Shown: in pieces, positions 1 to 64,000 of the stretch
Position numbering within the stretch: the first letter of the stretch is position 1
Layout of the letters: every line of letters begins with the position of its first letter
Assembly: GCF_003254295.1 (NCBI RefSeq)
Contig: NZ_QKZO01000005.1
Location: 1-64,000 of the forward strand
Length of the DNA: 64,000 nt
Origin: Rhodobacter capsulatus
GTDB taxonomy: Bacteria > Pseudomonadota > Alphaproteobacteria > Rhodobacterales > Rhodobacteraceae
Direction: 5' to 3'
Made by a program: the position numbers and the translations under genes
The notes under the pieces: generated by a model
Seen by the model: the letters and a program-made list of their open reading frames with translations, nothing else
The model's database searches: none
What the model was told of the DNA's origin: nothing

Positions 1-397
1 CCTTGTTCATGTAGACGACCATGTAGGGGATGCCCACCTGACGGCCGAGCAGGATGTGCTCGCGCGTTTGCGGCATCGGGCCGTCCGACGAGGCGACAAC
101 GAGGATCGCGCCGTCCATCTGCGCCGCGCCGGTGATCATGTTCTTCACATAGTCGGCGTGGCCGGGGCAGTCCACGTGCGCATAGTGACGCGCCGCGGTT
201 TCGTATTCCACGTGCGCCGTCGAGATCGTGATCCCGCGCGCCCGCTCTTCCGGCGCACCGTCGATCTGGTCATAGGCGCGGAATTCGCCGTAGTACTTCG
301 TGATCGCCGCCGTCAGCGTCGTCTTGCCGTGGTCCACGTGGCCGATCGTGCCGATGTTCACGTGCGGCTTGTTCCGTTCAAACTTTGCCTTTGCCAT
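1..397 (-). CDS. tuf: Elongation factor Tu, N-terminal part (cut by window edge)
   Basis: GTPase that delivers aminoacyl-tRNA to the ribosome in the cytoplasm. About 132 N-terminal residues are visible, starting [20 protein letters not shown]. The G1 loop GHVDHGKTT is near residues 19-27, the switch I motif RGITIST is present, and the G3 motif DCPGH follows. The window edge cuts the gene just after the first two residues of the NKxD guanine-specificity motif. The family is normally about 391-396 residues, so roughly two thirds lie outside. The 231-bp gap to parC (398-628) shows no gene and should hold the tuf promoter, but I could not pick out -35 and -10 boxes with confidence. Confidence 0.98.
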
Positions 398-628
398 TTC
401 GGGCGCCTCTGGTTCGGGGGCCGCCGTCGGCCCAGTGAATATGGCGCGTTCCCTATTGCCGAAACGGGGAAAAATCAAGCCCGCTTCGCGCAAGGCCGCT
501 GGACATGGCGGCGCCCGTCCCCGAAACGACACGTCCGGGGGCCGCCTTGCTTTTCCTTGGCAAAATACGCCGGGGGTGCGGGGGCGGAGCCACCGCGCGG
601 GTCGGGCGCGACAGCGCCCGAAACCTCG

Positions 629-2887
629 TCAGGGGAAGCGGTTGTCGCGCGGGAAGCCGCGCGGCGCCATCCGCCCGGCGCTCGCCCGCTTGCCCAGCCA
701 TTCCGACAGATCCGCCTCGGTCCGCGTCCGCCCGGCCGGGTCCTTCCAGCTCAGCCCCTCCTCCAGGCGGAAGGTGATCGCATCCGACAGCCCGCCATCC
801 TTGAACTTCTGCAGCCGAACCCCCTTGCCCCGCGCCATCTCCGGCAGCTCCTCCAGCGGGAAAACCAAAAGCTTGCGGTTCTCGCCGACACAGGCCACCG
901 CATCGCCCGAAGCCACCCGGCACACCCGCGTGCGCACGCCGTCGCTCATGTTCAAGACCTGCTTGCCGGTCCGGGTCGAGGCGATCAGCTCCTCGGCGGG
1001 CGCGATGAACCCGTCCCCCTCGGACGAAGCCAGCAGATATTTCTCGCCCGGTTTGGGCACCAGAACATGGGTCACCTCGACCTCGTTCGGCATCTCCAGC
1101 ATCAGCCGCACCGGCTCGCCCATGCCACGCCCGCCGGGCAGGTTCGCGCCCAGAAGCGTCCAGGCCCGCCCGTTCGAGCCCATCAGCACGATCCGGTCCG
1201 TCGTCTCGGCATGGAGCGCAAAGGCCTGACCGTCGCCGTCCTTGAACTTCACCTCGGCATCGAGCGGCTGGTGCCCCTTCATCGCCCGCATCCAGCCCAT
1301 CTTCGACAGGATCACGGTGATCGGCTCGCGCTCGATCATCGCCTCGATCGGCACTTCCTCGACCTCCCCGGCCTCGGCGAAATCGGTCCGCCGCGCGCCG
1401 ACCTTGGTGGCCTTGCCCCAGGTCTTGCGCAGGTCTTCCAGCTCCGAGGAAATCTGCGCCCATTGCGCGACCTCGGACGCCAGAAGCGCCTCCAGCCCCG
1501 CGCGTTCCTTCAGCAGATCATCGCGCTCGGCGCGCAGCTCCATTTCCTCAAGCCGCCGCAGGCTGCGCAGCCGCATGTTCAGGATCGCCTCGGCCTGCAC
1601 CTCGGTCAGATGCACCACCGCCCCCGCCTCGGCCGCCCAGTTCTCGGCCATCAAGGCCGCTTTCGGGTCGTCCTCGGTGCGGATGATCTCGATCACCCGG
1701 TCCAGGTTCAAAAAGGCGATGATATAGCCTTCGAGCACCTCAAGCCGGTTCGCGATCTTTTCCAGCCGGTGGCGGGACCGCCGACACAGCACCTCGCGGC
1801 GATGGTCCAGAAACGCCCGCAGCACCTCTTTCAGCGAGCAGACCTTGGGCACCCGCCCGTCGATCAGCACGTTCATGTTCAGGCTGAACCGCACCTCAAG
1901 TTCCGAGTTGCGAAACAGCATCCCCATCAGCTGCGCCGGTTCCACCGTCCGCGCCCGCGGTTCCAGCACGATCCGCACATCCTCGGCGCTTTCATCCCGC
2001 ACATCGGCCAGCGCGGGGACCTTCTTCGTCTCGATCAGCTCGGCCAGCCGCTCGATCAGCTTGGCCTTTTGCACCTGATAGGGGATCTCGGTGACGACGA
2101 TCTGCCACTGCCCCCGGCCCAGATCCTCCAGCGCCCAGCGCGCCCGCAGCCGGAACGCGCCGCGCCCGGTGCGGTAGGCCTCAAGGATATTCGCCTTGGG
2201 TTCGACAATCACCCCGCCGGTCGGGAAATCCGGCCCGGGAATCAGATCGACCAGCCGGGCATCGTCAATCTCGGGCTCGGCGATCATCGCCAGACAGCCA
2301 TCGACGAGTTCATCAAGGTTGTGCGGCGGCACGTTCGTCGCCATGCCGACGGCAATGCCGCTGGCGCCATTCGCCAGAAGGTTCGGGAAGGCCGCGGGCA
2401 GCACGACCGGCTCGGTCAGCGTGCCATCATAGTTCGGGCGGAAATCGACCGAATCCTCGGCCAGACCCTCCAGCAGCGCCTCGGCCGGCGCGGCCAGACG
2501 CGCCTCGGTATAGCGGCTTGCCGCCGGGCCATCGCCGTCGATGTTGCCGTAGTTGCCCTGCCCGTTCACCAGCGGGTAGCGCATGGCGAAATCCTGCGCC
2601 AGCCGCGCCATCGCATCATAGATCGCGGCGTCGCCATGCGGGTGATAGTTCCCCATCACGTCGCCCGAAATCTTTGCCGATTTGCGGAAACCGCCGGTCG
2701 AGCTCAGCTTCAACTCCCGCATCGCATAAAGGATGCGCCGGTGCACCGGCTTCAGCCCGTCGCGCGCATCGGGCAGCGCCCGGTGCATGATCGTCGAGAG
2801 CGCATAGGTCAGGTAACGCTCGCCGATCGCCCGCGAAAGCGGTTCGGCATGGGTTGCGGAAGTCGGGGTTTCGTCGTCGCTGCTCAT
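629..2887 (-). CDS. parC: DNA topoisomerase IV subunit A
   Basis: Cleavage-religation subunit of the ParC2ParE2 type II topoisomerase that decatenates chromosomes. The protein has 752 residues, normal for alphaproteobacterial ParC. The start is placed at the ATG giving MSSDDETPTS, because homology (ERYLTYALSTIMHRALPDARDG) begins just after it; the frame stays open far upstream on this strand but without meaning. Catalytic tyrosine is Tyr126 in AASRYTEAR. The quinolone-determining stretch, with HPHGDAAIYD at about 82-91, is intact. The C-terminal part has the beta-pinwheel repeats expected of ParC rather than GyrA (no clear GyrA box). It is single-gene, transcribed away from the neighbouring dehydrogenase. 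Confidence 0.96.
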   Translation of the reverse strand: MSSDDETPTSATHAEPLSRAIGERYLTYALSTIMHRALPDARDGLKPVHRRILYAMRELKLSSTGGFRKSAKISGDVMGNYHPHGDAAIYDAMARLAQDFAMRYPLVNGQGNYGNIDGDGPAASRYTEARLAAPAEALLEGLAEDSVDFRPNYDGTLTEPVVLPAAFPNLLANGASGIAVGMATNVPPHNLDELVDGCLAMIAEPEIDDARLVDLIPGPDFPTGGVIVEPKANILEAYRTGRGAFRLRARWALEDLGRGQWQIVVTEIPYQVQKAKLIERLAELIETKKVPALADVRDESAEDVRIVLEPRARTVEPAQLMGMLFRNSELEVRFSLNMNVLIDGRVPKVCSLKEVLRAFLDHRREVLCRRSRHRLEKIANRLEVLEGYIIAFLNLDRVIEIIRTEDDPKAALMAENWAAEAGAVVHLTEVQAEAILNMRLRSLRRLEEMELRAERDDLLKERAGLEALLASEVAQWAQISSELEDLRKTWGKATKVGARRTDFAEAGEVEEVPIEAMIEREPITVILSKMGWMRAMKGHQPLDAEVKFKDGDGQAFALHAETTDRIVLMGSNGRAWTLLGANLPGGRGMGEPVRLMLEMPNEVEVTHVLVPKPGEKYLLASSEGDGFIAPAEELIASTRTGKQVLNMSDGVRTRVCRVASGDAVACVGENRKLLVFPLEELPEMARGKGVRLQKFKDGGLSDAITFRLEEGLSWKDPAGRTRTEADLSEWLGKRASAGRMAPRGFPRDNRFP

Positions 2888-2995
2888 GGTCGCGGTGTAA
2901 TTCGGGACCGGCCCCCGGTCCAGCAGAAACACCGGCCAAAACCGTTGTCGCCTGCGCGGGCTTCGCCTATCTGGAACGAAACACGGGGGATGACG

Positions 2996-3835
2996 ATGGC
3001 GAAGACGATCCTGATCACCGGCTGCTCTTCGGGCATCGGCTACGATGCGGCGCATGGGCTGCAAAAGGCGGGCTGGAAGGTTCTGGCCACCTGTCGGCGC
3101 GAAGAAGACTGCGCCCGGCTGCGCGCCGAGGGGCTGATCTCCTTTCCGCTCGATCTCTCCGACCCCGCCTCGATCGAAGCGGGCTTCAACGAGGCCTTGG
3201 CGCGGGCGAACGGACGGCTTGACGCGCTTTACAACAACGCGGCCTATGGCTGCCCCGGCGCGGCCGAGGATCTGCCGCCGGGCGCGCTTCGCGAAATCTT
3301 CGAAACCAACCTTTTCGGCCTGCATGACCTGACGATCCGCGCGATCAAGGTGATGCGGGCCCATGGTGACAATGGCGAGGGGCGGATCATCCAATGTTCC
3401 TCGGTTCTTGGGCTGGTGGGTATCCGCTGGCGCGGCGCCTATGTCGCCACCAAATTCGCGCTGGAAGGTCTGACAGAGGTGCTGCGCCGCGAGATGCGCG
3501 ACACGGGCATTCACATCATCACGCTCAACCCCGGCCCGATCCCGACGAAGATCCGGGTCAACTCGATCCCGCATTTCGAGAAATGGATCGACTGGAAGGC
3601 CTCGGCCCGGCGCGACCAATATGAAACCTCGCTTCTGAAGCGGCTCTACTCTCCCTCGGGCAAGCCCGACATGTTCGAGCTGCCCTGTTCGGCGGTGACC
3701 GACCAGATCCTGCGCGCCCTGACCGACCCGAAACCGAAGTCGCATTACTATGTGACGAAGGCGACCTGGCTGGCCGCGATCGCGCGACGGATTCTGCCGC
3801 TGCGGGCGCAGGACTGGATGTTTTCCAAGGCCTGA
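2996..3835 (+). CDS. Short-chain dehydrogenase/reductase
   Basis: Classical SDR of 279 residues that would oxidise or reduce an alcohol/carbonyl substrate with NAD(P). The cofactor loop TGCSSGIG is at residues 8-15, the NNAA motif at 80-83, Ser135/136 and the Tyr149-x-x-x-Lys153 pair form the active site. The start at 2996 is preferred because GGGGGA ends five bases upstream; an ATG six bases earlier (2990) sits right against that ribosome-binding site. The substrate cannot be read from sequence. It stands alone between parC (divergent) and etfB. Confidence 0.9.
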   Translation: MAKTILITGCSSGIGYDAAHGLQKAGWKVLATCRREEDCARLRAEGLISFPLDLSDPASIEAGFNEALARANGRLDALYNNAAYGCPGAAEDLPPGALREIFETNLFGLHDLTIRAIKVMRAHGDNGEGRIIQCSSVLGLVGIRWRGAYVATKFALEGLTEVLRREMRDTGIHIITLNPGPIPTKIRVNSIPHFEKWIDWKASARRDQYETSLLKRLYSPSGKPDMFELPCSAVTDQILRALTDPKPKSHYYVTKATWLAAIARRILPLRAQDWMFSKA

Positions 3836-3991
3836 GTCGATTTCGCCCAACTGTCTTCGCGACGTGACGTAGCGACACCATCCGGCGTCGTTTTTCATCT
3901 GTCTTTTGCTGCGGTCGCATTGTAACAAAATTTCCGATGCAAGAATCCGCCCCCCCCGGGGGCGCCTTCGAAACCTAGGGAGACACCGCCG

Positions 3992-4750
3992 ATGAAGGTC
4001 CTCGTGCCTGTGAAGCGCGTGATCGACTACAACGTGAAAGTCCGTGTGAAGGCGGATGGCAGCGGGGTCGATCTTGCGAACGTGAAAATGTCGATGAACC
4101 CCTTCGACGAGATCGCCGTCGAAGAGGCGATCCGGCTGAAGGAAAAAGGTGCTGCAACCGAGATCGTCGTCGTCTCCGTGGGCGTGAAACAGGCGCAGGA
4201 AACCCTGCGCACGGCGCTGGCGATGGGGGCGGATCGCGCCATCCTCGTCGTTGCCGCCGAGGACGTGCATACCGACATCGAGCCGCTCGCCGTCGCGAAA
4301 ATCATCGCCAAGGTCGCCGCCGAGGAACAGCCGGGCCTGATCATCACCGGCAAGCAGGCGATCGACAATGACATGAACGCGACCGGCCAGATGGTCGCGG
4401 CACTTCTGGGCTGGGCGCAGGCGTCCTTCGCCTCGGCGGTGGAAATCGCGGGCGATGCCGCCAAGGTGACGCGCGAAGTCGATGGCGGTCTGCAAACGAT
4501 CGAGGTCAAGCTTCCGGCCGTGATCACCGCCGATCTGCGGTTGAACGAGCCGCGCTATGCCTCGCTGCCCAACATCATGAAGGCGAAGAAAAAGGAACTG
4601 GCCGAGAAGACCGCCGCCGATTACGGCGTCGATGTCTCGCCGCGCCTGACCGTGGTGAAGACCGCGGAACCGGCGGGCCGGGCCGCCGGGATCAAGGTCG
4701 GCTCGGTCGACGAGCTGATCGGCAAACTCAAGGACGCGGGGGTGATCTGA
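3992..4750 (+). CDS. etfB: Electron transfer flavoprotein, beta subunit
   Basis: Small subunit of the ETF heterodimer that carries electrons from acyl-CoA dehydrogenases to ETF-ubiquinone oxidoreductase. The protein has 252 residues and opens [20 protein letters not shown], typical of bacterial EtfB. The conserved C-terminal recognition loop region ([17 protein letters not shown]) is present. AGGGAGA eight bases upstream is a good ribosome-binding site. The stop overlaps the etfA start by one base (TGATG), so the two subunits are translationally coupled. The 156-bp gap upstream includes a run of eight C followed by GGGGG at about 3951-3962 and an AT-richer stretch that probably contains the promoter. 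Confidence 0.97.
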
Positions 4751-5676
4751 TGGCTGTTCTTCTGCTTGCTGATGTGAACGGCGGTCAACTGGCCACCGAT
4801 TCCGTTGCGAAAACCCTTTCGGCCGTGAAATCGCTGGGCGAGGTGCATGTGCTGGTCGCCGGGGCTGGCGCGGAAGCTGCCGCCGCCGAGGCCGCGAAGC
4901 TTGACGGCGTGTCGAAAGTGCTGCTGGCCGGTGCGACTGACTACAGCCACGGCATGGCCGAAGCCACCGCCGCGCTGATCGTCGGTCTGGCCCCGGGCTA
5001 TGCCCATGTCGCCGCCGCCTCGACCGCCGCGGCGAAGAACGTGCTGCCGCGCGTCGCCGCCCTTCTTGACGTGATGATGATCACCGACATCACCGCCGTG
5101 GTCGATGCCGACACCTTCGAGCGTCCGATCTATGCGGGCAACGCGATCCAGACGGTGAAATCCTCCGACAAGATCAAGGTCTTCACCGTCCGCACCGCGA
5201 CCTTCGGCGCCGTCGCCGCCACCGGCGCGGCCGCGGTCGAGACGATCTCGGGCGAGACCGCCGCGGGCCTTTCGACCTGGGTCGAAGACAAGGTCGCCGC
5301 CTCGGACCGGCCGGAGCTGACCTCGGCGAAGATCGTCGTCTCGGGCGGTCGCGGCGTCGGCAGCGAGGCCGATTTCGCGCTGATCGAGAAGCTGGCCGAC
5401 AAGCTTGGTGCCGCCGTCGGCGCCTCGCGCGCCGCCGTGGACAGCGGCTTTGCGCCGAACGACTGGCAGGTGGGTCAGACCGGCAAGGTCGTCGCCCCCG
5501 AGCTTTATGTCGCCGTCGGCATCTCGGGCGCGATCCAGCACCTGGCCGGGATGAAGGACAGCAAAATCATCGTCGCGATCAACAAGGACGAAGAGGCGCC
5601 GATCTTCCAGGTCGCCGATTTCGGTCTGGTCGCCGATCTTTTCACCGCCGTGCCGGAACTGGCCGAAAAGCTCTGA
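4750..5676 (+). CDS. etfA: Electron transfer flavoprotein, alpha subunit
   Basis: Large ETF subunit carrying the FAD. It has 308 residues, standard length. The FAD-binding signature lies near the C-terminus, around residues 257-295, including [20 protein letters not shown] and the following [17 protein letters not shown]. The gene is coupled to etfB and followed within 20 bp by a strong intrinsic terminator, so etfBA is a closed two-gene unit. It probably works with the 3-hydroxyacyl-CoA dehydrogenase 1 kb downstream in fatty-acid or short-chain acyl-CoA oxidation. Confidence 0.97.
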
Positions 5677-5695
5677 TCCGGGCGACACGCAACAG

Positions 5696-5722
5696 AAAGC
5701 CCCGCCAGTGGCGGGGCTTTTT
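5696..5722 (+). terminator. Intrinsic terminator of etfBA
   Basis: An 11-bp perfect stem (AAAGCCCCGCC at 5696-5706 with GGCGGGGCTTT at 5710-5720) with a three-base loop and a run of five T at 5718-5722. It lies 20 bp after the etfA stop. The opposing gene ends at 5742, so it may serve both directions because the stem begins with AAA. Confidence 0.93.
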
Positions 5723-5741
5723 CCTTGCCGTCACGGCAGGT

Positions 5742-6563
5742 TTACAGGAACTTCCGCACCGCGGGCGCCAAGGCTTCGGCGATTTCCTGATGCACGAGCG
5801 GCCCCGGCATCGTCTGCGCCGCGGGCTCCTCCATCAAACCGAAATGCATCCCCACCGTGCCGGTGGAACGCGAGGTCGTCGAAGGCTGCACCTTGACCAG
5901 CCCCTGCGCCAGCGGCGCGATCTCGTCGACCATCGCCTGGGTCACCAGAAGCGGCTCGGCGCCCAGCGGATCGGAACTCAGCGGATCGCGGTAATCGCCC
6001 AGCCACAACAAAAGCTTCGGCCCCGGCACCCGTTCCAGAAGCCCGCGCATCCGCGCCACCCAGGCCACGCGCAACTCGGTCACCAGCGTGTCGAACCGGT
6101 CCGGCGCATAGGCCTGCAGCGTGCTCAGCATGTGGCGGGTAAAGTTGAATTCGGTGAAATCGACATCGTTGAACACCGCCCGCATCAGGTTGGAGGCACG
6201 CAGAAAGCGGTCGTTGCGACGCGGATGCACCGCATAAAAGCGGTTCGACATGTTCGGCGCGCCCAGCAGCTGGATGATCGAGAGCGTGGTCGATTTCGTC
6301 GCCTCGGGCAGCTGCGGCTCGCTGTGGAACACGTCGATCCCGGCATTCAGATAGCCGAAATTCACCACCGGGAATTCCAGCCGGTCTTCCAGCAGCACCG
6401 GCCAGGGCTCGGCCACGAACTTGCCATAGGTCTCGCTTCCCCCCATCGCCGCGACGAAAGGCCTGGTCAGATCACGCCGGGGACCCCGGAACAGAAGCTT
6501 CGACTTGCCATATCGGCATGGAAAATAATCAAGGGCACCGCTGCCCGTGTATTCGAAGGCCAT
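5742..6563 (-). CDS. DUF6473-like protein of unknown function
   Basis: A 273-residue soluble protein without signal peptide or membrane segment. It starts [19 protein letters not shown], preceded by AAGGTGGGA as ribosome-binding site. Sequence style ([10 protein letters not shown] near residue 40, a C-terminal HFGLMEE segment) matches proteins common in Rhodobacterales that are grouped as DUF6473; that assignment is from memory and not tested. The ETYG and H motifs loosely recall SGNH-type hydrolases, but I do not see a convincing catalytic triad. It is divergent from the hydroxyacyl-CoA dehydrogenase; the 174-bp gap between them is AT-richer and includes a TTGACA at 6641-6646 without a good -10. 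Confidence 0.75.
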
Positions 6564-6737
6564 TCATCCCACCTTGTGTATTTCGACTCACCCGCAGGAA
6601 GAATGGACCGGAAAGCCTTGCCAAAGAGCTAAAGAGAAAATTGACACAATCGGGTTATGTCCGCTTCCGGGGCATTCGCGCTTGCCGCGGTGCAGCACCG
6701 GGCTTAGACTTGCACGAAGTCGAACAAAGGACCAGAA

Positions 6738-7613
6738 ATGACGATCTTGACCGTGGGTGTCGTGGGCGCCGGACAGATGGGCAACGGCATCGCCCATGTC
6801 TTTGCGCTCTCGGGCTATGACGTGCTGCTCAACGACGTGGCCCCCGAAAGCCTCGACCGGGCCCTCGGGATGATCGGCAAGAACCTCGACCGGCAGGTGC
6901 ACCGGGGCAAGATCTCCCTCGAGGAGCGCGCGGCGGCGCTGGGGCGGATCCGCACGACGCTGACGATTGCCGATCTGGGCCAGACCGACCTGATCATCGA
7001 GGCGGCGACGGAACGCGAGACGGTCAAGCAGGCGATCTTCGACAGCTTGCTGCCGCATCTGAAACCGGAAACGATTCTGGCCACCAACACTTCGTCGATC
7101 TCGATCACCCGGCTGGCCTCGCGCACGGACCGGCCGGAGAAATTCATCGGCGTGCATTTCATGAACCCGGTGCCGGTGATGCAGCTGGTCGAACTGATCC
7201 GCGGCATCGCCACCGGAGAGGAAACCTACCGCACGCTTCTGGGCGTGATCGAGCGGCTGGGCAAGACCCCCGCCTCGGCCGAGGATTTCCCGGCCTTCAT
7301 CGTCAACCGCATCCTGATCCCGATGATCAACGAGGCGGTCTATACGCTTTATGAAGGCGTGGGCAACGTGCAGTCGATCGACATGGCGATGAAGCTGGGC
7401 GCGAACCATCCGATGGGGCCGCTGGAACTGGCCGATTTCATCGGGCTGGATACCTGCCTCGCGATCATGAACGTGCTGTATGACGGGCTGGCCGACACGA
7501 AATACCGGCCCTGCCCGCTGCTGACGAAATATGTCGAGGCCGGATGGCTCGGGCGCAAGACCGGCCGCGGCTTTTACGACTATCGCGGCGAAACCCCGGT
7601 GCCAACGCGCTAG
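6738..7613 (+). CDS. 3-hydroxybutyryl-CoA dehydrogenase
   Basis: NAD(P)-dependent 3-hydroxyacyl-CoA dehydrogenase of 291 residues, the single-domain bacterial Hbd/PaaH type. It would interconvert 3-hydroxybutyryl-CoA and acetoacetyl-CoA. The Rossmann loop GAGQMGNGIA is at residues 10-19. The catalytic His140 lies in GVHFMNPVPV with Glu152 following, and the C-terminal helical domain ends at DYRG. AAAGGA upstream is a good ribosome-binding site. It follows etfBA at about 1 kb, suggesting a shared role in acyl-CoA oxidation or polyhydroxybutyrate metabolism. It is followed 48 bp later by imuA with no terminator visible, so readthrough could provide basal imuA expression. Confidence 0.92.
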   Translation: MTILTVGVVGAGQMGNGIAHVFALSGYDVLLNDVAPESLDRALGMIGKNLDRQVHRGKISLEERAAALGRIRTTLTIADLGQTDLIIEAATERETVKQAIFDSLLPHLKPETILATNTSSISITRLASRTDRPEKFIGVHFMNPVPVMQLVELIRGIATGEETYRTLLGVIERLGKTPASAEDFPAFIVNRILIPMINEAVYTLYEGVGNVQSIDMAMKLGANHPMGPLELADFIGLDTCLAIMNVLYDGLADTKYRPCPLLTKYVEAGWLGRKTGRGFYDYRGETPVPTR

Positions 7614-7661
7614 GCCGCGGCCCCGGTTGGAAAGGGCGGGGTTTCGCGTTACCCTGCCCGC

Positions 7662-8222
7662 ATGTCCTGCGCTGATCTTCCCTGTTTCCCGCTGCGTCCG
7701 GGCCGCGTCCATGAGGTCTGCGGCCCCTCCGCCGCCGTCTTCGCCGCCTGCGCCGCAGCCAGCCTGCAAGGCCCGGTGCTCTGGCTGCGCGAGGCCTGGC
7801 TGACCGAGACCCTCAACCCCTTGGGGCTTTTGCCCTTTCTTGATCCCGCCCGGGTGCTTCTGGCGCGCCCGCCAAACCAGATCGACAGTCTGGCCTTGGC
7901 CGAGGAGGCGCTGAAAGACGGCAGCCTTGCGCTTGTCGTGCTGGAAATCACCCGCCCGCTCGATCTGCGCGAGGGGCGGCGGCTGCAATTGGCCGCGGGG
8001 GCCGGGGCCACGACGGGGCTGTGCCTGATCCCCGAAGGCATGGGCTCGAACGCCGCCGAAACGCGCTGGCGGGCCACGCCGATCTTTGATGCCGCGGGCA
8101 CGGACTCGACTCCGATGCGGTGGGAAATTATAAAGAACAAAATGGGAACATTGGGCGCGTGGAATGTTTGCTGGAACGCAAAGGCGCATCGTCTCGATCT
8201 GGTTTCCCCGGCTGGCGACTGA
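7662..8222 (+). CDS. imuA: ImuA, RecA-like mutagenesis accessory protein
   Basis: First gene of the imuA-imuB-dnaE2 cassette for SOS-induced translesion mutagenesis. The 186-residue product is RecA/SulA-like but has no intact Walker A, as expected for the family. It is rather short compared with many ImuA (200-260 residues). The C-terminal segment (RWEIIKNKMGTLGAWNVCW, residues 153-171) matches the family end, so the gene runs through to 8222 and overlaps imuB by 59 bases. Codons 155-164 (GAA ATT ATA AAG AAC AAA ATG GGA ACA TTG) are strikingly AT-rich for this genome because they also encode a promoter and LexA operator. I see no LexA site directly upstream of imuA. Confidence 0.85.
   Translation: MSCADLPCFPLRPGRVHEVCGPSAAVFAACAAASLQGPVLWLREAWLTETLNPLGLLPFLDPARVLLARPPNQIDSLALAEEALKDGSLALVVLEITRPLDLREGRRLQLAAGAGATTGLCLIPEGMGSNAAETRWRATPIFDAAGTDSTPMRWEIIKNKMGTLGAWNVCWNAKAHRLDLVSPAGD
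8106..8149 (+). promoter_or_regulatory. SOS promoter with LexA operator, inside imuA
   Basis: LexA of Rhodobacter is known to bind direct repeats GTTC-N7-GTTC, or GAAC-N7-GAAC on the other strand. Here GAAC at 8135-8138 and GAAC at 8146-8149 are exactly seven bases apart, and a degenerate third repeat GAAA sits at 8124-8127, again seven bases away. A -35-like TCGACT (8106-8111) and a -10 TATAAA (8129-8134) are 17 bp apart, and the operator covers the expected start point. The site is 15 bp before the imuB start, so it should drive imuB-dnaE2 on DNA damage. Confidence 0.85.
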
Positions 8223-9636
8223 CCGGGCCCTGCGCGCCTGCCCGGTCGAGGGACCCTTCGCGCTGGTGCAACGGCTGGGCAATGCCGAAACGCTCTTTTG
8301 CCTGAACGCCGCGGCCGAGGTCGCCGGTCTTTTTCGCGGCATGCGGATGGCGGATGCCCGCAGCTTCTGCCCCGGGCTGGTCAGCCGCCCGGCCCGTCCC
8401 GATCTTGACGCCCGGTTTCTGGCCGGGCTGCGACGCTGGGCGGAACGCTATTGCCCCTGGGTCGGGCTGGAGGGCGCCGACGGTCTGGTGCTCGATGTCA
8501 CCGGCGCGGCGCATCTGTGGGGCGGCGAGGGGGCGATGTGCGCCGACATCCGGGCGCGGCTGGAACGGGCGGGGCTGACGGCGCAACTTGGCCGCGGGTC
8601 GAGCCGCGGCGCCGCCTGGGCGCGGGCGCATTTCGGCGATCAACCCGCCGAAGCGCCCGAACCCGATCTGCTCGCCCTGCCCGTCGCGGCGCTGCGGCTG
8701 GACCCCGACACGGTGACCGGGCTGCAGCGGCTGGGGCTGCGCCGCATCGGCGATCTGGCCGCCAGCCCGCGCGCGCCGCTGGCCCGCCGCTTCGGCCCCG
8801 ATCTGCTGACCCGGCTCGATCAGGCGCTGGGTCACAGCCCCGAACCCGTCACCCCCGCGACCAAGCCGCCGCGATTCGCCACCCGGATGACCCTGCCCGA
8901 GCCGATCGGGCTGGAAAGCGACGTGATGGCCGGGCTGACCCGGCTGCTGGAGCCGCTTTGCGACAAGCTCGCCGCGCATCAGGCCGGAGCCCGGCAGCTT
9001 GTCCTGACCCTGCGCCGCGTCGATCAGGCCAGCCAGCAGGTCGAATTGCGTCTGGCCGCGCCGATGCGCGACCCGGCCCGGATCCTGCCGCTTTTCGCCC
9101 GCGGTCTGGCCGGGGTCGATGCGGGCTTCGGCATCGACCAGCTGCGGCTCGAGGCCACCCGGGTCGAACCGCTCGCCCCCGCGCAGCTGGGCACGACCCC
9201 GGCCGCCAGCCCCGACCGGCTGGCTGATCTGCTCACAAGGCTGGGCACCCGGATCGGGCTTGAGAACATCCACCGCTTCCTGCCCGCCGAAAGTCACATC
9301 CCCGAACGCGGCTTCCTGCTTGCCCCCGCCGCCTTCAGCCCCGCGCAAGGCGGGTTTCACGCCCCCCGCCCGCGCCCCCTGCGGCTCTTTCCGCCCGAGC
9401 CGATCACCGCGACCGGCGCCACCCCGCCCGCAAGGTTCCGCTGGCGGGCCATGCCGCTCAGCACCGCCCGCGCCACCGGGCCGGAACGGATCACCCCGGA
9501 ATGGTGGCTGGAAGACGAAAGCTGGCGGCACGGGCTGCGCGATTACTGGCGGGTGGAGACCGCCGAGGGCCGCAGGCTCTGGCTCTTCTTCACGCCGCAA
9601 AACCCCGGCTGGTTCGTACAGGGCGAATTCGCATGA
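8164..9636 (+). CDS. imuB: ImuB, catalytically inactive Y-family polymerase
   Basis: Y-family polymerase homologue of 490 residues that bridges DnaE2 to the beta clamp in the translesion mutasome. The N-terminus has the ImuB signature (RRIVSIWFPRLATDR, residues 7-21) followed by palm and finger segments. Family members lack the full acidic triad and are thought not to polymerise. The C-terminal extension ends in WWLEDESWRHGLRDYWRVET, typical of ImuB. Ribosome-binding is weak (GTGGA). It overlaps imuA by 59 bases and dnaE2 by four (ATGA), so the last two genes are coupled. It lies directly behind the LexA-controlled promoter inside imuA. Confidence 0.94.
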   Translation: MFAGTQRRIVSIWFPRLATDRALRACPVEGPFALVQRLGNAETLFCLNAAAEVAGLFRGMRMADARSFCPGLVSRPARPDLDARFLAGLRRWAERYCPWVGLEGADGLVLDVTGAAHLWGGEGAMCADIRARLERAGLTAQLGRGSSRGAAWARAHFGDQPAEAPEPDLLALPVAALRLDPDTVTGLQRLGLRRIGDLAASPRAPLARRFGPDLLTRLDQALGHSPEPVTPATKPPRFATRMTLPEPIGLESDVMAGLTRLLEPLCDKLAAHQAGARQLVLTLRRVDQASQQVELRLAAPMRDPARILPLFARGLAGVDAGFGIDQLRLEATRVEPLAPAQLGTTPAASPDRLADLLTRLGTRIGLENIHRFLPAESHIPERGFLLAPAAFSPAQGGFHAPRPRPLRLFPPEPITATGATPPARFRWRAMPLSTARATGPERITPEWWLEDESWRHGLRDYWRVETAEGRRLWLFFTPQNPGWFVQGEFA

Positions 9637-12600
9637 GCGTTTTTCCTGGTCCAAATACGCAAGATCCCGCCGCTTATGCCGAGCTTTGCGTGACCTCGAA
9701 TTTCACCTTCCTCACCGGCGCCTCGCACCCCGAGGAACTGGTGGCGCGCGCCGCCGAACTGGGGCTGGCGGCCATCGCGATCACCGACCGCAATTCGCTG
9801 GCCGGGGTGGTGCGGGCGTTTTCGGCGCTGAAGACCCTGCGGCAGGAGACCGAGGCTTTGCGCATCCGCTCGGCCAGCCAAACCGATCCGTCCTCGCGGC
9901 AAAGCCTCGGCCCCGCCGCGCCGCTGCCCCGGCCCGAAACCCCGGATCTGCCGCGGCTGATCATCGGCACGCGGCTTGCCCTGCGCGATTGCGCGACGGA
10001 CTTTCTGGCCCTGCCCACCGACCGGCGGGCTTATGAGCGACTCTCGCAACTGCTCACCCTTGGCAAGCGCCGGGCGGGCAAGGGCGACTGCGCCCTAAGC
10101 CTTGACGATCTGGCCGCGGGCGGGGCCGGGCTGATCCTGATCGCCCTCCCGCCGCCCGACCTGACCGCCGCGCTGGCGCCCTTGCAACGGCTGCAGCGGC
10201 AGTTTCCCGGCCATGTCTTTCTGGGTGCCGCGCCGCGCTATGACGGCACCGATCAGGCCTGGTTTCGCGGCTGTGCCGATCTGGCCCTGCGGGCCTCGAC
10301 GCCGATGGTGGCGGTGGGCGATGTGCTGATGCACCGCGCGGCCCGCCGCCCGCTGGCCGATGTGCTGACCTGCCTGCGCGAGGGGGTGACGATCGACGCC
10401 ATCGGCACCCGGGCGCTCCCCAATGCCGAGCGCCGCCTGAAAGGCGCGGCCGAGATGGCGCGGCTCTTTCGTCACCACCCGGCCGCGATCCGCCGCACGC
10501 TGGAGATTGCCGCGCGCTGCGCCTTTGACCTTGCGGAACTCAGCTACGATTACCCCGGCGAGGACGACACGGAACCGCCGCAGGCCCGGCTGGAACGGCT
10601 GGCGCATGAGGGGTTGGCCCGGCGCTATCCGCAGGGCGCGTCCGAGCGGGTGCATCAGCTCTTGGCCAAGGAACTCGCGCTGGTCGGGGACCTCGGCTAT
10701 GCGCCCTATTTCCTGACCGTGCAGGACATCGTGCAATTCGCCCGCGCGCGCGGCATCCTCTGTCAGGGCCGCGGCTCGGCCGCCAATTCCATCCTGTGCT
10801 ATCTGCTGGGGATCACGGATGTTTCCCCCGACATGATCGGCATGGTGTTCGAGCGGTTCATCTCGCGCCATCGCGGCGAGCCGCCCGATATCGACGTCGA
10901 TTTCGAACATGAACGCCGCGAGGAAGTGATCCAGTGGATCTATGAGAAATACGGCCGCGACCGCGCCGGGCTTTGCGCCACGGTGATCCATTTCCGCACC
11001 CGCGCCGCGATCCGCGAGGTGGGCAAGGTGATGGGGCTTTCGGCCGATGTGACGGCGGCGCTTGCGGGGCAGATCTGGGGCATGTCGAACCGCGGCGCCG
11101 ATCCGGCCCGGCTGCGCGAGATCGGCCTCAATCCCGAAGACCGGCGGCTTTCGCTGACGATCCGGCTGATTTCCGAAATCATCGGCTTTCCGCGCCATCT
11201 GAGCCAACATGTCGGCGGTTTCGTCATCACCCGCGGGCGGCTCGACGCGCTTTGCCCGATCGAAAACGCCGCGATGGAGGGGCGCACCTGCATCGAATGG
11301 GACAAGGACGACATCGACGCGCTCGGCATCCTCAAGGTCGATGTGCTCAGCCTTGGGATGCTGACCTGCCTGCGCAAAAGCTTCGATCTGCTGGAACGCC
11401 ACAAGGGGCTGCGGCTGGATCTGGCCAAGGTGCCCCAGGAAGACCCGGCCACCTATGCGATGCTGACGCGCGCCGATGCGGTGGGGGTGTTTCAGGTCGA
11501 AAGCCGGGCGCAGATGAATTTCCTGCCCCGCATGAAACCCGCGACTTTCTACGATCTGGTGATCGAGGTGGCGATCGTCCGACCGGGGCCAATTCAGGGC
11601 GGCATGGTCAAGCCCTATATCCGTCGCCGTCAGGGGCTGGAGGCGCCGGAACCCTTTGGCCCTGCGCTCGCTGCAGTGACGGCGAAAACGCTCGGCGTGC
11701 CGCTCTTTCAGGAACAGGCGATGCAGATTGCCGTCGTCGGCGCGGGCTACAGCGCCGAAGAGGCCGATCAGCTGCGCCGCTCGCTCGCCTCGTTTCGGCG
11801 CATGGGCACGATCGGCGCGCATCGCGACCGCTTCGTCTCCGGCATGACCGAGCGCGGCTATCCCCCGGCCGTGGCCGAAGCCTGTTTCGCCCAGATCGAG
11901 GGTTTTGCCGATTACGGTTTCCCCGAAAGCCATGCCGCGGCCTTCGCGATGCTGACCTATGTCTCCTCCTGGCTGAAATGCCACCACCCCGAGATCTTCG
12001 CCTGCGCTTTGCTCAATTCCCAGCCGATGGGCTTTTACGCCCCGGCGCAGATCGTGCGCGATCTGCGCGAGCATGGGGTCGAGGTGCGGCCGATCTGCGT
12101 GAACCGTTCCGACTGGGACAATGCGCTGGAGCGGCGGGCCGACGGGCGGCTGGCGCTGCGGCTGGGCTTTCGGCAGATCAGGGGCTTTCGCGCCGAGGAT
12201 GCGGGCTGGATCGTCGCCGCGCGCGGCAATGGCTACCCGGATGTCGAAAGCCTGTGGCTGCGCGCGGGGCTGTTGCCCGCCGTGCTGGAACGGCTGGCCG
12301 AGGCGGATGCCTTTGCGGGTCTTGGCCTGACGCGGCGCGATGCGCTTTGGGCGGTGCGCGCGATCCGGGCGCCGAAGCCCTTGCCTTTGTTCGCCAATCC
12401 GCTGGATGGCGAGGGCGGGATCGAGCCCGCCGTGACCCTGCCGCCGATGCATCTGGGCGAGGAGGTGGTCGAGGATTACATCGCCCTGCGGCTGACCCTG
12501 CGCGCCCATCCGATGGAGCTCATGCGCCCCGGCCTGCCCGGTCTGACCTGTCACGACCGGCTAGTGACGGCGCCGCTGGGGCGCAGCTCCGTTTGCGGTC

Positions 12601-12983
12601 TGGTGATCACCCGCCAGCGCCCCGGCACCGCCTCGGGGGTCATTTTCCTGACCCTTGAAGATGAAACCGGCGTCGCGAATATCGTGGTCTGGCCAAAGGT
12701 TTACGAGCGTTTCCGCCGTGCTGTCATGGGCGGGCGGCTCTTGCGTGTCACCGGGCGTCTGGAGCGCGAGGGGATCGTGGTGCATCTGATCGCCGAACGG
12801 ATCGAGGATCTGTCGCCGCGGCTTTCGGACCTTGGCCACCCGCTTGACGGCGCCATCGGCCAGACCCGTCCCGAGGCCGACGATGCCCCCAGATCCGGGT
12901 CCCGGCCCGCCCGCCAGCCACCCCGGGCGCAGCATCCGCGCGAACAGGCCAAGCGGCTCTTTCCCAGCCGGGATTTCCACTGA
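9633..12983 (+). CDS. dnaE2: Error-prone DNA polymerase III alpha subunit DnaE2 (ImuC)
   Basis: Replicative-type polymerase used for error-prone translesion synthesis under SOS control. It has 1116 residues. The PHP domain opens with YAELCVTSNFTFLTGASHPEE, and the polymerase acidic motif PDIDVDFEHERREEV is at about residues 416-430. The OB-fold segment near the C-terminus (GVIFLTLEDETGVANIVVW) is present, and the end (QAKRLFPSRDFH) is the family hallmark. The start ATG at 9633 overlaps the imuB stop; the frame is open upstream but homology begins at MSVFPGPNTQDPAAYAEL. A stem (12981-13003, TGACC...GGTCA) lies between this gene and the convergent one but has no T-tract. Confidence 0.96.
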   Translation: MSVFPGPNTQDPAAYAELCVTSNFTFLTGASHPEELVARAAELGLAAIAITDRNSLAGVVRAFSALKTLRQETEALRIRSASQTDPSSRQSLGPAAPLPRPETPDLPRLIIGTRLALRDCATDFLALPTDRRAYERLSQLLTLGKRRAGKGDCALSLDDLAAGGAGLILIALPPPDLTAALAPLQRLQRQFPGHVFLGAAPRYDGTDQAWFRGCADLALRASTPMVAVGDVLMHRAARRPLADVLTCLREGVTIDAIGTRALPNAERRLKGAAEMARLFRHHPAAIRRTLEIAARCAFDLAELSYDYPGEDDTEPPQARLERLAHEGLARRYPQGASERVHQLLAKELALVGDLGYAPYFLTVQDIVQFARARGILCQGRGSAANSILCYLLGITDVSPDMIGMVFERFISRHRGEPPDIDVDFEHERREEVIQWIYEKYGRDRAGLCATVIHFRTRAAIREVGKVMGLSADVTAALAGQIWGMSNRGADPARLREIGLNPEDRRLSLTIRLISEIIGFPRHLSQHVGGFVITRGRLDALCPIENAAMEGRTCIEWDKDDIDALGILKVDVLSLGMLTCLRKSFDLLERHKGLRLDLAKVPQEDPATYAMLTRADAVGVFQVESRAQMNFLPRMKPATFYDLVIEVAIVRPGPIQGGMVKPYIRRRQGLEAPEPFGPALAAVTAKTLGVPLFQEQAMQIAVVGAGYSAEEADQLRRSLASFRRMGTIGAHRDRFVSGMTERGYPPAVAEACFAQIEGFADYGFPESHAAAFAMLTYVSSWLKCHHPEIFACALLNSQPMGFYAPAQIVRDLREHGVEVRPICVNRSDWDNALERRADGRLALRLGFRQIRGFRAEDAGWIVAARGNGYPDVESLWLRAGLLPAVLERLAEADAFAGLGLTRRDALWAVRAIRAPKPLPLFANPLDGEGGIEPAVTLPPMHLGEEVVEDYIALRLTLRAHPMELMRPGLPGLTCHDRLVTAPLGRSSVCGLVITRQRPGTASGVIFLTLEDETGVANIVVWPKVYERFRRAVMGGRLLRVTGRLEREGIVVHLIAERIEDLSPRLSDLGHPLDGAIGQTRPEADDAPRSGSRPARQPPRAQHPREQAKRLFPSRDFH

Positions 12984-13000
12984 CCCGCCTTGGCGGCCGG

Positions 13001-13426
13001 TCAGGCGCGCCGGAACGTCGCCTCGCGCAGGCGGACCTTGGAATAAAAGCCCAGCTCCGGGTCGGTGGCATCGCCCAGCTCCAGCCGCCCCTCGACAAGG
13101 ATCGGCAGGTTGAAGGGTTCCACCTCGACGATCCGGCGCGCATAGACGGCCAGAATGTCATCGGGCCAGGGCATGCCGGGTTCGCAGAACGGACAGACCG
13201 CCATCGGCCGGTTCGTCAGCACGAAGAAGACCGAATTCGCCTTCAGCGGCGGCGCCATGAAGCCCTGCACCGCCAAACGCTGGCCCTGCCGCGCCAGCGC
13301 CAGATCGGAATAGCTCAGATCCTTGTTGTAAAGATCGCGCAGACGGATCGGGTCTTCGGCCCGCAGCGGCAAGGCCGGGGCCAGGATCAGCGCGGGGGCA
13401 AGGGCAAGAAACTGGCGGCGGTGCAT
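13001..13426 (-). CDS. Tat-exported small protein with a CPFCE motif
   Basis: Unrecognised 141-residue protein. It begins MHRRQFLALAPALILAPALPLRAED, a twin-arginine-like signal with an A-x-A-type cleavage site, so it is probably periplasmic. The mature part has a strict CPFCEPG motif at about residues 74-80, which could bind a metal or form a disulfide, and a compact beta-rich OB-like segment after it. The ATG at 13426 is chosen because AGGGGA lies six bases upstream; an in-frame TTG is two codons earlier. It lies downstream of phoA but beyond a terminator. Together with the nearby ABC transporter it could be an accessory of metal or lipoprotein handling; this is speculation. Confidence 0.8.
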   Translation of the reverse strand: MHRRQFLALAPALILAPALPLRAEDPIRLRDLYNKDLSYSDLALARQGQRLAVQGFMAPPLKANSVFFVLTNRPMAVCPFCEPGMPWPDDILAVYARRIVEVEPFNLPILVEGRLELGDATDPELGFYSKVRLREATFRRA

Positions 13427-13445
13427 CGGCAATCCCCTGAGACGG

Positions 13446-13478
13446 AAACGGAAACAGGCCCCGGAACCCCGGGGCCTG
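13446..13478 (-). terminator. Intrinsic terminator of phoA
   Basis: A 10-bp stem (CAGGCCCCGG at 13455-13464 with CCGGGGCCTG at 13469-13478) and a four-base loop. Read on the minus strand it is followed by TTTCCGTTTCC. It lies 17 bp after the phoA stop, between phoA and the small Tat-exported gene. Confidence 0.78.
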
Positions 13479-13495
13479 CAAGCTTGATCGGCGGA

Positions 13496-14989
13496 TCACT
13501 CGGGCTTCACGGCGTGGTTCATCACGTGGAAGATCACGTTCTGCTCGATCACGCCGCCGAAGAGATGCGCCCAGGGACCGCGGGCATAAACCGCCACATC
13601 CTCGCCGGAATGGGTTTCGGACGCCATCGGCACCAGCGCCTGCTGGATGTAATCCTTGTCGGTCGCCTGATCCTCGGTCACCTCCGGCCGCGCGCCCGAG
13701 AAGCTGCCGTCGGCCTGCTTGACCAGAACCGAGCCGACGCCGTTCAGATAGCCCGCCACGGTGAAGGGCTTGCCGTCATCGGCAAGGTTCGGCTTGCCGG
13801 TATGGGTCACGCCCTGCTCGTTTTCCTCCATGCACAGGCCAAGGATGTTCGAGCCGCGGCCGCAATAGCCGTTGAAGGCGATCGCATGTTCATGATCGGC
13901 GGTGACGATGATCAGCGTCTCTTCCGGGTTCGTCATCTTCATCGCCACGGCGATCGCATCGGCAAAGGCCTTGCCGTCGGTGACGGTGCGGTAAAGGTTG
14001 CCATCGTGGTTGGCATGGTCGACCCGGCCGCCCTCGATGTTCAGATAAAAGCCGTTCTCGTTCGTCGAGAGCGTCTTGATCGCGGCTTCGGTCATTTCCG
14101 CCAGAGAGGGCTCGCCGGTGCGGTCGGTCTCGTATTTCATATGGCTCGATTCAAAGAGACCGAGCACCGGCGCATTGCCGCCCGTGCTCAGCGCGGTGAA
14201 GTCGTCCTGCCCGAAGACCACCTGCGCCCCAAGCGCCTTGGCTTCCTCGGTCAGGTCGCGACCATCGGTGCGCTTGCCGTCCTTGCCCTCGACATCCTTC
14301 ACATCCTTGGGCAGGAAATGGCCGCGCCCGCCGCCCATGGCAACATCGATCACCCCCGCTTTCATCTGGTCGATCAGCTGCGCCGCGATGTCCTTTTGCG
14401 CACAGCCCTCGGGCATCTTCGACGGATCTTCCCAATCGCGGTTCACGGTGCGGGCATAGACCGCGGCGGGCGTGGCATGGGTGATGCGCGCGGTTGAGAG
14501 CACGCCGACCGATTTGCCCATCTCCGACACGATCTCGGCAAAGGTCTTCGTGCCCGCCGTCGCCCCCGCGGCGCAATCGCCGACATTGACGGTATCGAGC
14601 ACGTTGATCATGCCGTTCTTCGTCTTGATCCCCGAATTCATCGCCGCCGCGGTGGGCGCCGAATCCGGGGTCTGGCCGTTCGAGGAATAGGTCTTCACCA
14701 GCGCCACATGCGGAAAGGTTTCCTGCGGCTGCACGTAATCATCGCCCAGACCCCCGGCCTGCTGGCCCGAGAACAGACGGATCGCATAGTTCGTGCCCAC
14801 GCCATTGCCGTCGGCGGTGAACAGGATCACGTTCTTCGCAGGCTTGGTGATCGGCGCCACCGTCATGCGTTCGGCGATCGTGGCCTGCCCGGCCTTGAAC
14901 CAGTCGCTTTGCGCCTGCGGCAGATCCCCGGCCAAAGCGGCGACCGAGGTGGCAAGGCAAAGCGCGGTGGAAAGAAGAAGACGAGTCAT
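13496..14989 (-). CDS. phoA: Alkaline phosphatase
   Basis: Periplasmic phosphomonoesterase of 497 residues that liberates phosphate from organic esters. A Sec signal peptide (MTRLLLSTALCLATSVAALA, residues 1-20) is present. The nucleophile is Ser110 in TPDSAPTAAAM. Zinc and magnesium ligands are visible in FTADGNG, GGRVDHANHDG, VTADHEHA and the late ETHSGEDV segment. The ATG at 14989 is the first codon with a signal peptide; the frame is open further upstream without homology. Expression should depend on PhoB, since a Pho box lies 52 bp upstream. An intrinsic terminator follows the gene. Confidence 0.95.
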   Translation of the reverse strand: MTRLLLSTALCLATSVAALAGDLPQAQSDWFKAGQATIAERMTVAPITKPAKNVILFTADGNGVGTNYAIRLFSGQQAGGLGDDYVQPQETFPHVALVKTYSSNGQTPDSAPTAAAMNSGIKTKNGMINVLDTVNVGDCAAGATAGTKTFAEIVSEMGKSVGVLSTARITHATPAAVYARTVNRDWEDPSKMPEGCAQKDIAAQLIDQMKAGVIDVAMGGGRGHFLPKDVKDVEGKDGKRTDGRDLTEEAKALGAQVVFGQDDFTALSTGGNAPVLGLFESSHMKYETDRTGEPSLAEMTEAAIKTLSTNENGFYLNIEGGRVDHANHDGNLYRTVTDGKAFADAIAVAMKMTNPEETLIIVTADHEHAIAFNGYCGRGSNILGLCMEENEQGVTHTGKPNLADDGKPFTVAGYLNGVGSVLVKQADGSFSGARPEVTEDQATDKDYIQQALVPMASETHSGEDVAVYARGPWAHLFGGVIEQNVIFHVMNHAVKPE

Positions 14990-15040
14990 CGGATGTCCCT
15001 GCTTTGGTGTCTGTTTCGGGCCGCAACCTAGGGACGACGC

Positions 15041-15058
15041 GCGACACATTTGCGACAG
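15041..15058 (-). promoter_or_regulatory. Pho box upstream of phoA
   Basis: Read on the minus strand the sequence is CTGTCGC-AAAT-GTGTCGC. This is two 7-bp direct repeats with a 4-bp AT spacer, matching the PhoB binding site pattern CTGTCAT-N4-CTGTCAT with 9 of 14 repeat positions identical to it. It takes the place of the -35 element; about 10 bp downstream lies TAGGTT as a possible -10. It points toward phoA, whose start is 52 bp away. Confidence 0.78.
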
Positions 15059-15106
15059 CACCCGCCGCGCAGGGATTTTTCTGCGCGGCAACTCGCTGGA
15101 ATCGTT

Positions 15107-15118
15107 ATGATATATCAT
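15107..15118. promoter_or_regulatory. Palindromic operator candidate (Fur/Zur-like)
   Basis: ATGATATATCAT is a perfect 12-bp AT palindrome in an otherwise GC-rich spacer between phoA and the divergent ABC transporter genes. Its size and A/T content resemble binding sites of Fur-family regulators such as Zur. It lies 102 bp before the ATPase gene and just upstream of the Pho box. Which gene it controls is not certain. Confidence 0.45.
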
Positions 15119-15219
15119 TGCCACCGCAGAAATCCGGCGGCACGGCCCGCGGGCCACATGAAACTGTTACATTGCCGCCGTCTTAAGGGTGAAATCGCAT
15201 TCGAAGCGGAGCCGCGGAT

Positions 15220-15957
15220 ATGCCGACAGAGCCTTTGCCCCGTCCTGCCTGCCCCCCTGCCGGGGCGGTGACGATGCGCGGGCTCGATCTGCAGGTCGAG
15301 GGCCTGCGGTTGTGCGGCGAGGCCGGGCGGCAATTGCTGCAGATCCCGCAGCTGCAGATCGCGGCGGGCTCGGCGGTGGTGCTGCGTGGCCCCTCGGGGG
15401 CGGGGAAATCGACGCTGCTGCATGTGCTGGCCGGGCTGATCCGGCCCGGGACCGGGCGGATCCTCTGGGGCGGCACCGACCTTGCGGCGCTGCGCGACGG
15501 CCCGCGGGCGGCGTTCCGGCGGGCGCGGGTCGGCCTTGTGTTTCAGGAGCCGCTGCTGTTCGAGGAACTTTCGGCGCCCGACAATGCGGCGCTGACCGCG
15601 CTTTATGCGCCCGCCGCGGCGCGGGGCGAGATTGCGGCCCGGGCGGGGGCGGCCCTGACGCGGCTGGGGCTGGATACGGCCGACCGGCGGGCCTCGGCCA
15701 GCTATTCGGGCGGCGAGCGGCAGCGCATCGCCGTGGCCCGGGCCCTGGCCGGTGATCCGGCGGTGCTGCTGGCCGATGAACCGACGGCGAGCCTTGATCG
15801 CGCCAATGCCGACCGGCTCTCGGCCGATCTGATCGCGCTTTCGCGCGAGGCCGGGCGGACGCTGATCGTCGCCAGCCATGATCCGGCGCTGATGGCGCTG
15901 GCCGACCGGGTGATCGATCTGCGCGACGGGGTGATTGCGGGGGAACAGCATGGTTGA
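15220..15957 (+). CDS. ABC transporter ATP-binding protein, LolD/MacB-like
   Basis: Cytoplasmic ATPase of 245 residues. Walker A GPSGAGKST is near residues 57-65, the Q-loop lies in GLVFQEPLL, the signature YSGGERQR is near 166, and Walker B VLLADEPTASLD near 183-194. The H-loop is in VASHDP. This arrangement is that of the MacB/LolD/DevA family, whose ATPases drive mechanotransmission through a periplasmic permease domain rather than a classic solute channel. The stop overlaps the permease start by eight bases. GGAG nine bases upstream is the likely ribosome-binding site. Confidence 0.9.
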   Translation: MPTEPLPRPACPPAGAVTMRGLDLQVEGLRLCGEAGRQLLQIPQLQIAAGSAVVLRGPSGAGKSTLLHVLAGLIRPGTGRILWGGTDLAALRDGPRAAFRRARVGLVFQEPLLFEELSAPDNAALTALYAPAAARGEIAARAGAALTRLGLDTADRRASASYSGGERQRIAVARALAGDPAVLLADEPTASLDRANADRLSADLIALSREAGRTLIVASHDPALMALADRVIDLRDGVIAGEQHG

Positions 15958-17260
15958 TCTGTGGCAAAGCCTGCCGAACGCGGTGCAGGACAGCCTGATG
16001 GCTCTGGCGCTGCTCGCCCCGGCGGCGCTGATCGGCGGCGCGGTGCTGCACGGCTATCGGCTGGGGCCGCTTTTGCGCGGGCTGATCTTGCGGCAGATCT
16101 GGACCAGCCTGGTCTTCACCGCGCTGATCGCGGTGTCGGTGGCGCTGGGGGTCGGGCTGCTCGCGCAGGAACGCGGGCTGCGGCAGGGCACGGCGCAGGC
16201 GGCGGCGAAATTCGATCTGGTGATCGCGGCGCCGGGCAGCGAGGTCACCGCGATGCTGGCGGCGGTCTATCTGCAACCTTCGGACATGGCGCTGATCGAC
16301 GGGCCGACCTTTGCCGCCATCGCCGATCACCCCGAGGTGAGCCTGGCCGCGCCGATCGGCTTTGGCGACAGCTGGAACGGCCTGCCCACGGTCGGCACGA
16401 CGCCGCAATTCGTCGCGCATCTGGCAGGGGATCTGGCCGAGGGCGGGATGTTCAAGACGGCGACCGAGGCGGTGGTGGGCGCCCGGGTGCCGCTGCCGCT
16501 GGGGGCCGAGTTCACCCCCGAACATGGCCTTGGCCATGACGCCGAGGAAGAGGCGCACGAGGGGTACCACTATCGCGTCGTCGGGCGGATGCCCTTGACC
16601 GGCACACCCTGGGACCGCGCGCTGCTGGTGCCGATCGAATCGGTCTGGTCGCTGCATGGCATGGGCTCGGGCCATGCGGCCGATTGGGACGGCACGCTTG
16701 GCCAGCCGTTCGACCCGCAGGCCTTTCCGGGCACGCCCGCGGCGCTGGTGCGGGCGAAAAGCCTGGCTGCCACCTATGCGCTGCAGGCCGAATTCAGCAC
16801 CGACCGCACGATGGCCTTCTTTCCGGGCACGATCCTTGCCCGGCTGCATGTGCTGATGGGGGATGTCCGGCAGGTGATGTCGGTGCTGGCACTCCTGACG
16901 CAGGCGCTGGTGACGGCGGGGGTTCTGGCCGGGCTGATGCTGCTCGCGCGGCTGCTGGCGCGACGGTTGGCGCTGCTGCGCGGTCTGGGGGCACCGCCGC
17001 GGTTCATCCTGGCGCTGATCTGGTCTTACGCGATGACGCTGATCGGGCTTGGCACGGCGCTGGGGCTGGGGCTGGGCCTCGCGGCGACGGCAGCGATTTC
17101 CGCCATGATCACCGCGCGCACCGATATTCTGGTGCGCTCCAGCCTGGGCTGGCCGGAACTGCATCTGGCGGCCGTTTTCCTCAGCGTCGCGGCGGTGATG
17201 GCGCTGATCCCGGCCGTGTTCACCCTGACCCGCCCGGTCCTTGCCGATCTGCGCGGCTGA
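15950..17260 (+). CDS. MacB/FtsX-type ABC permease with His-rich periplasmic loop
   Basis: Membrane partner of the preceding ATPase, 436 residues. One membrane segment near the N-terminus (about 16-35), another near 50-65, a large extracytoplasmic domain (about 70-300), then three helices to the C-terminus, which is the MacB/FtsX layout. The extracytoplasmic domain contains HGLGHDAEEEAHEGYHY at about residues 192-208, with five His and five Asp/Glu in 17 positions. Such clusters usually bind Zn, Ni or Co. ATG at 15950 follows GGGGGAA and is coupled to the ATPase gene. The transported material is unknown; metal-linked function is my inference from the loop and the palindrome upstream. Confidence 0.87.
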   Translation: MVDLWQSLPNAVQDSLMALALLAPAALIGGAVLHGYRLGPLLRGLILRQIWTSLVFTALIAVSVALGVGLLAQERGLRQGTAQAAAKFDLVIAAPGSEVTAMLAAVYLQPSDMALIDGPTFAAIADHPEVSLAAPIGFGDSWNGLPTVGTTPQFVAHLAGDLAEGGMFKTATEAVVGARVPLPLGAEFTPEHGLGHDAEEEAHEGYHYRVVGRMPLTGTPWDRALLVPIESVWSLHGMGSGHAADWDGTLGQPFDPQAFPGTPAALVRAKSLAATYALQAEFSTDRTMAFFPGTILARLHVLMGDVRQVMSVLALLTQALVTAGVLAGLMLLARLLARRLALLRGLGAPPRFILALIWSYAMTLIGLGTALGLGLGLAATAAISAMITARTDILVRSSLGWPELHLAAVFLSVAAVMALIPAVFTLTRPVLADLRG

Positions 17261-17405
17261 CCCCGGGCCGCGGCATCGCGCGCCGGGAAACATTTTCGTG
17301 ATCGCACCGGCTCTCGCAACGGCGACGGGGCGTCCCCATCTCGGGGCCGATCCGCTTCGGGCATTGCCCCGGAGCGGGCCGACCAGATCGACACAGGAGA
17401 CGAGA

Positions 17406-17900
17406 ATGGACACGAACGACCGTCAGGCCATCGCGGGCCTTTTCGAAAAGCTCACGCAGGTCGAACGGCAGATGCCCGTCCGCGATCCCGAGGCGGAGCG
17501 TTTCATCGGCGAGGCGATCACCCGCCAGCCCGGCGCGCCCTATTACATGGCGCAGACCGTGGTGGTGCAGGAACATGCGCTGAACGCGGCCGAAGCGCGG
17601 ATCGCCGCGCTGGAAGCCGATCTGGCCGAGGCCCGGAAGGCGCCGCAGGGCGGCGGGTTCCTCTCGGGGCTGTTTGGCGGCGGGGCGCCGCGGCGGTCGG
17701 CGCCGACGGGCCAGCCGATGCCGCAGGGCGCGCCGGGCGGGTTCCTGGCCGGGGCGGCGCAGACGGCGATGGGGGTGGCGGGCGGCATGCTGCTGGCCAA
17801 TGCCGTCGCCGGGATGTTCGCGGGCGAGGCGCAGGCGGGCGAGCCCGAGGCGGAGCCCGAGATGGAAGATCCGGGCTTCGACGACAGCGGCGAGTGGTAA
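17406..17900 (+). CDS. DUF2076 family protein
   Basis: A 164-residue protein starting MDTNDRQAIAGLFEKLTQVE after a strong AGGAG. The N-terminal 70 residues are the conserved DUF2076 part, including PYYMAQTVVVQEHAL and a coiled-coil-like stretch (NAAEARIAALEADLAEARK). The middle is Gly/Pro-rich (GGGFLSGLFGGGAPRRSAP), followed by a weakly hydrophobic Gly/Ala segment and an acidic tail. The family is annotated as possible periplasmic ligand-binding sensors, but no signal peptide is visible here. Function unknown. It stands alone, followed by a terminator. Confidence 0.85.
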   Translation: MDTNDRQAIAGLFEKLTQVERQMPVRDPEAERFIGEAITRQPGAPYYMAQTVVVQEHALNAAEARIAALEADLAEARKAPQGGGFLSGLFGGGAPRRSAPTGQPMPQGAPGGFLAGAAQTAMGVAGGMLLANAVAGMFAGEAQAGEPEAEPEMEDPGFDDSGEW

Positions 17901-17921
17901 GCCGAAACGCAAAAGAAGCAG

Positions 17922-17947
17922 CGCCGACGGACCTCCGTCGGCGTTTT
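17922..17947 (+). terminator. Intrinsic terminator after DUF2076 gene
   Basis: Stem CGCCGACGG (17922-17930) with CCGTCGGCG (17935-17943), loop ACCT, followed by TTTT at 17944-17947. It separates this gene from the convergent membrane-protein gene ending at 17968. Confidence 0.9.
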
Positions 17948-17967
17948 GCTGTCGGCAGGGACCGGTC

Positions 17968-18903
17968 TCAGGTCCGGAACGCGCGCAACAGCGACAGCGC
18001 CGCATCCCAAAGATCGAAGACCCGCACAAGGTAATGTTCGCGCGTCGCAAAGGGGCGGTCCTGCGCGCCGGAGAGCTCGGCCTCGACCGTGTCGATCAGG
18101 CGCAGCAGGCGGCGGCGGTGCAGGCCCAGCCGCGCCTGCACCGGATCGGCCAGACAGCCCGCAAAAGCGGTGACGACGCCGCTGACCGACATCAGCCCGA
18201 CCACCGTCACGCCGGTCAGCCAGGGCCCCGGCGCGGTCGGAAACACCCCGTACCAAAGCCCGCCCAGGGTCTCGCCCAGGGGAAAGCCGGTCACGGCGGC
18301 TTCGCGCGACACCGCCTCGGCCAGACCGGGTGCCATCGAGAACATTCCCGGCGTCAGCGCCTGAAACAGCAGCGCGCCCAGCGTGATCGTCACCAGCGCG
18401 GTGGTCAGTTCCGCCACCGCGGCCCGGGTGCCGGTGTAATCGGTCAGGACCGCCATCACCCGTTGCGCCGCCGCCTTGCCGCCGTCCGGGTGCTGCGCAA
18501 GCGGCCCGCGCAGCTCTGGCGCGGCGAAAAGCGCCGCGGTCAGCGCGGCCCGACCTGGGTTGGCGGCGGTCTCGGGCAGCGGCGCCTCGAACAGATCGCG
18601 CAAAAGCGCCGCCTCGATCTGCGCCGAAACCCGGGTGCGCAGCAGCACCTGACGGGTCGCAAGCCAGGCCGAAACCCGGGGCCATCGCAGGGCGCCCGCC
18701 AGCCGGGCGCCGCCGCGACAGGCCAGCAGCACCGGCGCCAAAGCGACATTCGCGGGCGCGCGCAGCAGATCAAGGCCGAGCGCCGCCCGGTGCAGCCGCA
18801 ACGTGCCCGCCCCGGTCAGATGCCGGGTCACGAAAGTCTCCACCCGCGCGCGGCAGCGCGGCAGGCGGAGGGGCGGCGGCGACAAGGCAGGGGCAGCGGT
18901 CAT
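17968..18903 (-). CDS. Uncharacterised membrane protein
   Basis: I do not recognise this 311-residue protein with certainty; it may belong to DUF6635, known from Rhodobacteraceae. It is Ala/Leu/Arg-rich with two clear hydrophobic stretches, around TALVTITLGALLFQAL (about 180) and WLTGVTVVGLMSVSGVVTAFAG (about 238-259). The C-terminus (RLIDTVEAELSGAQDRPFATREHY) looks cytosolic and helical. The start at 18903 (MTAAPALSPPP) is chosen because codons upstream look non-coding, though no strong ribosome-binding site is visible; an ATG at about 18942 is an alternative. It is divergent from the rRNA methyltransferase gene. Confidence 0.65.
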   Translation of the reverse strand: MTAAPALSPPPLRLPRCRARVETFVTRHLTGAGTLRLHRAALGLDLLRAPANVALAPVLLACRGGARLAGALRWPRVSAWLATRQVLLRTRVSAQIEAALLRDLFEAPLPETAANPGRAALTAALFAAPELRGPLAQHPDGGKAAAQRVMAVLTDYTGTRAAVAELTTALVTITLGALLFQALTPGMFSMAPGLAEAVSREAAVTGFPLGETLGGLWYGVFPTAPGPWLTGVTVVGLMSVSGVVTAFAGCLADPVQARLGLHRRRLLRLIDTVEAELSGAQDRPFATREHYLVRVFDLWDAALSLLRAFRT

Positions 18904-19119
18904 CTGGCAGATCCGGGGAAAAGGTTCTGCACAGGTAAGCATCCCGGCCCCGATGTGAAGGGCGCCCTGGCGCAAACGCCCCGGGCCTTTCACGAATGAC
19001 GGTTTTCAAAACCCGATCTTCGCCGTAAAGAAACCCGGGGGCCGCAAGGCCGCCTGAATCCGGCCGCAGCTGCGCACCGAGATCAGCCCCCTCGCCCTTT
19101 CAACCGGATCGTCTTACCC

Positions 19120-20448
19120 GTGACCCCTGCTGCCCAGCTGCAAGCCATCCTTGAATTGATGTCCGAGATCGACACCGTCGCGCGTCCCGCCGATGCGATC
19201 GTCTCGGCCTGGTTCCGCGCCCGCCGCCAGATCGGCGATGCCGACCGCGGCGAGATCATCGCCACCCTGCAGGAGCTGCTGCGCCATCAGGCCCGGCTGG
19301 GCTGGTGGCTGGAGCGGCACGGCCGCAAGGACACCCATCGCAACCGGCTGCTGGCCTTTCTGGCGCTGGTCGAGCGGCGCAAGCCGGATCAGCTGAAACG
19401 GCTGTTCAGCGGCGCGAAATATGCGCCCTCGATCCTGACCGAGGCGGAAGCGACGCTGGTGGTGAAGCTGCAGGGCAGCCCGGTCGATCACCCCGCGATG
19501 CCGGACGATGTGCGGCTGGAATGCCCCGATTGGGCCGCCGGGGCGCTGCGGCGCCGCTTTGGCGCCGATTTCGAAACCGAGATGGCGGCGATGCTGACGC
19601 CGCCGCCGCTCGATCTGCGGGTGAACACGCTGAAAACCACGCGCGAACAGTCCTTGCAGGCGCTGCGCGGGATCGGGCTTCCGGCCGAGCTTTCGGCGGT
19701 GGCACCCTTTGGCATCCGGGTCAGCGCGCGGCTGTCGCTGGCGCATCTGCCCGGGCTGAAGACCGGCGAGATCGAGATTCAGGACGAGGGCTCGCAGCTG
19801 GTGGCGCTGCTCGTCGATGCCAAGCCCGGCGATCGGGTGGTGGATTTCTGCGCAGGCGCGGGCGGCAAGACGCTGGCGATCGCGGCGCAGATGCGCAACA
19901 AGGGCCGGATCATCGCCTGCGACGTGAACGAGGGGCGGTTGAAACGCTGCGCCGAACGCGCGCGGCGGGCCGGGCTGCAAAATGCCGAGACCCGGCTTCT
20001 GACCAGCGAGACCGACCGTTGGGTGAAGCGGCACAAGGCCGGTTTCGACCGGGTTCTGGTCGATGCGCCCTGCTCTGGCACCGGCACCTGGCGGCGCAAC
20101 CCCGATGCGCGCTGGCGCTCGCCGCAGGAGCAGGGGGTGGACAATCTTGCGGCGCTGCAGGGGCGGATCCTGGCCAGCGCGGCGCGGCTGGTCAAACCCG
20201 GCGGGCGGCTGGTCTATGCCACCTGCTCGCTGCTCTCCGAGGAAAACGAAGAGCGCGTGGCCGCCTTTCTGGCCGCGCATCCCGAGTTTTCCGTGGTGCC
20301 GCTGGCCGAGGTGGCGCCGCAGCTGACCGGCTCGGCCCATCCCGATTATCTGTCGCTGACGCCCGCGCGGCATGACACCGACGGCTTCTTTGCCGCCGTG
20401 CTGCAACGCGCCGCCGTGGCTCAGGCCCCGTCCGGGGACGCGGCCTGA
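19120..20448 (+). CDS. RsmB/NOP-type RNA (cytosine-5) methyltransferase
   Basis: SAM-dependent methyltransferase of 442 residues that forms m5C in RNA, most likely 16S rRNA. The N-terminal 130 residues are the NusB-like/RsmB leader. Motif I is DFCAGAGGKTLAIAAQ near residue 242. Motif IV VDAPCSGTGTWRRNPDARWR (near 311) holds one of the two family cysteines. Motif VI YATCSLLSEENEERV (near 366) holds the catalytic cysteine. Translation starts at GTG. It ends eight bases before the convergent ygiQ-like gene, with no terminator between them. Confidence 0.9.
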   Translation: MTPAAQLQAILELMSEIDTVARPADAIVSAWFRARRQIGDADRGEIIATLQELLRHQARLGWWLERHGRKDTHRNRLLAFLALVERRKPDQLKRLFSGAKYAPSILTEAEATLVVKLQGSPVDHPAMPDDVRLECPDWAAGALRRRFGADFETEMAAMLTPPPLDLRVNTLKTTREQSLQALRGIGLPAELSAVAPFGIRVSARLSLAHLPGLKTGEIEIQDEGSQLVALLVDAKPGDRVVDFCAGAGGKTLAIAAQMRNKGRIIACDVNEGRLKRCAERARRAGLQNAETRLLTSETDRWVKRHKAGFDRVLVDAPCSGTGTWRRNPDARWRSPQEQGVDNLAALQGRILASAARLVKPGGRLVYATCSLLSEENEERVAAFLAAHPEFSVVPLAEVAPQLTGSAHPDYLSLTPARHDTDGFFAAVLQRAAVAQAPSGDAA

Positions 20449-20455
20449 GCCCGGG

Positions 20456-22504
<2,049 letters not shown>

Positions 22505-22638
22505 CGTCGGAAGTATAGGGCGCCGGGGTCGAAACTTCAACGCCGCTTGGCCAGGCTGGCGCGTCCGAGGGCAGGGCCCGCGGGACGGCTGCGAAGACGG
22601 CTTGCGTTTTTGCCCGGATGCCCGCAAAAAGCCGGTGT

Positions 22639-22715
22639 GACCCCGTGGCTCAACTGGATAGAGCAGCCCCCTCCTAAGGGGCAGGTTGGTGGTTCGAATC
22701 CACTCGGGGTCGCCA
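22639..22715 (+). tRNA. tRNA-Arg (anticodon CCT)
   Basis: A complete cloverleaf can be drawn. Acceptor GACCCCG (22639-22645) pairs with CGGGGTC (22705-22711), followed by discriminator G and an encoded CCA. The D-arm is GCTC...GAGC. The anticodon stem GCCCC/GGGGC encloses the loop CTCCTAA, giving anticodon CCT. The T-arm GGTGG-TTCGAAT-CCACT is normal. tRNA-Arg genes are frequent phage integration sites, and prophage debris begins directly downstream. I found no second copy of the tRNA 3' end up to 25620, so no attachment pair can be defined. Confidence 0.97.
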
Positions 22716-22870
22716 AAAAAACCTGAAAAATATGGCGTTTTCTCAGTCGATTGCAAAACCCGATGCAGAAACCTGCGCCGAAAAGCAGCCGGAAACGGGC
22801 GGTCAGTCCCGGATTTCTGTACAAAACCTGTACAAGTTGAGCCCGATTTGCCCCGCTTCGAGGTGCTGCG

Positions 22871-22980
22871 ATGAGCTGGCGCGTGGCAAATGAATGTGCG
22901 GGACGCCGCTTCGGTTCTGCGGCCCGAAAGCAGATCATCATGTTCCTTGCCGACAAGGCGAGCGACGATGGCTCGGGCAC
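22871..22980 (+). pseudogene. Fragment: N-terminus of phage HTH/replication protein
   Basis: The first 36 codons read [20 protein letters not shown] followed by [16 protein letters not shown]. This matches the opening of phage helix-turn-helix proteins in which a GSAxxK-x-IL-x-LAD-x-A-x-DDG pattern leads into the recognition helix. After DDGSG the similarity stops abruptly and the reading frame continues as nonsense to a stop at 23293. The break near 22975 is best explained by a deletion that joined this start to the end of another phage gene. Confidence 0.5.
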
Positions 22981-23460
22981 TGGAAGGCCTCCGATCTCGC
23001 GTGGGACGCGTTTGCGAACGGAGGCGGCTCGGCGGCGGTGGGCGAAGGATGGCAATATGACCGAGAAAACACCGGTGGGTTTGTTTTCGGACGCTCGTTG
23101 CCGCTGGCCGGGTATTTCGGCGCCTTCGTCAAGGACTGGGCAGGGGCATCGTTGCTGGCGATCGTCAACAACAGCACCGACGGCGCTGCCCGCGCCCGAT
23201 TGCAGGCGCGGGTTGGCGCCAAGTCGGTCAACCTCGAATGCGATCCCGGCACTGGCGGGCGCCTTGTCTCGACGGACGATTACTGGGGGCTGATCGCCGC
23301 GGGTCTGACGCTGGCGGTGTTTCAGGCTCCGGCGGCCGACAACCAGACCAGCGCCACGCTGCTCACGAAGATCGGAGGCGTCACCGTGACCAAGAAGGTC
23401 AAGATCGGCGCTGCGGACAGCGGCGGCGCCGGGTATCGCATGCTGCGCGTCGAGAACTGA
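22975..23460 (+). pseudogene. Fragment: C-terminus of phage tail/structural protein
   Basis: A second frame begins abruptly at about 22975 and runs about 160 codons to a stop at 23460. It contains [12 protein letters not shown], a DWAGASLLAIVNN segment and ends GGAGYRMLRVEN. A C-terminal LRV-x-N ending and Gly/Ala/Val-rich beta repeats are typical of tail or receptor-binding proteins in Rhodobacter prophages. There is no start codon suited to it. The exact protein is not identified. Confidence 0.5.
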
Positions 23461-23763
23461 GGGGCATGTCTGGCGGTGGCGCCTGATGGCAGGTCTGGGC
23501 GGTACCCGCAAAGCTATGCGGTGGGCGCATGGCTTGATCGCATTACCCGTTTCCGGTGCCAGGCGCGGCCAAAGCGGCGCCTCTGCATGGATTTACCGTG
23601 TAAGTCACTGATATTAAATAACTTTGCACTAGGCGCAACAGGATGCGTCAAACGTGCAAAGTTCCCGCCGCGCCAACGTCGCTACCGCAACGCAAAAATC
23701 CCAATAAAATAAGGCTTGAATGGGGTTTTCACCGGAGCGTACCGAAGTGACGTGGATAGGAGA

Positions 23764-24193
23764 TCAAGCCTCATGTGGCGATGGCATCGTCATCACCGCG
23801 CGGCACAAAGTGCAAAGTTCGAGCGCACGCTGGAAGCTCATAGCAATCATAACGCTATGATCTATCGACACAAATCGTCTGTTACCGGCTATTCCCAGCT
23901 GTTCCCGGTTTTTGTCCGATGTACCGGGTGTTTTTGTCGGGTGACACGACGGCGCAACTCCAAGCGGCGGGGCTGGCAAGATGGCCACCTCTGCTCTGTC
24001 GTGGCCCTTTGCGACGCCAGCGATGTAGTATCGCCGCCCACTGTGGATAACCGTCTCGCGCGATTTCTTGGCGGCTTGCAGGGCCTCACGCACCCCGGCT
24101 TGCCACCCTTCCTTCCTTCCGCGCATCGGTCAGCATCGCATCCAGCGCGGCACGGGCGTCTTCGGCGATCAGGGCGCGGATTTTGATGCTGAT
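23764..24193 (-). pseudogene. Frameshifted phage-type gene, minus strand
   Basis: On the minus strand one frame reads IKIRALIAEDARAALDAML up to TDARKEG (24193 to about 24108) and a second reads KEGWQAGVREALQAAKKSRE onward to a stop at 23764. The two meet in a tandem repeat of GGAA (three units, 24111-24120 and flanks). Removing one 4-bp unit joins them into TDARKEGWQAGVREALQ without a break. This points to a slippage frameshift in a once-real gene. The product is not recognised. It may also be shadow coding, so confidence is limited. Confidence 0.35.
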
Positions 24194-24199
24194 ACCGCG

Positions 24200-24792
24200 C
24201 GCCGATCCGCGCCACCCACCCGCGAAGTCATCGTCTTTGCTAACGGCCTCTCCCATTTTATCGGCCTGACCCTTGGCCGCGTGGTCAAGGAAGTGGCGGC
24301 GGATGGCACGGAAACCGATGCCCTGTCGCATCCGGTCAATGCCCTGCTGAACCGGCAGGCGAACGACTGGACCCCGGCCTTTTGCGCCGTCCGCGATCTG
24401 GTCTTTGACGCGCTGACCGATGACCGCGGCGGTATGCTTTGGGTCAACCGCCTGTCGGATGGCCGGGTGGCGGAACTGATCCGCTACCGTTCCGGCATGG
24501 TGACTGTCGATTACGATCAGGCGACCGGCGAGCCGTTCTATCGGATCGACAACACGCCGACGCCGCGCGAAGATATGGTGCATTTGCGCGCGACCGTGAC
24601 GACCTGAGCCGGGTCGATCTGGCGACCCGCGCGACGACGATTTCAAGCCTGATTTCGGCCGAAGTGCTGAACCCCGACGAGGGGCGCGAGTGGATCGGCA
24701 AGCCTGCCCGGCCGGACGGCAAGGGCGGCGTCTATGGCAACCGGCACATTCAAACCGACATGGGCGGTGCGCCGCCGAAAGAGGGTGTCTGA
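24200..24792 (+). pseudogene. Phage portal protein remnant (HK97-type)
   Basis: Two pieces in different frames. The first (about 24200-24600) reads ANGLSHFIGLTLGRVVKEVA, then DHPVN-like SHPVNALLNRQANDWTPAF and ends in EDMVHLRA, matching the middle of HK97 portal proteins. It stops at 24607. The second (about 24592-24792) reads LSRVDLATRATTISSLISAE, EGREWIGKPARPDGKGG and ends GGAPPKEGV, matching the portal C-terminus. The N-terminal clip region start and the part between the two pieces are missing, so the gene is broken. The stop overlaps the next start (TGATG), preserving phage gene order. Confidence 0.7.
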
Positions 24793-25319
24793 TGGATTTG
24801 GGCGACGTTTACAACGTGCAAGAGGATCAGGGCCCGGGGCGCTGGCTCGAATGGCTGCACCCGGTGACGGGCGAGGGCACGGGTTTGCGCGTCAAGGTGG
24901 CCGGGCCTGACAGTCTGCTGGCCGCCCATGCTGCGGCGCAAATGGTCGATGATCTGGCAGAACTGGCGGACGAAAACGGGCGCGTGAGCGGTGCTGACCG
25001 TGCCAAGGCGCAGCGGGCCTATCTGGCGCGGCTGGATGCCTCGGCGGATGCACCCATCCTGTGCGGGGCGAGGGGCGGGCGGCTGCGCTACAAAGACGTG
25101 GCGGAAATCATGCTGAAAGAGCGGCGGCGGTTGGGGGTCGAAGCCCATGACCTGCATGCGCTGCGCTACACCGGGGTTCAAGAGCTGGCGCTGGCGGGCT
25201 GCGATGATGACGAGATTGCAAGCTACTCGGGTCACACCTCCAAGGCGATGATCCGCAAATATGCGGGGGAGGCGCGGCAACTCATGCGTGCCCTGAGTGC
25301 ACGCGAAAAGAGGGGGTGA
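24792..25319 (+). pseudogene. Fusion of a phage structural-region gene with an integrase C-terminus
   Basis: A 175-codon open frame made of two unrelated parts. Residues 1 to about 84 (MDLGDVYNVQEDQGPGRWLE, then VAGPDSLLAAHAAAQMVDDL) look like the small protein that follows portal genes in Rhodobacterales prophages. From about residue 85 (PILCGARGGRLRY) it is the catalytic end of a tyrosine recombinase: HALR with the His-x-x-Arg pair, SGHTS, and the nucleophile Tyr in IRKYAG. The recombinase N-terminus and first catalytic Arg are absent, so integration activity is not expected. The two parts are in frame, and the fusion may be expressed. Confidence 0.7.
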
Positions 25320-25421
25320 ACGGATGCGGAACGAAACGGCGACGTGATACGAAAAATGATACAGGCGGGAAAGGTCAGATGCAGAAGGCAATCAAAGCAG
25401 GCGGTTGCGCCGAGAAGATGG

Positions 25422-25458
25422 GAAAGGGGGAGCGTATTGGCCCACCGCTCCCCCTTTC
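25422..25458. terminator. Long GC-rich hairpin at the prophage right edge
   Basis: A perfect 13-bp inverted repeat, GAAAGGGGGAGCG (25422-25434) and CGCTCCCCCTTTC (25446-25458), with an 11-base loop. The AAA/TTT ends make it a possible bidirectional terminator, although no longer T run follows. It lies 100 bp after the integrase remnant and upstream of the LacI gene, marking the change from phage debris to chromosome. The 300-bp stretch 25320-25620 holds this hairpin and the lacI-type promoter/operators and no gene that I can support. Confidence 0.6.
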
Positions 25459-25533
25459 GCGCCCCCGACGGTTGAGGAAGGATGACCGCCGCCGAGGTTG
25501 AACGGGCGTCTCCGGACGGATCCGGATCATTCC

Positions 25534-25600
25534 GTTAGCGATAACATAGGGATGCGCTTCGACTTGCACAAGCGAAATGTTTGACGCTATCTGGTAGCGT
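25534..25600 (+). promoter_or_regulatory. Promoter and palindromic operators of the LacI-family gene
   Basis: GTTAGCGATAAC (25534-25545) carries inverted GTTA/TAAC arms. ACGCTA (25584-25589) and TAGCGT (25595-25600) form a 6-bp inverted repeat with a 5-base spacer. Both share the TAGCG core typical of LacI-family operators. TTGCAC (25564-25569) and TATCTG (25588-25593), 18 bp apart, could be -35 and -10, the latter inside the second operator. Autoregulation is the simplest reading. Confidence 0.5.
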
Positions 25601-25620
25601 TCCCACGGAAAGGACCCGCC

Positions 25621-26652
25621 TTGGCCCGTTCGCCCAACGACTCCCGCCGTCCCCTGACCCTGCGTGACGTCTCCGAGGCCTCGGGGGTTTCCGAAATGAC
25701 GGTCAGCCGCGTGTTGCGCAACCGGGGCGACGTGTCGGAAGCGACGCGCGAAAAGGTGCTCGAAGCGGCGCGGACGCTGGGCTATGTGCCCAACAAGATC
25801 GCCGGCGCGCTCGCCTCGCAGCGGGTCAATCTGGTCGGCGTGATCATCCCGTCGCTGTCGAACCTGGTCTTTCCCGAGGTGCTCTCGGGCATTTCCACCG
25901 AACTTGAGGACACCGGGCTGCAGCCCGTCGTCGGCGTCACCGATTATTCCCCGGAAAAGGAGGAGACCGTCCTTTACGAGATGCTGTCCTGGCGGCCCTC
26001 GGGGGTGATCATCGCCGGGCTCGAACATACCGCGACGGCGCGGGCGATGCTGCAGAATGCCGGGGTGCCGGTGGTCGAGATCATGGATGTCGATGGCGAG
26101 GGCGTCGATTCCGTCGTCGGCATCTCGCATCGCCGCGCCGGGCTGCAGATGGCGCAGGCGATCACCGCCGCGGGCTATCGCAAGATCGGCTTTCTGGGCA
26201 CCAAGATGCCCGAGGATCATCGCGCCCGCAAACGGCTGGAGGGCTTTTCCGAAGGGCTGGCGCAGGCGGGGATCGTGCTGCATGACACCGAATTCTATTC
26301 CGGCGGCTCGGCGCTTCTGAAGGGGCGCGAGATGACCGGGGCGATGCTGACGCGCAGCCCCGACATCGATTTCCTGTATTATTCCAACGACATGATCGGC
26401 GCGGGCGGGCTGCTTTACTGCCTTGAAAAGGGCTTTGACGTGCCGGGCAGGCTGGGTCTGGCCGGGTTCAACGGGGTCGAGCTGCTCGAGGGGCTGCCGC
26501 GGCGGCTGGCGACGATGGATGCCTGTCGGCGCGAGATCGGGCGCAAGGCGGCCGAGATCGTCGCGCGGCAGTCCGGCACCGCCAGCGCCGAAAGCGAGGT
26601 CGTCGAGCTGCAGCCGGTCCTCCAGTTCGGCGACACGATCCGCAAGCCCTGA
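25621..26652 (+). CDS. LacI family transcriptional regulator, GntR-like
   Basis: DNA-binding repressor of 343 residues. The LacI headpiece is at about residues 13-60 (TLRDVSEASGVSEMTVSRVL with hinge helix), followed by a periplasmic-binding-protein-like sensor domain starting VNLVGVIIPSLSNLVFPEVL. The sensor resembles the gluconate repressor GntR group. Translation appears to start at TTG at 25621, six bases after AAAGGA. No sugar kinase or transporter adjoins it, so its target may be elsewhere in the genome. Operator-like palindromes upstream suggest self-regulation. Confidence 0.9.
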   Translation: MARSPNDSRRPLTLRDVSEASGVSEMTVSRVLRNRGDVSEATREKVLEAARTLGYVPNKIAGALASQRVNLVGVIIPSLSNLVFPEVLSGISTELEDTGLQPVVGVTDYSPEKEETVLYEMLSWRPSGVIIAGLEHTATARAMLQNAGVPVVEIMDVDGEGVDSVVGISHRRAGLQMAQAITAAGYRKIGFLGTKMPEDHRARKRLEGFSEGLAQAGIVLHDTEFYSGGSALLKGREMTGAMLTRSPDIDFLYYSNDMIGAGGLLYCLEKGFDVPGRLGLAGFNGVELLEGLPRRLATMDACRREIGRKAAEIVARQSGTASAESEVVELQPVLQFGDTIRKP

Positions 26653-26656
26653 CGGA

Positions 26657-27478
26657 TCATTGCCTGGCGGCCCAGCTCGCCGAGGCATATTGCCTTGTGT
26701 AGAACTCGCCCATCAGCCCGATCGCCAAAAGCACCAGCGCGACGTTCAGCGCATATTCCCAGTTCGAGAAATGCGGGTTGTAGTTGATGAAGGTATAGCC
26801 GCGCGCCTGGTCGATGATGTGAAACAGCGGGTTCCAGCTGAACAAAATCAGCATCTTGTGCGGCAAGGTATTGGCCAGGAACATCTTGCCCGAAGCGATC
26901 ATGTTCACCCGGCCGTAGATCTGCTGGATCATCCCCACCAGCTGCGGGTTCCAGGGTTTGGCCGCCAGAAACACCATGCCCAGCGCCACCCCCGAGAACC
27001 AGCCCAGCATCACCATGCCCATCGCGCCGGACCAGTCATGGATCTCGATCGGTTTGATCGCGGCGTGATAGAGATAAAGCACCACCAGCATCGACAGCAT
27101 CTGCGTGTAAAGCGCGCCCAGCGCCGCCGCCGAGATCGCGATCGCGGTGGTCATCGGCCCGTGCTTCATCATCGCCGAAGACGCCCCTTCGGAGCCGAAG
27201 ACCGCCGACATCGCCTTGGTATAGGTCATGTAAAGGAAAATGCCCGACATGATGTAAAGCATGAAATCCCCGCGCACCGCGCTGCCGCGCATGCCGAGGA
27301 TCGTGTACATCAGGTAAAACGTCGCCACGAGCATCACGGTCTGGAACATGTTCTGCAACAGGCCGAGGATCGCATTGCCATGCGATTTGCGGATTGCGCG
27401 CACCGTGGCGTGATAGACCAGCTCCAGCAGGTTGAAGGTCGATCCGAGGGCGCTGGTCGTGCGTTCTGCTTTGAACAT
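26657..27478 (-). CDS. ABC-2 type polysaccharide export permease (KpsM-like)
   Basis: Inner-membrane permease of 273 residues with six predicted helices, in the family exporting capsular polysaccharide, O-antigen or teichoic acid. Start MFKAERTTSALGSTFNLLEL is chosen because homology begins there; the frame continues upstream. Characteristic segments are the N-terminal amphipathic part, HGPMTTAIAISAAALGALYT and NPLFHIIDQARGY near the C-terminus. No ATP-binding partner is in the window, which is unusual since the two are nearly always adjacent. It faces away from the glycan genes, separated by a 125-bp divergent promoter region. Confidence 0.83.
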   Translation of the reverse strand: MFKAERTTSALGSTFNLLELVYHATVRAIRKSHGNAILGLLQNMFQTVMLVATFYLMYTILGMRGSAVRGDFMLYIMSGIFLYMTYTKAMSAVFGSEGASSAMMKHGPMTTAIAISAAALGALYTQMLSMLVVLYLYHAAIKPIEIHDWSGAMGMVMLGWFSGVALGMVFLAAKPWNPQLVGMIQQIYGRVNMIASGKMFLANTLPHKMLILFSWNPLFHIIDQARGYTFINYNPHFSNWEYALNVALVLLAIGLMGEFYTRQYASASWAARQ

Positions 27479-27603
27479 GGCTCTGCCGTGGGGAACTTTG
27501 CGTTTTGTAGCCCCGGAAAACTTGCCGTTCCGTTGAGGGCCGATCATAAAGATAACCAAATCGCATGGCAATCTGGCCGAAATGCGGCCGACAGGAGAGA
27601 GTG

Positions 27604-28398
27604 ATGGACTTTGACCGTCTTGTGAGCGTGATGCGCCGTCTGGCGCTGGAGGCGGGCGACCGGATCATGCAGATCTATGATTCTCCCGATTTCGCGGTGA
27701 AGACGAAAGCCGATGCCTCGCCGGTGACCGAGGCCGACGAGGCCGCCGATGCGCTGATCTCCGAAGGGCTGGCCGAGGCCTTCCCGCAGATCGCGCTGGT
27801 GACCGAGGAACAGGCGGCGAGCCACGCGCAAAGCGTCAAGACCTTCCTGATCGTCGATCCGCTCGATGGCACCAAGGAATTCGTGCAGCGCCGCGGCGAT
27901 TTCACCGTCAACATCGCCTATGTCGAAAACGGCGTGCCGCTGCGCGGGATCGTCTATGCGCCCGCCAAGGGGCGGCTCTTTTACACGCTGGCCGATGGCC
28001 GTTCGGTCGAGGAGCTGGGCGCCTTCGACAAGGAAACCGTGGGCGAGCAGAAGCCGATCACCGTGTCGGTGCCCGACAACCGGGCGCTGATGGTGGTGGC
28101 GTCGAAATCGCACCGCGATCAGGCGACCGATGACTATATCGCCCGCTATGCGGTGGCCGACATGACCTCGGCGGGCTCGTCTCTGAAATTCTGTCTGGTG
28201 GCGACGGGCGAGGCCGATCTTTACCCGCGTCTGGGCCGGACGATGGAATGGGATACCGCGGCGGGCGATGCCGTGCTGCGCGGGGCGGGCGGCGAGATGG
28301 TGCGCTTCGACGATCACGGCCCCTTCACCTATGGCAAGGACGGCTTCGCCAACCCGTTCTTCATCGCCTATGCCCCCGGCGTGATCCTGGTGAAGTGA
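27604..28398 (+). CDS. cysQ: 3'(2'),5'-bisphosphate nucleotidase CysQ
   Basis: Mg-dependent phosphatase of the inositol monophosphatase superfamily, 264 residues. It removes the 3' phosphate of PAP, the product of PAPS reductase and sulfotransferases, at the inner membrane or in cytoplasm. Motifs: EEQAAS around residue 66 (first metal Glu), DPLDGTKEF at about 85-93 and WDTAAGDAVL at about 217-226. AGGAGA upstream is a strong ribosome-binding site, and its stop overlaps the next start. Placement in a glycan cluster that ends with a sulfotransferase suggests it clears PAP made there. Confidence 0.93.
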   Translation: MDFDRLVSVMRRLALEAGDRIMQIYDSPDFAVKTKADASPVTEADEAADALISEGLAEAFPQIALVTEEQAASHAQSVKTFLIVDPLDGTKEFVQRRGDFTVNIAYVENGVPLRGIVYAPAKGRLFYTLADGRSVEELGAFDKETVGEQKPITVSVPDNRALMVVASKSHRDQATDDYIARYAVADMTSAGSSLKFCLVATGEADLYPRLGRTMEWDTAAGDAVLRGAGGEMVRFDDHGPFTYGKDGFANPFFIAYAPGVILVK

Positions 28399-29198
28399 TG
28401 TCGGTTCTGGTCGTCATCCCCGCCCGTTACGCCTCGAGCCGCTATCCGGGCAAGCCGCTCGTCACGCTGACCGGCGCCAATGGCGTGGCAAAGACTCTGA
28501 TCCGGCGCAGCTGGGAGGCGGCCCGGGCGGTGCAGGGCGTGGCCCGGGTGGTGGTGGCAACCGACGATGACCGCATCCGTGCCGAGGCCGAAAGCTTCGG
28601 CGCCGAGGTGGTGATGACCTCGTCGGCCTGCGCCAATGGCACCGAACGGGTGGCCGAGGCCCTGGCAAACCTTGGCGGCGGCCATGACATCGTGGTGAAC
28701 CTGCAGGGCGATGCGCCGCTCACCCCGGCCTGGTTCGTCGAGGATCTGGTGGCGGGGCTGATCGCGAACCCCTGGGCGGAACTGGCCACGCCGGTCCTGC
28801 GCTGCGAAGGCGCGATGCTGGCCAGCCTGATCGAGGATCGCCGCAACGACCGCGTCGGCGGCACCACCGCGGTCTTCGGCGCGGGCAACCGGGGGATCTA
28901 TTTCTCCAAGGAAGTGATCCCCTTCACCGGCAAGAGCTATGGCGCGGATGAACCGACCCCGGTCTTTCATCACGTCGGCGTCTATGCCTATCGCCCCGAG
29001 ACGCTGGCGGCCTATTCCGGTTGGCCGGTCGGTCCGCTCGAAACGCTCGAAGGGCTCGAACAGCTGCGGTTTTTGGAAAACGGCCGCTCTGTGCTTTGCG
29101 TCGAGGTCGAATCGCGCGGGCGGCAGTTCTGGGAGCTGAACAACCCCTCGGACGTGCCGAAGATCGAGGCGATGATGGCCGCGATGGGGCAGGACTGA
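28398..29198 (+). CDS. KdsB-like sugar acid cytidylyltransferase
   Basis: CMP-sugar synthetase of 266 residues resembling CMP-Kdo synthetase KdsB/KpsU. Visible are VIPARYASSRYPGKPL (residues 5-20), VVATDDDRI, GTERVAEAL and the acceptor segment NLQGDAPL. In KdsB the last motif is usually VQGDEP; here Glu is replaced by Ala, so the sugar substrate may differ from Kdo. The later HHVGVYAYR and LEQLRFLENG segments fit KdsB. It is coupled to cysQ (TGATG). CMP-Kdo is used for LPS and for group 2 capsule linkers, so a capsule role alongside the KpsM-like permease is plausible. Confidence 0.82.
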   Translation: MSVLVVIPARYASSRYPGKPLVTLTGANGVAKTLIRRSWEAARAVQGVARVVVATDDDRIRAEAESFGAEVVMTSSACANGTERVAEALANLGGGHDIVVNLQGDAPLTPAWFVEDLVAGLIANPWAELATPVLRCEGAMLASLIEDRRNDRVGGTTAVFGAGNRGIYFSKEVIPFTGKSYGADEPTPVFHHVGVYAYRPETLAAYSGWPVGPLETLEGLEQLRFLENGRSVLCVEVESRGRQFWELNNPSDVPKIEAMMAAMGQD

Positions 29199-29244
29199 TA
29201 CATTCATCGCGGCGCCGTGAAAGTTGTTTCCGCAGCGGCGAAAA

Positions 29245-29272
29245 ACCGCCTGCTTTTTCCGGCGGGCGGTTC
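29245..29272 (+). terminator. Hairpin after kdsB-like gene
   Basis: Stem AACCGCCTGC (29245-29254) with GCGGGCGGTT (29263-29272), ten pairs including one T-G, loop TTTTTCCG. No T-tract follows, so termination efficiency is doubtful. It separates cysQ-kdsB from galU. Confidence 0.45.
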
Positions 29273-29365
29273 ACTTCTGCACAGGCGAAGCTTGAGCCGG
29301 TCTTCAAAAGGGTGGATTATGCCCCCAACTGAGACGCGAGCAGCCCACACGCACAAAGGTGCATT

Positions 29366-30259
29366 ATGAAACGCAAGGTCACGAAAGCGATTTTTCCGGT
29401 CGCTGGCCTCGGCACACGCTTTCTTCCGGCCACGAAGTCGATCCCGAAAGAGATCCTGACGCTGGTCGACCGCCCGCTCATTCAATACGCGATCGACGAA
29501 GCCCGGGCCGCCGGGATCAAGGAATTCATCTTCGTCACCTCGCGGGGCAAATCGGCGCTGGAGGATTACTTCGACGACGCGCCGGAACTGGAAACCTCGC
29601 TGCGCAAGAAGGGCAAGACCGAGCTGCTCGAGGCGCTGAAGGCCACGAACATGGATTCGGGCGCCATCGCCTATGTGCGGCAGAACCGGCCGATGGGCCT
29701 TGGCCATGCCGTCTGGTGTGCCCGCCGTCTGGTCGGCAACGAGCCCTTTGCCGTGATCCTGACCGATGACGTCATCGCCGCGGAAAAACCCTGTCTGCAG
29801 CAGATGATGGAAGCCTATAACGAGACCGGCGGCAACGTCGTCGCGGCGATGGAAGTGCCGCATGAAAAGACCTCGTCCTATGGCGTTCTGGACATCGCCG
29901 AGGACATGGGCTCGCTGGTCAAGGTCAAGGGCATGATCGAGAAGCCGCAACCCGATGTGGCGCCCTCGAACCTCGCGGTGATCGGGCGCTACATCCTGAC
30001 GCCGCGGGTGATGCAGAACCTCAACAAGAAGAAAGAGGGCGCGGGGGGCGAAATCCAGCTGACCGACGCCATCGCCGAGGAGATCGAGGCCGGGCAGCCG
30101 GTTTACGGCTTCCGCTTCCGCGGCCAGCGCTATGACTGCGGCTCCAAGGCCGGGTTCCTGCAGGCGACGGTGGCCTTTGGTCTGGCGCGTGAGGATCTGC
30201 GCGACGAATTCGCCGATTTCCTCGGTGATGTGATGGCGATGCGGACGGCGGCGCAATAA
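29366..30259 (+). CDS. galU: UTP-glucose-1-phosphate uridylyltransferase
   Basis: Forms UDP-glucose from UTP and glucose 1-phosphate, feeding LPS, capsule and exopolysaccharide synthesis. The protein has 297 residues. The nucleotide loop AGLGTRFLPATKSIPKE is at residues 12-28, VDRPLIQYAIDEA follows, and TDDVI (about 132-136) holds the metal-binding aspartates. AAAGGT five bases upstream is the ribosome-binding site. The gene ends three bases before galE, forming a UDP-glucose/UDP-galactose supply pair. Confidence 0.95.
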   Translation: MKRKVTKAIFPVAGLGTRFLPATKSIPKEILTLVDRPLIQYAIDEARAAGIKEFIFVTSRGKSALEDYFDDAPELETSLRKKGKTELLEALKATNMDSGAIAYVRQNRPMGLGHAVWCARRLVGNEPFAVILTDDVIAAEKPCLQQMMEAYNETGGNVVAAMEVPHEKTSSYGVLDIAEDMGSLVKVKGMIEKPQPDVAPSNLAVIGRYILTPRVMQNLNKKKEGAGGEIQLTDAIAEEIEAGQPVYGFRFRGQRYDCGSKAGFLQATVAFGLAREDLRDEFADFLGDVMAMRTAAQ

Positions 30260-30262
30260 CGG

Positions 30263-31249
30263 ATGGCGCAGCATGTTCTGGTGACGGGGGGGGCCGGGTA
30301 TATCGGCTCCCATGCCTGCAAGGCGCTGGCCCGGGCGGGCTATGTTCCGGTGACCTACGACAGCTTCGTCACCGGCTGGCGCGATGCGGTCAAGTTCGGC
30401 CCGCTCGAAGAGGGTGATCTCTCGGACCGGGCGCGGCTGGATGAGGTTTTCGCGCGCTGGCAGCCGGTGGCGGTGATGCATTTCGCCGCCCTCAGCCTTG
30501 TCGGCGAGTCGATGAAGAACCCCGGGCTTTACTGGCGCCACAACGTGCTGTCGTCCTTGACCCTGATCGAGGCGGCCTGCGCCGCGGGCTGCCTTGATTT
30601 CGTCTTCTCCTCGACCTGCGCCACCTATGGCGATCAGGACGGGGTGGTGCTGAACGAGACCACCACGCAGGCACCGATCAACGCCTATGGCGGCTCGAAA
30701 CAGGCGATCGAGATGATCCTGCGCGATTTCGGGGCGAGCCACGGCCTGCGCTCGGTGATCTTCCGCTATTTCAACGTCGCGGGCGCCGACCCCGAGGGCG
30801 AGGTGGGCGAATTCCACCGCCCGGAAACGCATCTGGTGCCCCTGATGCTGGATGCGATCGACGGCAAGCGCCCGGCGCTGACAGTTTACGGCTCGGATTA
30901 CCCGACCAAGGACGGCACCTGCATTCGCGATTATGTCCATGTCTCCGATCTGGTCGATGCCCATGTGCTGGGGCTGCAATGGCTGCAGGCAGGCAAGGGC
31001 TCGGAGGTGTTCTGTCTGGGCTCCGGCACCGGCTTTTCGGTGCGCGAGGTAATCGCGCAATCGAAGGCCGTGACCAACCGCGCGGTGCCGATCCTTGAGG
31101 GCGACCGCCGTCCGGGCGATGCCGCGGTGCTGGTCTCGGGCTCGACCAAGGCGATCCGCGATCTGGGCTGGGCACCGAAACGCAGCGATCTCGCGACGAT
31201 GATCGCCGATGCATGGCGCTGGCATCAAAGCGGACATTATGAAAGATAA
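30263..31249 (+). CDS. galE: UDP-glucose 4-epimerase
   Basis: Short-chain dehydrogenase superfamily epimerase interconverting UDP-glucose and UDP-galactose with bound NAD. It has 328 residues. The NAD loop VTGGAGYIGSH is at residues 7-17, SSTCATYG at 117-123 contains the catalytic Ser/Thr, and Tyr142-GGS-Lys146 is the catalytic pair. The later KDGTCIRDYVHVSDLVDAH is typical. It is in an apparent operon with galU and the downstream glycosyltransferases. A GC hairpin immediately after the stop overlaps the next ribosome-binding site. Confidence 0.95.
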   Translation: MAQHVLVTGGAGYIGSHACKALARAGYVPVTYDSFVTGWRDAVKFGPLEEGDLSDRARLDEVFARWQPVAVMHFAALSLVGESMKNPGLYWRHNVLSSLTLIEAACAAGCLDFVFSSTCATYGDQDGVVLNETTTQAPINAYGGSKQAIEMILRDFGASHGLRSVIFRYFNVAGADPEGEVGEFHRPETHLVPLMLDAIDGKRPALTVYGSDYPTKDGTCIRDYVHVSDLVDAHVLGLQWLQAGKGSEVFCLGSGTGFSVREVIAQSKAVTNRAVPILEGDRRPGDAAVLVSGSTKAIRDLGWAPKRSDLATMIADAWRWHQSGHYER

Positions 31250-31263
31250 CCCCCGAATGGGGG
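31250..31263 (+). promoter_or_regulatory. Hairpin covering the ribosome-binding site of the first glycosyltransferase
   Basis: CCCCC (31250-31254) and GGGGG (31259-31263) form five G-C pairs around the tetraloop GAAT. The GGGGG is the apparent Shine-Dalgarno sequence for the ATG at 31268. The hairpin starts one base after the galE stop codon, so ribosomes finishing galE would melt it. This would make translation of the glycosyltransferase depend on that of galE. Confidence 0.45.
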
Positions 31264-31267
31264 CAAG

Positions 31268-32290
31268 ATGGCGCTTTGGTCAAAGCTGTGGCAGGCCTAT
31301 CGCTGGCGGCTGAGACGCCGCTATCTACTGGCGCGTGCCTTGCGCCGACGCCGCCGTCTGACCGCGCTGCAGGATCGCACCGGGGCGATCCGGCGCGGTG
31401 ACATCCTTCTGTTCGCCGCGGTCCGGAACGAGGCGCAGCGGCTGCCGCATTTCCTCGATCACTACCGCCGTCTGGGCGTCGATCATTTCCTGATCGTGGA
31501 CAATAAAAGCACCGACGGCAGCCCCGATCTGCTGGCGGCCCAGCCCGATGTCTCGCTCTGGCAGACCGGCTCCAGCTATCGGCTGCACCGCTTCGGGCTG
31601 GATTGGCTGACCTGGCTGATGTTCCGCCATGGCCATGACCACTGGTGCCTGACCGTCGATGCCGATGAATTGCTGATCTATCCGCATCATGACACCCGCC
31701 CGCTTGCCGCCCTGACCGGCTGGCTGGATCGCTCGGGGCAGCGGGTCTTTCCGGCGATGATGCTGGAACTTTACCCAAAGGGTCCGGTGCAGGCGCAAAG
31801 CTACCTTCCGGGCGACGATCCCCTGCAGATCCTGCACTGGTTCGATGCGGGCAATTACACGATCACCCGGCAAGAGCGCACGAAAGCGCTGTGGATTCAA
31901 GGCGGTCCGCGGGCGCGGATGTTCTTTGCCGACCGTCCCCGCCATGCGCCGACCTTGTCCAAGATCCCGCTCGTGCGCTGGAACCGGCGCTGGGTCTATC
32001 TCAATTCCACCCATGCGATCCTGCCGCCGCGGCTGAACGAGGTCTATGACCGGATGGGCGGCGAGGCGATTTCGGGCCTGCTTCTGCACACGAAATTCCT
32101 GCCCGAGGTGGTGCGCAAGGCCGCCGAGGAGAAAGACCGGCGCGAGCATTTCGGCCGCCCCGAGATTTTCGACAGCTATTACGACAGCCTGATGGCCTCA
32201 CCCGATTTCTGGACGCCGCAGTCGCGGCGGCTCACCGGCTGGCGTCAGCTCGAGGCGCTGGGGCTGATGTCGCGCGGCGGCTGGCTTTAG
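31268..32290 (+). CDS. Glycosyltransferase, family 2-like (paralogue 1)
   Basis: A 340-residue putative glycosyltransferase with a GT-A-like fold. A very basic N-terminus (residues 11-32) is followed by FAAVRNEAQRLPHFLDHYRR at about 49-68, IVDNKSTDGS at 76-85 and the metal-binding DAD at 131-133 in LTVDADELLIYP. The pattern matches the bacterial GT2_4 group (also related to GT92) where VRNE...DN-S-TDGS binds the nucleotide sugar. The rest, including WIQGGPRARMFF, is shared with the next gene at about half of positions, showing a tandem duplication. Sugar donor and acceptor cannot be told. Confidence 0.85.
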   Translation: MALWSKLWQAYRWRLRRRYLLARALRRRRRLTALQDRTGAIRRGDILLFAAVRNEAQRLPHFLDHYRRLGVDHFLIVDNKSTDGSPDLLAAQPDVSLWQTGSSYRLHRFGLDWLTWLMFRHGHDHWCLTVDADELLIYPHHDTRPLAALTGWLDRSGQRVFPAMMLELYPKGPVQAQSYLPGDDPLQILHWFDAGNYTITRQERTKALWIQGGPRARMFFADRPRHAPTLSKIPLVRWNRRWVYLNSTHAILPPRLNEVYDRMGGEAISGLLLHTKFLPEVVRKAAEEKDRREHFGRPEIFDSYYDSLMASPDFWTPQSRRLTGWRQLEALGLMSRGGWL

Positions 32291-32320
32291 GGCGGATCGG
32301 ATCTGCAGAGGAACCAACGG

Positions 32321-32349
32321 TTTACCTGCTGCACGGTTCCGCCTATGCT
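32321..32349 (+). promoter_or_regulatory. Candidate promoter of the second glycosyltransferase
   Basis: TTTACC (32321-32326) and TATGCT (32344-32349) are separated by 17 bp, each matching four of six consensus positions for the housekeeping sigma factor. The 144-bp gap between the two paralogues is otherwise without a terminator, so this would be an internal promoter. Confidence 0.4.
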
Positions 32350-32434
32350 CGCCCGCGCGGAAACGGGCAGGAATTAACCCTGTCGCAAGCGGGATACGCT
32401 AGGAAAGGGCCGCAGGGCACGGCACGAGGGCAGT

Positions 32435-33445
32435 TTGGGACTGAGACAGGCGATCAGGCTTCGACGGGAGCGGCGTCAGCGCCAATGGCGCGCATTCCGC
32501 AAGCGCCGCCAGCTGAAGCCCGTCGCCGACCGCACCGCGAAGATCGACGCCCGCGATGTCATCGTTTTCTGCACCCTGCGCAACGAACGCATCCGGCTGC
32601 CGTATTTCCTGCGCTATTACCGCGACATGCGGGTGGGCCATTTCATCTTTGTCGACAATGACAGCACCGACGGCTCGCGCGAGTATCTGGCGGCGCAGCC
32701 CGATTGTTCGGTCTGGACGACGACGGCCTCTTACAAGGCGGCCGCCTTCGGCATGGACTGGCTCAACCATCTGCTGCGCAAATACGGCACCGGGCATTGG
32801 ACGCTGACCGTCGATCCGGATGAATTCTTCGTCTATCCGTTCTGCGACACCCGGCCGATCGACGCGCTGACCGACTGGCTGGACACCTATCGCATCCGCA
32901 GCTTCCCGGCGATGCTGCTCGACATGTATCCCAAGGGGCCGATCGATGCCGTCCCCTACCGCGAGGGGCAGAACCCGTTCGAGATCGCCTGCTGGTTAGA
33001 TGCCGGCAATTACATGATATCGCGCAATCGCAAGATGCAGAACCTGTGGATTCAGGGCGGGCCGCGGGCGCGGGTGTTCTTTGCCGAGGATCCCGCCGCG
33101 GCGCCCTCGCTCAACAAGATCCCGCTGGTGAAATGGCAGCGCGGCTTTGTCTTCGCCTCCTCGACCCATATGATCCTGCCGCGCGGGCTGAACATGGTCT
33201 ATGACGAATGGGGGGGCGAAAAGGCCTCGGGTTGCCTTTTGCACGCCAAATTCCTGTCACCGCTGAGTGCCAAGGTGGCCGAGGAAATGCAGCGCCGCGA
33301 ACATTATGCGGGCTCGCGCGAATACGAGGCCTACAGTGCCAGGCTGGAGACAGAGCCCGATCTGTGGACCAAATGGTCGGAGAAATATATCAACTGGCGG
33401 CAGCTCGAAATTCTGGGGCTGATGTCGAAGGGCAACTGGGCATGA
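32435..33445 (+). CDS. Glycosyltransferase, family 2-like (paralogue 2)
   Basis: A 336-residue paralogue of the gene before it. Basic N-terminus (residues 8-27), CTLRNERIRLPYFLRYYRD at about 46-64, FVDNDSTDGS at 72-81, and DPD at 127-129 in place of DAD. WIQGGPRARVFF and the C-terminal NWRQLEILGLMSKGNW block are shared with paralogue 1. Translation seems to start at TTG after GAGGG, since no ATG fits the conserved start. Retention of both copies with the same domain layout suggests that they add two related residues in one glycan. Confidence 0.85.
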   Translation: MGLRQAIRLRRERRQRQWRAFRKRRQLKPVADRTAKIDARDVIVFCTLRNERIRLPYFLRYYRDMRVGHFIFVDNDSTDGSREYLAAQPDCSVWTTTASYKAAAFGMDWLNHLLRKYGTGHWTLTVDPDEFFVYPFCDTRPIDALTDWLDTYRIRSFPAMLLDMYPKGPIDAVPYREGQNPFEIACWLDAGNYMISRNRKMQNLWIQGGPRARVFFAEDPAAAPSLNKIPLVKWQRGFVFASSTHMILPRGLNMVYDEWGGEKASGCLLHAKFLSPLSAKVAEEMQRREHYAGSREYEAYSARLETEPDLWTKWSEKYINWRQLEILGLMSKGNWA

Positions 33446-33455
33446 GGGCGCGGCG

Positions 33456-35144
33456 GTGACGGTCGGCTTCATCATGATGTGTCACACCGCGCTGGACCGG
33501 GCGGCCCAGGTCGCGCGCTATTGGGCCAGCCATGGCGCGCCGGTGGTGGTGCATGTCGATGCCCGTGTGCCCGCGCAGGACTTCGACGCCCTTGGCCGCG
33601 CGCTCGCCGATCTGGACAGCGTCTCGTTCTGCACCCGCTTCAAATGCGACTGGGGCACCTGGTCGCTGGTGCAGGCGGCGCAGACCGGGGCCACGCAACT
33701 GCTGGCCCGCCACCCCGAAGTCGGGCATGTCTTTCTCGCCTCGGGCGCCTGTCTGCCGCTGCGGCCGCTGCACGAGCTGGCCGACTATCTGGCCGCCCGC
33801 CCGAACACCGATTTCATCGAAAGCGTCACCACCGCCGAGGTCGGCTGGACGGTGGGCGGCATCGACATGGAACGCTTCACCCTGCGCTTCCCGTTTTCCT
33901 GGAAAAAGCGACGGCGGCTGTTCGATGCCTATGTCGATTTCCAGCGCCGCATCGGCTTCAAGCGCAAGATCCCCGGCGGCATCGTCCCGCATCTGGGCAG
34001 CCAATGGTGGTGCCTGTCGCGTCCGACCCTGACGGCGATCCTGCAGGCCCCGGACCGGCCGCAGCACGACCGCTATTTCAAGCGCGTCTGGATCCCCGAC
34101 GAAAGCTATTTCCAGTCGCTCGCCCGGATTTACGCGACGAATATCGAAAGCCGCTCGCTGACGCTGTCGAAATTCGATTATCAGGGCAAGCCGCATATCT
34201 TCTACGATGATCACCTGCAGCTTCTGCGGCGCTCGGATTGCTTCGTGGCGCGGAAAATCTGGCCAAAAGCGGAAAAGCTTTACGCCACCTTCCTGTCGGA
34301 CCGGCCCGCCGAAAGCCTGGCCGAGCCGAACCCGTCCAAGATCGACCGGCTGTTTTCCAAGGCGGTCGAGCGGCGCACCCGCGGGCGGCCCGGGCTTTAC
34401 ATGCAAAGCCGGTTTCCGCGGCAGGATCACGAGAACGGCAAGACCTCGGCGCAATATTCGATCCTTCAGGGATTTTCGGACCTTTTCGAAAACTTCGAAG
34501 GTTGGCTGGCGAAATACGTGGGCGCCCGGGTGCATGGCCATCTGTTCGGGCCCGATCGCGCCGCCTTTTCCGGCGGCGAGACGATGTTCAACGGCTGTCT
34601 GAGCGACAGCGCCGCGCTGCGCGATTACAACCCGCGCGGCTTTCTGACCAATCTGATCTGGAACGGCCGCGGCGAGCGGCAATGTTTCATGTTCTCCCCG
34701 CGCGACACCCAGGACATCAACTGGTTCACCGCCACCGATCCGAATGCGCAGATCTCCGTCATCTCGGGCGCCTGGGCGGTGCCGCTGTTTCATTCGCAGA
34801 TGGATTTCAGCGAGATCCGCCGCGAGGCCGCCCGGCTGCAGCAGATCGAGATCGAGCATCTGAACATCCTGCGCTCGATGTATGTCAAGGCGCGGGTGCG
34901 GATCTGGACGATGGCGGAATTCATCGAAAATCCGATGGAACCGTTGCAGATGATCATCGACGAGATCAGCCCGCGCGCGACGCGACGGCTGACCGAGGCG
35001 CCGCAGATGATCGACCTGACCGGCTTTGGCCAGTTCCTGCAGAATCTGAAGAATCAGGGCATGCAACCGCGGCTGATGGGCGATTTCCCGGTGGCGGGGG
35101 ACACCGTGCCGCCGCCGCGCCGCCGCCCCTATCTGGTGAAATGA
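33456..35144 (+). CDS. Branching-enzyme-like glycosyltransferase with C-terminal DUF5928
   Basis: A 562-residue protein. The N-terminal 280 residues resemble the Core-2/I-branching (GT14, Branch) family: GFIMMCHTALDRAAQVARYW, VVVHVDARV, HVFLASGACLPLRPLHEL and WWCLSRPTL with a PDESYFQSL acid motif near 210. GT14 enzymes add GlcNAc or xylose in beta linkage without a DXD motif. The C-terminal half (about 290-562) matches my memory of DUF5928, including GHLFGPDRAAFSGGETMFNG. It starts at GTG after GAGGG and is followed one base later by the sulfotransferase gene. Likely role: branching or extension of the surface glycan. Confidence 0.8.
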   Translation: MTVGFIMMCHTALDRAAQVARYWASHGAPVVVHVDARVPAQDFDALGRALADLDSVSFCTRFKCDWGTWSLVQAAQTGATQLLARHPEVGHVFLASGACLPLRPLHELADYLAARPNTDFIESVTTAEVGWTVGGIDMERFTLRFPFSWKKRRRLFDAYVDFQRRIGFKRKIPGGIVPHLGSQWWCLSRPTLTAILQAPDRPQHDRYFKRVWIPDESYFQSLARIYATNIESRSLTLSKFDYQGKPHIFYDDHLQLLRRSDCFVARKIWPKAEKLYATFLSDRPAESLAEPNPSKIDRLFSKAVERRTRGRPGLYMQSRFPRQDHENGKTSAQYSILQGFSDLFENFEGWLAKYVGARVHGHLFGPDRAAFSGGETMFNGCLSDSAALRDYNPRGFLTNLIWNGRGERQCFMFSPRDTQDINWFTATDPNAQISVISGAWAVPLFHSQMDFSEIRREAARLQQIEIEHLNILRSMYVKARVRIWTMAEFIENPMEPLQMIIDEISPRATRRLTEAPQMIDLTGFGQFLQNLKNQGMQPRLMGDFPVAGDTVPPPRRRPYLVK

Positions 35145-35145
35145 G

Positions 35146-36549
35146 ATGAGCCGCTTCGATTGCTTCGTCGTCTTCGCCGAAATGCGCACGGGCTCGAACC
35201 TGCTCGAAGCCGCGCTGAACGACCTGCCCGGCGTCACCTGCCACGGCGAGGCCTTCAACCCCGCGCTGATCGGCTATCCGAAACGGACCGAATTGCTGGG
35301 CATCCCCCGCGAAATCCGCGACGGGGATCCGATGCTGCTCTGGGCCCGGATCAGATCAGCCGAGGGGCTGAACGGCTGCCGGTTCTTTCATGACCACGAC
35401 CCCCGCGTGCTCTCGGCGATGCTTGAGGATCGCCGCTGCGCCAAGATCGTGCTGACCCGCAATCCGGTCGAAAGCTATGTCAGCCTGAAACTGGCACGGG
35501 CGACCGGACAGTGGAAACTGGGTGATGCGAAACACCGCAAGGACACGCCGCAAGCGGACTTCGACGCCGCCGAATTCGAGGCGCATCTGCAAACCCTGCA
35601 GGGCTTTCAGATCACGCTGATGCGGGCGTTGCAATGCTCGGGGCAGACCGCCTTTTACATCGATTACGAAGATGCGCAGGATCTGGCGGTGCTGAACGGT
35701 CTGGCCGACTGGCTGGGGGTCGCGGGGCGGCTGACGGCGCTGCCCTCCAGCCTTGTGGTGCAAAACCCCGAGGCGCTGGAAGAAAAGGTGGCGAATTTCC
35801 CGGCGATGGAAGCGGCGCTGGCGAAGATCGACCGGTTCAACCTGTCGCGCACGCCGAATTTCGAGCCGCGCCGGGGTCCGGGCGTGCCCGGCTTCGTCGG
35901 CTGCGATGCCGGGCTTCTGTATCTGCCGATCCGGCCGGGGCTGGAGGCGCCGATCCGCGGCTGGCTGGCGAAACTGGGCCCGGTCGAGAGCGATTTCTCG
36001 CAAAAGACCCTGCGGCAGTGGAAGCGCAGGCATCCCGGCCACCGCAGTTTCACCGTGATCCGCCATCCGCTGTTGCGCGCCCATCTGGCCTTTGCCGCGC
36101 TTCTGTCACAAGACGGGATGTCCGACACCCGCGAGGTGCTGCGCCGCAGCTACAAGCTGCCGCTGCCGCCCGAGGGCAAGCCGATGGTCCCGCAGGACTG
36201 GGCGGCGGGGCTTTTGGCCTTCCTTGGCTGGCTGAAGACGAACCTGAACGCGCAGACAAGCCTTGCCGTGCATCCGCTCTGGGCCAGCCAATCGGCCAGC
36301 CTGCAGGGCATCGCGCAGTTCACGCCCCCGGATCTTGTCGCGCGCGAAGACCGCCTGGCCGAGGATCTGGCCGCGCTGGCACAGATGATCGGCGTTCCGG
36401 CCCCGGCCTTCGCCGCACCGCAGGGCGATACCGCGCCGGTTAAGCTGGCCGATGTCTGGACGCCCGAACTGGAACAGGCCGCCGCGGACACCTATGCGCG
36501 CGACTACATGACCTTCGGCTTCGGGCCGTGGAAACGGAAAAAGGGCTGA
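35146..36549 (+). CDS. Sulfotransferase-like protein with two P-loop-type domains
   Basis: A 467-residue cytoplasmic protein. The N-terminal half has both PAPS-binding elements: the 5'-phosphosulfate loop MRTGSNLLEAAL (residues 13-24) and the 3'-phosphate site TRNPVESYVSLKLA (104-117, Arg105 and Ser110). The arrangement follows Stf0/nodulation-type sulfotransferases. A second half begins around PGFVGCDAGLLYL and contains FTVIRHPLLRAHLAFAALL, which looks like a second 3'-phosphate site, but the 5' loop there is not intact. It probably transfers sulfate from PAPS to the glycan made by the upstream genes. Its stop abuts the convergent ptsN. Confidence 0.75.
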   Translation: MSRFDCFVVFAEMRTGSNLLEAALNDLPGVTCHGEAFNPALIGYPKRTELLGIPREIRDGDPMLLWARIRSAEGLNGCRFFHDHDPRVLSAMLEDRRCAKIVLTRNPVESYVSLKLARATGQWKLGDAKHRKDTPQADFDAAEFEAHLQTLQGFQITLMRALQCSGQTAFYIDYEDAQDLAVLNGLADWLGVAGRLTALPSSLVVQNPEALEEKVANFPAMEAALAKIDRFNLSRTPNFEPRRGPGVPGFVGCDAGLLYLPIRPGLEAPIRGWLAKLGPVESDFSQKTLRQWKRRHPGHRSFTVIRHPLLRAHLAFAALLSQDGMSDTREVLRRSYKLPLPPEGKPMVPQDWAAGLLAFLGWLKTNLNAQTSLAVHPLWASQSASLQGIAQFTPPDLVAREDRLAEDLAALAQMIGVPAPAFAAPQGDTAPVKLADVWTPELEQAAADTYARDYMTFGFGPWKRKKG

Positions 36550-37017
36550 TCAGGCCGCCTGCACGCCGCCCGATGCTGCTGTCAGCACCGCATGCAGCGC
36601 CGCCGGATCGGAATTGGCGCGCAGTTTCGCGCAGGTCTCGACATTGCGCAGCGTCCGCGACACCAGCGCCAGCGCCTTCAGATGCTCGACGCCGGAATCC
36701 TTGGGCGCGAAGAGCGCAAAGATCAGATCGACGGGCAGCCGGTCCACCGCGTCGAAATCAAGCGGCCGTTCCAGACGCAGGAACACGCCCACCACCGATT
36801 TCAGCCCGTGCAGACGCGCATGCGGCAGCGCGACGCCATGACCGACCCCGGTCGGCCCCAGCATCTCGCGTTCCTGCAGCGCATCCACGGTCTGGATCGC
36901 ATCCAGCCCGTAGGCTGAATGCGCGATTTCGGAAAGGTCCTGAAACAGGCGCTTCTTGCTCGTGACATTGGTCAAAACCTTGACCGCCGCCGGTTTGAGC
37001 AGGGTGGAAAGATCCAT
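36550..37017 (-). CDS. ptsN: PTS IIA-like nitrogen-regulatory protein
   Basis: EIIA-Ntr of the nitrogen phosphotransferase system, 155 residues, cytoplasmic. The phosphorylated histidine lies in GVGHGVALPHARLHGL, around residues 58-73. ATG at 37017 follows AAGGA on the minus strand; the frame is open further upstream but without conservation. It sits behind hpf and the lpt genes, as in most alphaproteobacteria (elsewhere rpoN lies in the same cluster, but it is not present here). It signals the phosphorylation state to K+ transport, PHB metabolism or sensor kinases. Confidence 0.93.
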   Translation of the reverse strand: MDLSTLLKPAAVKVLTNVTSKKRLFQDLSEIAHSAYGLDAIQTVDALQEREMLGPTGVGHGVALPHARLHGLKSVVGVFLRLERPLDFDAVDRLPVDLIFALFAPKDSGVEHLKALALVSRTLRNVETCAKLRANSDPAALHAVLTAASGGVQAA

Positions 37018-37048
37018 CTGTCCTTTTTCCGCGCCCATCGTCGAACGC

Positions 37049-37624
37049 TCACTTGATGTTGCGGGGATCGATCCAGCCGACGTTGCCGTCGTCCCGCCGG
37101 TAGACCACGTTGACCCCGCCATGTTTCTCGTTGCGGAAGACCAGAAGCGGCTTCGTCGAAAGTTCCATCTGCATCACCGCCTCGCCGACCGAGATCGTGG
37201 GGACTTTCGTCTCCATCTCGGCGACGATCACCGGCGCCGTGCTCTCGCCATCGGGTTCCGTCTCGTCATCTTCCGCGGCGAGGACATACAGGCCCGCGGC
37301 ATCGAATTCAACCGGCGTCACGCGTTCGCGGTGATGGTCTTTCAGGCGGCGCTTGTGCCGGCGCAGCTGCTTGTCCATCTTTTCGCGGCAGGCCTCAAAC
37401 GCGGCATAAACCTCGCCCGCGCGGCCCGCGGCCGAAGCGGTCAGACCCGTGGACAGGTGCACGGTGATTTCGCAGGAATATTCATGCGAGGTGCGCGAAA
37501 ACACCACCGTCGCATCGGTGGGTCGCTGCATGTATTTGTCGACCGTTTCCCCCAATTCGGTCTTCACATGGGTTTGCAGGGCTTCGCCAACGTCGAGCTG
37601 TTTTCCGCTGATCTGATAACGCAT
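37049..37624 (-). CDS. hpf: Ribosome hibernation promoting factor, long form
   Basis: Protein of 191 residues that binds the 30S subunit and dimerises ribosomes in stationary phase. The N-terminal domain (1-105) starts MRYQISGKQLDVGEALQTHV and has the basic helix EKMDKQLRRHKRRLKDHH. The C-terminal dimerisation domain (about 130-190) is seen in VGEAVMQMELSTKPLLVFRN and VVYRRDDGNVGWIDP. The start follows AAGGAG. It is 31 bp from ptsN, so the two are probably one unit transcribed from the promoter at 37791-37819. Confidence 0.95.
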   Translation of the reverse strand: MRYQISGKQLDVGEALQTHVKTELGETVDKYMQRPTDATVVFSRTSHEYSCEITVHLSTGLTASAAGRAGEVYAAFEACREKMDKQLRRHKRRLKDHHRERVTPVEFDAAGLYVLAAEDDETEPDGESTAPVIVAEMETKVPTISVGEAVMQMELSTKPLLVFRNEKHGGVNVVYRRDDGNVGWIDPRNIK

Positions 37625-37790
37625 GGCTTCTCCTTCACGTCATTTTCCCGCAACCGGCATGCTCTGTCCGGAATGCGAGGTGGTTGAACTCTTCTTTGAA
37701 ACCGGGGAGGTCGAGCCCCAAAACCGGAGCGGGCCGGGAATCGGGCCGAACGGGGAACAGGGCGAGGGTGCGTTGGTGCACATACCCCGT

Positions 37791-37819
37791 ATTTGGGAAC
37801 GGAACCGCGGGGCTGTCAA
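37791..37819 (-). promoter_or_regulatory. Candidate promoter of hpf-ptsN
   Basis: On the minus strand TTGACA (37819-37814) and CCCAAAT (37797-37791) are 16 bp apart. The -35 is perfect consensus; the -10 fits the heat-shock sigma pattern (CCCATnT) better than TATAAT. The 226-bp gap 37625-37850 between lptB and hpf has no gene that I would defend. Confidence 0.4.
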
Positions 37820-37850
37820 CTGCCCGAACGCATCCTTTGTGAAACCTTTG

Positions 37851-38609
37851 TTACTGAATCCGGAAATTCTCGCCGAGGTAGACGCGGCGGACGTTTTCAT
37901 CCCGCACCACCTCTTCGGTGCGGCCCGACATCAGCACCCGGCCATCGTGAAGGATATAAGCCCGATCGACGATTTCCAGCGTTTCCCGGACGTTGTGATC
38001 GGTGATCAGCACGCCGATGCCGCGCTCCTTCAGATGCGACACCAGGGCGCGGATCTCCGCCACCGCAATCGGGTCGACCCCTGCAAAGGGTTCATCCAGA
38101 AGCAGATATTTCGGGTCAGCCGCCAGACAGCGGGCGATCTCCACCCGCCGCCGCTCGCCCCCCGACAGCGCCAGCGCGGGCGCCTGCCGCAGATGGGTGA
38201 TGGCGAAATCGCCGAGCAGTTCTTCCAGCCGCTCGCGGCGGTGGTGCGGATCGGCGAGCGCGATTTCCAGCACCGCCATGATGTTCTGCTCCACCGTCAG
38301 GCCACGGAAGATCGAGGCCTCCTGCGGCAGATAGCCGATGCCCAGCCGGGCGCGGCGATACATCGGCAGCCCGGTCGCGTCGATCCCGTCGATGCTGACC
38401 CGCCCGGCATCGGGCGCCACCAGCCCGGCGATGGCGTAAAAACAGGTGGTCTTGCCCGACCCGTTCGGACCGAGCAGCGCCACCACCTCGCCGCGTTCCA
38501 GCCGCAATGACACATCGCGCAGCACCAGCCGCTTGCGATAACTCTTGCGCAGGCTGGTGACATCCAGCCCGGTCAGGCTTTCGGTGCCGATCCGCTTCGC
38601 CTCGGTCAT
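37851..38609 (-). CDS. lptB: LPS export ABC transporter ATP-binding protein
   Basis: ATPase of the LptB2FG complex that extracts LPS from the inner membrane. It has 252 residues. Walker A GPNGSGKTTC is near residues 47-56, YLPQEASIFRGL includes the Q-loop, ALSGGERRRVEIARCL is the signature at about 147-162, and LLLDEPFAGVDP is Walker B. The H-loop is TDHNVRET. The gene overlaps lptA by four bases (ATGA), giving the standard lptC-lptA-lptB order. LptF and LptG are elsewhere. Confidence 0.96.
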   Translation of the reverse strand: MTEAKRIGTESLTGLDVTSLRKSYRKRLVLRDVSLRLERGEVVALLGPNGSGKTTCFYAIAGLVAPDAGRVSIDGIDATGLPMYRRARLGIGYLPQEASIFRGLTVEQNIMAVLEIALADPHHRRERLEELLGDFAITHLRQAPALALSGGERRRVEIARCLAADPKYLLLDEPFAGVDPIAVAEIRALVSHLKERGIGVLITDHNVRETLEIVDRAYILHDGRVLMSGRTEEVVRDENVRRVYLGENFRIQ

Positions 38610-39091
38610 CGGGTTTCCCCCGGTTGCAGGATGGTCCGCACGCGGCCGTCCATCCGCCCGGTGCCGGTCTTCAGATCGATCGTCATGTGCTGCCCCGACA
38701 GCACGTTCTGCCCCTGGGTCAACAGCACGTCGCCGGTCAGTTCGACCGCGCCCGCGGCGACCTCATAGACGGCTTCGCGGGCTTCGGCGGCATCCTTGCC
38801 GGAAACCAGCGTCACCCCGCCCGAGGCATGAAGCTTCGCGATCCTGCTGCGGTCGGCGCCATATTCGACCTCGACCCGGTCGGCCTTCAGCCGCATCGAC
38901 CCCTGCACGATCAGCACATTGCCGGTGAACACCGCAGCGCCATCGGCCTGATGCACCGAGAGGCTGTCGGCCGTCACCTCCACCTGCGCGCCGGTGTCGG
39001 TGCGCAGGCCGGGAAAGGCGACCTCCTGAGCCAGGGCCGCCCCGCAGGCAAGGGCAAGGGTCAGACCGGCAAGGGCAGGCAGAAAGCGCAT
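38606..39091 (-). CDS. lptA: LPS transport periplasmic protein LptA
   Basis: Periplasmic bridge protein of 161 residues that passes LPS from LptC to LptD. A signal peptide MRFLPALAGLTLALACGAALAQ is followed by the OstA-like beta-jellyroll, with VEVTADSLSVHQADGAAVF and the LSGQHMTIDLKTGTGRMDG repeat. It is placed between lptC and lptB and overlaps lptB by four bases, implying coupled translation. Confidence 0.92.
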   Translation of the reverse strand: MRFLPALAGLTLALACGAALAQEVAFPGLRTDTGAQVEVTADSLSVHQADGAAVFTGNVLIVQGSMRLKADRVEVEYGADRSRIAKLHASGGVTLVSGKDAAEAREAVYEVAAGAVELTGDVLLTQGQNVLSGQHMTIDLKTGTGRMDGRVRTILQPGETR

Positions 39092-39098
39092 CGGAACC

Positions 39099-39701
39099 TC
39101 ATTTCTGCGGGTGATATATCAGCTTCACACCGCCTTGGAACACCAGATCCGAGCCGGTTTGTGCATCCTTGCGGTCAATCTGCATCCGTCCGGCCTGCAA
39201 GCTGCCAAAGGGCGCCTCGGCCGAGACCGCGCCCGGCGCGGTGATCGCGGTGCGGTCGGTCGCCATGTCGAGCTGCTCGGTCGCGATCCGGTAGCCCGAG
39301 GTGGTCTGCACCGCCACGCCGTCGCGCAGCCGGATCTGCCCGGCCGCGGGATCGATCCGGCCGGATTTCGCGCGCAGGTCGGTGACGACGCCCGACCCTT
39401 CCTCCAGCCTCGCGATGATCTGGCTGGCCGAGGCGCCATGGCCCGCGGCATCGGGGGCGGCGGTCGCGGCCCGCACCGTCAGCGCCGCGCCGTCTTCGGT
39501 CATGCCGGAAAACTCGGGCGCGGTCAGGCGCTGCTCGCGCGCAAGCGTGGTGACATCGACCTTGGAATAGATCGCCGCCGTCGTCGGATCGGCCTTGCCG
39601 GAAAACAGGAACAGCGTCGAAAGCAGCACCAGCGCGCTCAGCGGCAGGGCGATCTTCGCCCAATGCACCAGCGCGGTATGGCGGCTCTCGGCGGTCATCA
39701 C
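39099..39701 (-). CDS. lptC: LPS export protein LptC
   Basis: Bitopic inner-membrane protein of 200 residues that receives LPS from LptBFG. A single membrane helix lies at about 16-31 (ALPLSALVLLSTLFLF) and the rest is a periplasmic jellyroll (PEFSGMTEDGAALTVRA, LDMATDRTAITAPGAV). Sequence conservation is modest, as usual for LptC; order and topology make the call. Start overlaps the kdsD stop by four bases. Confidence 0.87.
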   Translation of the reverse strand: MMTAESRHTALVHWAKIALPLSALVLLSTLFLFSGKADPTTAAIYSKVDVTTLAREQRLTAPEFSGMTEDGAALTVRAATAAPDAAGHGASASQIIARLEEGSGVVTDLRAKSGRIDPAAGQIRLRDGVAVQTTSGYRIATEQLDMATDRTAITAPGAVSAEAPFGSLQAGRMQIDRKDAQTGSDLVFQGGVKLIYHPQK

Positions 39702-40654
39702 ACCACCCCGGCGCGCAGACAGTCGTGGATATGCAGGATGCCGACCGGGCGGCCGTCCTCGACCGCGAAGAGGCAGGTGATCTTGCTGTCGTTCATCACC
39801 GCCACCGCGGCCTCGGCCAGCGCGGTGGGGGCGATGGAGCGCGGCGTGCGGGTCATCACCTCGGCCACGCTGCGCGACAAAAGCCCGTCCATGTGGCGGC
39901 GCAGGTCGCCATCGGTGACGATGCCGATCAGCCGCCCCTCGGCATCGGTGACGCCGACGACGCCGAAACCCTTTTGGCTGATGATCAACAGCGCCTCGGG
40001 CATCGGCGTCGTGCCGGTCACCAGCGGCATGTCCCGGTGCATCAGATCCGCGACTTTCGACAGCCGCGCGCCGAGCTTGCCGCCGGGGTGGAAGGTGCGG
40101 AAATGTTCGGGGGTGAACTGGCGATGCTCCATCAGCGCCACGGCGAGCGCATCGCCCAGCGCCAGCGTCATCGTCGTCGAGGTGGTGGGCACGACGCCGG
40201 TGCCGCAGGCCTCGGCCGCCTGCGGCAGCACCAGCGCCACATCGGCCTGCCGCAGCAGGGTCGAATCGGGCCGTGCGGCGACGCCGATCAGCGGAATGGA
40301 AAAGCGGCGGGTATGAGCGATCAGATCCGCCAGCTCGGGCGTCTCGCCCGAATTCGACAGCACCAGCGCCACATCCTCGCGCGTGACCATGCCCAGATCG
40401 CCATGGCTCGCCTCGGCCGGATGCACGAATTGCGCGGGCGTGCCGGTGCTGGCCAGCGTCGCCGCGATCTTGCGCGCGATATGGCCCGACTTGCCCATGC
40501 CCGAAACGATCACCCGCCCGCGCGCGGAGAGGATCATCTGCACCGCCGCGCCAAAGGCGCCATCCAGACTTTCGGCCAGCGCCTGCAGCCCGGCGATCTC
40601 GATCTCGATCACCCGCCGGGCGGTATCGGCGAAATCAGTGGTGGAAGATGTCAT
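39698..40654 (-). CDS. kdsD: Arabinose-5-phosphate isomerase (KpsF/GutQ family)
   Basis: Isomerises ribulose 5-phosphate to arabinose 5-phosphate, first step to Kdo. It has 318 residues. The N-terminal SIS domain (about 35-175) has GRVIVSGMGKSGHIARKIAATLASTG with Lys and Ser for sugar phosphate, and VLSNSGET. Two CBS domains follow (from about 205 to the end), typical of the full-length form. The gene overlaps rnd at the start and lptC at the end, tying Kdo supply to LPS transport. Confidence 0.95.
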   Translation of the reverse strand: MTSSTTDFADTARRVIEIEIAGLQALAESLDGAFGAAVQMILSARGRVIVSGMGKSGHIARKIAATLASTGTPAQFVHPAEASHGDLGMVTREDVALVLSNSGETPELADLIAHTRRFSIPLIGVAARPDSTLLRQADVALVLPQAAEACGTGVVPTTSTTMTLALGDALAVALMEHRQFTPEHFRTFHPGGKLGARLSKVADLMHRDMPLVTGTTPMPEALLIISQKGFGVVGVTDAEGRLIGIVTDGDLRRHMDGLLSRSVAEVMTRTPRSIAPTALAEAAVAVMNDSKITCLFAVEDGRPVGILHIHDCLRAGVV

Positions 40655-41249
40655 TCGGTTCCTCCCAGCCCATCAGGTCCAGCCGGGCCCGGGCGGGCAG
40701 GAAGTCGAAACAGGCCTGCGCCAGCTCGGTCCGGCCCTCACGGGCAAGCCGCGTCACCAGCGCCGCTTTCAGCTGGTGCAGGTAAAGCACGTCCGAGGCG
40801 GCATAGTCGAGCTGCGCCGCGGTCAGCTCCGCCGCGCCCCAGTCCGAGGTCTGCTGCTGCTTCGACACATCGACGCCCACCAGATCGGCCAGAAGATATT
40901 TCAGCCCGTGCCGGTCGGTGAAGGTCCGCACCATCTTCGAGGCGATCTTGGTGCAGAAAACCGGCGCGGTCACCACGCCGAAGGCATTGTACAGCGCGGC
41001 GATGTCGAAGCGGGCGAAGTGGAAAAGCTTCTCCACCTTCGGATCGGCCAGCATGGCGCAAAGCCGCGGCGCCTCGGTCTGGCCCTTCGCGATCTGCACC
41101 AGATGCGCGGTGCCATCGCCCGAGGACATCTGCACGAGGCATAGCCGGTCACGGCGCGGATCAAGCCCCATGGTTTCGGTATCGATGGCGACGACGGGGC
41201 CAAGATCAAGCCCCTCGGGCAGGTCGTTCTGATGCAGATGAATGGTCAC
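40635..41249 (-). CDS. rnd: Short ribonuclease D-like 3'-5' exonuclease
   Basis: DEDD-type exonuclease of 204 residues. ExoI motif VAIDTETMGLDP is around residues 19-30, ExoII in HFARFDIAAL, and ExoIII in LDYAASDVLYLHQL with the Tyr of the DEDDy subclass. It has no HRDC domain, so it is half the length of E. coli RNase D, as is common in alphaproteobacteria. The start is taken at GTG (41249) after AAGGA. The last 20 bases overlap the kdsD start. Confidence 0.9.
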   Translation of the reverse strand: MTIHLHQNDLPEGLDLGPVVAIDTETMGLDPRRDRLCLVQMSSGDGTAHLVQIAKGQTEAPRLCAMLADPKVEKLFHFARFDIAALYNAFGVVTAPVFCTKIASKMVRTFTDRHGLKYLLADLVGVDVSKQQQTSDWGAAELTAAQLDYAASDVLYLHQLKAALVTRLAREGRTELAQACFDFLPARARLDLMGWEEPNDIFHH

Positions 41250-41354
41250 GGGCAGTCCTTTCGCGACGTTTCGCGCAGATATACAGAGTTTGCCCGGGCT
41301 TTGCCACGCCCGACGGGTCACGGCGCGGTGACGCGGCCGAAAACCGCGCCCGGC

Positions 41355-42320
41355 TCAGCGCCCCGCCCCGGAGGCCGCCGCCGGGATCGCCGCCGAGACC
41401 AGCGAGGGCGGCAGGCCGAATTCCCGCCGGAACGCGGTGGCGAAGCTCTCGACCGAGACGAAGCCGGCCAGATGGGCGGCCTCGCGCACGCTCGTCCCGC
41501 CGCGCAGCGCGGCCTCGGCCCGGCGCAGCCGCAGGCCCCTGATCCGCGCCTTGGCCGAGAGGCCATAGGCGCGCTGAAACAGCCGCTGCAGGGACGACAG
41601 GCTCATCCCCGCCTCCTCGGCGATCTGCGCCAGATCGGGCATCGGTCCGGGGCGCAGCGCCCGATCCTCCAGCCGACGCAGCCGTTCGGTCTCGGCCGGG
41701 CGCAGCGCCCCGGGGGCGGCGGTCAACCGCGTCATCAGCCCCGCGACAAGGCCGAAGACCCGCGCCTCGCGCAACAGCAGGCGGCAGGGATCCTCCGGCC
41801 CGCCCGGCAGATCAAGCGCCACCAGCTCCTCGGCCATCGCGGTTTCGGCCGCCGTCGCGGGCCAGGTTTCGTGCCGGAAATTCGCCCCGGCCAGAACCTG
41901 CTCGGCCGGAATGCCGCGCGCGGCGAGCCAGTCCCAGCCGATGTCGATGCTGACCTTGCGCAGATGATCGCCCGCCCGCGCCCGGCGCAGGAAGGGCGCC
42001 GCCGCGCCCAGCGCGTAAAAGGCCAGCCGCGCGGGATCTTCGGCCCGCCGTTCCAGCCGCAACCGATGCGGCCCGATGAAAGCCTCGGCGCTGCCCGCAA
42101 GGATCAGATGCAGCACCACCCCCGGCGCGCGCAGGATCCGGGTTTCGAAATCGGTCGCGGCTTTCGCATCCAATGTGTGCAGCCGCAGCCCCGAGGGCAG
42201 ATGCCCCGCAATCCGCATGCCCTCCAGCGCCACGCGCTCGGGGCGAATCGTGGCACCGAACTCTGCCCCCGACAGATGCGCCCCGGCGGCTATGTCCTGC
42301 AGCAGGATCGAACGGGTCAT
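41355..42320 (-). CDS. AraC family transcriptional regulator
   Basis: Regulator of 321 residues. The C-terminal double helix-turn-helix (about 215-310) includes IAEEAGMSLSSLQRLFQRAYG and the AHLAGFVSVESFATAFRREFG motif. The N-terminal half is a non-cupin-like sensor as in PchR/AlcR-type siderophore regulators. The ATG at 42320 gives MTRSILLQDIAAG; the frame remains open much further upstream only as antisense to the receptor gene. It is divergent from a TonB-dependent siderophore receptor, and that receptor and the following transport genes are its probable targets. The 126-bp shared promoter region has an AT-rich block at 42402-42432. Confidence 0.9.
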   Translation of the reverse strand: MTRSILLQDIAAGAHLSGAEFGATIRPERVALEGMRIAGHLPSGLRLHTLDAKAATDFETRILRAPGVVLHLILAGSAEAFIGPHRLRLERRAEDPARLAFYALGAAAPFLRRARAGDHLRKVSIDIGWDWLAARGIPAEQVLAGANFRHETWPATAAETAMAEELVALDLPGGPEDPCRLLLREARVFGLVAGLMTRLTAAPGALRPAETERLRRLEDRALRPGPMPDLAQIAEEAGMSLSSLQRLFQRAYGLSAKARIRGLRLRRAEAALRGGTSVREAAHLAGFVSVESFATAFRREFGLPPSLVSAAIPAAASGAGR

Positions 42321-42446
42321 CGCAGCCCCAGTCTGACGGTTTCGACAAGCAGTTTGACGGTTTTCGCAAGCCCGGCCCGTGGCGGCGCCGACCTTGGCCC
42401 GATTATATATTACAAAAATTATCGGATATAAAGACGAGGAACCGGA

Positions 42447-44555
42447 ATGCCGAGAATGACGATCCGCAGCGCGCTTTTCCTGGGCACCGCGCTGATCGCG
42501 CCGCTGCTTGCGGGCGGGGCCTGGGCCGAGGACAGCACCGATCTTGGCGCGATCACCGTCAAGGGCGCCAGCTACGAGACCGAGGGCTCGGACAGCTACA
42601 AGAGCGGGCTGATCTCGGTCGGTGAAAAGGCGGCAATGACGCCGCGCGAAGTGCCGCAATCGACCTCGGTCGTGACCCGCAAGCAGATCGAGGACGGTGG
42701 CTATACCGCGCTGGAAACCGCGATCGAGAACACCCCGGGCCTGCTGGTGCTGTCGAATGACATCGGCCGGTCCTCGCTGTTCTCGCGCGGGTTCGAGCTG
42801 GACTATCTTTATTACGACGGCCTGCCCGCACCGGTCAGCTCGATCTATGGCACGCAGCCGGATCTGTCGATCGTCGACCATGTCGAAGTGCTCAAGGGGC
42901 CCTCGGGGCTGTTCATCGGCGCGGGCTCGCCTGCGGGGGCGGTGAACATGCGGCTGAAACAGGCGAACCGGACCGAGCCGGGCGGGTCGGTCACCGCCAC
43001 CGTCACCTCGGTCGGGCAAAAGCGGCTGGAGCTGGATTACGGCGGCGCATTGAATGCCGCGGGCAATCTGCGCGGCCGGGTGGTGGCGGCCCATGCGGCG
43101 GGCGACGGCTTTGTCGACAAACAGGAAAACGGCGTCGATCAGCTTTATGGCGCGCTGGCCTGGGACATCGGCCCGAACACAACCGCGACCTTCTCGATCT
43201 CGAACATGCGCCGCGACATCGCACCTTACAACGGCCTGCCGACCCGGGCCGACGGCACGCTGCTGTGGCTTGATCCGGCGGTCACCACCGCCGCCGACTG
43301 GAACCGCTTCGACAATGACGTGACCGATGGCGTCGCCGCGCTCGAGCATCGCTTCGACAATGGCGTCCGGGTCAAGACCAGCCTGCGCCGCTCGCACCAG
43401 ACCGGCGATTTCCTTTATGCCTATACCGGCACGGCGGCGGCGGCCGACAATACCGTGTCGCGGCTCTCCTGGATCGCGCGCGATTTCACCCATGACACCA
43501 CCGCCTTCGACGCCCATGCCGAACTGCCCTTCGCGCTCGGCGGCTGGGAGGGTCTGGCGATCCTTGGCGTCGATGCGCAAAACAGCGACACAAATCTGCG
43601 CGTCGCCTCGGGCAGCTTTTCCGGCAGCTGGGATCTGGACAACTGGGACACTTCGGGGCTGGCCGCGCCGAGCGTGACCTATGGGCCGGTGGCGACGACC
43701 GACACCACCTCGCGCGGGGTCTATGCGCAGGGTCGGCTGAAACCGACCGACCGGCTGACGCTGATGGGAGGCACCCGGCTGAGCTGGCATGATGTCGACT
43801 CGGTCTCGGCCAGTGGCTTGCGGACGCAGGTGGGCGTGGATGCCCATCCGACGCCCTTTGCCGGGGTGACCTTCGATCTGACCCCCGAGACGACGCTTTA
43901 CGCCAGCTACACCGAGATCTTCCAGACCCAGACCGCGCTGGATGCGGCGGGCCGGGTGCTCGATCCGCTCGAAGGGCAGCAGATCGAGATCGGCGCCAAG
44001 GCGACGCTGGGCGCGGGGCTCGATGTCTCCGCCGCGCTGTTCCAGCTCGATCAGGTGAACCGGGCGCAGACGGTGCCGGGCACCACCTATGCCGTGGCCG
44101 AGGGCGAAGTGCGGATGCGCGGCTTCGAGATCGAAGCGGCGGGCGAGATCGGCCCCGCGCTGCATCTGGCGGGCGGATACACGTATTCGACCTCGGAATA
44201 TCGCAACGGCCCCACCGCGGGCGAGCAGTTCTCGACCTATACGCCGCGGCACATGCTGAAGCTTTCGGCCGAATATGACGTGACCGAGGGGGCGCTGGCC
44301 GACTGGTCCTTTGGCGGGCAATGGCGGGCGGTCTCGGGCTTCTCCTCGGTCTCGGGCACGACCACGATCCGCGCCCCGGGCCATGGCGTGCTGGATCTGA
44401 CGGCGAAACGGCAGCTGAACGACCTGACCGATCTGCGGCTGACGGTCTCGAACGTGCTGGACAAGGATTACTATTCCCGCGTCGGCGGCCCGACCGTCTT
44501 CAACTTCCGCGGCGAGCCCCGCGCCGTCTCGCTGGCGCTGACGCGGCGGTTCTGA
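42447..44555 (+). CDS. TonB-dependent siderophore receptor
   Basis: Outer-membrane receptor of 702 residues. Signal peptide at about 1-26 (ALIAPLLAGGAWAEDS), TonB box-like GAITVKG right after, plug domain (about 45-160) with PQSTSVVTRKQIEDG and IENTPGLLV, then the beta-barrel ending in the canonical Phe (ALTRRF). The plug matches the FhuA/FpvA siderophore-receptor subfamily. It overlaps the esterase gene by one base (TGATG). A good ribosome-binding site GAGGAA is present. Regulation by the divergent AraC protein is likely. Confidence 0.93.
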   Translation: MPRMTIRSALFLGTALIAPLLAGGAWAEDSTDLGAITVKGASYETEGSDSYKSGLISVGEKAAMTPREVPQSTSVVTRKQIEDGGYTALETAIENTPGLLVLSNDIGRSSLFSRGFELDYLYYDGLPAPVSSIYGTQPDLSIVDHVEVLKGPSGLFIGAGSPAGAVNMRLKQANRTEPGGSVTATVTSVGQKRLELDYGGALNAAGNLRGRVVAAHAAGDGFVDKQENGVDQLYGALAWDIGPNTTATFSISNMRRDIAPYNGLPTRADGTLLWLDPAVTTAADWNRFDNDVTDGVAALEHRFDNGVRVKTSLRRSHQTGDFLYAYTGTAAAADNTVSRLSWIARDFTHDTTAFDAHAELPFALGGWEGLAILGVDAQNSDTNLRVASGSFSGSWDLDNWDTSGLAAPSVTYGPVATTDTTSRGVYAQGRLKPTDRLTLMGGTRLSWHDVDSVSASGLRTQVGVDAHPTPFAGVTFDLTPETTLYASYTEIFQTQTALDAAGRVLDPLEGQQIEIGAKATLGAGLDVSAALFQLDQVNRAQTVPGTTYAVAEGEVRMRGFEIEAAGEIGPALHLAGGYTYSTSEYRNGPTAGEQFSTYTPRHMLKLSAEYDVTEGALADWSFGGQWRAVSGFSSVSGTTTIRAPGHGVLDLTAKRQLNDLTDLRLTVSNVLDKDYYSRVGGPTVFNFRGEPRAVSLALTRRF

Positions 44556-45376
44556 TGCGGCGGGTGCTGGGCTTGATGCTGGTTCTGGGCGGCACGGGGG
44601 CGGCCGCCCAGCCTGTCGGGACGGTGCAGGATCTGGGACCGGCGCTGGTGCTCGACCGCACCGCCCGGTTCGAGATCGCCGCGCCGCAGGGGCCGCTCGC
44701 CGTGGTGGTGGGCTGGCCCGACGCGCCGCCCCCGCCCGAGGGCTACGGCATCATCTATGCCCTTGATGCGGGCTGGAGTTTCGCAACCCTGCGCGAGGCG
44801 CTGGTGCTGCAAGGCTCGGCGCAGGCGGCGGGGCCGGTGCGGCCGACGGTGGTGGTGGGGATCGGCTGGCCCGGGCCGGGGCTGATCGATCTGGCGCGGC
44901 GCGGCCCCGATCTGATCGAGGCCCCGGGGGCGGCGGCAACGCTTGCGCTGCTGACCGAGACGATCCTGCCGCGGGTCGAGGCGGTGCTGCCCGTCGATCC
45001 GCGGCACCGGATGGTGCTGGGCCATTCCTATGGCGGCGCCTTTGCGCTGCGGGCGGGCTTTGCGCGGCCCGATCTTTTCAGCCATGTCGCGGCGGGCAGC
45101 CCCTCGCTCTGGACCGATCCGGGGGCTTACGCGCCGCCGCCCGGGCCGCGCCCGGCGGTGCTCTTGACGATCGGCGCGCTGGAACGGCCCGCTGCGGCCA
45201 AGGCGGCCGGGATCGCCCCCGACCGGGTGCAACGGCTGACAGAGCGCGACATGGCGGGCCGGGCCGGGCGGCTGGCGCAGGATCTGGGCACCGACCTGCA
45301 GGAAATCCCCGGTCAGGGTCATGGCGGCTCTGTCCCGGGGTTTCTGGCTGCCGCGGTCAGCTTCCTGTGGCGCTGA
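44555..45376 (+). CDS. Periplasmic siderophore esterase (IroE/Fes-like)
   Basis: Alpha/beta hydrolase of 273 residues. A signal peptide (MRRVLGLMLVLGGTGAAAQP) directs it to the periplasm. The nucleophile elbow is GHSYGG near residue 152, an Asp/His end is seen in GQGHGGSVPGF. The YALDAGWSF and SPSLW segments match the esterase D-like family that includes IroE and BesA. It would trim tri-ester catecholate siderophores such as enterobactin during uptake. Directly coupled to the receptor gene. Confidence 0.83.
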   Translation: MRRVLGLMLVLGGTGAAAQPVGTVQDLGPALVLDRTARFEIAAPQGPLAVVVGWPDAPPPPEGYGIIYALDAGWSFATLREALVLQGSAQAAGPVRPTVVVGIGWPGPGLIDLARRGPDLIEAPGAAATLALLTETILPRVEAVLPVDPRHRMVLGHSYGGAFALRAGFARPDLFSHVAAGSPSLWTDPGAYAPPPGPRPAVLLTIGALERPAAAKAAGIAPDRVQRLTERDMAGRAGRLAQDLGTDLQEIPGQGHGGSVPGFLAAAVSFLWR

Positions 45377-45378
45377 TC

Positions 45379-45687
45379 TCAGTCGGCCTCAATCGGCCCG
45401 GCCTCGATCTGCCAGCACAGCCCGGTGAACCCCTCGCGATGGGCAAAGGTCACCAGATGGCTGTCGACGACGAAGCGCGACTGGATCATCGCCTTGGCAT
45501 CCTCGGCGGTGATCCGCACCACAAGCGCATCAGCCTCGGCGCGCAGGCTGACCGGGCCCGAGGGCAGCGCCGCCTGCCCCTGCCCCTCGTCCCAGTCCGC
45601 GGGAACCTTGTGGGAGAAATGCTTGCACAGCTGCGCGATGTATTTCGCCGCATGCGGGGTGGCAAAGCGGGCCGTGGTGACGATCAT
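45379..45687 (-). CDS. DUF2218 family protein
   Basis: A 102-residue protein that opens MIVTTARFATPHAAKYIAQLCKHF and holds the conserved HKVPADWDEGQG and VVRITAEDAKAM stretches of DUF2218. Members often lie next to siderophore uptake or siderophore-interacting protein genes, as here, but no activity is known. It stands inverted in the siderophore cluster, two bases after the esterase stop, and shares a 110-bp divergent promoter region with the binding-protein gene. Confidence 0.9.
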   Translation of the reverse strand: MIVTTARFATPHAAKYIAQLCKHFSHKVPADWDEGQGQAALPSGPVSLRAEADALVVRITAEDAKAMIQSRFVVDSHLVTFAHREGFTGLCWQIEAGPIEAD

Positions 45688-45797
45688 CCGTATATCCTTA
45701 GTTTTTTTGTAGGCTACCTTCTGGTCAAGACCCGGGCAAGGGGGTATCCAGCCCGGGCGAAGCCAGTTTCAGCCACGCCAGACCCCGGAGAGACCCG

Positions 45798-46682
45798 ATG
45801 AAACGCTTTGCACTTGCGGCGGCGCTGACGCTGGCCGCCCTTCCCGTCCTGGCCGATCCGGTGACGATCGCCACCGCCCGCGGCCCGGTCACCCTGCCCG
45901 GGGCCCCCGCCTCAGTCGCGGTCTTCGACGTCGCCGCCGCCGATACCCTGACGGCGCTTGGCGTAACGCCGACCGGCCTGCCGGACAGGCTTTACGTCGA
46001 TTACCTTGACCCGCAGGGCGCGGCCCCGATCGGCACGCTGTTCGAGCCAGACCTTGAAGCTCTTTCGGCCCTCGCCCCCGATCTGATCATCGTGGGGGCA
46101 CGGTCGGCGGCACAATTCGACGCCGTGGCGCAGGTGGCCCCCGCGATCGACATGTCGATTACCGCCGATGTGGTGGGCGATGCACGGGCCCGTCTGACAG
46201 CCTATGGCCAGCTTTTCGGCAAGGCGGCGAAGGCGGCCGAACTGGCCGCCGCGCTTGATGCCCGCATCGCTGCGCTGCAGGCGGCAGCCAAGGGCAGGGG
46301 CGATGCGCTGATCGTGCTGACGAACGGGCCGAAGATTTCCGCCTATGGCCGCGGCTCGCGCTTTGGCTGGATCCATGACACGGTCGGCCTGCCCGAGGCT
46401 TATCCGGCGCTGAAACCCGAGGTGCATGGCGATGCGATCTCGTTTGAATTCATCGCCGAGGTCGATCCCGACTGGCTGATTGTGGTGGATCGCGGCGCCG
46501 CCACGGGGGCCGGGGGGCCTTCGGCCGCCGAGACGCTGAACAACCCGCTGGTGGCGGGTACCAAGGCGGCGAAGGCTGGTCATGTGGTCATGCTGAACGC
46601 CGCCGATCTTTACATCGCGGGCGGCGGCTATCAGGCGCTGATGGCAAATCTGGCCGAACTTCTGGCCGCGCTGGACGGCTGA
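45798..46682 (+). CDS. Siderophore ABC transporter, periplasmic binding protein (CeuA/FatB type)
   Basis: Iron-siderophore binding protein of 294 residues with a Sec signal peptide (MKRFALAAALTLAALPVLA) and no lipobox. It has the two-lobe helical-backbone fold: GAPASVAVFDVAAADTL, LEALSALAPDLIIVGARSA, GSRFGWIHDTVGL and DPDWLIVVDRGAA are typical of the CeuA/FatB/YclQ group that binds catecholates such as enterobactin, petrobactin or their fragments. GGAGAG upstream is the ribosome-binding site. It is first of a four-gene transport unit. Confidence 0.92.
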   Translation: MKRFALAAALTLAALPVLADPVTIATARGPVTLPGAPASVAVFDVAAADTLTALGVTPTGLPDRLYVDYLDPQGAAPIGTLFEPDLEALSALAPDLIIVGARSAAQFDAVAQVAPAIDMSITADVVGDARARLTAYGQLFGKAAKAAELAAALDARIAALQAAAKGRGDALIVLTNGPKISAYGRGSRFGWIHDTVGLPEAYPALKPEVHGDAISFEFIAEVDPDWLIVVDRGAATGAGGPSAAETLNNPLVAGTKAAKAGHVVMLNAADLYIAGGGYQALMANLAELLAALDG

Positions 46683-46689
46683 GACGGCG

Positions 46690-47628
46690 ATGACCCGCCC
46701 GCTTGTGCCCACCCTTGCCGCCCTGACCGCGCTGGCTCTGGCAAGCCTTTTCGTCGGCGCCGCCAGCCTTGATGGGCAGGCCGGGTTGCTTTTGTGGGTC
46801 TCGCGCATTCCGCGCACCGCGGCGGCGATCCTGACCGGGGCGGCGCTTGCCGTCGCGGGGGTGGTGATGCAGCAGATCCTGCGCAACCGCTTCGTCGAGC
46901 CCGCCACCACCGGCACGCCCGAGGCGGCGGCGGCGGGGCTTCTGGCGATCACGCTTGTCGCCCCCGCCGCGCCGATCTGGCTCAAGATGATCGTGGCCGC
47001 GGTCTCGGCGCTGCTGGGCACCGTGCTTTTCGCCGCGCTGATCCGCCGCCTGCCCCCGCGCGAGATCTATCTGGTGCCGCTGTCCGGGCTGATCCTGTCG
47101 GGCGTTCTGGGCGCGGGGGTGACCTTTGTCGGCTGGGAAACCGACCTTCTGCCCTATGTCTCGGTCTGGCTGATGTCGGGCGAGTTTTCCGGCGTCATCG
47201 CCGGGCGCTATGAGCTTTTGTGGATCGCGGGCGCCGCGGTGGCGCTGGCCTGGGCCGCCGCCGACCGGTTCGCGATCCTCGGCCTTGGCCCGGAGGCCGC
47301 GACCGCGCTGGGCCTGAACCCGCGCGCGGTGCTGCGCCTTGGCCTGGCGGTGGTGGCGATCGTCACCGCGATGGTGGTGGTGACGGTGGGCATGTTTCCC
47401 TTTGTCGGGCTGATCGTGCCCAATCTGGTGACCCGGGTGATGGGCGACAATCTGCGCGCCGCCCTGCCCGTCGTCGCGCTGGCGGGGGCGGGGCTGGTGC
47501 TGGCCTGCGATCTGGCGGGGCGGATCGTCATCCACCCCTACGAGATCCCGGCCGGGACGATTCTGGGGGTGATCGGGGCGCTCGCCTTCCTGTGGCTTTT
47601 GTGGCGAGGCGACCGCGATGGGCGTTAG
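46690..47628 (+). CDS. Siderophore ABC transporter permease (CeuB/FatD type)
   Basis: FecCD family permease of 312 residues with nine or ten helices. ILTGAALAVAGVVMQQILRNRFVEP and the G-x-x-x-F-x-G-L-I-V-P segment (VGMFPFVGLIVPNLVTRVMGDN) are family hallmarks; the latter contacts the ATPase. ATTGTPEAAAAG matches the CeuB subgroup. It overlaps the next permease gene by 11 bases. Confidence 0.93.
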   Translation: MTRPLVPTLAALTALALASLFVGAASLDGQAGLLLWVSRIPRTAAAILTGAALAVAGVVMQQILRNRFVEPATTGTPEAAAAGLLAITLVAPAAPIWLKMIVAAVSALLGTVLFAALIRRLPPREIYLVPLSGLILSGVLGAGVTFVGWETDLLPYVSVWLMSGEFSGVIAGRYELLWIAGAAVALAWAAADRFAILGLGPEAATALGLNPRAVLRLGLAVVAIVTAMVVVTVGMFPFVGLIVPNLVTRVMGDNLRAALPVVALAGAGLVLACDLAGRIVIHPYEIPAGTILGVIGALAFLWLLWRGDRDGR

Positions 47629-48565
47629 GCTTTGGGCGGCCCTGATGGCGGGGGTGGTGCTGGTCACCGGGCTTTGGCTGTTTCAGGGCCTGTCGGGCAA
47701 CACCGGCTTCGTGCTGTCCTTGCGGGCGGGAAAACTGGCGGCTCTGGCGCTGGTGGCGGCCTCGGTGGCGATGGCGACGGTGCTGTTTCAGACCGTGGCG
47801 CAAAACCGCATCCTGACGCCCTCGATCATGGGGTTTGACGCGCTTTATCTGCTGGTGCAAAGCCTCGCGCTGGCCACGCTGGGCATCTCGGGTTTTGCCG
47901 CCCTGCCCGCCGGGCCGAAATTCCTGCTGGAAACCGCGCTGATGACCGGCCTTGCCGCGGTGCTGTTCGGCACGCTTCTGGGCCGGGCGCGGGGCGCCGA
48001 CATCGGCCGCACGATCCTGAGCGGGGTGATTCTGGGCATCCTGTTTCGCGCCGGATCGGTGCTGGTGATGCGGGTGCTGGACCCGAACGCCAATGCCGTG
48101 GTGCAATCGGTCAGTTTCGCCAATTTCTCCCGCCCCTCGGTCGAGACGCTGCTTTACGCCGCCGCCCTTGCGCTGCCCGCGATGGCGCTGGCGCTTTGGC
48201 TGGGGCCAAGGCTTGACGTGCTGGCTTTGGGCCGCGACCGGGCGCTGTCGCTTGGCCTGCCGCATCGGGCGATGGTGCTGGGCACGCTGGCGCTGGTCGC
48301 CGTGCTGACCGCGACGGCGACGGCGCTGGTCGGGCCGATCGCGTTTTTCGGGCTGATCGTGGCCGGTCTGGCGCAGAGCTTCGCGCCGGGGGCGCCGCAT
48401 CGGCAGCTTTTGCTGCTGTCGGTGGGGCTGGCGCTGATCGGGCTGATTGGCGGGCAATGGGCCTTCGAGCGGCTGCTGGGCCTGAAAGCCACGCTCAGTG
48501 TCGTGCTGGATTGCGGCGGCGGGCTGTTGTTCCTGATGCTGCTGATGCGGGGGAAGATCCGATGA
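47618..48565 (+). CDS. Siderophore ABC transporter permease (CeuC/FatC type)
   Basis: Second FecCD permease, 315 residues. QNRILTPSIMGFDALYLLVQ (about 65-84) is the CeuC/FatC signature. The coupling segment is GPIAFFGLIVAGLAQSF. It makes a heterodimeric channel with the preceding gene product. The stop overlaps the ATPase start (ATGA). Confidence 0.93.
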   Translation: MGVRLWAALMAGVVLVTGLWLFQGLSGNTGFVLSLRAGKLAALALVAASVAMATVLFQTVAQNRILTPSIMGFDALYLLVQSLALATLGISGFAALPAGPKFLLETALMTGLAAVLFGTLLGRARGADIGRTILSGVILGILFRAGSVLVMRVLDPNANAVVQSVSFANFSRPSVETLLYAAALALPAMALALWLGPRLDVLALGRDRALSLGLPHRAMVLGTLALVAVLTATATALVGPIAFFGLIVAGLAQSFAPGAPHRQLLLLSVGLALIGLIGGQWAFERLLGLKATLSVVLDCGGGLLFLMLLMRGKIR

Positions 48566-49326
48566 TCGAAGTGACGGACCTGTCTTTCACGGTGGGCGGG
48601 GCGCAGATTCTGGCGCCGACGACGCTGACCCTGCCCGCGGGGCAGATCACCGCGCTGATCGGGCCGAACGGGGCGGGGAAATCGACGCTGTCGCGGCTGA
48701 TCGCGCGGGTCGAGACGCCACCGCCCGGCACGGTGCGGGTGAACGGGCGCGATGTGGCGACGACCCCGGGCGGGCTGCTGGCGCGGGAGCTGGCGTTCCT
48801 CGGGCAGCATACCGGGCTTGCTTCGCGGCTGCGGGTGCGGGATCTGGTGGCCTTTGGCCGCTGGCCGCATTGCCATGGCCGTCCGGGGCCTGCCGATCAC
48901 GCCGCCATCGCCCGCGCGCTGGCGGAGTTCGAGCTGGAGCCGCTGGCGCAGCGCTTCCTTGACACGCTCTCGGGCGGGCAGGCGCAGCGGGCGCATCTGG
49001 CGATGGCGGCGGCGCAGGAAACGCCCTGGCTGATCCTCGACGAGCCGTTGAACAACCTTGATCTGGCACATGCGCGGGGGCTGATGGTGCATCTGGCGCG
49101 GCTGCGCGATGCGGGCGGCTCGGTGCTGATCGTGCTGCACGATCTCAACTTTGCCGCCGCCTGGGCCGATCATGTGGTGGCGATGAAGGCGGGCGCGGTG
49201 GTGGCGACGGGCAGGCCCGAGGCGGTGCTGACCGGCCCGCTCCTTTCCGCGCTTTACGACACCGAAATCGAGGTCACCGTCCATGGCGGCCGACCGCTGG
49301 TGCTGCACCATCTGGCGCCCGCCTGA
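48562..49326 (+). CDS. Siderophore ABC transporter ATP-binding protein (CeuD/FatA type)
   Basis: ATPase of 254 residues energising the CeuBC-type permease. Walker A GPNGAGKSTL is near residues 34-43, signature LSGGQAQRAHLAMA near 136-149, Walker B PWLILDEPLNNLD near 156-168, and H-loop LHDLN. The start is the ATG overlapping the previous stop. The following 244-bp gap has no gene; it contains CAGGTT/AACCTG arms (49371-49389) that form a short hairpin without a T-tract, and a TTGACA at 49348. Confidence 0.93.
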   Translation: MIEVTDLSFTVGGAQILAPTTLTLPAGQITALIGPNGAGKSTLSRLIARVETPPPGTVRVNGRDVATTPGGLLARELAFLGQHTGLASRLRVRDLVAFGRWPHCHGRPGPADHAAIARALAEFELEPLAQRFLDTLSGGQAQRAHLAMAAAQETPWLILDEPLNNLDLAHARGLMVHLARLRDAGGSVLIVLHDLNFAAAWADHVVAMKAGAVVATGRPEAVLTGPLLSALYDTEIEVTVHGGRPLVLHHLAPA

Positions 49327-49570
49327 CCGCGCTCTGCCTTGGCGGCGTTGACATGGCAGATTGTTTTTGTCAGGTTTCCGGGGAACCTGATCCGCGAGAG
49401 CTTTCCCTGATCGGCCTGCCGCGGCAATTTCCGTTGCTTCCGCACCCCGGCTGTGGCCTGCTTCCGGAAAGACCCTGCGACATGATGTCCGGCGCGGGGC
49501 AAGGACGGCGATTCGGTTTCTTGCGGCCCCGCCTTGCCGGTGGGTCGCCCGGCCACGAGGGAGGCGAAAG

Positions 49571-49957
49571 ATGAGCCAGCACACGCCCGGAGAACGTCTG
49601 TTGCGGGCGATCTATCTGAGCATCGGCCTGATCTTCACGGCCGTGGCCTTTGTCGGCATCTTTCTGCCGGTGCTGCCGACGGTGCCGTTCCTGATCCTTG
49701 CGGCGGCCTTCTTTGCCCGCTCCTCCGAACGGCTCGAGGACTGGCTGCTGACCCACCCGGCCTTCGGCCCGATGCTGCGCGACTGGCGCGAACGCGGCGC
49801 GATCCCGCGGCGCGGCAAGGTGATGGCGCTGTGCGGCTCGGCGCTGGGTCTGGCGCTGTTCATCCTGCTGCGCCATCCCGCCGCCTGGCAGACCGCGGCC
49901 GTCGCGGCGCTGATGGTCACCGGCGTCGGCTATGTCTTCAGCCGTCCCACCGCCTGA
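49571..49957 (+). CDS. DUF454 (YbaN) family inner-membrane protein
   Basis: A 128-residue protein with three membrane segments (about 14-32, 38-47 and 86-120). The conserved VFLPVLPTVPFLILAAAFFARSS segment is at about 28-51 (here GIFLPVLPTVPFL), the mark of DUF454/YbaN. Function is not established; in many proteobacteria it lies next to heme or iron genes. GGGAGG eight bases upstream is the ribosome-binding site. It ends 40 bp before the NikR box. Confidence 0.9.
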   Translation: MSQHTPGERLLRAIYLSIGLIFTAVAFVGIFLPVLPTVPFLILAAAFFARSSERLEDWLLTHPAFGPMLRDWRERGAIPRRGKVMALCGSALGLALFILLRHPAAWQTAAVAALMVTGVGYVFSRPTA

Positions 49958-49997
49958 CCCCCCGCCCCCGCATTGGCTGTGGACAGAGGCCCGGGTC

Positions 49998-50025
49998 GTA
50001 TGATTTAGTTTCGACTAAATCATAC
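49998..50025 (+). promoter_or_regulatory. NikR box of the nickel transporter operon
   Basis: GTATGA (49998-50003), 16 bases, TCATAC (50020-50025): exactly the NikR operator GTATGA-N16-TCATAC known from Enterobacteria. The whole 28-bp unit is in fact a perfect inverted repeat, 12-bp arms around TTCG. TATGAT at 49999-50004 would be a -10 box, so NikR binding would block RNA polymerase. Only 11 bp separate the site from the nikA start codon. Confidence 0.92.
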
Positions 50026-50036
50026 TTGGGGGCAAG

Positions 50037-51617
50037 ATGTCGCTGAAAACCTTGAAGGGGCTGGTGCCCGCCGCGCTGCTGGCTTTGGCTTTGGCACCCC
50101 CGCTGCAGGCCGGTCCGGTGCCGCCGCTGGTTCTGGCGGTGGGCGGCGAGCCCGAGGGCGGCTTCGATCCGGTGCTGGGCTGGGGCCGCTACGGCAACCC
50201 GCTGTTTCAGGCGACGCTGCTGCGTTTCAACACCGATCTGAGCCTTGTCGGCGATCTGGCGACCAGCTGGAGCCTGTCGGACGACCGGCGGACCTGGACG
50301 ATCAAGCTGCGGCAGGATGCGAAATTCTCCGACGGCACGGCGCTGACGGCCGAGGATGTGGCCTTCACCTTCAACACCGCGCGCGATGCGGGCGGGCTCG
50401 TTGACATGAAGATCCTGCGCGAGGCCCGGGTTGTCGCCCCCGACACGGTGGAGCTGGAGCTGACACGGCCGCAGATCACCTTCACCAGCCATCTGGTCGG
50501 GCTCGGCATCGTGCCGAAGGCGCGCTATGGCGCGGATTACGCCCGCCATCCGGTTGGCGCCGGGCCGTTCCGGATGGTCGAATGGCGCCCGGGCGAGCAG
50601 CTGGTGGTCGAGCCGAACCCCTATTGGCACGGTGGCACGATTCCCTTTCCGCGGGTGAGCTTCGTCTTCGGTGCGGAAGCGGCGGCGATCGCGCTGGCGC
50701 AGACCGGGGCGGTGCAGGTGGCGGCCGTGCCCCCGGCAGGCTCGGATGCGCCGCCTGCGGGCATGCGGACGCTGCATGTGCAGAGCGTCGACAACCGCGG
50801 CGTGATGTTCCCGATGGTCGCCGCCGGGGGCAAGACCGCCGAGGGCAAGCCGATCGGCAATGACGTGACCGCCGATCCCGCGATCCGCCGCGCGCTCAAC
50901 CAGCTGCTGGACCGCAAGGCGCTGGTCGATCTGGCGCTGGAGGGCCATGGCCGCCCGGCGCATGGTCCGGCCGATGGCCTGCCCTGGGATCAGCCCGCCG
51001 CCGCCCTGCCCGATGCCGACCCGATCGCCGCCGCGGTGACGCTGGAAGCCGCGGGCTGGATCGACCGCGATGGCGACGGGCTGCGCGAAAAGGACGGGCG
51101 GGAGGCGCGCTTCACCCTTGTCTATCCGGCCTCGGATTCGCTGCGCCAGGCGCTGGCGCTGGGCGTTGCCGAACAGGCGAAGGCGGTGGGCATCGCCATC
51201 GAGCCTGCGGGCAAAAGCTGGGACGACATCGACAACGTGATGCATGCCGATGCGGTGCTGTTCGGCTGGGGCGCGCATGATCCGTCCGAGATTTTCGCGC
51301 TTCATCACGGCGATTTCGCGGGCGTCGCATATTACAACCCCGGCTATTACAAGAACCCGGCCGTCGATGCGCATCTGGATGCGGCGCAGGCCGCCCCGGA
51401 TTTCAAAGCCGCGCTGCCGGACTGGCAGGCGGCGCAATGGGATGGCCGAACCGGCTTTGGCGCGCGCGGCGATGCCGCCTGGGCCTGGCTGGTGAACATC
51501 GATCACAATTACTGGGTCAGCGATTGCCTTGACCTTGGCCCGTTGCAGATCGAGCCGCATGGCCATGGCTACCCGATCACGCAGGGCCTGCAAGGCTGGA
51601 CATGGACCTGCAACTGA
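50037..51617 (+). CDS. nikA: Nickel ABC transporter, periplasmic binding protein
   Basis: SBP family 5 protein of 526 residues, matching NikA (524 in E. coli). A signal peptide (MSLKTLKGLVPAALLALALAPPLQA) precedes PPLVLAVGGEPEGGFDPVLGWGRYGNPLFQATLL, which is NikA-like. It would deliver Ni, probably as a chelate with histidine or another small molecule, to NikBC. The exact NikR box upstream decides for nickel over peptides. The short leader and the coupled downstream genes show a five-gene operon. Confidence 0.9.
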   Translation: MSLKTLKGLVPAALLALALAPPLQAGPVPPLVLAVGGEPEGGFDPVLGWGRYGNPLFQATLLRFNTDLSLVGDLATSWSLSDDRRTWTIKLRQDAKFSDGTALTAEDVAFTFNTARDAGGLVDMKILREARVVAPDTVELELTRPQITFTSHLVGLGIVPKARYGADYARHPVGAGPFRMVEWRPGEQLVVEPNPYWHGGTIPFPRVSFVFGAEAAAIALAQTGAVQVAAVPPAGSDAPPAGMRTLHVQSVDNRGVMFPMVAAGGKTAEGKPIGNDVTADPAIRRALNQLLDRKALVDLALEGHGRPAHGPADGLPWDQPAAALPDADPIAAAVTLEAAGWIDRDGDGLREKDGREARFTLVYPASDSLRQALALGVAEQAKAVGIAIEPAGKSWDDIDNVMHADAVLFGWGAHDPSEIFALHHGDFAGVAYYNPGYYKNPAVDAHLDAAQAAPDFKAALPDWQAAQWDGRTGFGARGDAAWAWLVNIDHNYWVSDCLDLGPLQIEPHGHGYPITQGLQGWTWTCN

Positions 51618-52603
51618 TGCGCCGAAACTGGCTGGCGCGGCTGCTTCTGGAGCGGCTGATCCGGCTGATCTGGCTGGTGCCGCTGGCGATGGCGGGGCTC
51701 TTCACGCTGGTCTCGCTCGCCCCGGTCGATCCGGTGCAGGCCTATGTCGGCGCGCGGGTGGCGCAGGTCGGCCCCGAGCAACGCGCCGCCATCGCCGAGG
51801 CCTGGGGATTGAACGCCCCCGCGCCGGAACGGTTCTGGCTGTGGCTGTCGCATCTCGCCGCGGGCGATTTCGGCACCTCGATCACCTATAACGCGCCGGT
51901 GCTGGATCTGATCGCCCAGCGCGCCGGGGCCTCGCTGGCGCTGATCGGCACGGCGTTTTTCCTGGCGCTGGCGCTCGGCTTCTCGCTGGGCCTGCTGGCC
52001 GCGGCGATGCGGGGGCGCTGGCCCGACCGGCTGATCCGGGGGCTGGCGGTGGTGCTTTCGGCCAGTCCGGGGTTCTGGATCGCGATCCTGCTGATCTCGG
52101 TCTTTGCCGTGGGGCTGGGCTGGCTGCCCGCCTGCTGCGCGACGCCGCCCGGCCTGACCGCGGCCGAAACAAGCCTTGGCGCGCGGCTGACCCATCTGAT
52201 CCTGCCCGCCGTCACCGTCTCGGTCGTCGGCATTTCGGCGTTGATCCTGCACAGCCGCGCCCGCGCCGTGGCCTTTCTGGAAAGCCCGGCGGCGCGGCAT
52301 CTGGCGGCGCATGGGGCCTCGCGCCTGCGGCTCGCCTTTCGCTACGGCGCCCGGCATGCGCTTGGCCCGGCGCTGACCGTGCATCTGGCCGGAGCGGGGG
52401 AACTTGTCGGCGGCTCGGTTCTGGCCGAGACGATCTTTGCCTGGCCCGGGCTTGGTCAGGCCACCGTGCGCGCCGCCACCGGGGCCGATGCGCCGCTGCT
52501 GCTTGGCATCGCGCTGGCGACGCTGCTTTTTGTCTTTTGCGGCAACCTTCTGGCCGATATCGCCGCGCGGCTGGCCGATCCGCGGCTGAGGGAGATGCGA
52601 TGA
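51617..52603 (+). CDS. nikB: Nickel ABC transporter permease
   Basis: Oligopeptide/nickel-type permease of 328 residues with six helices. MRRNWLARLLLERLIRLIWLVPLAMAG starts the protein, and SPGFWIAILLISVFAVGLGWLPA and the EAA-like loop (SRLRLAFRYGARHALGPALT) are typical. ATG at 51617 overlaps the nikA stop (TGATG) and is preferred to an in-frame ATG at 51602. It ends in a four-base overlap with nikC. Confidence 0.9.
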   Translation: MRRNWLARLLLERLIRLIWLVPLAMAGLFTLVSLAPVDPVQAYVGARVAQVGPEQRAAIAEAWGLNAPAPERFWLWLSHLAAGDFGTSITYNAPVLDLIAQRAGASLALIGTAFFLALALGFSLGLLAAAMRGRWPDRLIRGLAVVLSASPGFWIAILLISVFAVGLGWLPACCATPPGLTAAETSLGARLTHLILPAVTVSVVGISALILHSRARAVAFLESPAARHLAAHGASRLRLAFRYGARHALGPALTVHLAGAGELVGGSVLAETIFAWPGLGQATVRAATGADAPLLLGIALATLLFVFCGNLLADIAARLADPRLREMR

Positions 52604-53454
52604 CCGATGCCAGCCTGAGCCTGCGCCCGATCGGCTTTCGATCGCCCCTGCGCCGCGCGCTGATCTGGCGCGGCGGGCTGGTGACGGCGGTCTTCGCCGC
52701 GCCGATCCTGATCGCGCTGGCCCTGCCCGAGACCGGTCCGGCGGTGAGTGCCGCGACGCGCAACCTGCCGCCCTCGCTTGCCCATCCGTTCGGCACCGAT
52801 GCGCTGGGGCGCGACATGGCGGCACGCAGCCTTGCGGCGCTGGCCGTCTCGGTCAAGATCGGGCTTTTCGCCGCGATCCTGTCGACGGCGCTGGCGGTCG
52901 TGCTTGGCCTTGCCGCGGCGCTGGATCGCCGCCTGGACCGGATCATCGGCGTGCTGACCGAGATGGCGCTGGGCCTGCCGCATTTCGTGCTAATCATGCT
53001 CGTGGCCTATGCGGCGGGCGGCGGGATCTGGGGCGTCGTCCTTGGCGTCGGGCTGACGCATTGGCCGCGGCTGGCGCGGGTGCTGCGGCATGAGGCGCAG
53101 ACCGTCGCCGGGGCCGATTTCGTCGCCGTCTCGCGCGCCTTGGGCCGTCCGCAGCTTTGGATCGCGCGGCATCATCTGGCGCCGCATCTGCTGCCGCAGG
53201 TGGTGGCGGGTTTCGTGCTGATCTTTCCGCATGCGATCCTGCACGAGGCCGGGCTCTCTTTCCTTGGTCTGGGCATCCCGCCGCATCTGCCCTCGATCGG
53301 GGTGATCCTGTCGGAAAGCCTGCGCGGGATTCTGGCCGGGCATTGGTGGGTGGCGCTGTTTCCGGGGCTGGGGCTGATGATCGTCGCGCTCAGCTTCGAA
53401 CTTTTCGGCGAGACCCTGCGCCGCGCCGCCGACCCGCGCGAGGGGGTGGCGTGA
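52600..53454 (+). CDS. nikC: Nickel ABC transporter permease
   Basis: Second permease, 284 residues. The N-terminal helix ALIWRGGLVTAVFAAPILIAL is followed by the conserved HPFGTDALGRDMAARSLAALAVS and EAA loop (GRPQLWIARHHLAPHLLPQVV). It closes with LSFLGLGIPPHLPSIGVIL. Coupled to nikB (ATGA) and nikD (TGATG). Confidence 0.9.
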   Translation: MTDASLSLRPIGFRSPLRRALIWRGGLVTAVFAAPILIALALPETGPAVSAATRNLPPSLAHPFGTDALGRDMAARSLAALAVSVKIGLFAAILSTALAVVLGLAAALDRRLDRIIGVLTEMALGLPHFVLIMLVAYAAGGGIWGVVLGVGLTHWPRLARVLRHEAQTVAGADFVAVSRALGRPQLWIARHHLAPHLLPQVVAGFVLIFPHAILHEAGLSFLGLGIPPHLPSIGVILSESLRGILAGHWWVALFPGLGLMIVALSFELFGETLRRAADPREGVA

Positions 53455-54191
53455 TGCTGCGGGTCACGGCACTTTCGGTGCGGTTTCGCCGCCATGACGG
53501 CAGCCATGCCACGGCACTGTCCGGGCTTGAGCTGACTTTGGCGCGCGGCGAGGTGATCGGGCTGGTGGGCGGCTCCGGCGCCGGAAAAAGTCTGGTGGCC
53601 GAGGCGCTGATGGGGCTCTTGCCCGGCAATGCCGAGGTTTCGGGGCAGATCACGCGCGATGGGCAAAGACTTGCCCCGGGGCAGCTCGCGCTCGCGCCGC
53701 AAGGGATCGACGCGCTCGATCCGCTGACCCGGCTTGGCGATCAGATTTGCCGCTTTGCCCGGCTGGCGGGGCAGCCGCCGCCCGATCTGCCCGCCGCACT
53801 CGCCCGGCTCGGCCTGCCCGAAACCGCCGCCCGGGCCTTTCCGCATGAACTGTCGGGCGGGATGGCGAAACGCGCGCTGATCGCCACCGCACTGGCGACC
53901 GGCGCCGGTTTTCTGATCGCCGACGAGCCGACGCTGGGTCTTGACCCCGAGACCGCCGACCGGATCCTGGCGCTGCTGGCCGGGCTGGCCGCGCAGGGGC
54001 ACGGGGTCTGCGTGATCAGCCATGATCTGCCGCGGCTCATCGCCATCGCCGGGCGGATCACCATCTTGCAGGAGGGCCGGATGGTCGAAACCGCCATGGC
54101 CGGGGATTTCACCGGCGGCGATCTGCGGCATCCGTTTTCCCGCGCGCTCTGGGCGGCGCAAAGCTGGACCGGGGCGGATCTGCCATGCTGA
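53454..54191 (+). CDS. nikD: Nickel ABC transporter ATP-binding protein
   Basis: ATPase of 245 residues. Walker A GGSGAGKSLVAEALMGLLPG is near residues 39-58, signature ELSGGMAKRALIATAL near 135-150, Walker B FLIADEPTLGLDPETAD near 156-172. GVCVISHDLP holds the H-loop. The ATG at 53454 is coupled to the nikC stop. It pairs with the shorter NikE-like subunit, overlapping it by seven bases. Confidence 0.88.
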   Translation: MLRVTALSVRFRRHDGSHATALSGLELTLARGEVIGLVGGSGAGKSLVAEALMGLLPGNAEVSGQITRDGQRLAPGQLALAPQGIDALDPLTRLGDQICRFARLAGQPPPDLPAALARLGLPETAARAFPHELSGGMAKRALIATALATGAGFLIADEPTLGLDPETADRILALLAGLAAQGHGVCVISHDLPRLIAIAGRITILQEGRMVETAMAGDFTGGDLRHPFSRALWAAQSWTGADLPC

Positions 54192-54793
54192 GGGCCGAGG
54201 CGATTTCGCTGGCCTTCGCCGGTCGTCCGGTGCTGCACGAGGTGTCTCTGACCCTGACCCCGGGCGAGGTGCTAGGGCTTTCCGGCGCCTCTGGCGCGGG
54301 GAAATCGACGCTGGCGCGGGTGCTGTCGGGGGCGCTGGCCCCCGATGCCGGGCGGGTGCTGTGGCAGGGCGCCCCCCTGCCCCGCCGCCAGCCCGGCCCG
54401 GTGCAACATGTGCCGCAGGCGCCGGAACTGGCCGTCGATCCGCGCTGGACCGTCGGGCGCATTCTGGCCAATGCCGCGCCGCCCGATCCCGAGGTTCTGG
54501 CGGCGCTGGCGATCCGCCCCGGCTGGGCCGCGCGCCACCCCGCCGAGCTGTCGGGCGGCGAGCTGGCCCGGGTGTCCCTGGCGCGGTTCTTCCTGCCGCA
54601 AACGCAGGTGCTGATCTGCGACGAGATCACCGCGCAGCTCGATGCGCTGGCGGCGCAGGCGCTGTGGCGGGCGCTGCTGCCGCTGGCGCAGCGCCGCGGC
54701 ATGGCGCTGATCGTGATCAGCCACGACGCCGCCCTGCGCCGGGCGCTGTGCTCCCGGCAGATCACCCTTGAGTCGCTGCCGGCGACGGCCTGA
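54185..54793 (+). CDS. nikE: Nickel ABC transporter ATP-binding protein, short form
   Basis: ATPase of 202 residues with complete motifs: Walker A GASGAGKSTL near 35-44, signature ELSGGELARVSLARF near 119-133, Walker B VLICDEITAQLD near 140-151 and H-loop VISHD. E. coli NikE is about 268 residues; the missing part corresponds to the C-terminal oligopeptide-transporter extension and part of the helical domain. No frameshift is visible, so this is a compact form rather than a broken gene. Confidence 0.85.
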   Translation: MLRAEAISLAFAGRPVLHEVSLTLTPGEVLGLSGASGAGKSTLARVLSGALAPDAGRVLWQGAPLPRRQPGPVQHVPQAPELAVDPRWTVGRILANAAPPDPEVLAALAIRPGWAARHPAELSGGELARVSLARFFLPQTQVLICDEITAQLDALAAQALWRALLPLAQRRGMALIVISHDAALRRALCSRQITLESLPATA

Positions 54794-54836
54794 ACGCGCC
54801 CCCCCGACTCGGCTTCGGCGCGGCGAAAACCATTTC

Positions 54837-54864
54837 TTGACAAAATGACTAGGATAATGATGAT
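54837..54864 (+). promoter_or_regulatory. Candidate promoter of the heme receptor operon
   Basis: TTGACA (54837-54842), 16 bp, GATGAT (54859-54864). The spacer contains TGACTAGGATAATGA, which resembles the TGACT-GGATA-AGTCA palindrome upstream of feo in this window and could be an iron-responsive site. The gap 54794-54932 has no gene. Confidence 0.5.
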
Positions 54865-54932
54865 CCCGGCAGATGAAGGACTGCCAGCGCATCGCCAGCA
54901 AAGCCCAGAGCCGCTTTTGACTGGAGACACCC

Positions 54933-56936
54933 ATGCGCCGCCTTTCCCGGCACTTCGCCGCCTTTCTGCTTTGCTCGACCGCCCTGTCGCTGCCGCTTGC
55001 GGCCGAGGAGACCGACGGCTCCCTCTGGCTGGGTCAGATCGTGATCGGCTACGCCGAGGACGGCACGCCGATCCTTGCAGGCGAAAACGCCACCCATCTG
55101 ACCGGCGACGATCTGCGCGGGGCCACCAGCACCAGCGATGTCGACGGGCTGTTGCGGGTGCAGACCTCGGTCTTCACGCAAAAGGATCCGGGCAACCCGG
55201 GTGTTTCGGTGAACATCCGCGGTTTCGAAGGCTCGGGCCGGGTGGCGATGTCGGTCGATGGCGTGCCGCAGACCTATCGCCTGACCGGCCATGCGGCGCA
55301 GGGCTATGTTTTCGTGGATGAAAACCTGCTTTCCGGGATCGACATCACGCGCGGCCCGGTGACCGGGCTCGGCGGGTCGGGCATCGCCGGATCGGTGAAT
55401 TTCCGCACGCTTGAGCTGGGCGACGTGCTGAAGGACGGGCAAACGCAGGGCGGGCTTGTCCGGCTGGACCATGCCTCGAACGGCGACACCAGCTCGGGAA
55501 TGGCGGCGGCGGCGATGAAGGCGGGGCGGTTCGATGCGCTGGCCGCGATCAGCCGCCACAGTGGCGACAGCTACGCGGACGGCGACGGCGTCGAGGTGCC
55601 CGATACCGACACCGACATTTCCTCGGCGCTGGTCAAGCTCGGCTATGATCTGACCGAGACGCAGCGGCTGACCTTTTCGCTGATGCGCTACGAGACCGAC
55701 TTTTTCGCCACGAGCTATTTCCAGCATCTGACGAATGATGTGGCGAAGATCGGCTATCACTACGACCCCGGGTCGAGCCTGATCGACCTGCGGGTGAATG
55801 CCTATCTCGCCACGACCGAGACCGACTGGCTGCGCGGCAGCTCTCCCTTCGCCTCGGCGGTCGGGCGCAACATGTCGACCGAGACGCGCGGGCTGGACGT
55901 GACGAACACGTCAGAGCTGCGCTTCGGCGGCTGGCAGCTGACCAGCGTGAACGGGATCGAGGCCTCGCAGGACAATCTGGGCGGAAGCAAGGGCGGGGTG
56001 AACCCGACCACGGGCAAGGCGCGCAGGCTCTCGGCCTTTTCGGAAAACGTCTTCGTTCAGGGCAAATGGGAAATCACCGCGGGGCTGCGGGCGAATTCCT
56101 ATCGGCTGGACGGAGAGGCCTCGAAAGGCACGATCGACATCAAGAATAGCTCGCTCGATCCGAAGCTGACGCTGGCGTATCAGGCGACCGACTGGGTTCA
56201 GCCCTATGTGACGCTGTCGCGGGCGATGCGCTCGCCGACGCTGCAGGAAACCATGCTGGGCGGCAGCCATCCGGGCGGGGGTGTCGGGATGATCGCCAAC
56301 CCGCGGCTGGAGGCCGAGACGGAAGAGGGCGTCGAGCTGGGCTTCACCCTTGATCGCGCAGGGCTTTTCGCTGCGGGCGACCGGCTGACCGGGCGGGTGA
56401 ATTACTACAACATGGAGGTGGAGAATTACATCGTCAGCTCGATGGCCTTTACCAATGCCTTCGGTCAGACCGGCGCGGCCTTTGTCAACGTGCCGGGCCG
56501 GACGAAGACCGAAGGGGTCGAGATCGAGCTGGATTACGATCACCGCGCCTTCGATCTGGGCCTGAGCTACACGCATAATTCCAGCCATCTGCCCAGCCAG
56601 ACCCCGGGCCTTGGCGCCGGGCAATATCTGCCCGATGACACGGTTTCCGTCCGCCTGTCGCGCGATTTCATGGCGGATCGGCTGACGGTCGGGGCGCAAT
56701 ACACCCATGTCTCGGGCGGGCTTTTCACCGATGCCTATACCTCGACGCCCTACCAGAAAGACGACAGCTACGAGCTGGTCGATCTGTTCGCCAGCTATGA
56801 CGTGACCGAGGATGCGGTGATCTATGCCAAGGTCACGAACCTTTTCGACGAGGTCTATGCGCCCTGGCTTTCGGCCAGCGCCACCGAGAACGGGCGGGGC
56901 CGCACCCTGCATGTCGGCACCTCGATCCGTTTCTGA
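54933..56936 (+). CDS. hmuR: TonB-dependent heme/hemoglobin receptor
   Basis: Outer-membrane receptor of 667 residues. A signal peptide (FLLCSTALSLPLAAEE) is followed by a plug with VNIRGFEGSGRVAMSVDG and a barrel ending in IRF. The heme-receptor boxes are recognisable: SRAMRSPTLQETM in place of the FRAP box and NPRLEAETEEGVELGF in place of NPNL. GGAG precedes the ATG by seven bases. The gene heads the hmuSTUV set, 34 bp before hmuS. Confidence 0.87.
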   Translation: MRRLSRHFAAFLLCSTALSLPLAAEETDGSLWLGQIVIGYAEDGTPILAGENATHLTGDDLRGATSTSDVDGLLRVQTSVFTQKDPGNPGVSVNIRGFEGSGRVAMSVDGVPQTYRLTGHAAQGYVFVDENLLSGIDITRGPVTGLGGSGIAGSVNFRTLELGDVLKDGQTQGGLVRLDHASNGDTSSGMAAAAMKAGRFDALAAISRHSGDSYADGDGVEVPDTDTDISSALVKLGYDLTETQRLTFSLMRYETDFFATSYFQHLTNDVAKIGYHYDPGSSLIDLRVNAYLATTETDWLRGSSPFASAVGRNMSTETRGLDVTNTSELRFGGWQLTSVNGIEASQDNLGGSKGGVNPTTGKARRLSAFSENVFVQGKWEITAGLRANSYRLDGEASKGTIDIKNSSLDPKLTLAYQATDWVQPYVTLSRAMRSPTLQETMLGGSHPGGGVGMIANPRLEAETEEGVELGFTLDRAGLFAAGDRLTGRVNYYNMEVENYIVSSMAFTNAFGQTGAAFVNVPGRTKTEGVEIELDYDHRAFDLGLSYTHNSSHLPSQTPGLGAGQYLPDDTVSVRLSRDFMADRLTVGAQYTHVSGGLFTDAYTSTPYQKDDSYELVDLFASYDVTEDAVIYAKVTNLFDEVYAPWLSASATENGRGRTLHVGTSIRF

Positions 56937-56970
56937 GATCCGTTTCTGATCCATGTTGAAAGGAGAGCCC

Positions 56971-58020
56971 ATGACGCGCCTCAGCCCCGAAGACATCCGC
57001 AAGGCCCGGGCGCTGGACCGCCGCCTGCATGCCCGCGATCTGGCCGCCCAGCTGGGCCTGGCCGAGGCGGAAATCTGCGCGGCCCAGATCGGCTTTGGCG
57101 CCACAAGGATCGCCGCCAGCCCCGATCTGCTGATGCCGCGGCTGACCGCTTTCGGGCCGCTCATGGCGCTGACCCGCAACGATGCCTGCGTGATCGAAAA
57201 GGTCGGCGTCTATGACGATTACCGCCCGGGACCGCATGCGGCGCTGGTGGTGAACGAGGAAATCGACCTGCGGCTTTTCCCGGCGCAGTGGGTGCATGCC
57301 TTCGCGCTGGAGGAAGAGACCGAAAAGGGGGTGAAACGCTCGTTGCAGATCTTTGATGCGGCGGGGGATGCGGTGCACAAGGTGCATCTGCGCCCGGGCA
57401 GCGATGTCGGGCAGTGGCAGCCGCTGCTCGACGATCTGCGGCTTGCCGATCAGGGCGCGGTGCTGGCGCTGGCGCCGCGGCAGCCGCCCGAGGTGGCGAA
57501 GGCCAATCCGGCGAAGCTTGACGAGCTGCGCAGCGGCTGGGCGGCGCTCGAAGACACGCATCAGTTCCTGCGGCTGTGCGCGAAGCTGAAGATGAACCGG
57601 CTGGGCGCCTATCGGCTTGCCGGGGCGCCTTTCGTGCGCCGCCTTGCCCCGGGCTCGGTCGAGCGGCTGCTCTATCGTGCCGCCGAAATCGAGGTGCCGA
57701 TCATGATCTTCGTCGGCAACCGCGGCTGCATCGAGATCCACACCGGCCCGGTCGGGCGGGTGGGCGATGCCGGGCCCTGGATCACGCTGTTCGATCACGG
57801 CTTCGATCTGCATCTGCGCATGGACGAGATCGCGGAAATCTATGCCGTGGTGAAGAACACCGCCCGCGGCCCGGCGCATTCGGTCGAGTTCTTCGATGCG
57901 CGCGGGCTGCTGATCGCGCAGATCTTCGGCGTGCTGCGGGCGGGCGCGCAGGCGGTGGCCGAGTGGAACACGCTGGTGGCCGAGATGCCCGACGCCCCGC
58001 TGCGGGAGGCGGCGGAATGA
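56971..58020 (+). CDS. hmuS: Hemin-degrading factor HmuS
   Basis: Cytoplasmic heme-handling or heme-degrading protein of 349 residues, the HemS/ChuS family. The two structural repeats are seen in GPLMALTRNDACVIEKVG (about 62-79) and EVPIMIFVGNRGCIEIHTGP (second half). GGAGA and an eight-base spacing mark the ATG at 56971; an in-frame ATG at 56953 lacks such a site. It overlaps hmuT by four bases. Confidence 0.93.
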   Translation: MTRLSPEDIRKARALDRRLHARDLAAQLGLAEAEICAAQIGFGATRIAASPDLLMPRLTAFGPLMALTRNDACVIEKVGVYDDYRPGPHAALVVNEEIDLRLFPAQWVHAFALEEETEKGVKRSLQIFDAAGDAVHKVHLRPGSDVGQWQPLLDDLRLADQGAVLALAPRQPPEVAKANPAKLDELRSGWAALEDTHQFLRLCAKLKMNRLGAYRLAGAPFVRRLAPGSVERLLYRAAEIEVPIMIFVGNRGCIEIHTGPVGRVGDAGPWITLFDHGFDLHLRMDEIAEIYAVVKNTARGPAHSVEFFDARGLLIAQIFGVLRAGAQAVAEWNTLVAEMPDAPLREAAE

Positions 58021-58862
58021 GGGCGCTTGTCTGTGCCGCGGTCCTTGCGCTGGTGCCGGGCTGGCTGGCCGCGCAAGACCGCGTGCTCTCGATCGGCGGC
58101 GGCGTGACGGAAGTGGTGGCGGCTCTGGGCGAGGCGGGGCGACTGGTCGGGCGCGACACCACCTCGACCTATCCCGCGACGGTCACCGCCCTGCCCGATG
58201 TCGGCTACATGCGGGCGCTTTCGCCCGAGGGCGTGCTTTCGGTCGCGCCCGATCTGATCCTTTTGACCGAAGGCGCGGGCCCGCCCGAGACGCTGGAAAC
58301 CCTGCGCGAAACCGGGGTGAAGCTTGTCCCCGTGCCCGAGGGTCATACGCCCGAAGCGGTTCTGGACAAGGTCCGCACCGTGGCCGCGGCTTTGGGCGTG
58401 GCCGACAAGGGCGAAGCGCTGGCCGCCCGTCTGGAGGCCGAGATGACGGCGGCTCTGGCGCAGGTGGCACAGGACAGCGGGCCGAAGCCGCGGGTGCTCT
58501 TTATCCTCTCGAACGCGGGCGGGCGGCTGACCGGGGCGGGCACGGGCACCTCGGCCGCGGCGATGATCGCGCTGGCGGGCGGGCAGAATGTGCTGACCGG
58601 CTTTGACGGCTACAAGGCCCTGGGCGACGAGGCGATTGCAACGGCGGCGCCCGAGGTAATCCTGATGATGGCGCGCACGGGCGAGGACGCGGGCGGGCAT
58701 GGCGCGGCCGATCTGACCAGCCATCCGGCGCTGGCCGCGACGCCCGCCGCAAAGGCGGGCCGGGTGGTGCGGATGGACGGGATGTTGCTTCTGGGCTTCG
58801 GCCCCCGCACGCCCGAGGCGATCAGCGCGCTGCATGCCGCGCTTGCTCCGAAGGCGCCGTGA
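58017..58862 (+). CDS. hmuT: Hemin ABC transporter, periplasmic binding protein
   Basis: Heme-binding protein of 281 residues with a signal peptide (MRALVCAAVLALVPGWLAA). GGGVTEVVAALGEAGRLVGRDTTSTYP and the DVGYMRALSPEGVLS stretch containing the heme-ligand Tyr are characteristic of HmuT/PhuT. It ends KVLDK... type helical linker and SGPKPRVLFILSNAGGR. Coupled to hmuS (ATGA) and followed one base later by hmuU. Confidence 0.92.
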   Translation: MRALVCAAVLALVPGWLAAQDRVLSIGGGVTEVVAALGEAGRLVGRDTTSTYPATVTALPDVGYMRALSPEGVLSVAPDLILLTEGAGPPETLETLRETGVKLVPVPEGHTPEAVLDKVRTVAAALGVADKGEALAARLEAEMTAALAQVAQDSGPKPRVLFILSNAGGRLTGAGTGTSAAAMIALAGGQNVLTGFDGYKALGDEAIATAAPEVILMMARTGEDAGGHGAADLTSHPALAATPAAKAGRVVRMDGMLLLGFGPRTPEAISALHAALAPKAP

Positions 58863-58863
58863 C

Positions 58864-59928
58864 ATGGCCGAAACGACGCTTGCCGCGCCGCGGCCGCGCC
58901 GGGCCGGGCTGCCGCAACGGCTGCCGGTGCCGCTGGTGACGGCGGCGCTGCTTTTTGCGCTTGCGCTGGCGGCGGCGGCAAGCCTGAGCCTCGGCGCCTC
59001 GGGGCTTTTGCCCTGGGAACCGCTGAGCCGCGATCTGTCGCCGGTCGAGCGGGCGATCCTGCTCGACATCCGGCTGCCGCGGCTGTTCATGGGGGCGTTG
59101 GTGGGCGCGGGCCTTGCCGTGTCCGGTGCGCTGATGCAGGGGCTGTTCCGCAATCCTCTGGCCGATCCGGGGCTGGTCGGTGTCGGCGCGGGCGCGGGGC
59201 TCGGTGCGGTGGCGGCCATCGTTCTGGGCGGGTTCCTGCCCGCGGCATTCCGGGCCGCAACCGGGCCCTATGTCGTGCCTTTGGCCGCTTTCGCGGGCGG
59301 CTGGGCGGCGGTGCTGATCCTTGCCCGCATCGCCAGCCTGCGCGGGCAAACCTCGATCGCGACGCTGTTGCTGGCGGGGATCGTGCTGGGCGCGCTCGCA
59401 GGCGCGGTGACCGGCATCCTGATCTATCTCGCCGATGACAACCAGCTGCGCGACCTGACCTTCTGGGGGCTCGGATCATTGGCCGGGGCGAACTGGCTGA
59501 AGCTGAGCGCCGCCGCGCCGATCCTGCTGGCGGGACTGGCCCTTGCCCCCTTCCTTGCCCGCGGTCTGGATGCGATGGCGCTCGGCGAGGCAGTGGCGCA
59601 TCACATGGGCGTGCCGGTCGAGCGGGTGAAACGCGGCGCGATCCTGTCGGTCGCGGCGATGACCGGGGCGGCGGTGGCGGTTTCGGGGGGCATCGGCTTT
59701 CTGGGCATCGTCGTGCCGCATATCCTGCGGCTTGCCATCGGGCCGTCGCACCGGCTGCTGCTGCCGCTCTCGGCGCTCTTTGGCGCGGCACTCCTGATCG
59801 CCGCCGATACCGTCGCGCGGCTGGTCGTGGCCCCTTCCGAATTGCCGATCGGCATCATCATGGCGCTGATCGGCGCCCCGGTGTTCCTCTGGATCCTGCT
59901 CGCCCGTCGCGCCGTCGTGGAGATTTGA
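58864..59928 (+). CDS. hmuU: Hemin ABC transporter permease
   Basis: FecCD-type permease of 354 residues. LPRLFMGALVGAGLAVSGALMQGLFRNPLADPGLVG and GGIGFLGIVVPHILRLAIGPSHR are the family marks, the first of them diagnostic for vitamin B12/heme permeases. ATG at 58864 is one base after the hmuT stop. An ATG 30 bases earlier would add a basic tail. Confidence 0.92.
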   Translation: MAETTLAAPRPRRAGLPQRLPVPLVTAALLFALALAAAASLSLGASGLLPWEPLSRDLSPVERAILLDIRLPRLFMGALVGAGLAVSGALMQGLFRNPLADPGLVGVGAGAGLGAVAAIVLGGFLPAAFRAATGPYVVPLAAFAGGWAAVLILARIASLRGQTSIATLLLAGIVLGALAGAVTGILIYLADDNQLRDLTFWGLGSLAGANWLKLSAAAPILLAGLALAPFLARGLDAMALGEAVAHHMGVPVERVKRGAILSVAAMTGAAVAVSGGIGFLGIVVPHILRLAIGPSHRLLLPLSALFGAALLIAADTVARLVVAPSELPIGIIMALIGAPVFLWILLARRAVVEI

Positions 59929-59931
59929 CCG

Positions 59932-60711
59932 ATGCTGAGTGCCACAGACATCACCGCGAAACTGGGCGGCCGCGAGGTTCTGCACCGGCTCGATGTCGCG
60001 GCCCGGCCGGGCCAGATCACCGCCATCGTCGGGCCGAACGGATCGGGCAAGACGACGCTTCTGCGTCGCCTGACCGGGGATCTGCCGGGCGGCGGCGTGG
60101 TTCTGCTGGAGGGCGAAGCGGTAGCGAAACTGTCGCCCCGCGATCTGGCCCTGCGCCGGGGGGTGCTGCCGCAGGCGAGCACGCTTGGCTTTCCCTTCAC
60201 CCTGCGCGAGGTGGTGGCGATGGGACATCAGGCCGGGGCCAGTGCCGCGCGCGCGGGCGTGGTCGAGGCCGCGCTGGCCGAGGTCGGGTTGGCGGCAAAG
60301 ATCGACGGATTCTTTCAGGACATGTCAGGGGGCGAGCAGGCGCGCGGCCATCTGGCAAGGGTGCGCGCGCAGGTCTGGGAGCCGGTCGCAGACGGCCGCC
60401 CGGCCTGGCTTTTCGTTGATGAGCCGGTGGCCGCGCTTGATATCGGCCATCAGCTGCAGGTGATGGCGGTCTTGCGCCACTTTGCCGATGCGGGCGGCGG
60501 CGTCGTGGCGGTGATGCATGACCTGAACCTGACCGCGATGCATGCCGATGCGATGGTGCTGATGGAGGCGGGCCGGATCGCGGCCTCGGGCCCGCCCGAG
60601 GAGGTGATGACGGCGCCGCTGCTGTCACGGGCCTATCGCTGTCAGCTGTGCCTCAACACCGCGCCGCGCAAGGGGGTGTGGCTTCTGCCTCAGGCGGCGT
60701 CGCTCGTCTGA
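59932..60711 (+). CDS. hmuV: Hemin ABC transporter ATP-binding protein
   Basis: ATPase of 259 residues. Walker A GPNGSGKTTLLRRL is near 34-47, signature DMSGGEQARGHLARVRAQ near 137-154, Walker B WLFVDEPVAALDIGHQ near 164-179. The extra insert between signature and Walker B (VWEPVADGRPA) is a feature of the HmuV group. Its last 22 bases overlap the convergent feoC gene. Confidence 0.93.
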   Translation: MLSATDITAKLGGREVLHRLDVAARPGQITAIVGPNGSGKTTLLRRLTGDLPGGGVVLLEGEAVAKLSPRDLALRRGVLPQASTLGFPFTLREVVAMGHQAGASAARAGVVEAALAEVGLAAKIDGFFQDMSGGEQARGHLARVRAQVWEPVADGRPAWLFVDEPVAALDIGHQLQVMAVLRHFADAGGGVVAVMHDLNLTAMHADAMVLMEAGRIAASGPPEEVMTAPLLSRAYRCQLCLNTAPRKGVWLLPQAASLV

Positions 60712-60926
60712 GGCAAGCAGTAATATTCCGCCGCGGCGCAGCCCTGCTTCGACTTGCAGCCGCAGCAGGCGGCTTCCTCGACCGCAAGGACAAGCCGTCC
60801 CTTGCGGACCAGCCGCCCGGCCATGTCGCGCATCGCCTCGGGCGAGGATCCGAAATGCAGGCTCAGATCGCGCAGGCTCGCCCGGCCGACCCGGGCGACG
60901 TAGTCCTGAATGTCTTGCAGCGCCAT
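60690..60926 (-). CDS. feoC: FeoC-like iron-sulfur/winged-helix protein
   Basis: A 78-residue protein. The N-terminal 45 residues form a winged helix (IQDYVARVGRASLRDLSLHF). A C-terminal cluster CCGCKSKQGCAAAEYYC provides five cysteines that could hold an iron-sulfur cluster or oxygen-sensitive switch. FeoC helps FeoB function or stability. It follows feoB by nine bases and overlaps the convergent hmuV end. Confidence 0.87.
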   Translation of the reverse strand: MALQDIQDYVARVGRASLRDLSLHFGSSPEAMRDMAGRLVRKGRLVLAVEEAACCGCKSKQGCAAAEYYCLPQTSDAA

Positions 60927-60935
60927 CCGTGCCTC

Positions 60936-63272
60936 CTACTGGGCCGCCACGGCGCGGGCGCGCTCGGCCCGGTTCGCCCAGATCCGCAACCCGCCGAACA
61001 TCGCCGCCGAGACCAGCGCCAGACCGACCAGCCAGCTTGCCGAGGCCCCGGGGTGCAGGCTGAATCGCGCCGCCTGATAGACGCCGGTGCCAAGGATCCA
61101 GCCCACCGCCGTCGCCCAGCCCGCCACGAAGACGGTCCAGCCGATGCCGGCCTCGCGCACCATCGCCGCCAGCGCCGCGGTGCAGGGGAAGTAGAGCAGG
61201 ATGAAGAGCAGATAGGCATAGGCCCCGGCGGCGCCGTCGAAGCGGGAGAGCATCGCCTGACCGGTGGGGGTGGCATTCGCCCCCGCCTGCGCCTCGATCT
61301 CGCCAAGGCCGAGCGGGTCGGTCCAGTTCGCCAGCGCATCGCCAAGGTTCGCGGGCACGGTCGCCACGGCCTCGCCCAGCGCGGCAGAGAGGCGGAAGGG
61401 CGCCTCTGCCTCGGCGGGGGCTTCTTCCTCGATCCCGGCCGCAGCGGCGGCGGCATCGGCCTTGCCCGCCTCGGCGTAAAGCGCATCGAGCGTGCCGACG
61501 ACAGCCTCTTTCGCCAGAATGCCGGTGAAGACGCCGACGGCGGCGGGCCAGTTTTCCTCGGTCATGCCCATCGGCGCGAAGATCGGCGTGATCGAGCGGC
61601 CGATTTCGCTGAGCACCGAATTGCGGCTGTCGGCATTGCCGAAGCTGCCATCGGTGCCCATCGAGTTCAGAACGTTCAGAACCATCACCATCGGCACGAT
61701 GATTTTCGTCGCCTGGGTCACGAAATTGCGGGTCTTTTCCCAGGTGCGGATCACCACGCCCTTCAGCGTCGGCACGTGATAGGGCGGCAGTTCCATCACG
61801 AAAGGCGTGACGGGGCCCGAGAGCAGCGTCGATTTCATCACCAGGCCCGACAGGATCGCCACCCCGATCCCCGCCATGTAAAGGCTGAACACGATCAGCC
61901 CGCCATGGCCCGGGAAGAAGACGGCAGCGAAGAGCGCATAGACCGGCAGACGCGCGCCGCAGGACATGAAGGGCGCCATCAGGATCGTCATCAGCCGGTC
62001 GCGGTGACGCTCGATCGTGCGGGTGGCCATGACCGCGGGCACGTTGCAGCCAAAGCCGACGATCAGCGGCACGAAGGCCTTGCCGGGCAGGCCGATCGCC
62101 CGCATCGCGCGGTCCATCACAAAGGCCGCCCGGGCCATGTAGCCTGAATCCTCTAGCACCGAGAGGAAGAGGAACAGGAAGACGACGATCGGAATGAAGG
62201 TCGCCACCGTCTGCACGCCGCCGCCAAGGCCGGTGGCGACGATCTCGCGCAGCCAGTCGGGGGTGCCGATGGCGCTCATCGCATTGCCCAGCCAGTCGAC
62301 AAAGATCGCCCCCGCCGCGATGTCGAAGAAATCGATGAAGGCGCCGCCGATGTCGATGGTGAAGAGGAACATCAGATACATCAGCGCAAGGAAGATCGGC
62401 ACCCCGAAGATGCGGTTCAGCACCACCCGGTCGATCCGGTCGGAGGTGGTTTCCGACACCCGGCGCTGATCGCGGATCGTGGCCGCCATCACCGTGCCGA
62501 TGAAGCCGTAACGGGCATCGGCGAGAGCGATGTCGATGTCCTCGCCCAGTTTTTCCGTCAGATCCTTGCGGGCCTGCGTCAGCGCCGTGACCAGCGCCGG
62601 ATCGGGCGTGTCGCCCAAAAGGCTGTCGCTTTCCAGCAGCGAGAGCGCGGCCCAGTCAGGCTCCACCCCGCGCGCGGTGGCCAGCGGCTCGATCCGCGGA
62701 CGCAGCGCGGCGACCGCCGCCTGCACCGGCGCGGCGTGGAAACTGGCCCGGCGCGGCAGGACGATTTCATGGCCCATCGCCGCCAGACCGGCCTTGAGCG
62801 CGGCAACGCCCCGGCCCTCGGCCGCGACGACGCCGTAAACCGGGCAGCCGAGGCTGGCGGACAGCGCCGCAAGATCAAGCTTGAGCCCGCGCGCCTCGGC
62901 GATGTCGAGCATGTTGACCGCCAGCACCACCGGAACCTTCATTTCCAGCAGTTGCGCGGTCAGGTAAAGGTTGCGTTCCAGGTTCGAGGCATCGACGATA
63001 TTGAGCACCACATCGGCTTCCCGCGCGGCGACGAAATCGCGGGCGATCTGTTCGTCCAGCGACAGATCCCCTTCGGAGGCATCAAGCGAATAGGTGCCCG
63101 GCAGGTCGATCAGCTCGACCTCGGTCGTGGCTTCGCGGAACCTGCCCGACTTGCGTTCCACGGTGACGCCGGGCCAGTTGCCGACCTGTTGCCGGGCGCC
63201 GGTCAGCGCGTTGAACAAGGTGGTCTTGCCGCAGTTCGGGTTGCCGACGGTGCCGACGATCAGTTTCTTCAT
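60936..63272 (-). CDS. feoB: Ferrous iron transporter FeoB
   Basis: Inner-membrane Fe(II) transporter of 778 residues. The N-terminal GTPase has G1 GNPNCGKTTLFNAL (residues 11-24), the switch GVTVERKSG and G3 DLPGTYSL. The GDI helical domain follows, then two Gate domains (VVFLFLFLSVLEDSGYMAR and PFMSCGARLPVYALFA) with the conserved cysteine. A charged Ala/Glu-rich loop (KADAAAAAAGIEEEAPAEAE) precedes the last membrane bundle. The start overlaps feoA2 by four bases. Confidence 0.96.
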   Translation of the reverse strand: MKKLIVGTVGNPNCGKTTLFNALTGARQQVGNWPGVTVERKSGRFREATTEVELIDLPGTYSLDASEGDLSLDEQIARDFVAAREADVVLNIVDASNLERNLYLTAQLLEMKVPVVLAVNMLDIAEARGLKLDLAALSASLGCPVYGVVAAEGRGVAALKAGLAAMGHEIVLPRRASFHAAPVQAAVAALRPRIEPLATARGVEPDWAALSLLESDSLLGDTPDPALVTALTQARKDLTEKLGEDIDIALADARYGFIGTVMAATIRDQRRVSETTSDRIDRVVLNRIFGVPIFLALMYLMFLFTIDIGGAFIDFFDIAAGAIFVDWLGNAMSAIGTPDWLREIVATGLGGGVQTVATFIPIVVFLFLFLSVLEDSGYMARAAFVMDRAMRAIGLPGKAFVPLIVGFGCNVPAVMATRTIERHRDRLMTILMAPFMSCGARLPVYALFAAVFFPGHGGLIVFSLYMAGIGVAILSGLVMKSTLLSGPVTPFVMELPPYHVPTLKGVVIRTWEKTRNFVTQATKIIVPMVMVLNVLNSMGTDGSFGNADSRNSVLSEIGRSITPIFAPMGMTEENWPAAVGVFTGILAKEAVVGTLDALYAEAGKADAAAAAAGIEEEAPAEAEAPFRLSAALGEAVATVPANLGDALANWTDPLGLGEIEAQAGANATPTGQAMLSRFDGAAGAYAYLLFILLYFPCTAALAAMVREAGIGWTVFVAGWATAVGWILGTGVYQAARFSLHPGASASWLVGLALVSAAMFGGLRIWANRAERARAVAAQ

Positions 63273-63517
63273 TGTGCGTCCTCCGACAGCATTTCGACCT
63301 GCAACGCATCGGCCTCGGCCTTGCGCAGGGTCAGACGGAAGCCGCGGAGCGCGATTTCCACGGGATCGCCCATCGGCGCCACCCGCTGCACGGTGAATTC
63401 GGCCCCGGGCGTCAGGCCCATCGACAGAAGTTTCGCGCGGTAGCCCCCCGCGCCGCCCGCCAGACGCAGCACCCGGCCCCGGGTGCCGACCTTCATGTCC
63501 TTGAGGTGCAGGGTCAT
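63269..63517 (-). CDS. feoA2: FeoA-like SH3 domain protein (second copy)
   Basis: An 82-residue SH3-like protein. LKDMKVGTRGRVLRL, LLSMGLTPGAEFTVQRVAPMGDPVEIALRG and LTLRKAEADALQVEML mark FeoA. FeoA binds FeoB and helps GTPase activity. Stop overlaps feoB (ATGA) and the start overlaps feoA1. Confidence 0.92.
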   Translation of the reverse strand: MTLHLKDMKVGTRGRVLRLAGGAGGYRAKLLSMGLTPGAEFTVQRVAPMGDPVEIALRGFRLTLRKAEADALQVEMLSEDAQ

Positions 63518-63783
63518 TTCAGATCCCCCGTGCGGGACTCGATGACCAGGATCTTTTGCGCCACGCCGCGGCCGATGCCGAAGCGGCTGTCGCCGACGGC
63601 CAGCACCACATGACAGCCCTCGCGCTGCATCAGCCGGATCACCCGACCCGGGCCGATGCCCATCGCCAGCATCCGCGCCGAAAAATCGGCGCAGCCGGAC
63701 AGGCTCTGCACGGTCAGCGCCACCCCAAGGGGCGCCATCGCCAAAGGCAACGCCTTCAGATCGGGGTGAAAAGCCATGGTCAT
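63514..63783 (-). CDS. feoA1: FeoA-like SH3 domain protein (first copy)
   Basis: An 89-residue FeoA homologue diverged from the next gene. ARMLAMGIGPGRVIRLMQREGCHVVLAVGDSRFGIGRGVAQKILV is the diagnostic part, with a longer N-terminal leader (MTMAFHPDLKALPLAMAPLG). The ATG at 63783 has GAGG seven bases upstream; a second ATG is at 63777. It heads feoA1-feoA2-feoB-feoC, all coupled or nearly so. Confidence 0.9.
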   Translation of the reverse strand: MTMAFHPDLKALPLAMAPLGVALTVQSLSGCADFSARMLAMGIGPGRVIRLMQREGCHVVLAVGDSRFGIGRGVAQKILVIESRTGDLK

Positions 63784-63802
63784 CCGACTGCCTCGCTTAA
63801 TC

Positions 63803-63848
63803 TGACTGGATAAGTCAAGAACTGCGCCATTCCTGACTGAAATAGTAT
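63803..63848 (-). promoter_or_regulatory. Iron-responsive operator candidate upstream of feo
   Basis: TGACT-GGATA-AGTCA (63803-63817) is a perfect 5-bp inverted repeat with 5-bp spacer, 20 bp before the feoA1 start. A second, imperfect copy TGACT-GAAAT-AGTAT lies at 63834-63848. Paired TGACT/AGTCA half-sites suggest a dimeric iron regulator; Rhodobacteraceae are known to have an iron-Rhodo-box, which I suspect but cannot confirm here. Confidence 0.45.
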
Positions 63849-63924
63849 GGGTCAAAAGCGCGCAGCCGTCAAAGCCCGGCTGCCGAGGGGCTGCGAGAAG
63901 CGTGCCAAGCGGCAAGGGGGCAGA

Positions 63925-64000
63925 TCAGCGGGCCGGGTTCACCTCGATGGTGACATGGGCAAGCTCGCGCAGATGCGCCAGCCTTGCGCGATAGGCGGCG
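63925..64000 (-). CDS. C-terminal end of a cation diffusion facilitator-like protein (cut by window edge)
   Basis: The last 25 codons on the minus strand read AYRARLAHLRELAHVTIEVNP followed by AR and stop. A His-Val/Thr-x-Glu-Val ending of this kind is typical of the cytoplasmic domain of CDF efflux proteins (Zn, Co or Fe), but too little is visible for certainty. It lies upstream of feoA1 in the same direction and ends 142 bp before it. Confidence 0.4.
   Translation of the reverse strand, partial: AAYRARLAHLRELAHVTIEVNPAR

Follow-up and report, generated by a model that had tools for sequence, protein, structure and literature searches.

A predicted LexA-repressed promoter for imuB-dnaE2 inside the imuA coding sequence of Rhodobacteraceae

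Introduction

Can the 3′ coding part of a bacterial gene also serve as the promoter of the gene that follows it? The question is raised by imuA in the window, a 64,000-nucleotide stretch of Rhodobacter capsulatus DNA, in which the elements of an SOS promoter are read in frame as ImuA codons. The locus resembles the Caulobacter-type imuA-imuB-dnaE2 cassette in its genes, their order and the presence of a LexA box; in Caulobacter, imuABC has an early SOS promoter, according to the consulted excerpt of PMC12700426. Across the class, however, the LexA promoter usually lies near the imuA start, whereas here it is embedded in imuA, from where it would be expected to drive imuB-dnaE2. The literature matches listed, represented by titles and the beginnings of abstracts, contained no LexA promoter inside imuA and no GACTCGACTC, the motif at its −35, in such a role.

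Results

The imuA-imuB-dnaE2 cassette in the window

The genes imuA (7662..8222), imuB (8164..9636) and dnaE2 (9633..12983) are contiguous on the + strand, and their ends overlap. The product of imuA, the host frame of the promoter (186 aa, ImuA/SulA-like), was named by its position 5′ of imuB; it matched the NCBIfam ImuA model weakly (23.9 bits, cut-off 150), and a Pfam search gave no match. ImuB (490 aa) carries the Pfam domains IMS (4.7e-11) and IMS_C (2.6e-08), and dnaE2 was named by eye from sequence and position, without a family search. The imuB ATG at 8164 lies within imuA, giving a 59-bp overlap of the two ORFs, and the imuB stop and the dnaE2 start share the sequence ATGA. We propose that imuB is the first gene of an SOS unit to which dnaE2 also belongs. 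Upstream, hbd, encoding 3-hydroxybutyryl-CoA dehydrogenase (6738..7613, +; NCBIfam PRK07530 equivalog, 541 bits against a 420-bit cut-off), is separated from imuA by 48 nt. Elsewhere in the window (629-4495, minus strand), a long ORF runs from a non-coding-looking part into sequence that, judged by eye, resembles topoisomerase IV subunit A.

Anatomy of the embedded promoter

The earlier note had described a −35, a 17-bp spacer, a −10 and the repeat GAAA-N7-GAAC-N7-GAAC inside imuA, and direct reading bore this out. On the + strand, a predicted −35 TCGACT (8106..8111), conserved in relatives, is followed by a 17-nt spacer (8112-8128), a predicted −10 TATAAA (8129..8134), AT-rich and alignable in relatives, and a predicted LexA operator GAAC-N7-GAAC (8135..8149), whose half-sites at 8135-8138 and 8146-8149 are both exact. 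A third, outer half-site, GAAA (8124..8127), is weakly conserved; among the loci listed, it is an exact GAAC in five. The three half-sites are spaced 11 bp apart, forming a direct repeat of the alphaproteobacterial LexA type. The −35 hexamer sits inside GACTCGACTC (8103..8112, +), which consists of two adjoining GANTC (CcrM) sites, and the whole block thus occupies 8103-8149. The codons named earlier for the block, E155 to L164, were confirmed, as was its AT-richness (GC 0.43, against about 0.70 around it); the distance from the operator to the imuB ATG is 14 bp, rather than the 15 bp given previously. A generic, strict-consensus sigma-70 scan, whose rule requires T as the last −10 base, returned no promoter at the block; TCGACT-17-TATAAA was spotted by eye and is conserved.

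We rejected the idea that the GAAC repeat is significant by itself: the window has four copies of GAAC-N7-GAAC where 1.2 are expected, and 4 of 100 shuffles contain at least as many; the genome has 82 copies, and 77 of a reversed control pattern. The significance of the site lies in its conservation in relatives and not in the motif match. The motif nevertheless marks SOS genes in this genome. Among 20 of the 82 genome sites, chosen mainly for AT-rich spacers, five precede SOS or repair genes, namely lexA (with three GAAC), uvrA, uvrB, uvrD/pcrA and a repair radical SAM gene; no such gene was linked to the remaining 15.

Conservation of the embedded site in relatives

Searches with ImuB found matches in 18/18 genomes of the genus, 267/296 of the family and 121/241 of the class, to which 17 named loci were added; the 60 regions read are a chosen part of the listed family matches. 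We dropped L025, L027 and L028, which come from the same genomes as L004, L007 and L006, and left the fragments L022-L024 out of the counts. A few genomes contribute two loci, and some named loci may share a species with a genome of the searched (G) set. An ImuA-like frame was present in 99/124 loci of the family and its near kin and in 27/29 further class-wide loci (27 from other families, two from the same family). After removal of the three duplicates, 123 ImuA proteins were aligned.

GAAC-N7-GAAC occupies the same imuA codons in 85 of these 123 loci, one of which, Pseudovibrio L040, is assigned to another family (Stappiaceae). Among 92 ImuA sequences of the window's type, seven had no exact operator; they include L164 and L165 (family f100), in which both the operator and the GANTC have decayed and K-N-K-S-G is kept. 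In an ImuB tree (FastTree, partial proteins, 41/101 inner branches weak), 25 rows of other families lay on one side, and L164, L165 and L040 fell among the rows with an embedded site, a topology compatible with a single origin of that site. In one genome of the genus, G010 (L016, L021, L022-L024), two imuB loci carry the embedded promoter; one of its two imuB matches has an internal TGA, and further imuB pieces contain stops.

DNA constraint beyond the protein

One check suggested earlier was whether the imuA nucleotides are conserved beyond protein need. We compared codon use at the block with codon use in the rest of imuA, taking 79 codon columns as controls. The codons GAC TCG ACT reached fractions of 0.99, 1.00 and 0.96 against expectations of 0.43, 0.21 and 0.07, and GGA reached 1.00 against 0.08 (z 10 to 32 for these four). 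Overall, GAC TCG ACT, AAG AAC AAA, TCA and GGA ACA were frozen with z from 8 to 32, whereas the control maximum was 7.6; because the sequences are related, these z values are not probabilities, and the comparison with the control columns is the test. The way the set was defined partly selects for AAG, AAC and GGA AC but not for the Asp-Ser-Thr codons; the outcome was the same without operator selection, in 92 sequences of which 85 have the operator. Codon choice at the block is conserved far more than the protein requires. Together with the similar promoter found before imuB where no imuA adjoins it (see below), this supports the earlier reading of the segment as protein code and LexA-type imuB promoter at once.

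The DNA also goes with particular residues. GACTCGACTC accompanies Asp-Ser-Thr at ImuA 148-150, and Thr163 is fixed, by definition, wherever the operator stands in frame. Eleven ImuA proteins keep a K-N-K-like motif with no exact operator (L090, L091, L098, L101, L109, L112, L113, L115, L164, L165 and L169), indicating that K-N-K is not made by the operator. Position 163 in these proteins is Thr in three and otherwise Ala, Ile, Pro, Glu or Ser, and Asp-Ser-Thr is found in one, L101, which still has GACTCGACTC. In most ImuA proteins of other families, R-C-R-G-G or a variant replaces K-N-K-x-G, L169 and L164/L165 being exceptions.

LexA boxes in other families and in split loci

Among the 27 class-wide loci with ImuA, 24 (including L174, of the window's family) have an exact LexA box near the imuA start and none in the 3′ part of imuA; L164, L165 and L169 have no exact box. 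In L168, from another family, two more LexA-type boxes lie between imuA and imuB (1429-1464) besides the one at the imuA start, and are perhaps an independent second imuB promoter.

In 25 loci, imuB has no adjacent imuA. A LexA site precedes imuB in 24 of them and is missing from one; 17 have a double GANTC, 18-26 nt from the operator and in 16 cases an exact GACTCGACTC, and five have no GANTC in the scored window. L035 keeps the block with no ImuA-like frame and has a TAG where K-N-K-x would be read. The missing imuA was located elsewhere in 24 of 25 genomes tested (those of 24 split loci, L035 being left out, plus G202), 10 kb away in G021. We read 20 of these separate imuA genes: a LexA site lies upstream of the aligned start in 17 and just inside it in two, and one gene has none; 0 of the 19 sites has a GANTC in the −35 window. 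In split genomes, therefore, the GANTC goes with imuB and not with imuA. The division of the cassette into two regulatory units that the earlier note had proposed is thus supported for the relatives, by the separate imuA genes and their own upstream LexA sites.

We had also considered that loci without imuA keep imuB and dnaE2 together. This was true for L035, L067 and L068 and false for L176, and it was rejected as a rule: dnaE2 was not found within 1.5 kb downstream of imuB in 15/15 further split loci, including that of the L176 genome, and the 2.5 kb that follow each of 15 separate imuA genes yielded neither imuB nor dnaE2. The same dnaE2 queries succeeded in 4/4 control loci. A clade with a longer ImuB (L119-L132, L243-L257, L258-L272) seems to have imuA, imuB and dnaE2 all apart.

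The tandem GANTC at the −35

GANTC is about fivefold depleted in the window (52 against 279 expected), leaving 52 potential CcrM sites in 64 kb. One tandem GANTC is present, against 1.2 expected from dinucleotide shuffles, 70 of 100 of which contain one, and against 0.04 expected at the depleted density; it stands out only against the latter. GACTCGACTC is a single copy in this genome assembly and is present at the imu site in 18/18 genomes of the genus. Of eight extra copies in the genus, one has a LexA site within 150 nt and seven have none. The copy with a LexA site (L157, positions 1001-1044; genome G002) belongs to a second SOS-type promoter, in which GACTCGACTC lies 19 nt before GAACATAATCAGAAC, and stands before an open frame of 324 codons with no Pfam family match.

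Among the 85 embedded promoters, 80 have an exact GACTCGACTC, one has another double GANTC and four have a single GANTC; of the five that are not exact, four broke one GANTC and one changed only the N. L059 and L107 changed the N and retained both GANTC. Among the listed cases, N is almost always C, which is tighter than CcrM needs. A LexA box with a double GANTC at a distance of 20-40 nt was found in 164/395 family genomes, against three for the reversed control. We rejected a double GANTC as a feature of the whole class: outside the family, 7/381 genomes match, as many as in the reversed control (seven).

At imuA promoters of other families, a single GANTC is often fused to the −35 as TTGACTC (10 of 18 loci, those scored being the loci whose 48 nt upstream of the box contain a TTGAC). 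Any GANTC was present in 12 of 24 such promoters (one of these 24, L174, is from the window's family). At lexA promoters, largely of the same genomes, the corresponding counts were 0/26 and 4/26; 29 lexA loci had been examined, two of which lacked an exact box and one TTGAC, and five of the 26 are from the window's family or f100. The imuA-lexA difference gave Fisher values, with phylogeny ignored, of 2e-5 for TTGACTC (7e-5 for outside families only) and 0.015 for any GANTC; its true strength is somewhat less, since f105, f49 and f23 supply two imuA loci each. That GACTCGACTC might be a motif of SOS genes or promoters in general was rejected on the basis of its single genome copy, the seven copies in the genus that have no LexA site nearby, the lack of TTGACTC at the lexA promoters and the lack of GANTC in the −35 window of the separate imuA genes. 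The GANTC motif is specific to the imu promoter.

The genome encodes GcrA (PF07750, E 4e-47) and a CcrM-type RAMA domain (PF18755, E 3e-20), RAMA being the C-terminal domain of CcrM; in the control for the PF18755 search, the domain was matched only in Caulobacter. The extended GcrA motif YGAKTCK, as quoted in PMC7987155, was not matched at the two sites, each of which agrees at 6/7 positions on the minus strand as judged by eye. The part of PMC7987155 consulted reports this extended motif as absent in Brevundimonas.

Control of imuA itself

The window has no recognizable SOS site before imuA, as had been noted earlier; the best half-site match in 7400-7700 reaches 6/8 bases. Near the imuA start, an exact LexA site occurs in eight of the 85 loci with an embedded site and a 7-of-8 match in a further 12, whereas shuffled segments lead one to expect about 0.25 and about 8, respectively; we regard the eight exact sites, and few of the twelve near matches, as probably real. 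A scan of the 48-nt gap between hbd and imuA detected no terminator-like site, and expression of imuA by readthrough from hbd, which had also been suggested, is possible. In mechanical ORF lists, the upstream ORFs look different among relatives. In L099 (positions 2-700), a gene for an SRAP (SOS-associated peptidase) protein, identified by a Pfam search of this one locus, overlaps the aligned imuA start region, and imuA may be co-transcribed with it; ORF length and position suggest that L093-L096, L102, L104 and L105 perhaps share this arrangement.

Discussion

The evidence argues strongly that the block is a genuine promoter for imuB-dnaE2, repressed by LexA and embedded in the 3′ coding region of imuA. 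LexA would normally block the start region; upon DNA damage, LexA cleavage would free the promoter, and sigma-70 polymerase would start near 8141, some 7 nt downstream of the −10, transcribing imuB-dnaE2 without imuA. Adenine methylation at the tandem CcrM site, read by GcrA or directly by the polymerase, could further modulate the promoter, upward or downward; we put this methylation/GcrA input forward tentatively. Caution is called for on this point, since the C of GACTC hardly varies and the sites match the extended GcrA motif incompletely.

It is very improbable that the block is kept for the protein and that its promoter-like look is a by-product of coding W-x-x-I-K-N-K-x-G-T. Several ImuA proteins do retain K-N-K with no exact operator, as such a protein constraint would have it, but the codon freezing speaks against it, R-C-R-G-G or a similar motif takes that place in most other families, L035 keeps the block without an ImuA-like frame and with a TAG inside it, and the similar promoter before imuB in loci with no adjacent imuA already contradicts it. 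Alternatively, the whole cassette, imuA included, might be SOS-induced from an unrecognized upstream promoter, with the embedded site as a secondary promoter or booster. The excess of exact LexA sites near the imuA start (8/85) and the SOS-associated SRAP gene directly upstream of imuA in L099 favor this arrangement; however, 77/85 embedded loci have no exact upstream site, and the poor match before imuA in the window also makes it unlikely.

A serious contender, though one we would not bet on, is that the LexA promoter alone is real and that GACTCGACTC is either a favored −35 region or bound by some specific, unknown activator, with no part for CcrM and GcrA. The preference for C at N exceeds what GANTC demands, four of the five non-exact embedded promoters lost one GANTC, and the consulted part of PMC7987155 describes GANTC as conserved at imuA promoters of Caulobacterales (Caulobacteraceae and Hyphomonadaceae), without apparent regulatory effect, and reports no GcrA effect at imuA. 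Against this reading, a sequence that occurs once in the assembly is not a general −35, GANTC is depleted in the window, it recurs with other flanks (TTGACTC) in other families and not at the lexA −35, and L059 and L107 change N yet keep both sites. Although the Caulobacterales promoters share with the present one a conserved GANTC at an imu SOS promoter, the GANTC here is doubled, is part of the −35 and lies 22 nt upstream of GAAC-N7-GAAC (11 nt from the outer GAAA); overlap with the LexA motif, to which the authors of that paper ascribe the conservation, cannot account for a GANTC at the −35, outside the operator.

Returning to a LexA promoter with a possible methylation input, the closest precedents are Caulobacter promoters in which GANTC at or near the −35 is associated with cell-cycle-dependent, methylation-linked activity and GcrA binding, in the portions of PMC4287350 and PMC3667746 consulted. 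Sigma-70 promoters of the ctrA P1 type under CcrM/GcrA have, according to the same portions, a GANTC overlapping or beside the −35, as here; the present promoter differs in its predicted LexA operator over the start region and its two adjoining GANTC. The consulted section of PMC6813329, in which damage induction of Brucella lexA is independent of GcrA, counts against a GcrA input.

Split or abbreviated imu cassettes were reportedly described by Erill in 2006. They are also mentioned in the excerpt of PMC3765255 consulted. Common to such cassettes and to the loci studied here is that imuA lies apart from imuB in many genomes; what differs is that the promoter preceding imuB where imuA is missing seems to correspond to the one that sister genomes carry within imuA. 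The loci form a natural series, with the promoter upstream of imuA, within it or ahead of imuB alone.

The finding means that regulatory DNA can fix protein residues across a bacterial family. As a tentative model, to which we give somewhat less than even weight, the promoter of the mutagenic polymerase unit of alphaproteobacteria may be a two-input switch, in which LexA would report damage and the methylation state of a GANTC at the −35 would sense that the replication fork has passed; in the Rhodobacteraceae, the GANTC would have been doubled and the module moved into imuA, dictating several ImuA residues and freeing imuB-dnaE2 from the control of imuA. The locus makes it possible to ask directly whether DNA methylation couples damage-induced mutagenesis to replication.
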